From Branchiostoma floridae (Eukaryota; Chordata; Leptocardii; Amphioxiformes; Branchiostomatidae), in the NCBI RefSeq assembly GCF_000003815.2, contig NC_049983.1, forward strand, positions 8,707,943 through 8,771,942: a stretch of 64,000 nt of DNA, given 5' to 3'. How positions within the stretch are numbered: position 1 is the first letter of the stretch; every line of letters begins with the position of its first letter. Under the pieces are notes generated by a model that saw only the letters and a list, made by a program, of their open reading frames with translations, was not told the DNA's origin and did not search any database. The position numbers were made by a program, and so were the translations under genes. Below, in pieces: positions 1 through 64,000 of this stretch.

Positions 1-556
1 GGGGGGTAACCGCTAACGCTAAATGAGCCTTTCGATAAAGCAAAAAGCGTCCCCTTGCGATTGGACTTACTAATTTTCAAACAAAATGTGCGTTACTTTC
101 TACACGTGAATATCATAGTAAAACGCGTTGGCAGAAGGTAGAAAGTTATTTGAGTACCAAAAATTTGACTTTTCTAGACACGAATGAAAGGCTCACCTCG
201 GGGGTAACCGCTAACGCTAAATGAACCTTTCGGTAACCGCAAAAAGCGACCACTTACGATTGGACTTACAAATTTTCAAACAAAATGTGCGTTACTTTCA
301 ACACGTGAATATCATAGTAAAACACGTTGGCAGAAGGTAGAAAGTTATTTGAGTACCAAAAATTACTTTTTGACTTTTCTACACACGAATGAATGGCTCA
401 CATTGGGGGTAACCGCTAACGCTAAATGAACCTTTCGGTAACCGCAACAAGCGACCCATTACGATTGGACTTACAAATTTTCAAACAAAATGTGCGTTAC
501 TTTCCACAACCTTGATTTATATCATTAAGTAAAACACGTTGGATGAAGTAGAAAGT

Positions 557-824
557 NNNNNNNNNNNNNNNNNNNNNNNNNNNNNNNNNNNNNNNNNNNN
601 NNNNNNNNNNNNNNNNNNNNNNNNNNNNNNNNNNNNNNNNNNNNNNNNNNNNNNNNNNNNNNNNNNNNNNNNNNNNNNNNNNNNNNNNNNNNNNNNNNNN
701 NNNNNNNNNNNNNNNNNNNNNNNNNNNNNNNNNNNNNNNNNNNNNNNNNNNNNNNNNNNNNNNNNNNNNNNNNNNNNNNNNNNNNNNNNNNNNNNNNNNN
801 NNNNNNNNNNNNNNNNNNNNNNNN
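557..824. other. Assembly gap inside satellite
   Basis: 268 N. Flanking units are in phase with the array, so the gap hides about 1.3 repeat units if its size is real. Confidence 0.99.
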
Positions 825-2069
825 GTAACCGCTAACGCTAAATGAACCTTTCGGTAACCGCAAAAAGCGACCCCTTACGATTGGACTTACAAATTTTCAA
901 CCAAAATGTGCGTTACTTTCCACACTTGAATATCATAGTAAAACACGTTGGCAGAAGGTAGAAAGTTATTTGAGTACCAAAAATTACTTTGTGACTTTTC
1001 TAGACACGAATGAAAGGTTCACCTGGGGGGTAACCGCTAACGCTAAATGAACCTTTCGGTAACCGCAACAAGCGACCCCTTACGATTGGACTTACAATTT
1101 TCAACAAAATGTGCGTTACTTTCACACTTGAATATCATAGTAAAACACGTTGGCAGAAGGTAGAAAGTTATTTGAGTACCAAAAATTACTTTGTGACTTT
1201 TGTAGACACAAATGAAAGGCTCACCTGGGGGGTAACCGCTAACGCTAAATGAACCTTTCGATAAAGCAAAAAGCGACCCCTTACGATTGGACTTACAAAT
1301 TTTCAAACAAAATGTGCGTTACTTTCAACAATTGAATATCATAGTAAAACACGTTGGATGAAGGTAGAAAGTTATTTGAGTACCAAAAATTACTTGGTGA
1401 CTTTTCTAGACACGAATGAAAGGCTCACCTGGGTGGTACCCGCTAACGCTAAATGAACCTTTCGGTAACCGCAAAAAGCGACCCCTTACGATTGGATTTA
1501 CAAATTTTCAAACAAAATGTGCGTTACTTTCAACACTTGAATATCATAGTAAAACACGTTGGCAGAAGGTAGAAAGTTATTTGAGTACCAAAAATTACTT
1601 TGTGACTTTTGTAGACACGACTGAGAGGCTCACCTGGGTGGTAACCGCTAACGCTAAATGAACCTTTCGGTAACCGCAACAAGCGACCCCTTACGATTGG
1701 ACTTACAAATTTTCAAACAAAATGTGCGTTACTTTCAACACTTGAATATCATAGTAAAACACGTTGGCAGAAGGTAGAAAGTCATTTGAGTACCAAAAAT
1801 TACTTTGTGACTTTTGTAGACACGAATGAAAGGCTCTCCTGTGGGGCAACCGCTACAATAATGACCCTTTCGGTACCGCAACAAGCGACCCCTTACGATT
1901 GGACTTACAAATTTTCAACCCAAATGTGCCGTACTTTCAACACTTGAATATCATAGTAAAACACGTTGGCAGAAGGTAGAAAGTTATTTGAGTACCAAAA
2001 ATAACTTTGTGACTTTTCTAGACACGAATGAAAGGCTCACCTGGGGGGTAACCGCTATGCTAATGAACC

Positions 2070-2304
2070 NNNNNNNNNNNNNNNNNNNNNNNNNNNNNNN
2101 NNNNNNNNNNNNNNNNNNNNNNNNNNNNNNNNNNNNNNNNNNNNNNNNNNNNNNNNNNNNNNNNNNNNNNNNNNNNNNNNNNNNNNNNNNNNNNNNNNNN
2201 NNNNNNNNNNNNNNNNNNNNNNNNNNNNNNNNNNNNNNNNNNNNNNNNNNNNNNNNNNNNNNNNNNNNNNNNNNNNNNNNNNNNNNNNNNNNNNNNNNNN
2301 NNNN
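2070..2304. other. Assembly gap inside satellite
   Basis: 235 N within the satellite array. Confidence 0.99.
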
Positions 2305-3538
2305 GATTGGACTTACAAATTTTCAACCAAAATGTGCGTTACTTTCAACACTTGAATATCATAGTAAAACACGTTGGCAGAAGGTAGAAAGTTATTTGAG
2401 TACCAAAAATTACTTTGTGACTTTTCTAGACACAAATGAAAGGCTCGCCTGGGGGGTAACCGCTAACGCTAAATGAACCTTTCGGTAACCGCAACAAGCG
2501 ACCCCTTACGATTGGACTTACAAATTTTCAAGCAAAATGTGCGTTACTTTCCACACTTGAATATCATAGTAAAACACGTTGGCAGAAGGTAGAAAGTTTT
2601 TTGAGTACCAAAAATTACTTTGTGACTTTTCTAGACACGAATGAAAGGCTCACCTGGGGGGGTAACCGCTAATGCTAAATGAACCTTTCGGAAACCACAA
2701 CAAGCGACCCCTTACGATTGGACTTACAAATTTTCAACCAAAATGTGCGTTACTTTCCACACTTGAATATCATAGTAAAACACGTTGGCAGAAGGTAGAA
2801 AGTTATTTGAGTACCAAAAATTACTTTGTGACTTTTCTAGACACGAATGAAAGGCTCACCTGGGGGGTAACCGCTAATGCTAAATGAACCTTTCGGAAAC
2901 CGCAACAAGCGACCCCTTACGATTGGACTTACAAATTTTCAACCAAAATGTGCGTTACTTTCAACACTTGAATATCATAGTAAAACACGTTGGCAGAAGG
3001 TAGAAAGTTATTTGAGTACCAAAAATTACTTTGTGACTTTTCTAGACACGAATGAAAGGCTCACCTGGGGGGGGGGGGGAACCGCTAACGCTAAATGAAC
3101 CTTTCGGTAACCGCAAAAAACGACCCCTTACGATAGGACTTACAAATTTTTCAAGAAAATGTGCGTTACTTTCAACACTTGAATATCATAGTAAAACACG
3201 TTGGCAGAAGGTAGAAAGTTATTTGAGTACCAAAAATTACTTTGTGACTTTTCTAGACACGAATGAAAGGCTCACCTGGGGGGTAACCGCTAACGCTAAA
3301 TGAACCTTAGCTCTAGCGGATAGGTGCATTTGAAATGCTAAATTTCGTGTCATATTTTTTATTGCCTAACAAACGTATCACTGCAATAGAAAGCAAAACT
3401 CAAAATAATACTTTGTTTTGATTTAATATTGCGGACATAAATAATGTGTGTTTTTACTCTCCAATCAGAGGTTGGTGGAAAAAATCGTGACCTTTTCCTT
3501 TCATCCGTTTTTAATTATTGACCTTTCCACGAAAACTA

Positions 3539-3845
3539 GCTTTCCAGACCCCCGACTTTCGGGGTTGAAGTCCATTGCTATCAAGCCCTGTGGAAATGTA
3601 ACTTAGTAATTTTTGGTAGTCAAATGACTTTCTACATTCTCGTGATGAGGGCTCGTATGAAATTCAAGTGACAAAAGTAACGCACACTTTGTAATTTTGA
3701 CGCCAAAACGAATGAAAGTTAAGAATATACAGTGACAACACTGAAAAAGTAGCTTTCCAAACCCCCGGATTTTCGGGATGAAGTCCATTGTTATCAAGCC
3801 CTGTGGAAAAGTAACTAAGTAATTTTTGGTAGTCAAATTAGCCCA
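3539..3845 (-). repeat. Two inverted, diverged relics of the satellite unit
   Basis: A segment starting gctttccagacccccgactt (3539) recurs at about 3752, a spacing of about 213 bp. Read on the minus strand these copies align with the satellite core: a variant of the unit's gtgcgttactt, a gaatgtagaaagtcatttga stretch, and accaaaaattact. They are therefore old satellite units lying in the opposite orientation just outside the array. They also contain an extra block (tccattgctatcaagccctg) that is absent from the main array. Confidence 0.75.
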
Positions 3846-4274
3846 ATTAGGTGTCGCTCTGTACATAGCGGGCGGCCGCCGCTGTTGTACCTCCCCCTAC
3901 ATGTATAGAGAGGCGCCTATGGTGCCTTCAACCGTCTTTATCTCACTGATGTGCAATATATGTGTCAGTGTTACTGTCTGCTGTCTGTATACGTAATCCA
4001 AGGCATCTTACACTGCTTATTGGATCTCTAAACGTTATTGCGGCCCGATATCAGCTATGCCGACTGTTTCTTCAATCCTGCTTGAAAAATGGCGTCCACT
4101 GGAATCCGTTGTTACTCACGTGAATTTCTCTCAAGTTTACGTCGAACGACCAACCCGATCCATCCACACGCTAAGAGGTCCCTGCTTGCTCATGTCATGA
4201 TCATGGAGTACTTCGTCGCTGTGGGCGCCGGGGAAGTAAGGCAGGTAGAACTTTTATGAGAAACATCTGTACCA
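3846..4274. other. Unassigned sequence between satellite relics and LINE fragment
   Basis: No gene, tandem repeat or clear transposon end is visible here. It could be the 5' untranslated part of the neighbouring LINE. Confidence 0.4.
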
Positions 4275-4815
4275 TTGTTGGGCATCGCCCTCCCCATTCC
4301 CTACAAGGCGTTCTGTCATGCAAATCAGTTAGTGGTTTGCATTCCTACCGTCAACAACAACAACAGGCAAAGGCACCTGCGTCCCGTCTTACATGATCAC
4401 GTCATGTGCCCCATGCCCAATGGTATGCCAAGTATTTTGCTGACGAACACTCGTTCACTGGTAAAGCCCCGCTTACAAATCAAGAATTTAGCTCGGCCGA
4501 GTTGTCAGCGAGCTCTAAATTACGAGGAGGCATGAACCTTTGTTCTTTGTCGGCATCAGGGTCATACCTCCTCGTAATTTAGAGCTCTCTGACAACTCGA
4601 CCGAGCTAATTTCTTGATTTGTAAACGGGGCTTAAACAAACTTGACGAGTTTAGCCTTGTACTCTCCTCCTGTAGATCTGATATTGCTGTCGTAACTGAG
4701 ACATGGTTTTCTGAGGAACTGCCAGAGGAAGCCACTGCTATTGACGGCTACAGTTTGTTCCGTAAAGACCGTCAAGGAAAGAGAGGTGGCGGAGTAGCTG
4801 TCTATGTAATACCAC
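4275..4815 (+). mobile_element. LINE endonuclease fragment (CR1/L2-like), interrupted
   Basis: After the insert at 4465-4632 the frame reads DIAVVTETWFSEELPEEATA and then IDGYSLFRKDRQGKRGGGVA. This has the ETWF, GY..FR.DR and GGGVA signatures of the apurinic-type endonuclease of CR1/L2-like non-LTR retrotransposons. Before the insert the frame reads GMPSILLTNTRSLV, the usual start of that domain. The element is truncated: no reverse transcriptase is visible downstream, where a second fold-back insert and a 100 N gap follow. It is a dead copy. The clade within the CR1/L2 group is not certain. Confidence 0.8.
4465..4632. mobile_element. Fold-back MITE, TAA target duplication, inside the LINE
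   Basis: A 168 bp near-palindrome. The left end agccccgcttacaaatc pairs with the right end gatttgtaaacggggct, and the arms continue to about 70 bp. It is flanked by TAA at 4462-4464 and 4633-4635. Removing the element and one TAA restores the uninterrupted LINE reading frame exactly, which supports the boundaries. Three-base TAA duplications fit the PIF/Harbinger group; no transposase is present. Confidence 0.8.
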
Positions 4816-4993
4816 CCTCACATTAGGCGCGAATCGATCGGACGACGAGTCTACGAGCTCTAATTTACGAGGAGGCATGACCATGATGCCGACGAAGAAA
4901 TGGCAGAGTTCCCCCCTTCCCGTCAGGGTCATGCCTCCTCATAATTTAGAGCTCGCAGACTCGTCGTCCGATCGAATCGCGCCAAATGTGAGG
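4816..4993. mobile_element. Second fold-back element ending the LINE frame
   Basis: Inverted repeat of about 65 bp arms (cctcacatt...aatgtgagg) around a short loop. The inner arm (gagctctaatttacgagga) is the same as in the 4465-4632 element, but the outer arms are unrelated in sequence. The element brings a stop codon into the LINE frame. No clean target duplication was found. Confidence 0.7.
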
Positions 4994-5123
4994 AGGTCTT
5001 AGCAACCGCGCGCTAACGTGCAAAACGTAGAAGCCGGCCACCTTTCGAACAAGACATTGTCACGAACTAACTGCTAGTAAATTCCTGTGGCCTCTCCACT
5101 ATCATCTAATGAACCTGTCTACA

Positions 5124-5223
5124 NNNNNNNNNNNNNNNNNNNNNNNNNNNNNNNNNNNNNNNNNNNNNNNNNNNNNNNNNNNNNNNNNNNNNNNNNNNNN
5201 NNNNNNNNNNNNNNNNNNNNNNN
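5124..5223. other. Assembly gap, 100 N
   Basis: Exactly 100 N, so probably a gap of unknown length. Confidence 0.99.
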
Positions 5224-7001
5224 CTGGTAGAGATGGTCGCTAGATAGCTGGGGTGCGCCTCCTCCAATTGAAACCCCAAATAAACTGATACCTATGGGTT
5301 CTCTTTAGATTCAATAAGCGCATTTGTTAAGAAGTGATGATTGAGAATCACAGAATGGGTGATCTAGTAATAGAGAACATTGGTAAAGATCGTTTGAAAA
5401 TTTGTTTTTCCCAGTTAGAAGAAAGCCTGTAGTATCGGCCTCTCGTGATTACGCCCCCCCAACCCACCCCACACACATATAATGATAGAGTCGTTCTGTC
5501 GTGCCCGGCCGCTTGTTCCCGGCTGTGGTGCCCACATATGGCTGGAACCGGGAGCACTCCTTCCCCAGATGCATATTCAGGCTTTCTTACGGTATGCGAA
5601 TAGCGCCTTCTATCGGCGGTCATTGTACAACCATGAATTGAAAAAAATGTTTTGCAGGAATCAATATCAGAACAAACATTTAACATATGCATATCAATAG
5701 GTCATTTGTTATTTCACTTTGCACCATTGTATGTTTCTTTCTGATGAGAACCTCGTAAGATGTCAGACAGAACTTGTCGTTCCATGGTGATGTACCATAA
5801 ATATTCACTAGGCGGCGCTTCAGTACCGTCCAATTGCTCGGCATTGACGGACATGATCGTATCATTGCTAGTTCAGATAAACAATATTGAAACCCGCAAC
5901 TTTGTCACTAATACGTTAGAGACATGTTAATATACTCTACATAGGACTCACAACAAGAACTGTTCAAGTCATGGCTGCATACTGCACCGTGTACTAAAAC
6001 AGCTCCGTAATCATGCATCAGTCCCATGGAATGTCCATGGCATCTGTCCTTGGTGCTGAATAAGGTATTAGTTACCAGCATTCATGTCAATTATGATTAT
6101 CTACTCCTCGCTTCACTATATACTATCACATAGATGATGCCAATACACTAGCATTCTTCAAGTGTCTGTAGGCTAGTAAAGGTCACTCGCACACTTTGGG
6201 CCTGAAACGAGATGTCATACAGATAAGAGACACTTGTGCGTAATCGACACACGTTGCAGCATTCCGAAATAAAAATTGCATCTTTTGATGTACAAACCGA
6301 CGGAAACACCGTGGTATTTTCTCTATGTCGCCTTATTTCACAATAAGTATTTGTCAATATTTCACAAACTATTGCAATTTGGACGTGGTACGTTGTACCC
6401 CTTCAAAATTTTGACCATGATGTACGTAGCAAATATCATTCAGAAAATCCACCTATACACGTTTATGAAATGAGGTGAATGGCAGATTAAGATTATTTAG
6501 CGTTATGAAATGAAATTTAGTCAAAGGAAGCCAAATATTAATATTAAAATTTCCAAATGAATTGCCGTTTCAACCAAGAAGCCATACAAAAAAACAACAG
6601 TAGTGCTAAGTGTGAGTCGATGTAAGTTCTGATACCACAGTGAAGATGCAGATCAGAATGAAAGGACCGAAAATTTATTTATTAGATGAAATCATGTCAC
6701 TGGTGGTAGCAAAGAATGGACAGGAAATACCTTTTTCAATGTATTTTTTAATGAAAGTTAGGTACAACGGTGTCATTACAATGCACAGTTGAAATCTCGG
6801 TCACGTGTACGCCAGGTGGAGAACATGTGAAGTAGGGTGCAAAGGTCACGGTCATAGGTCGTTACCTTGGCTTTGTAGCATGTGACCGAAAGTCAGCAGA
6901 AAGTAAATGTTTAGAGTACCACGCACAGTACGTTCCATATTGTGTGACGGACGAACGCATCGTATCATCTTAGATACATTTTTGACAAAGCATCAAACAC
7001 G
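5224..7001. other. Intergenic DNA upstream of the TRIM gene
   Basis: No recognisable gene. Short open frames on both strands (for example 5348-5692 minus) have no family signature. A CACGTG E-box lies near 6801, and the last 100 bp before 7002 are presumably the 5' untranslated region of the TRIM gene. Confidence 0.5.
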
Positions 7002-7988
7002 ATGGCGAGTAAGTTTCAAGCCTCAGATGACTTTGACGACCAGTTCCTGACGTGCCCAGTCTGTGTGTTACACTTCCGGGATCCCAGAATCCTGCCATGT
7101 CTGCACACATTTTGTAAGGGGTGTCTGGAAGAATGGGTCACCAAACAACAGCCGCTGGAGTGTCCAACCTGCCGCACACAGGTCAGTCTACCAGACCAAG
7201 GTGTGGACGGACTCAGGGCCAACTTCTACGTCAACAACCTGCTGGACTTCGCGGCGGCCAAGAAAGGGGCGGAGCCGGGCGTGCCGTGCCAGGTGTGCGA
7301 GGGAAATATGGAGGGATCAAAGTCTTGGTGTGCGGACTGCGCCATGTTGATGTGTGACTCTTGCACACTGTTACACCGAAAGTTTCCATCTTCGAAAGAT
7401 CACGAAGTCACCACAGAAGAGACTCTAAAGGCAGAGGAGGGTAGAAGCAAATTTCATCGCAAACGACACTGCGACAAACACAAGAAGTATGAACTGGAAT
7501 TCTACTGTGAGGTCTGCAAGACTTTGGTCTGTACCGCATGCACCGTGGTCGACCATCGGCCGGGCAAAGATCACAATCTGGTAGAAATCGCTACCGTTGC
7601 TCAGAGAAAGAAAGATACGCTACAAGGACTGCTGCAAGACATAGACCCGCGTCTGAAGGAAATAGAGGCCTCTGTCAAGGAAGTTGAAAGAAATATGTCA
7701 AACTTAATGCCTTCGAGAGAAGAAGCCACAAACCAAGCCAACGCATATTTCAACAAACTTGTTGACCTTCTGCGAGAGCGTGAAAAGCAATTCGTCATCC
7801 AGATTGACGAACAATGCCGAGCCGACGGCAAAGCTCTACAGACAAAGAAGGAAGCGATAGAGTTCGAGTTGGTCGGACTGACGAGTGCACGAACGTTCTG
7901 TCAACAAGCTGTAGAACACGGAAGTGACGTACACGTTGTGGAGGTGGGGCAAAAAGTACGGCATAAGACGCTACTCTACGGAAGGTAA
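7002..7988 (+). CDS. TRIM protein, RING/B-box/coiled-coil part
   Basis: Intron-free frame of 328 residues. A C3HC4 RING lies at about residues 18-57 (CPVC, then LPCLHTFCKGC, then CPTC), typical of an E3 ubiquitin ligase. It is followed by B-box 1 (about 96-130, CQVC...CADC...CDSC) and B-box 2 (about 157-198, CDKH...FYCEVCKTLVC...H). A coiled coil follows to about 300. The architecture and the NHL repeats encoded just downstream place it with TRIM2/3/56/71-like proteins, which are strongly expanded in lancelets. The start at 7002 is the first ATG directly before the RING. The frame ends with an unrelated tail after about residue 315, because the NHL part is in another frame from 7948 onward. 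Either the gene is broken or the assembly has an indel or deletion there. Confidence 0.85.
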   Translation: MASKFQASDDFDDQFLTCPVCVLHFRDPRILPCLHTFCKGCLEEWVTKQQPLECPTCRTQVSLPDQGVDGLRANFYVNNLLDFAAAKKGAEPGVPCQVCEGNMEGSKSWCADCAMLMCDSCTLLHRKFPSSKDHEVTTEETLKAEEGRSKFHRKRHCDKHKKYELEFYCEVCKTLVCTACTVVDHRPGKDHNLVEIATVAQRKKDTLQGLLQDIDPRLKEIEASVKEVERNMSNLMPSREEATNQANAYFNKLVDLLREREKQFVIQIDEQCRADGKALQTKKEAIEFELVGLTSARTFCQQAVEHGSDVHVVEVGQKVRHKTLLYGR

Positions 7989-8508
7989 ACTTCTGAACAC
8001 GTTCCAGCCGGACTGTATGAAACATCCACTCGGAGTTGCAGTTCTGCAGGACGGCCGCATGGTGGTGGCGGACAACAAACAGAAGTCGTGTCTCCTCCTT
8101 CAGCCTGACGGCAGCCTCATCCGGGAGATCGGCAAGGGGCAGTTACGCAGCCCGTACTTCGTGTCGGTAGACGAGTCGCGTGATGTGTTGTTCGTCACAG
8201 ACAACAGCGCACACAAAGTATTCGCGTTCAACCTTGGCGGGAAATTGTTGTTTGACTTTGGCAAGCAAGGGGACAATGATGGCGAGATGAAAAATCCCCA
8301 CTGCGTAAGGGTAGACCCGGCAGGTAACGTCATTGTGGGTAACGCCGGTGACGGCCGTGTGCAAGTGTTTCGTCCTGACAGGACTTTTAAACAGAAAGTG
8401 GCAACAGTTGAAGGTGGCTATGCTAGTGGAATCGCTCTTACTCCTGATGGTAACATAGTTGTGGCATGCTCCCAGGGACATTGTATGGAAATTTACATGT
8501 ACAAGTGA
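7948..8508 (+). CDS. NHL-repeat C-terminal part of the TRIM gene, displaced by one frame
   Basis: The frame encodes about 186 residues ending at a TGA (8506-8508). NHL-type blades are visible: RYSTEGKLLNTF, HPLGVAVLQDGRMVVADN, SPYFVSVDESRDVLFVTDN, NPHCVRVDPAGNVIVGNAGD and SGIALTPDGNIVVACS. About four blades are present where six are usual for a closed propeller, and the linker normally found between coiled coil and NHL is missing. No GT-AG intron could join the two frames. The pieces therefore suggest an internal deletion with frameshift. NHL propellers of TRIM proteins bind RNA or protein partners. Confidence 0.8.
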   Translation, partial: GKKYGIRRYSTEGKLLNTFQPDCMKHPLGVAVLQDGRMVVADNKQKSCLLLQPDGSLIREIGKGQLRSPYFVSVDESRDVLFVTDNSAHKVFAFNLGGKLLFDFGKQGDNDGEMKNPHCVRVDPAGNVIVGNAGDGRVQVFRPDRTFKQKVATVEGGYASGIALTPDGNIVVACSQGHCMEIYMYK

Positions 8509-9355
8509 TCTGAGATCTATCGGAACAACTATGTAACATCCGCATTGTGCTTTTTATTCATCTTGTTAGTGTTGTTCTTTTTGGTCTTGCGTAAATTGAA
8601 TGATGAGTCACGGGCTAAAATTTGGTATGTTTTTAAATCTTCCAACATTGTTTTCTTCCTGTTAAGCTTCACAAATGATATTTCAGTGTATACTTGGTAG
8701 AGTTAATTTCGCTGGCTGCATGAATGTCGGTAGCAACTTGCAAGAGACACTGTCTAGATCTGTACAAAATCATGAGATGTGTTGTTAGTCCGAGTTTGTC
8801 TACCAAACAGCATCATTTATGGTGTCTTCCTTTGTAACTGATCAGCACGTCTATTGTAAACACATGTAGTACAGGAACCAAAAACCAACATATATTACAT
8901 CGTACGATAGTGTATTAGTTTGATTACAGTCGCTAAATCATAGCTTTAATTTTCACGTTTCTTTTTTGTTTAGAAAGTTAAGTATGAATATTGCCTCATG
9001 CATTCAATTATGTCAAACAGTTACGAAGAGATTATCATTCAACGATTTATTTGAGTAGAAAACAAATTTAAAAAAAACATATGTTGAAAACCAATTGCTA
9101 GTGGATTCATTTTCGTAGTTATATTTAGTTGCGTTGCACTTACTATACCAATTCACTCAAGCTCGCTAAAAAGCTTCCCTTGATAATTGTTATTGTGGAC
9201 AGAAATTCAAAATAAATGTTTGTCTGTTGTGTAACTTCAACCGTAGTTCTGTTTGAATATCTCCTGAATTGTAATTTATTCGCTATTTGGCTAGGCATGT
9301 CTTTCATTGTTAAACATTTCATATATCAAAGTCCATATTCCAAAAAGAAACGACT
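8509..9355 (+). other. TRIM 3' untranslated region and flank
   Basis: AT-rich DNA with no coding signature. It contains the likely polyadenylation signal at 9211. Confidence 0.5.
9211..9216 (+). terminator. Polyadenylation signal AATAAA for the TRIM gene
   Basis: Canonical hexamer about 700 nt after the stop codon, followed by a T-rich stretch. Chosen by position only. Confidence 0.5.
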
Positions 9356-9365
9356 GATCATGAAG

Positions 9366-9625
9366 CAACTGGATATGGTTCTGAAAACGGTCAAACGTTT
9401 TAGGTAGCATCCACTATATTTTGTCAGTGACACTGAGCAGATCTATTGAAGGGTAGTTTTATGCCCTTATCATGAATTGATGTGCAAAGGAATTGAAGAC
9501 AAATACCACCTCAATTCATAGTAATGGTATAAAACCTGGTCTTCAACAGATCTGCTCAGTGTCACCAACGAAAGATGTTACCTGAAACGCCTGGCCGTTT
9601 CAAAATCATATCCAGTTGCTTGAAT
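9366..9625. mobile_element. Fold-back repeat with about 100 bp inverted arms
   Basis: The left arm contains aactggatatg, then gtgacactgagcagatct. The right arm contains agatctgctcagtgtcac, then catatccagttgc, in inverted order. Part of the right arm (caccaacgaaa) recurs near 26610, so it belongs to a dispersed family. No coding capacity. Confidence 0.7.
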
Positions 9626-9639
9626 AAGTGCTCTTTGGC

Positions 9640-10001
9640 GTATCTTATTACCTGGATGTCTAACCTACATCGACGTACCAAAGTCCTCATAATTTGCGTT
9701 TAGTTCACAGCCAACCATTTCTGGTAAGTGCAGTGTATAAACGTGACGTCATCAGTGTGCAGCATTTTAGCATAATGAATGTAGCTATCTAGGTTACAAA
9801 CTACTACCATTCAAAAAGCCATGACCAAATTAAAGCATGTAAATACGTCGAGGTTGCAAAACTGGATATTCCGCTGCAGTACCGTAACAAGCTGCTAGGG
9901 GCCCAAAATCTTATCATTCCAACTTCTCATCAAGACCAAATAACAAATATGATATACAATTCATCCAGGCGTTCTCGAGTTATAATGTTCATTCGCATAC
10001 C

Positions 10002-10054
<53 letters not shown>

Positions 10055-10264
10055 GAAGAGAAATCCAAATTAATTGTTCTACTGTCTTCTGTATTGGTGA
10101 TATACATGAATCGTCCAAACGCAATACTGGTTAATTGCTCATAAACGATGGGCGAAACGAAACGTCAGCTATTTCTCTAACACTTTGCCTATTATCCTCG
10201 GTATAGAAGTACGAAATATGTTCTCTACTAACGGTAAAATTAAGTTCAAATTTTCCATTCACAT
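9640..10264. other. Intergenic DNA with a CA microsatellite
   Basis: No gene is visible; the 48 bp (CA)n tract at 10003-10050 is the only clear feature. Confidence 0.5.
10003..10050 (+). repeat. (AC)n microsatellite
   Basis: Pure 24-fold AC dinucleotide repeat. Confidence 0.98.
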
Positions 10265-10270
10265 TTTATT
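10265..10270 (-). terminator. Polyadenylation signal of the SLC49A4 gene
   Basis: TTTATT on the plus strand (AATAAA on minus), 65 nt after the stop codon. Confidence 0.6.
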
Positions 10271-10334
10271 TGGTACTTTGAACGGTGTCCATTTCCGTTT
10301 CTAATCCCCTTGAATCTACTCTGTGCAAATACTA

Positions 10335-13300
10335 TCATTCAATTTGGTTAACAGAGTCTGTAATAATGTCCTTCCCCTTAATGGCCGCCATATCGATGGA
10401 CAGACGTCCGTATCTCTCCCTGAAGCAGCACAACATGGGGATCACTACAAAGGTCGCACCGAGGGTGGTCCAGTTCACCCACGTCACTCCTGTAATCAAA
10501 GCGATTAGGTGTAAGAAAATGTCGTGTGGTAATAAAACAAAGATCAGTTGATACATACAGCACTTGATATGTGGGTGAAATCTTTTCATATATTTGTAGA
10601 ATACCTTGCACATTTGCCGTGTTAATTAAGTAAACGGTAATAAAGAAAATATGCGAACTATTACCGGATTCCACTAGATTTTTTTTAGAATGTTGAGAGA
10701 TAACACAGTTCCAAACATTGGGCAGGTTTCTACTCAAAATGAAGTGATGTTTTATGTCAAAACGGAATGAAGGTCGCCAAGTTTGTTTGTTTTTAAATCG
10801 GTGAGTTAATATTTTGTGTTGCTGAAAAAGTTATTTTTGACAAAGACATATATGATGGCATCATATTAGAACCTTGAAACTGATACTAACATGTAAAGAA
10901 TAAAAATACGTTCATTTGGCAAAAACAAGTTTGCTGCAATATGAAATCTAAGAGGTTTTAAGCAGGTTGAATGACTAAACACACAGAATATGGTATACCC
11001 AGCAAGATATTCGTTATTTTTGTTTTTTGATATCTCTTCTCTAACTCTCTAACTTTAGAATTGACTTTGGCCTTCTACGACATTAGACTCCGTTTTCCGA
11101 TATTTTTTTGGCAATTTATTGCATAATATTATACGTCCTCATTTCGAAGCTGTTTTTTACGATTTACAGACAAAATTTAAACAGACGAAAATGTAGATAT
11201 GTGCTCGTGGATGTCATCCATATAATTGAATCAACATGGCCTTTCCTAGCCCTACAATAAAAATACACTAGCTTTATAGACAGGGCTTTCAGAAAGTGTT
11301 GTTCTTACCAAGAAATGGTATCATCGGAAGGAAAAGCACCAGTAGACAGAAGATGTAGTACACCAGAGTCAGCACCATGGTAGTGATGCCCTCCGCTACA
11401 GGATAGGTGAGCTCAGCGGACATCTCGTAAAATATCGGTGCCGAGCCGCTCAGGCACACTTGGGTCAGGGAGAAGGTTGTGTACAGCGAGGCTTCACGTG
11501 CAAACAAATAAACAAACAAAGAAACAAACAAACATTATTTGTTATACTGTGACAAGACACTATAAATATAAGACACTATAAGTATAATACAGAAGACTAA
11601 CTTTTTGAAATCAACACGAGAAGCGTGTAAAACAGAATCGCGGTTTGACCGAACAATGGCTTTCAATTATCTGTTGCTCATACTATTGTTTATATGAAGA
11701 TATGCTGTATATGCTGTATGATGATCAAGATTTCGAAATGTTTTGTAGTTGTCCTGTGTAAGTTAGCCTTTTCTGGCGCTTTAATGAAAGTAAAATATGT
11801 CAAGACTGACGTATATGATCTACAAATGTATAACACTCATTTGTTGTTGCTGTTAACGTTGATAGTATGATCCTACTGCTGCTGTTGGTCTTTATATAAA
11901 AATGGTAAAAATTGCAAGGAAACAAATTGCAACAGGCCCATGTTTTTTCAGCTACAAGATATAGTACTGTTCTTATGGTTTTTGTATTGAATTCTTTATA
12001 TGAATAAAGTTTTTAAAATATAACAAAAGAAAAGAAAGAAATAAAAAGCTGTTTGCGTACCCATGTTGAAGGGAATGAGGCTAACGTTGACCATGAAGGT
12101 GAACCACAGCATGGTGCCGGCCTGCAGCAGGGCCAGCAGCACCAGCATCAGCTTAAAGTGGCCGGCAAAATAGTCTCCCAGTCTGGGAGAAACAGTAGAT
12201 AAAGTTTATTGCAAGTTCTTGCCCGAGGGCTAATTGCAAGTGACAAAAATGACAGACAAACAATGGTAAACAGTATATTAGTAAGCGACCACTCCAGTAT
12301 AAAGTCGACAAACTGTAACTTATTGGGTTTGACTTCTTTTTCTGAGATAGTAGAAGACAAAGATCCCACCTTATCTGTAATGTGTGGGTTTTGTGATGTT
12401 AAGAGTAGACTTGATTTCTTTCTTTCGGTGACCAGCCCCCCATACTGTCCTGCCACTCTGCTACATATAACATAATGTAATAGACCACCACAGGTTGCCT
12501 GTCACCAGTAACCATGGTGACAGCTGTCTGGTCCAGGTCATTGATTTTTTTTAGAAGAAGAAGAAGAGAAGGGGCAAAAACAATGGGTTTCTCTTGTGTG
12601 AAGGTCACACAATATTGCTATATTGCACGTGCACGTACCTTGCCAAGACGAATGAAGAAGCACAGCCGATCAAATTTCCATAAAACCCCACCCAGCCGGC
12701 TTGGACCTATAACGATATTGCATCCTAAATCACATAATTCAAACAGTAGCAGCAGCACGGTAGCAGAAAGCAGTAGTGTACTCCATATAACATGTACATT
12801 TAAAATATCTCAGATCTCTATATATAGAGAGACAATCCTGCTGCTGGTACATTTTTTTTATCAAACGCCATCCATTCTAGCATAGAGTGCAGGGCATGAC
12901 AACAAAAACAAAGCAAAAACAAAATAGCGATATATAGTATACTAGTAGTACGTCCAACCCTATTGACTTTTAGGGTCTTCTAAGCGTTGCAGTCAAGTAT
13001 GGACTTTGTGCTTTTCGTCAAGAAGTATCTTATTGCAAGGCAGTGATTTATGAAATTTTGTTAACGTCATGATGACGCCATCGACAACCGCGCCAATTTT
13101 TAGAAAAAATGCTTTTCCTTACTTGTACTTCAATGTTTTCTCAATGATATTTGTATGCAAAGTGACGTCGAAGAAGTATACCTGAGTGACGTTATACGGA
13201 GACACGTTGACGTCCAGAATGTTGCCCCACCCCCCGAACGTACCCTGCACCATCCCGTAAGACAGGCACACCAGCCAAAATGTACCGTTCCTGTACAGAT

Positions 13301-16300
13301 TTTTCAAGGCAACAAATGAAATCAGGAAAAAGTGCATCATGATTGCATGTATCAATCTTCAAAACATGAGAGGCATTAGTCCAGTGTCACTGACAAAGCG
13401 TATTGTGTGAACTAGGAGCCCGCGACTCTATATGTATATATATGACCTCCAATCAAATGTACGTTTGAGCTTAGTGTTTTGTGGTATGTTGTGGTCAGTG
13501 TTTTCATCTTTTAGGGGAAAGCGAGGATCTAAACATGCGGGCCAATGCAAACGCGTACGAAACCCACTGAACACGCGAAGCCGGGACCTACATCTGCTTG
13601 GAAATTATACTAATCATTATTGGCACAAAAACGTGCCAACACTTTCGCAAGGTCTTCTACAATTTTTCATATACAATAGTGGCTACAAATGAATTAACTT
13701 ACGTACATGCACACAACTTACATTGATAAATAGATCAACATGTCGAGTCAATGTATCGTTTACATTACTTGTTCGACTGAGTTCTAAACATTCATTCTTT
13801 GTACATAGTAGTGGTTATCTTCTCTTAGACTACAACTGAATGTACACTAAACATACATTATATAGACGCAAGGTACTTACGTTACCAACCCTTTTACTCC
13901 TGACACGAAGTTGAGTCTGCTTATGGAGGCAGACAGACTGGGCGGAGATGGGGGACAGGCGGGGTAGTACACGACAATGGCGAGGAACAGCATGGCCGTC
14001 AAACCAAACTCTGTTAGTACATAACAATGGCGAGAAACAGTACAGCCGTCAAACCAAACTCTGGAAAAACGTATTCAAATATGGCAAACTAAATGTCTTG
14101 CTCATGTCTATGCCACTCACTGCCATGGGGTTGGCGGAAAGGAATTAACATAGAAAAACGTCCACATATAGCTTCACTCACAAAGAAACATTTCCGAATT
14201 AACATGTTAACCTTCATATTTCATGGAAATATGCATTAGAAGTATAGATGCAATAGATCACTAGTAGGCTTGCCATACACGAGTATACATGAGCGGCTGT
14301 TCATCAAATGTATAGTCTAGACTAAATTTTGTATAGTCTAGACATATTGATTCCGCTAAAATGGACTCAAAATAAATTATAAACACAATTTTCCATACTT
14401 ACCAATGTACATCAGCCGCATTATCTGCCCCGCCTCTATTGATCTGGTGTCTGGGGTAAAGTAGATTGTTAGATTATTGCATCATGTAATCAAAATTTAA
14501 AAAAAAATGACCATTTTAACCCTATTCAGACCGGGGGGGGGGGGGGCTTTTGAGGCCTGCGCCAAGTTCGATGTCCTATAACGCCAGAACGGCTTACGCT
14601 AGAGCCACCAAATTTGGTGAGTTTTCCTAAACTATTGTTGGCAACAATTTTACGAAGTTTGACAAATTTTCCATTTTTTCGTGTTGCCATGGCAACAGTT
14701 TGTTGACAGGCAGTTTTGCCAAAAATCACTATTTTTGGTTCTAACAATGTATTTTTCACATTTAGTTGCTATATTACTGGTATTTTGTTACATAAATAAA
14801 ATCTTATATTATTTAGCATATCTTTCATAATTATATATGCATAAATTATGCTAATTTGATGACGTCATCAGCCCAAAATCCAAGATGGCGGACCGTATGG
14901 CCAGATCAAGAATAACAAGCTAATCGTCCCATAAAATGTGTAACTACCTGGTATTTTTTCATCAAAAACCATCTAAATGAATGAATTTAGTCTATTTCCA
15001 GTGCCCTTTGTGATTATTTGTTGCAAAAAAAGGATTTTTAAAAATTCAAGGTGGTTGATATAATATGGCGGAGCCCAACTCGTATCTTAGATGTGCATGA
15101 CGTCATTTTATGACGTCATTTTCACGTCATTGATGTTGCTATTGGCAACGTATGTCGTAATAAACATTATTATTCTGTTATCTGCACTTGTTGTTACATT
15201 TTCGTAGCATAACTTGAATGTTTCTGAGAATACCCTTTTTTCATGGGTCCGGCCAATATAATCAAATTGATGACGTCATAATTACGTCATCTTACGTCAA
15301 CGTAACGTCATACGTCAAAAACTTGTCAGATATTATGTCGACATCACGTCCTGAAAATTTGGTGGCCCTACGGCACGTCGTAATAGAGTTATAAGACTTA
15401 GAAGTGGAGGGCCTCAAAAGCCCCCCCCCCCCCGGTCCAGGGATGACCAAAAAAGCCCGGTCTGAATAGGGTTAAAGACATGTGTAAATTACGAGGCAAA
15501 GAACGTGCAGACATGGGACAAGCAAAGCGCGCCATAAGCTGAGTGGTACCTGTGTTGTTGGCATAGCTGAGTCCCGGTATTTCCACAGGTATACTGCATG
15601 AAAAATATCAATACTGCTATAAGCAGAAAATAAGCACCGATGAATATTCTATTTTGGTTTTATAAGTTATCTGTGATACATTTGGCACAGTTTATTCAAA
15701 ATTATATCAAATAGAGGATTTACCTGTCCCAAAGTCGTTTACCAAGTATTTCGTTGAAATAATGTATCAAAGTTGAAAGGTAACGCGTGAAGCGTTGTCT
15801 AACTCACAGTGCGTTGCTGTGATTCCTCGTGTGATTGGTCACTTCTTCCGGCTGGTACACAGCCAACGGACCAATCACGTAGCTGAGAGCACAGCCCACG
15901 TTACCAAGGAGACCAGCAATGGCCGTGGCCGTGGTCCTCTGTTCTGGAGGGAACCAGGTCGCCGATATGAGAGGCGGAGCCGCCATCATGACCGGGGCTC
16001 CACAGCCGTTAAAAAACTGGCCCAGATATATCAACCTGCACACGAAAAAGTTATGGACAGATGTCAACCTGCACACAATTAGGTAATAGCCTCGTAAAAA
16101 AACGCCTTCGAAGTAGAAACTACTTATAACGTTACCTTCCATGCACACAAAAATCCAACACAACCGAAGCCTCGGCGAATTTTAAAAGTCGCCAGTTGGT
16201 CAAAAGTGCCGTCATATCTAGTTTGCCGACCTTTCAATTGATTAACAATATCTAGGAAGTCGACAGCACGCATGCGTATTTGCACTAAAAGGACGAAACT

Positions 16301-17886
16301 GCGTGCCGCAGCAGTATGCTAGTAGTACGTAACGTTACATGTAGTGGAACATAAACATGCATGTACCATGTAGCAACGGGTTCCTCCAGTGTGAAACACC
16401 TCATCCCCGTCCCCAAAGTCATGAAAAATGCCGCCAGTAGCACCGACGTACGGAGACCTGTATGTGCATGTTAGGCCACAGCAAGTAAATTTTATGGATG
16501 ACATCAGCGCATTAATTTTCGCCTGATTTCAGAAAAAAAATTCTTTCTTCTGCAGGGATGGTCAACATTACGATAAAATACCAAAATGAGCAAATATGTT
16601 GTGTTAATAATTGTACTTGTAGAAGTGACACTTACGAGGTACCCAGGGCTGTATTTGTAGAAATGAAACTTATTGGATAGTTGTAAATGTGACACCAATA
16701 TGGAAGCCATGAGTGTGGTTACCAACTTTGTTGGTGATGCCAATCTACCACACTAGTGTCACTTTTACCACACCAGTTCATGTCTTGAATACAGGAATGA
16801 ATGCCTTGTTGGCTCTGATACCATGTTTTGTCCCTTTAATTCTTGTTACAACATTCATCACAACTTTATGGTGCCTATTTTTGAAAATGTAGCCATCTTG
16901 TTTTTTTCACCCATCTTGTTTTTTTCCGCACTATTTTTGCAGTCTGCAAAGGATGTCATCCATAAAATTTACTTGCCGTGGCCTATTATGACATAAAACC
17001 CAGTTAATTTGGAAGAACGCCACTTGTAACCAATATGTATATCAAGAGAATAAAGTAGTTTTAACCTCTAAATAAAATCTACATCCTAACAATGCGCTGT
17101 TCCGTCAAACGACCTTAGGACAGGATGTTCAAGGTCACAAGACAGGAAGTGGATTAGCACAAGACGTATTTATGGTATAGTTTACATTGTAAAACACAAC
17201 ATGAAAGATAAAGCTAGATTAAAGACCACGAAATACTAGTATCGAAATATGAGAAAAAAAGACTACAAGCGTTTCCCATTACGGGCCACATCCGCGCGCC
17301 TATTGTTTTTCGCATATTCTACAAAAACACAACCTGTGGCCACATGTGGCCCACTAGTGTCCCTGCTCTATCAGAGTTTTATGCTCGCCAAGAGGATTAT
17401 GCTCTCCGGGGTGAGGGGGCACTTGCGGTCAGGGCATTGGGCTACAGTCTCCATTAAACCAAGGAGCTTTATCAACGTTGATGAAAGCTCCTTGCTCTAA
17501 CATATCGCAGACCAGTGAGATACAGTTTAATAGTACGGCCATACATCCTTACCTTTGACATCTAGTAGCCATGAGAACGGGACGGCCAGCAGAATGTAGG
17601 AGAAACAGCCACAGTTGTTAACGAGAGCAATGTTACTGTCCGTCCAGCCCAGCACCACCCCAGCCGAGTCCGCGATAGGCCCCCAGGTGTTGCCAATGGC
17701 ACACTGCGTCGACGCAAACAAAGAAAATATCCCTACAATATACCAGCGTCGCTTGTAAGCACGGCATTTGGACCCGTCGTCAGACGTAGGGACGTTGTCA
17801 TTGATCGAGGCGTACGTCTCTGCACTGTTTTCTTCCAAAAGTGGTCGGATTTCTTCGTACTGTTGATCGCCCTTAACGTCCGCCAT
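10335..17886 (-). CDS. SLC49A4 (DIRC2)-type lysosomal MFS transporter, 11 exons
   Basis: Exons: 17886-17553, 16457-16367, 16035-15808, 15593-15550, 14450-14403, 14010-13881, 13290-13182, 12706-12639, 12182-12061, 11491-11309, 10489-10335. All borders are GT-AG with matching phases; total 503 residues (human 478). Family signatures are NTWGPIADSA in helix 1, NGCGAPVMMAAPPLISATWF, PPEQRTTATAIAGLL, then SAPIFYEMSAELTYPVAEGI and CCFRERYGRLSIDM at the C-terminus. These match SLC49A4 better than FLVCR1/2 or MFSD7. An acidic dileucine signal EIRPLL at residues 12-17 fits lysosomal targeting, as in the human protein. SLC49A4 is a lysosomal solute transporter, reported to export pyridoxine; the substrate here is inferred from the family. 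The ATG at 17886 lies in an AAGATGGCGG (YY1-like) context. Confidence 0.93.
14013..14062 (-). repeat. 50 bp tandem duplication of the exon 6 acceptor region of SLC49A4
   Basis: The 50 bp carrying the acceptor and first 40 or so nucleotides of exon 6 (13963-14012) are repeated directly upstream in the transcript (14013-14062) with about six differences. The copy keeps an AG acceptor (plus-strand CT at 14061-14062) in a good pyrimidine context. Its frame runs into a stop after 15 codons, so use of the copy would truncate the protein. Confidence 0.85.
14520..15471. mobile_element. Non-autonomous piggyBac-like element in SLC49A4 intron 4
   Basis: Flanked by TTAA at 14516-14519 and 15472-15475. 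The termini ccctattcagaccggg and the inverse near 15455-15471 start with CCC, as in piggyBac elements. A run of about 14 G (C at the other end) and gcttttgaggcc follow inside both ends. The 952 bp interior has no transposase frame. Confidence 0.8.
16469..16987. mobile_element. Terminal-inverted-repeat element beside SLC49A4 exon 2
   Basis: Left end taggccacagcaagtaaatt (16469) and an inverse copy ending near 16987 share about 33 bp with one or two mismatches. The interior is non-coding. Related ends (atggcc...gatnnnatccat) occur near 11205, 19840 and 48745. The left end lies only about ten bases from the acceptor of exon 2. Confidence 0.65.
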
Positions 17887-17992
17887 CTTGAACGTTACTG
17901 GGTCTTACTGAGGTAGGAAGTTGTCAAACCGGCAGTGCATGGACTCAAATAAACGTTCAATCGTATCTCCGTGTTCCCCAATGGTGTGCAAG

Positions 17993-18002
17993 GTCACGTG
18001 TA
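17993..18002. promoter_or_regulatory. E-box / CLEAR-like motif upstream of SLC49A4
   Basis: GTCACGTGTA, 107 bp upstream of the SLC49A4 start codon. It matches 8 of 10 positions of the CLEAR element GTCACGTGAC bound by TFEB-family factors, which control lysosomal genes. The role is inferred from position and gene class. Confidence 0.4.
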
Positions 18003-18019
18003 CCTTATCGTAGGCCACC

Positions 18020-18286
18020 ATGTCCGCTATCCGTCTGTGGAACCGTTCAACGTCCGATGAAGTTGAACTTCACAGCCTGTTGCATTGGGGAGGAAAGAAG
18101 AGCTGGCATCCGCCCAAAAGTGGCACTGACCTGCTGAACTGGTCATGCCAGATAATTAAGGACATACCAGGCGGAGTCGAAGGGAAGAAACCTCGAGAGA
18201 ACTTCAAGATGTTTGCTAAGAAGAGATCAGATGACACAGAGGATAGAGCCGTTCAAATGAATCTTAACGAAAGCGCAAGTCGATAG
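18020..18286 (+). CDS. Hypothetical small protein, divergent from SLC49A4
   Basis: Open frame of 88 codons starting in a strong Kozak context (GCCACCATGT), 134 bp from the SLC49A4 start on the opposite strand. The product is basic and hydrophilic, with no signal peptide, no membrane segment and no family recognised. It could be the first exon of a longer gene, but no convincing continuation was found. It may equally be a chance frame. Confidence 0.25.
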   Translation: MSAIRLWNRSTSDEVELHSLLHWGGKKSWHPPKSGTDLLNWSCQIIKDIPGGVEGKKPRENFKMFAKKRSDDTEDRAVQMNLNESASR

Positions 18287-18963
18287 GATAAAGATACAAC
18301 TGGAATGACTGAATGTATATGTTGCCCCAACGATATATACACAAAGTGACAGACGTCCGGGCGTTTCGAGTTTCAGGGAATGTTCACAAGTGCTTTTCAA
18401 CCGAATGATACATGTACAAATGGGGAGAACTGAAATGTCACCGTGACCTGGGCCCTTCTATGACTTAAAGTATAAACATGAACACACAATTCCTTTAGAC
18501 ATCCTAAAATATAGGTAGGCTTGTACGAAATGTTCACCAGAAAAGTCAAAGCAGGCCGGGGAAGCCAGGTCAAGGTCGCCCCACAAGGTGCGGAAAGATT
18601 CCTGTGTGAGAAGACAACCTTGGGGCGGAGGCGTTTTAGTTTTGAGGGGAGCGCTGATTCGCCCGTACGATACATTAGTATGTTCATTAGGAAAGCCAAA
18701 GCTGGCGATGAGGTCATTTGAGGACATTGGCGGCGGTTAGCCTCATTTGCAGGACTTCTGATTCGTGATTTTCGACATATAGCCAGCCCAGGTTCTTTAA
18801 GTTTAATATACTGGGGAGAACAATTTTGCGAGAGCCTCTACCTTTTCAGAAGTGAACTGCAACCGCGTGGATTTTGGTGCCCGTAAGACGGACTCGGCTA
18901 AGTTGTATTCCACTGGCGAGGATTTTTCAGGGGTGACCTGCAACCGCGTGGACTAACTAGTAT

Positions 18964-19010
18964 TGGTCTGTCCACAGGCACCAAGTGACTTGGTGCCTGT
19001 GGACAGACCA
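18964..19010. repeat. Perfect 22 bp hairpin
   Basis: Arms 18964-18985 (starting tggtctgtccacaggcacca) and 18989-19010 are exact reverse complements around a 3 nt loop, TGA. Confidence 0.95.
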
Positions 19011-19056
19011 GTTACTAGGCCGAGCCATGGAAGTCCACTCGGCTTAGTTATATTTC

Positions 19057-19099
19057 ACTGGCGTGGATTTTTCAGGGCCCCTGAAAAATCCACGCCAGT
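19057..19099. repeat. Perfect 21 bp hairpin
   Basis: Arms 19057-19077 (actggcgtggatttttcagg plus g) and 19079-19099 are exact reverse complements around a single C. Confidence 0.95.
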
Positions 19100-19510
19100 A
19101 GCAGGCTGTTATGGCTTAGTTGTATTTCTCCTGAAAAGTCCACGGCTGTGCAATGCAGTGAAACCAAGACCGCCTCCAGTAGCGCTCCTTCTACAGACAT
19201 GAAGTCCCCGGCTGTGCAATGCCAACGAAGCCGAGACTGCCTCCAGAGCGCTACATACAGTTCTCCGTCTACAGACATGAAGTCCACTGACTTGCAATTC
19301 GATCCTGAAAAGTCCACGGCTGTGCAATGCAACGAAGCCGAGACTGCCTCCAGGGCGCTACATACAGTTCTCCATCTACAGACATGAAGTCCACTGACTT
19401 GGAATTTGATTCTGAAAAGTCCACGACTGCAACGAAGTCGAGACTGACTCCAGAGCTGGGCATGTAGTGCTCCGTCTACATGCATGCTGTCCACGTCTTT
19501 GAGTTGGATC
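19080..19510 (+). repeat. Diverged tandem repeat sharing its motif with the adjacent hairpin
   Basis: Blocks ctgaaaagtccacggctgtg, gccgagactgcctccag and ctacagacatgaagtccac recur three to four times at intervals of roughly 110-175 bp. The motif ctgaaaa(g/a)tccacg is also the stem of the 19057-19099 hairpin. A 140-codon minus-strand frame passes through but looks like repeat read-through. Confidence 0.75.
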
Positions 19511-19928
19511 TTGAAAAGTTTAGTTCAATCCTGAAAATTCAAGAGGCCAGACAACATTGAAGAAGCTTTGTTTCGTTATGGTCTTAGTGTTTGTTTATGA
19601 TTATACAGATGACTATCTCTGGGAACCTAAATACTAATGCAAGAATGCTTAAGGAGAAAAATGGTTAGAAAGGTTGAACAAATGACTGAACAAAGATAAA
19701 TTCTTCATTTCCGTTCCTTTTACATCTTCTTCTTGGACTTTGGCATTCTATGACATTAGAATCGGTTCTCTGATTTTTTTGTGTACAATTTAACAATTAC
19801 AATGTACATTTGCTCAAAAATTAACGTGTGCGTGTATGTCAACCATACAATTGATTCCACATGGCCTTTAAGTTAATAAAAACACAAAAGAAGAACATGG
19901 CCCCAAGACATCATGTGTGCTCTGTCAT

Positions 19929-19934
19929 TTTATT
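19929..19934 (-). terminator. Possible polyadenylation signal of the GDI gene
   Basis: AATAAA on the minus strand about 1 kb after the stop codon, just before a dispersed repeat (19735-19880). Position is the only support. Confidence 0.4.
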
Positions 19935-20942
19935 AAGACATGAAAGCCGTTACGCAATTTTGGGCACATTAGCAAAGCTTTCCCCCGGACATCACACATT
20001 TTTATAGAATCGACCACAGACAAGAGGGGAAAGACCACAAATTCATAATATAAGTGAAAGCCTTTGTCAATAGTTGGAACTACTGTGTATTCTGTGTGCC
20101 AGGGCACACGCTAGATGACGTTGGAAATAGCTCTTACATAGTACGTCCAAACAGGTCTTCATTTGCACCACAAAGATATTAGGTCTCATTATGTACAATA
20201 ACGCAAATATTTCAGCTTTGGGGCCTTATCAATAATTTCAACAAAGCATGTCAGCTCAGCGAGCAAAATACATCTAAACTTACAACTCCTACAGTCAGTG
20301 TACAGGAGTAGGTAGGCTAGGGTAGAATTACTCTTCTTGCTTTAATCCCTTCTTATAATGATTTAGCTTAATTACAGATGGTAGAATAGAGCTACCACAT
20401 ACGCACGACTAGTGTTACCGGCAGGTATAGGCAGACATCTGTCAGTTGGCTATCTAGAAACCATGGCATGAAAAGAGCACGGAATCGTTAGAGCTACACA
20501 ATTAGGCTTGACACGCTCTCAAGATTTATGTAACAGAAGATTTTCATCAACGAGGCATTTTTTCTTTTCTTTTGCAGAGTTTGTGTGACACTGCCTCATG
20601 GATACATGTATGCCACAGACGGCACTCAAGTATTATCACAATTCTTGCAGACTACGTACGACGGCCTTGGAGCCTGGCTTGGCTTGGCAATACCTATCAA
20701 TATCAATCAATAAACGCTAACTCGCCTGCCTAGAACGGAGCCACAAATGCCTATCTGCGTCCTGTAGTGTCCCCTTCATTCTGGCATTATCAATTTCTAT
20801 CACTGGACATTTTTTTTTTTTCGTTTGGACAGCATGAGGGACTAAAAACCACACTCATCATTTTTAATCCTGGACTGTAACTGGAAGTACTAGGGTTTCT
20901 CTGAATGAATGTGCTGGTGCGCTGGAATCGCTGGCTTGGTCG

Positions 20943-35446
<14,504 letters not shown>

Positions 35447-36077
35447 GCTGACTTGAAGGCAGAGGAAATAGGCCAAAGGAACCAGCCAAACGCCTGGTCA
35501 ATGGAAGCCAAGATGGCGGATACCGATTCACTCACTTGACAAAATTATATCCTTTCACAAAAAAGGGGTCAATTTTAACCGCCTATCTTTAGCAAACCTT
35601 TCGCTATCCAGTGTTTGTAAATAAATTATTTACTAATTTGGAAGGATGATTGATAAAAGTAAGGTGTTTAAGTTTCGTAAAGATGATATGAACATCTGTG
35701 GCGGATGGATATATTCATCAGTGAAAAAGCACCAATTAATGAATTATTCTCGTAATTTGTTGTCCTGCACGAAATGTGGTTGACTGTGAACTGCAAGGTC
35801 TGGAAGTTTGCATCCTCATTTACCTGACCATTGATGACAGGAGATAGCAAGGATCATATGAACAGAAAAACCAAGAAAATTATATTGTTACTTTGGTGGT
35901 TGTCACGTGTAACGTGCAATATGAGGTCATCTGACAGATGACGTCACGGCGAGACGTCAGGATGATCTCCAAGCAGATGTAAGGCCTCAATTTGTCGTGC
36001 ACCAAACCAAAGTTATATTTCGGCATCTTTTTCGCTCGTGGACGAACAAAGATAGTAAAATGACTACGTGCAACTGC
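35447..36077. promoter_or_regulatory. GDI upstream region
   Basis: Upstream of the GDI start. It contains an aagatggcggat (YY1-like) motif near 35511 and a CACGTG near 35906. No TATA box was noted. No gene is visible. Confidence 0.35.
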
Positions 36078-36385
36078 CTACATTACATTTTCACCAAAGG
36101 AAAAGGGAGTTAGCAATGACATGGTGATATTATTTTGGACACCTCTGGAAAAGATGCTCAAATGTTCCAGCCATGGAAATCTTAATATAAGACAGAGGAA
36201 GATGTCTTTAGTTACCACTTCCAGCTGTCCATAGGATGTTTTCACCCAGATTGGTGAAAAATGTATATTGCATAATGTACGGTGTCTGCTACCTGGTCTG
36301 CACAATGTGTAGTTAGTGCTCAGCACCAAGGACAGGTCTTTTGGTGTGTGAATGGTGTTACATTGTAGATGACTTTTGTGCCTAC

Positions 36386-36834
36386 TTGGGGTGGGTACCC
36401 GTACAGAAAATTCAAGTCCAAGTCCGGTTCAGGTCCAGAGGATCAGGTCCAGGTCCAGACCTAAACCTGGACCTGATTCATTATGTGGAAACTTGTGCAT
36501 GAGACGATACTCAAAACTATGGTCCATTTTGCTACAAAGAAATCTGTTTTGTGTAGTATTCGACTCCCACTGGTGTTTTAAAAATCCTACATGGCTAACT
36601 TCCTCTGTACAATTGACTGTAAAAGTTGGTAAAAATGACTATAGAGTCTACTCTGCTTCGCTTTTGCCTAGACCGGTAACCCAAATACGTGTGAATGCCT
36701 GATTATATAATCAGTTCATTTTCCAATCAGTCCAACATCCGGGTCCATGAATTTTTTCAGGTCCGTTTTTTCTGGACTGGTCCAATAAGAAAAAACAGTT
36801 TTGTATCAGTACACCATACCGGTACCCAGCCCTA
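36386..36834. mobile_element. hAT-like element with GTGCCTAC target duplication
   Basis: Ends ttggggtgggtaccc and ggtacccagccct are imperfect inverses. The 8 bp GTGCCTAC occurs at 36378-36385 and 36835-36842. Near the left end are several overlapping aggtccag words, read in both directions. A fragment of the same left end is at about 44659. Confidence 0.8.
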
Positions 36835-37001
36835 GTGCCTACCATTCACTGTAAGTAACATATTTGTACTCATCTGTGCAAGGGCAGTGTTTACTTTAAG
36901 GATTTGTCAATACAAATAGTAGAATAAAGTGGTAGCCTGGAATTCCAGACTGTTTTCATGCAGGGCCTACACAGGCCAAGTTAGACCCTGTACAACACAT
37001 G

Positions 37002-37410
37002 TAACACAATCCAGGTTAATTTTGGACTTCCATATTTATTCCGGACAAACCTTAATCATTTAAAAACAATTAACCAAATGAATTAAGGTTTGCAACTATG
37101 GTCTATTAAAAGGTAATTTATATGAAGATTGCAATTAGATGTCTCAAGGAACAAAGCTTCTGCAAAAGTCTGGCTTTAGCTTCCCAGAATTCTAGAGAAT
37201 TCTGACATAGGTTCCCAGAATTATGGCTCAGGTTTCCAGAATTCTGTAGAATTGGCTTTATTCCTGAAGACATCTAATTGCAATCTACATATCAATTACC
37301 TTTTAATATACCAAAATTTCAATATCTTGCTTCATTTGGTATAGTTTTTCAAATGATTTAGGTTTGTCCAGAATTAATATGGAAGTCCAAAATTAACCTG
37401 GGGGGTGTTA
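37002..37410. mobile_element. Long fold-back element, copy 2
   Basis: Same structure as 21131-21528, with termini taacacaatccaggttaatt and attaacctggggggtgtta. Confidence 0.85.
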
Positions 37411-39893
37411 TGTATATATGTTGAGTTTGGGCTGGGGGTCTGAAATCCAGGCTACACTGTAGGTGGTAAACACCATATAGTATGGAAATCAAGGAACAGT
37501 AAATTTGTTCTAGTACTAACAACAAATCTTGACATGCTCATTTTCATCCATACAGCAGAAATACAAACACTGAGATGTGTCTTATTAGCATGGATTTATT
37601 TCACAAAGTACGAATTGCCCAACCTTCTCAAATGAGCTGCCCCAATGACACCTTGAAGTATGGCATTTTGTGATGTCCAACCATTGACACTTAAGTTTAC
37701 AGCATTGAATCTATCAGTTAAAGACATAGATGTACAGGTTTAGCTGGTATTAGGAGACCAAAACTGTTCTTCAAAAAAAGTTCTAGAATTACACACATAA
37801 ATGTACAAAATAAAAGTAGTCCAGATACCAGACAGCAGTGGCGATCTATTTCTTTTTACATAATTTTCAATTTTTGTGACTCTTGTCTTCCAGTAGTCTT
37901 CTACAGGTCACTTCAGAACAGCAATTACCACCATTAATATTGCAAATAAAGTAGCAAACATGTTGCTGCATTTTACCTTAAAACTTTTACTACTTTTGTT
38001 TTATAAGCCCGGTATTTACCATGATTGGAGATAGAAATCCTGTGTATTTGGTTCATTCTAAACACATTTTTTTCATGACCTAATTTCTTTGATACAAGTA
38101 ACTTGATTTCAGCAGGGCACACTGGTTTCACCAAGTATATATTGTTTTTGTTTGACAAACTAATTTTTCCCTACACCACATGCAACTTGTTCAGTTACTT
38201 ACAAACTTGTACACAAAACTGTTACATCTTATGTTAACAGCTGAACAATACAATATGCCCAATGCACATTTCTATAAATTTTTTTCCTTTGTACGGCCAC
38301 ACCAATTTTATTTCTTGGTTCTCGGATTTTGTCAGAAAAATATTGGGGCAGTCGGTTGAAAAAAAATTTGCAAAACGTCTGTGGTGAACTTATATAACAC
38401 ACAAAAAAAACAAGGTAAGTACAGTGTAGTCAAGTTTTCAGCTTTTCATGGCATGATTTATCCAATGAAACTCTTCCTTTGATTTTATACCACTGTTCTG
38501 ATCATCTGACTGCAAATAAGTGCTCTGATTGGTTTATCAGCAGTATATGCCCCTGGAATGGGTTTTTTTAAAGTCTGCAATAGCAAAGCCTATATTATTT
38601 TTCTTGGGACTAAATCTGATAACCAACAAATTGAATTGGTGTGGCCTACCAATAATTCAATAGACAGAAATGGACAGAAAATAACATGCATATTCACTGA
38701 GAAAAAAATGTAACATTCTAGTAGTGCAGATCATTTTATAGTCTTGTCAATGGTTCAAACAATAGGCAAGATATTAGTATTACTGCATGTATTTTTGTCA
38801 TGTACAATTCAACTCCTGCAGTACAACTTAAGTCTATAACGCTAGTTCACCTTTATTTGCGGGGTGACCTTTATCCGTTGTCTTTACAAACAGCACATTT
38901 AGGAGTATCAAATCTGCGGACTGTGGTTTCAAATTTGCAATATTTTCAAAATGGTCCGATTTGAAACCACCGTCCATCAACTTTATATTCCTCAATAGGA
39001 TAAGTAAAAACAGGAGATATAGGCCACCCTCGGATAAAGGTGAACCAACATTACAACTTCATTTGTCATGAGGGTGTTGTATGTGAAAGCTTGCAATAAC
39101 CCATTTCTACCTGTCTGCAAGCAAACCTACATCTAATTAAGTACAATCTAGTTCCATCTGACAGGAGCAAACATATTTGTTCATTTGTTGGCTGTGCCCA
39201 AAGATTTGTCAACCGTTTTAGTAAGGATACTGAAATGGTACATAATGTCCATCTAACTACACACCCGAATCGTATGCTAAACTGTATACATAATGCATAT
39301 TCATGTTTGTTCAACTTCTAGCCTCTTTGTCTACCACAATGGCTTCATACAGGATATTACTTGAAAACATTGTAATTTGTAGTACGTACTAACTTTTTTT
39401 GTCCAATAGATCTAGCTCCCATAGATATCATAACCAATACTTGAGAATAAACAAAATGCCAGACCAAATGATCCACTTCTTGATTCCCCATGATTAGAGC
39501 ACAAATGTTCCAAAGTAGCTTCATACAGAATCCCAAGAAAGTTTCCCATATAGTCTCCTTTTTTACACATTGTTTATGGCAACACACTGTCTCATATCTT
39601 CTTTACACAGTTTACATTGTGGAGCAGCATATACCATTCATAGGACATTAAACCACCAGTCTTCTTTTTGTCTTTTTATAAAATTCACATTCAAATTTTT
39701 CTGCACAAGATATCACTTAAAGAGCTTAAAGATCTACTGCAATGTGCAGCAACAGCATAGTTTGAGGCTAAGCTTGTAAAAGCCAGGAGCATAATCTTGG
39801 AAAAGAAAGTCGACTAATTTCTTATAAGAAAGTGCTACATGTATGGCACTACTCTGTTTAGGTTACTGGCTGGTCATGTCCGGTCTGTGTATG
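37411..39893 (-). other. Muskelin 3' flank, probable 3' untranslated region
   Basis: No coding signature. Candidate minus-strand AATAAA signals lie at 38307-38312 and 37595-37600. Which is used cannot be decided from the sequence. Confidence 0.4.
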
Positions 39894-54608
<14,715 letters not shown>

Positions 54609-54732
54609 CTTGCTTTTCCCGCCATCACGTGACTTCAAAATTCCACCCGCGCATGCGTAGTAATCTCTCGCGGTGCATGTTGGGAGCGCGCTCTCCCGTG
54701 TCGTCCTTTCCGGTTCTTGCGCGAGTGCAGAA
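54609..54732. promoter_or_regulatory. Bidirectional promoter of muskelin and RPL18A
   Basis: Only 124 bp separate the two start codons. Motifs visible: TCACGTGAC E-box at 54625-54633, an NRF1-type CGCGCATGCG at 54648-54657, a TTCCCGCC E2F-like site near 54616, and a YY1-like AAGATGGCGAC overlapping the muskelin start. A pyrimidine tract CCTTTCC at 54705-54711 fits the 5'TOP start of RPL18A. No TATA box. Confidence 0.75.
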
Positions 54733-57309
54733 ATGAAGGCGAAGGGAACGGTGAGGGAAAAATGTCATTTTTGGACAATAACCATGTAAAATATAAAACC
54801 AAAACTGCGCAGAATTGTAGATAAGGAACTTGTCTATCATTTGAAGGGTTTATGTTATTGCCATTGTCCAAAATTAATACTACATGAGGTTTTAGAAAGT
54901 GGTAAAAATTCAGTCTGCGGAGAAAAAGATGGCGGCATGCATGTGGGCCTTTGCCATGTGAGGTGTACTGAACTACCGAATGTTGAAGTTTAGGATTATA
55001 TAAGATAGGCAAATAAAACGGGTTATTCAATGGTGCTGTGTTAAAAAATTGGTTGCTTAAAACTTCGATGGCAAAGTTGCAAGTCTATGCAAATTTATGT
55101 AAATATACTAGTGAAGATATTTCTAAAACGTTGGCTAGGTGGATAGCCTAACAGTGCTAACACCAAAGAATGTACATTTGTGTACAAAAAAATACAGTGT
55201 ATATTGTAAGAAATGTTTGCAACTTTTGTTAAAATGATTATGTAGAATTTTTCCTTGTGCATTAAAAAGTAACATTCACGCACAACTTAATAATTTTATT
55301 ACTGAAGTAAAGAACATAGTAGTACTGGTAGCTAGGACTAATGTGTATGAAAAATGTTTAAAAAATCATGCTTTCTGTAAAGTTTACGATAAGATATGAT
55401 CTTAACACACATACAGTGTCCAGCTCACTTGTATGTATCATTTTTACACAGCTTAAAGAGTTCTGCGTGGTGGGGCGTCGTCTTCCCAGCAAGACGCAGG
55501 GCACCCCACCCCTGTACAAGATGCGCATCTTCGCCCCCGACCATGTCGTGGCCAAGTCTCGCTACTGGTACTTCATGAAGCAGCTCAAGAGTGTGAAGAA
55601 GGCCAACGGTGAAGTTGTGTCATGTCAAAAGGTGCAGTATTGTGTATTACATGACCTACTACAATATTGTGTTGTTAAACGTGGTAAAACTGCCCAAGAA
55701 CACCTTAAAATCTGGTCTATGTGGATAAGTGGTCACTATACTATAGATGAGATTTTTATTGGTTGTAGCAATGGGAACGGGAAACACTATCGAGTGAACA
55801 CCAACAAATGGTCACTTGGATCAGGTTGTCTGTATGTAAAGGTGGTCTGCTGTACAGGTATGAACAGGCTGTATGTAATTTTTCTGCAGTTTCATGAAAA
55901 ATGGTACATTTGAAGAAGTGCAAAGTTGTATTTTTCTAGTAACATTATTGGATGGTTTCAAATGTGTGGGATATGTACTGTACTACCAATTAGTGTCAAT
56001 GAATGATAGAGCAGAAACAATGTTTTTCATAGAGCCTATCGTGTTTCCTTTACAGGTGAGGGAAAAGAACCCCACCAGCATCAAGAACTACGGCATCTGG
56101 CTGCGCTATGACTCCAGGAGTGGGACCCACAACATGTACAGGGAGTACCGTGACCTGACTGTGGCCAGCGCTGTCACCGCCTGCTGTGAGCCTGCTTTTA
56201 CTACCTCACTCGAGATTTTAAAAAAAATAATGTTACATTTAGTGCCTCATTAGTGTACACATTGATTTGTTACCTTACTTGAATTGCTAGTAATTTTTGG
56301 AATAGTAACATTTGGAATAGTGCTTAGTAGTAGGAACAAATCAGCAACAGCGTTAACTGGAAGAGTAGTTAAGCTTTTTTTTTTCCCCATTTACCACAAT
56401 CATGAATGCTTTCCATCATGATTTTACCTACAAGTATTTTATAAGGTTTAAAGTTTGTTTCTAAAAGAACTATAGAGCCTTATTGTATCTCTCTAACAGT
56501 GTTACATTAGATAGAGAGGAAAAAACTGTAAATGTTCAATCTGTTACTTGCCTTTCCCGCAGACCGTGACATGGGTGCCCGTCATCGTGCCCGCGCTCAC
56601 TCCATCCAGATTATGAAGATCGAGGAGATCCCGGCAGCGAAGTGCCGCAGACCTAGCGTCAAGCAGTTCCATGTAAGCCTCCAACATGCATATGTCACTT
56701 ATGTAGTTAGAAAGACACTACAAGTAGCTATTTGGGATTGCTTATTCAGATTTCTTTGTCACGGTAATCTTTTGTGGTACTGTTGATAGCTTGTTTCGTC
56801 AGAATTTTTAGCGAATGTTAGAAATTTCGGCCTGTATGATAATGATACTCTAGTATCTTACCAGATTTTCTATTGTACGTGAAGGCTTCAAGCATAGACT
56901 GAGGTAGACCGTTGCCCTTCCTTTGATCTATGACGCCTTTCGTAGTTTGCTGGGCGTACCTGACTTAAGCTGGTTTGATGTGGCCCTGTCTGAACGGGCC
57001 GATTCACATTAAAACCGCTACCTTGCATATTTTGACTATTTTGCTGAGAAATCCAACTTAAACCATTCTGCAACTTTGACACGATTCCAATGAGTCAGAT
57101 TGTCAAAATTAGGTCTGAGTGAACCCAAGTTGGTTGTGATCCGGATTCTACATGTTATTTGAATCTGAGCCTATATCAGTTTCAGACTTGTAGTGACACC
57201 TCTGTTCTTGTTTCAGGCCTCCAAGATCAAGTTCCCTCTGCCCCATCGTGTGACCAAGAGGCTGCACAACCCACGCTTCACCACCAGGCGTCCCAACACT
57301 TTCTTCTAG
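54733..57309 (+). CDS. 60S ribosomal protein eL20 (RPL18A), 5 exons
   Basis: Exons: 54733-54750, 55452-55631, 56056-56185, 56563-56672, 57217-57309; GT-AG borders and phases all fit. The product is 176 residues, identical in length to human RPL18A. Exon 1 encodes only MKAKGT, a usual arrangement for ribosomal protein genes. Signatures: [69 protein letters not shown], and [13 protein letters not shown] ending RRPNTFF. It is a structural component of the large ribosomal subunit. A pyrimidine tract 22-28 nt upstream of the ATG suggests TOP-type translational control. Introns may host small RNAs. Confidence 0.97.
56882..57016 (+). ncRNA. Two consecutive hairpins in RPL18A intron 4, possible snoRNA
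   Basis: Hairpin 1 (56882-56939) pairs AAGGC/GCCTT and CATAGA/TCTATG around an internal loop. Hairpin 2 (56972-57016) pairs GGTTT/AAACC, ATGTG/CACAT and GCCC/GGGC. Two hairpins with internal loops resemble an H/ACA snoRNA, and vertebrate RPL18A introns host one. However, convincing H (ANANNA) and ACA boxes were not found at the expected places. Confidence 0.2.
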
Positions 57310-59356
57310 AATGGGTCCAGATGTGTGTGCTCAGATTTGGGAAAATACATAAAAAGCTACAATGTAACACCTCACAGTTGTCTGTTTTTGTGTACTTTGC
57401 ATTTGTCATTTTTACTCAGTTATTATGAGGTTACAAATGGCCAAGAACACCACTGGGAAGGGATAAAATTTGGACAGGTGTTCACTATTCTTAATGCTTG
57501 TGTTAATGAGGAAAATAATCTAACGGACCACCAAAAATGGTCATTGGTCACAGCCTGGTTTGTAGTACAGTTGTAAACTGTGTTGAAGTCCAGTTTTGAA
57601 AGCTGATCCTGGTAACTACATACTGTAATTCCTGATTTTTTCAATGTACTGTTATGTTCACGGTTTTCACGCTGACGACTGTAACGTGAACTTATCATTA
57701 CTGATAACAAATAATTCACAGCTTTTTTTTTTATGTGCACTCGCCGCAACAGTGAACATTTAGCTGAGAACAAGTTAAATTTTCTCAGACCATGAAAGTT
57801 TGGTACAGAGAAGACAAAGTGAATTACAGTATCTGAGATCTATTGGCTCTTTCAACTAAAAGCAAATTCAGTATATTCATACCTCACAGCACATTCCTTT
57901 AATGGAAAATCTTGAAGGTAGAAGTCTGTATAAACAAATCACTGCAATACATTATTCACTACAGTCATTAAGACTAAGAAAGGCATTTATAATGGGAGAT
58001 CCCAAACCTGCTTGTGAACATATAAAAAATACATCTACCCCGTTATATGATCTGACTGACCATAATGAAATGACCAGGAAACAAAAAGTGTTGAAATGTA
58101 TTTGTAATAATATTCAGTCTGGTGGTATTGCATTCAGAATTCCTAACGCCACTTCAAGTGTACCTGTAATAAAAAAAACACCTTTCCCAGTAATGCACCC
58201 AAATAAATGGATTTTTACCACAACATTACAATACCTGTACTAAACCAACATTAATGCACCCAGTATTACACAGTTAATGTCAGAGTTATAAACGGTAGAT
58301 GAAATTGCTAGTCACCAAATACAAATAAGTGTTAAAAACTGCTGCGTACATCGAGTCCCGCCAATCATACTTCTAGTGGTCTACAGACAAAATGTTTTCA
58401 CATGATGATATTTCCACAGTACAATACAGAAGTTAGCGGGAAGTCCCAAGTGACGAAAGCAGAATGAAAATTGAAATGATCAATTTTCTAACTTTGCCAA
58501 ACATCACATTGTAGTTGCAGTGACATGGAATACATGTATGTAAAGAGAAAGTTATAATTCAATGAAGAGATAACGATAAAATTGCTTTGAAGAAAGTGAC
58601 CCCCCCCCCCCCCACACACACTGCAGTGAGGATAGTCTAGAGCATCCAGAAAAAATTATTTGATTGTGAAGATACTGACTTGAATTTGACATCTCACTGA
58701 TGGTTTTGAATTAGCCACAATTTTTCCTCCATGATTATCAAATAAACTGCCCAAGTACACAACAAAATCAAAGAACAACTATTCACATGAAAGTGGTAAA
58801 AGTCAATTTTTAATGTTGTCTACTTCGTGCCAAATTGTTGGAACCATGATGTTTGGATTCAATCTGTGTATCTTTATATCCACTTTGGAAAAGCACAACT
58901 TCTATTACATAAACAATGTAACAGGTATCCATATATACAAACATAGAGCAACACAAACTTCATTGAATGGATGACATTGCATTTATACTGGCCAGTCTGA
59001 AAATATAAATGGCTTCTCTCAAAACAGGAACTTATGCAACATAACAATGCTTTCACAGCAGCAACAACATTGTAGTTGCAGGACATGTAGTTCTTTTCGT
59101 CCCTTTATATGCTGTACAGTATGAAACTGAGAGACTACATTATATGTAACACATCACCACCATAAAGTGATCTATAGTGATGTAATGTATTTGCAAAATA
59201 TTGCTTTTTCATGTATTAAAATGACCTTTTAAGCTTGCACTTTCCCTCATGAATTTATATCAAGAATATCCATAAGATGTTATCCATAATATCAAGTTTG
59301 TGTAACCTACGAACATAGAATTGTACAATTTAAGCATAGAAAAGGCACAGAGAACA
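57310..59356. other. Region between RPL18A and RAB29 3' ends
   Basis: Convergent gene ends. An AATACA hexamer near 57345 could serve RPL18A, and a minus-strand ATTAAA near 58807 could serve RAB29. A C run with CA repeats lies at about 58601-58620. The open frame at 57902-58243 has no family signature. Confidence 0.4.
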
Positions 59357-62300
59357 TCAGCTTCCACAGCAGCTCCTCCCTTCCTTCGCCTGCCTGACGT
59401 TGTCCTTGAGTTTGATGTGTCCTCCCTCAGCTTCTGTCTCCATGTTCCGCTGGGGCTGTGTGTCAGTGTGTCTGGCCAGGATTTCTTCAAGGAGGAAACT
59501 ACAGGCACAAAGGTTACATGTAAGTTACAAGGCAATCAGTGACGGCAGACTTCACCACCTTACTTATACTGGTTTGTCTACATGTTCCTCTGGGGCTGTG
59601 TGTCAGTGTGTCTGGCCAGGATTTCTTCCAGGAAGAAACTACAGGCACAAAGGTTACATGTAAGTTACAAGGCAATCAGTGACGGCAGACTTCACCACCT
59701 TGCTTATACTGTTTTGTGACCCGTCCATTCCCAATTAGTCTCTATGTTCCTCTGGGGCTGTGTCAGTGTGTCTGGCCAGGATTTCTTCCAGGAGGAAACT
59801 ACAGGCACAAAGGATAGGTTACAAGGCAATCAGTGACGGCAGACTTCACCACCTTACTTATACTGGTTTGTCTACATGTTCCTCTGGGGCTGTGTCAGTG
59901 TGTCTGGCCAGGATTTCTTCCAGGAGGAAACTACAGGCACAAAGGATAGGTTACAAGGCAATCAGTGACGTCAGACTTCACCACCTTACTTATACTGGTT
60001 TGTCTACATGTTCCTCTGGGGCTGTGTCAGTGTGTCTGGCCAGGATTTCTTCCAGGAGGAAACTACAGGCACAAAGGATAGGTTACAAGGCAATCAGTGA
60101 CGGCAGACTTCACCACCTTGCTTATACTGTTTTGTGACCCGTCCATTCCCAATTAGTCTCTATGTTCCTCTGGGGCTGTGTCAGTGTGTCTGGCCAGGAT
60201 TTCTTCCAGGAGGAAACTACAGGCACAAAGGATAGGTTACAAGGCAATCAGTGATGGCAGACTTCACCACCTTACTTATACTGGTTTGTCTACATGTTCC
60301 TCTGGGGCTGTGTCCGTGTGTCTGGCCAGGATTTCTTCCAGGAGGAAACTACAGGCACAAAGGATAGGTTACAAGGCAATCAGTGATGGCAGACTTCACC
60401 ACCTTACTTATACTGGTTTGTCTACATGTTCCTCTGGGGCTGTGTCCGTGTGTCTGGCCAGGATTTCTTCCAGGAGGAAACTACAGGCACAAAGGTTACA
60501 AAAAAAAGTAAGTTACAAGGCAATCAGTGACGGCAGACTTCACCACCTTACTTATACTGTTTTGTGACCCATTGTTTCCAACTTAGTCTCCATGTCCCTC
60601 TGGGGCTGTGTCCGTGTGTCTGGCCAGGATTTCTTCCAGGAGGAAACTACAAGCACAAAGGATAGGTTACAAGGCAATCAGGGATGGCCGACTTCATTCC
60701 CTTGCCTATACTACTTTGGGACCCACCCAGTCCCACAGACTGAACAGCTGAGCACTAAGGAAGTGGTATCCAATGGCTAAGTGGTTAGGCTAGGACACAA
60801 GATCTAGATATAACAGGTTTGACTCCTGTCTAAATGTGTCATTGGGAAAAGCACTTTACATGACTCCCCTCTCTCCACCCAGATGTAAATATGGGTACCT
60901 GACTGTGGCTGAGAAATATAGGGTAGAAGGAAGAGACTCCACAAGCCACCTTTTATAACAGCCCCTTTAACTGTCTCAAAAGGCAATGGAAGTTACTCTG
61001 AGTTCCTTTTCTAGTGTGTGAGAGCGTAGCAACATAGAAAATGTATGACAACACTGTATTGTATATATAAAGAAGCAAGAGACACACAAAAAGGCCCAAA
61101 ACAATAGCTCACTTTCTAGAGGGAATTAACCAGAAACCATGATAGATAAATGTCACATAATTGCAGTGATACTATGCTAAGATGAAAAAGAACAATACCA
61201 ACTTACTTCATAGACTCCTTTACATTGACATTGTCCTTGACTGATATCTCTGTCCATCCTATAAAGTTGTGTTCCTTACAGAACTCATTTACTTCTTCCT
61301 CTGTCACCGCCTTTTCTTGTAAATCAATCTGAAAGTAGCAGAGGACAAATCTAAAACACAGTGTACAGAGTACAGTGAATATGATTGAGAAATACATGTA
61401 ACGTTACTAAGGCAACAATAAATGACCTAATTTATCAGAAAAATCATAATTTTATTCACCTGTATCAGCAAATAGCAAATAAGAATACTTGTTCACACAC
61501 ACAGATGGAAATGTTTACCAATATTACATACAAAACTTCATATAAAACACAGCACTCGCCTTATTTGCTAGCAGCATACAAGGTACACAACGCCCGTCAG
61601 GAAGAGACACTTTTGAATCTAAGTCCTTTTTCCACTTTATGCAATTGTGGAATGTCTGTTTGGCCGTTACGTCAAAGATGATGACACAAGCAGAGGCATC
61701 CTTGTAGTAAACTCTTGTCATCGACGTAAATCTCTCCTGGCCTGGAAGAAAGCATACACGTATGAATCACGCTTTACCCAGTGGCAAGATAGAGGCATTA
61801 AAATGCCTGTCTTCTTACAATGTTGTATGTCTGTCATAGAAACATGATTGCTGACAAATTAAGGTACATAATAGATTGTGGTACTAGTAGCTTGAGTATA
61901 TCCCACACCTAGTGGCCAGCCCTTCTGACAGGCCCCTAGTCCCTGGCAGCAAGAGACTTGGTGACATGAGCTTTAAGTAGCACAAGCTATCTGCATATGT
62001 TCTGTTTAAGTGTTTCACTATATACTAGCAATTGTCAGGAATAACTTTTTCTCACCTGCAACATCCCATAACTGCAATCAATGTTTTCATGATATGAAAA
62101 AAAGGAAAGAAAGAATGAACAGTTATTTTCAGCAATTGACCATTGATCCAGTTGATTACACCTACATGTAATGTTACATGCAATAATAACATTCTAACAG
62201 TATTAGAAGATTTTTAATTACCTTTAATAAACCATCAAAACTTATAAAAACATATAACGTTATATCTATATATGTATATGTGCTGGTATGATATCCATTA

Positions 62301-63331
62301 ATATTCTGTATCTTTTAATATCAAATATTGTTTCAAGCAAAACGATTTGTTATTCCCCATTTATCCGCACTGAGCAATGGCATAACGTCACATGTTTACA
62401 ATTACTTCCTCACCTGAAATCTAACTGTGTCTTCCTCTGATATTTGAATGACCTTAAGTGCAAAATCAACTGTGAAAAACAGAAAGGTACATATATGTTA
62501 TGAACAGTAGAATGATCAATCAATCAATCAGCACATGACATTTTGGCACATGATCATTCGTGCCAACATTGGAATTCAGCAGACAAATTTTCAAGTGATA
62601 TAAACCAATGAAATACAAACACAGAAAGCAGCAAAAGATCTAAAAGTACAACCACCCTTCAAATCCAGAGAGGTAATGTTGCGGTATGCCTAAACACCAC
62701 AAATGACCACGAGGTGTGGTTGTTTTTAGTCATTTGTGGTGTTTAGACAGGCCTGTAATGTTGGAAAAGATTTAACATTAAGTTCTTGGCTTAAATCATT
62801 CCACAACTAAGGACTGTATTCTGGTTACAATTAAGAGGACTGTATTTTGGTTACATTTAAGAAGACTGTATTTTGGTTACATTTAAGAAGACTGTATTTT
62901 GGTTACATTTAAGAAGACTGTATTTTGGTTACATTTAAGAGGACTGTACTTTGGTTACATTTAAGAGGACTGTATTTTGGTTACATTTAAGAGGACTGTA
63001 CTTTGGTTACATTTAAGAGGACTGTATTTTGGTTACATTTAAGAGGACTGTATTTTGGTTACAATTTGGAGACAATCAAAATGATACGTGATAAACACAG
63101 TCAAAACGATAAGGGTCTAGTAAATACAACTGCACTGCATAACCACAACCAATGAGGTTATATAACCTCCTTGCCACAACATACAAATCCATCGAAACCA
63201 GTCTTAAACCTACCTCCCACCGTCGCCTTGTACTCCCTTTTGAAGGAGTCGTTGACGTACCGCTGCACAAACGACGTCTTCCCGACGGTGGCGTCACCGA
63301 TTATCAGGATCTTAAAGAGTCGTTCTGTCAT
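59357..63331 (-). CDS. RAB29-type small GTPase, 6 exons
   Basis: Exons: 63331-63214, 62469-62414, 62071-62056 (16 nt), 61741-61560, 61328-61207, 59498-59357; phases fit, total 211 residues (human RAB29 203). P-loop GDATVGKTSF (about residues 12-21), switch II WDVAGQERFTSMTR, NKID-type specificity motif LLANKID, and GWTEISVKDN in the SAK position. QERFTSMTR..YY.DASACVI and FCKEHNFIGWTE point to RAB29 within the RAB32/38/29 group. The C-terminus EGRSCCGS supplies a dicysteine prenylation site. RAB29 acts at the trans-Golgi and stressed lysosomes and recruits LRRK2 in mammals. Intron 4 uses a GC donor (AAG|GCGAGT). The start is the ATG at 63331. Confidence 0.93.
59520..60690 (-). repeat. Tandem array of partial RAB29 terminal-exon copies in intron 5
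   Basis: Eight extra copies of a unit (131-167 bp) lie beyond the genuine terminal exon. The plus-strand landmark tctggccaggatttctt occurs at about 59471 (genuine), then 59611, 59771, 59902, 60035, 60189, 60321, 60452 and 60619. On the minus strand nearly every copy has the acceptor ttgtgcctgtag followed by about 60 nt of exon sequence encoding FLLEEILARHTDT. The coding frame then hits a stop, so copies lack the dicysteine end. Confidence 0.93.
60776..60950 (+). mobile_element. tRNA-derived SINE
   Basis: Head taagtggttaggctaggaca with a box B-like ggtttgactcctg, then attgggaaaagcactttaca and tgtaaatatgggtacctg. Same layout as the minus-strand copies at 25405 and 32005. Confidence 0.65.
62056..62071 (-). 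other. RAB29 microexon 3, 16 nt
   Basis: Encodes LWDVA plus the first base of the Gly codon of the DxxG switch II motif. Acceptor tgattgcag and donor gtgaga are both good. Confidence 0.9.
62690..62746. repeat. 18 bp perfect hairpin in RAB29 intron 1
   Basis: Arms ctaaacaccacaaatgac (62690-62707) and its exact inverse (62729-62746), extended imperfectly outward. Probably a small fold-back MITE. Confidence 0.8.
62812..63064 (+). repeat. 26 bp minisatellite in RAB29 intron 1
   Basis: About ten copies of aagaggactgtattttggtt plus acattt, with copies alternating aagaag/aagagg and gtattt/gtactt. Confidence 0.95.
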
Positions 63332-64000
63332 GACCCTTACCAACCCAGGATCACTCTATCCCTGTTTAATCTATAGTGGCGCGCACTGCATATATAGACC
63401 GAGAATTTTCACAGGCAAGTGTTACGATATAGTAGAAGGCATCTGAGCTTGCCGTGTTGTCGACTCACATTACAGCAAGACGTTACATCTCTTAAACATT
63501 TTGCTGAAGTTCATCTAAAATGTTGACGTCTATTTGCGGAGATTTTCGATGTTGTCACTGGTGTTGGTAGTCCTGTAAACTTGAAGTTCCCACGACCCCA
63601 GCTGAACCGATATTTCCCGCGACCTGTGTGACCGTCATGTGACACCTGTGACCTCTGACCTTTATACATTCCTGGGTATGTTCCATTGAGAGAGAGGGGT
63701 GTGCTAACTTGAAATTAAAGGGATGAACTGTAAAGTTTGATCTCCCAAATTCAAAGCTCATTGATTCTCCTAGTGTCTGTTACGGGAATTTTAAGTATTT
63801 GACGGTGGAAGAGAATTTATCAGAATATATGCAACGTACAGTCTCCATTTCGTGTTTACATCAAGGTTATATATTAAACCTCCTTGTTTACATGTATGCC
63901 TTAAACTTTGATTAATAAGTTGTCTAAGAAGTAGCCCTTTATCTTCTTATCTAAGATTTTTTTTCCTGTCCTTCTTGCATTTTAATGCACACACCCTACA
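63332..64000. promoter_or_regulatory. RAB29 upstream region
   Basis: The 5' flank of RAB29 (minus strand). No TATA box or convincing further exon was seen. A 68-codon minus-strand frame at 63555-63761 has no family signature. Confidence 0.35.

Follow-up and report, generated by a model that had tools for sequence, protein, structure and literature searches.

Tandem arrays of splice junctions have already been published from lancelets under the name of mirages, and according to the accessible parts of two reports (PMC3087553, PMC3902484) they are known from Adh3, troponin C, the globins Gb6 and Gb9, and PGBD5, with units of 150-160 bp in Gb6, 10-72 bp in Adh3, and 60 and 108 bp in PGBD5. In the same accessible text, units of the Gb6 type keep their splice signals in many, not all, cases; the length of the clusters varies, the cause being called unclear in the globin paper; one mirage is described in that paper as apparently aberrantly assembled in the draft genome; and the Adh3 data together with RT-PCR of the globins suggest that mirages leave regular splicing undisturbed (PMC3087553, PMC3902484). 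The array described here, located in the last intron of a RAB29-like gene of Branchiostoma floridae, is probably a further and probably neutral case of these known mirages, and it resembles the Gb6 mirage, as far as the accessible descriptions go, in the duplication of the acceptor side and in a similar unit length.

The host gene lies in a window of 64,000 nucleotides, which is the whole stretch of DNA that was analysed, and occupies positions 63331-59357 of the minus strand, where six exons give an open spliced frame for a 211-aa Rab protein ending in GRSCCGS. Comparison by phmmer with the PDB gave Rab-7L1 as the best match (E 3.5e-69), followed by Rab-32 (2.7e-62) and Rab-38 (4.3e-59), so that among solved structures the predicted product appears nearest to Rab7L1/RAB29, not to Rab32/Rab38, and the gene is probably RAB29, of which Rab-7L1 is another name. 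Exon 3 (62071-62056) is a microexon of 16 nt, the donor of exon 4 is a GC (AAG/GCGAGT at 61560/61559), and intron 5 is 1,708 nt long. A sequence scan downstream of the gene to 57000 found no AATAAA, and an ATTAAA is present at 58814, downstream of the terminal exon. A literature search for Branchiostoma and RAB29 returned, in sources available in part, only work on Rab classification. A second minisatellite exists within the gene, in intron 1 (window 62810-63063, a 26-bp unit in 9.8 copies by TRF). Elsewhere in the window, two intact, diverged Rab GDI exon copies stand in a row on the minus strand (27539-28003), two stretches of which match Pfam GDI and which are possibly mutually exclusive exons, and positions 2-3308 hold a large tandem array of a 205-bp unit, within which there is a run of N. 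The features of the gene and of its array are as follows.

63331-63214, 62469-62414, 62071-62056, 61741-61560, 61328-61207 and 59498-59357, minus strand: RAB29-like exons, from the spliced reading frame
61207..61328, minus strand: exon 5, phase 2 end, donor GTAAGT
59357..59498, minus strand: authentic terminal exon, coding part, with GRSCCGS and stop, from the spliced frame; PDB relatives Rab-7L1, Rab-32 and Rab-38
59499..59638, minus strand: mirage copy 1, 140 nt; 2 nt kept in the exon part, in-frame TAG
59639..59798, minus strand: mirage copy 2, 160 nt, long-spacer type
59799..59930, minus strand: mirage copy 3, 132 nt
59931..60062, minus strand: mirage copy 4, 132 nt
60063..60216, minus strand: mirage copy 5, 154 nt, long-spacer type; shares 99% identity with copy 2, fitting the 418-bp period
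60217..60348, minus strand: mirage copy 6, 132 nt
60349..60480, minus strand: mirage copy 7, 132 nt
60481..60646, minus strand: mirage copy 8, 166 nt; the outermost copy and the one that diverges most

Eight tandem partial copies, each made of the acceptor and about 60 nt of exon, precede the terminal exon, with upstream acceptors at 59638, 59798, 59930, 60062, 60216, 60348, 60480 and 60646 on the minus strand and with acceptor-to-acceptor unit lengths of 140, 160, 132, 132, 154, 132, 132 and 166 nt. TRF reported periods of 132, 154, 286 and 418, a second repeat finder also detected the array, and a scan of it with the repeat core described below gave nine matches vs none in 100 shuffles, so these three approaches agree with the claim of the earlier note that eight tandem partial copies with intact acceptors stand before the RAB29 terminal exon; the spliced frame and the comparison of the copies likewise bear out its statement that the minisatellite unit consists of the gene's own acceptor plus about 60 nt of the terminal exon. 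The extent given there, 59357..60690, holds as regards the presence of the array, while the repeat homology runs slightly further, to about 60735 by TRF. Over the final 15 nt of the intron, eight of the nine acceptors, the authentic one included, do not differ from one another, and copy 8 has one change; a length variant lies just upstream of these 15 nt. Variants from unit to unit concern the type of spacer, GTGTCAG/GTGTCCG and the T-tract; by eye, the long-spacer copies and copy 8 have kept a spacer that resembles the sequence ahead of the outermost acceptor, and about 22 nt of this spacer are missing from the 132-nt copies. The aligned bases of copies 6 and 7 agree at 100%, and 300 nt at a distance of 418 bp show 99% identity.

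The array is likely to be a lancelet mirage, a minisatellite that arose by tandem duplication of a 3' splice site followed by block expansion, with copies that are mostly neutral passengers. The founding event would have been a tandem duplication of the end of intron 5 with the first ~60 nt of the last exon, by which exon 6 became joined to intron, and the duplicated intron end itself belongs to a dispersed repeat whose end reads CTGATTGCCTTGT. Unequal exchange or slippage may then have expanded the array in blocks of 132, 154 and 418 bp; the 418-bp period and the 99% identity over 300 nt fit such block expansion, and the period itself fits recent turnover of the array. The authentic exon is probably chosen in splicing, as only its acceptor would lead into a whole terminal exon and its poly(A) site. 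What counts against neutrality is that little local sequence separates the nine acceptors for the spliceosome, and, given the shared 15-nt intron end of eight of them, zero leaky use of the copies would be surprising; such leaky use would yield a Rab that is not prenylated.

The coding outcome of such use can be read from the copies directly. When joined to exon 5 (phase 2), all eight copies are in frame and all eight stop before SCC, as had been proposed from the sequence, and use of any of them would accordingly remove the prenylation site. The encoded peptide is NFLLEEILARHTDT in seven of the eight and NFFLEEILARHTDT in the copy at 59638; the early stop comes, as the same proposal held for most copies, with the loss of 2 nt in seven of eight, and the copy at 59638 keeps the 2 nt and ends at an in-frame TAG. 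A donor-like TAAGTAAGG occurs in six of the eight copies, 73-95 nt into the copy, with the stop 0-31 nt before its GT, and the other two carry GC instead of GT (TAAGCAAGG). The computed U1 duplex energy was -5.0 for TAAGTAAGG, -5.1 for the authentic exon 5 donor and -2.4 for TAAGCAAGG. The usual rule for NMD is a distance of 50 nt between the stop and a downstream junction. A transcript degraded by NMD, the other outcome suggested in the earlier note, mostly fails on this geometry, since no junction would follow a copy that serves as the terminal exon, and a stop 0-31 nt from the GT of TAAGTAAGG is too close for the rule; NMD was therefore rejected as the main outcome, and it could apply when at least two copies are included.

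The idea that the copies act as decoy acceptors, which compete for exon 5, lower the amount of prenylated RAB29 in favour of a soluble truncated form and let the copy number tune its level, seems improbable to us. It draws on eight near-identical in-frame acceptors that all stop before SCC, and on the lower diversity of the acceptor and exon part than of the intronic part: variation among the RAB29 copies is 0.018 in the acceptor and 0.020 in the first 41 exon nt against 0.092 in the intronic part, a value raised by variants at the junctions and by copy 8 at the edge. This lower variation is a weak hint of constraint and, together with the retention of the AG in all eight RAB29 copies, which says little alone, was counted against the neutral view. 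Over nine mirages including RAB29, however, the AG is kept in 27 of 31 scored exon-bearing copies where 25.9 would be expected if it decayed like the surrounding sequence, so its loss is about neutral, which argues against the upkeep of decoys as a class; four of the nine scored copies of locus L106 have lost it. The 31-copy set leaves out the globin context (not found) and locus L063 (no copy), and includes only two of the shorter copies of L065, those above the score limit; one of the L065 copies outside this limit has its AG shifted by one base. Single-copy use also fails the usual NMD geometry, and published mirages, as far as the accessible text goes, do not disturb regular splicing (PMC3087553, PMC3902484). 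The tuning of RAB29 by decoy acceptors, put forward in the earlier note, thus gained no positive support.

Inclusion of one or more copies as cassette exons before the authentic exon, each defined by its acceptor and the TAAGTAAGG donor and comparable with the published intron-seeding mirage model, is in our view very unlikely: TAAGTAAGG is present in six of eight copies with a U1 energy near that of the exon 5 donor, but two of eight have GC for GT with the weaker energy of TAAGCAAGG, and introns between 132-nt units would span only 59 nt. We give the least credence to an assembly artefact in copy number, by which a real array would be shorter or longer than assembled, as collapse or expansion is allowed by the highly identical 418-bp blocks and one published mirage was apparently misassembled in the draft genome according to the accessible part of the globin paper (PMC3087553, PMC3902484), but many units carry distinguishing variants, copies 6 and 7 with their complete identity being the exception.

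The likely reading of the array as a largely neutral mirage is extended by the composition of its unit, the intronic half of which corresponds to the 3' terminus of a dispersed repeat, with 16 matching places compared. Among the matches listed in a genome search with one unit, full-length matches occur only in the RAB29 array, and the others extend over no more than 69 of the 132 bases, fall in the intronic part and lie on many other contigs; the longest non-self match of the repeat comprises 122 of 161 query bases. Its 27-bp core, GGGTGAAGTCTGCCATCTCTGATTGCC, has 382 genome sites at up to 2 mismatches on many contigs (e.g. L026 1501-1527), against 0 sites for the reversed core at the same limit in the whole genome. 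Further comparisons used 100 of the 382 sites (44 perfect and 56 with one mismatch), and 83 loci around 95 of these 100 places were reduced to 73 by dropping 10 loci from the same arrays. In the RAB29 gene, two parts of the repeat lie as follows.

59531..59555, minus strand: core before the authentic RAB29 acceptor, possible branch A 38 nt from the exon
60669..60768, minus strand: 3' part of the repeat ahead of the outermost acceptor, extending beyond the array, from alignment to other loci

For the latter, the best-covered of 10 loci compared were L010 (74/92 identities, score 52) and L122 (70/93, score 43), and 20 shuffles of each alignment scored at most 25. At some loci the repeat extends further, up to about 120 nt with 71-79% identity, and most matches share the 3' end within a few bases. 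Pairwise comparison of single-copy loci gave homology upstream of the core with a median of 4, a 99th centile of 48 and a largest value of 224 nt, and downstream of it with a median of 3 and a largest value of 43 nt. In the RAB29 gene and in the array copies, 32-44 nt separate the A of CTGAT, a possible branch point, from the exon.

At 28 of 73 loci, an acceptor-like site with 40 or more open codons behind it lies within 60 nt on the downstream side of the core, compared with 97 of 993 in pooled controls from 14 windows (binomial p about 7e-11, the windows not being independent). The antisense window beside the core gave 14/73 and was excluded from the pooled control as the repeat's own conserved flank, an explanation of ours only. 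The acceptor-like site alone occurred in 40/73 downstream windows and 42/73 antisense windows, with 10 to 25 in each of the other 14 sets, so that the acceptor-like string by itself shows no orientation. When the longest open fragment per locus (cut at 70 aa) was taken from the downstream sense side of the 73 loci, Pfam matches were observed in five genes, namely Ig, kinesin and protein kinase above the cut-off, 5'-nucleotidase below it and a weak TSP1 (E 0.026), and upstream antisense open fragments from 72 loci gave no Pfam match. In the kinesin locus with the core, the exon match begins 15 nt after the core; in the set of 29 loci with an acceptor-like site and open frame at up to 70 nt, the first such site lies 10-68 nt after the core, within 37 nt in 27 of 29, with a median of 20, which places the A of CTGAT at a distance usual for branch points. 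Selection on the core through splicing was considered and rejected, an acceptor and frame following 12 of 32 perfect and 17 of 41 one-mismatch cores (Fisher p 0.81). In eight longer copies of the repeat, divergence was about equal in the core (316/365 identities) and in the upstream part (424/520). Rfam at gathering scores gave 0 matches in 5 repeat loci and a tRNA search 0 tRNAs in 9, and an origin as a SINE derived from a tRNA or known RNA was set aside, no such head being found in the loci searched. No report of the motif was found in the literature searched, most subscription papers lying outside its reach.

More than one core copy (up to 6 mismatches) is present at 17 of the 73 loci; tandem units with acceptor and exon were observed at L031, L053, L065, L101, L103 and L106 (6/73), and at L014 and L018 from the unit search, making eight exon-bearing arrays besides RAB29 that carry the repeat of the RAB29 array in their units, and core-only minisatellites with a spacing of 42-67 bp occur at L060, L064 and L009. 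A mirage-bearing stretch is found on two chromosomes, at L014 (C11) and L015 (C3), identical by eye over the stretch compared, and represents a duplicated gene or a misplaced haplotype. Among nine globin exon matches, one (L116, C18 near 7180855) is overlapped by a 158-bp unit in 4.2 copies, which probably represents the Gb6 mirage of the literature. Two partial copies of acceptor plus exon, 151-154 bp apart, stand before a kinesin exon (L127, C2:31967450-31968000); this was the one mirage case recognized by eye among 134 matches listed, a rough figure. The globin and kinesin mirages are without the core, and the proposition that mirages need the repeat was rejected. The link between repeat and mirages is suggestive only, because loci with several copies are likelier to be sampled by a motif search. 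We put forward tentatively, as a possibility on the doubtful side, that the repeat is a mobile 3' splice-site module, with a branch site and a T-rich tail, which was taken over or kept at hundreds of lancelet acceptors and predisposed them to tandem duplication, and which would be among the main origins of both mirages and alternative acceptors, with RAB29 as one case. If the link holds, it would offer a concrete cause for some mirages and a genome-wide test set.

Introners are mobile elements that generate introns, and the repeat is like them in its position near the 3' ends of introns of unrelated genes; its donor-like GTAAGG, branch-like CTGAT and often T-rich flank also recall them. It differs in the shortness of the homology, in that whole-intron copies are not evident, and in that RAB29 intron 5 extends over 1,708 nt; the homology, about 45-120 nt in nearly all comparisons, looks too short for an introner, and this reading is improbable. 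In exonisation of the Alu type, short repeats donate splice sites. The lancelet repeat is similar in its fixed 3' end and in a T/G-rich flank that can give a branch site and a pyrimidine tract, whereas the exons identified downstream of it are ordinary coding exons and not derived from the repeat. Compared with the mirages already published, the RAB29 array has a new host gene, its copies precede a last (terminal) exon, and its intronic half goes back to a dispersed repeat, which the accessible mirage literature does not mention. With it, a lancelet phenomenon that is poorly explained gains a sequence-complete example at a last exon, in which nine near-identical acceptors in a row represent a natural test of the choice of a terminal exon by the spliceosome.
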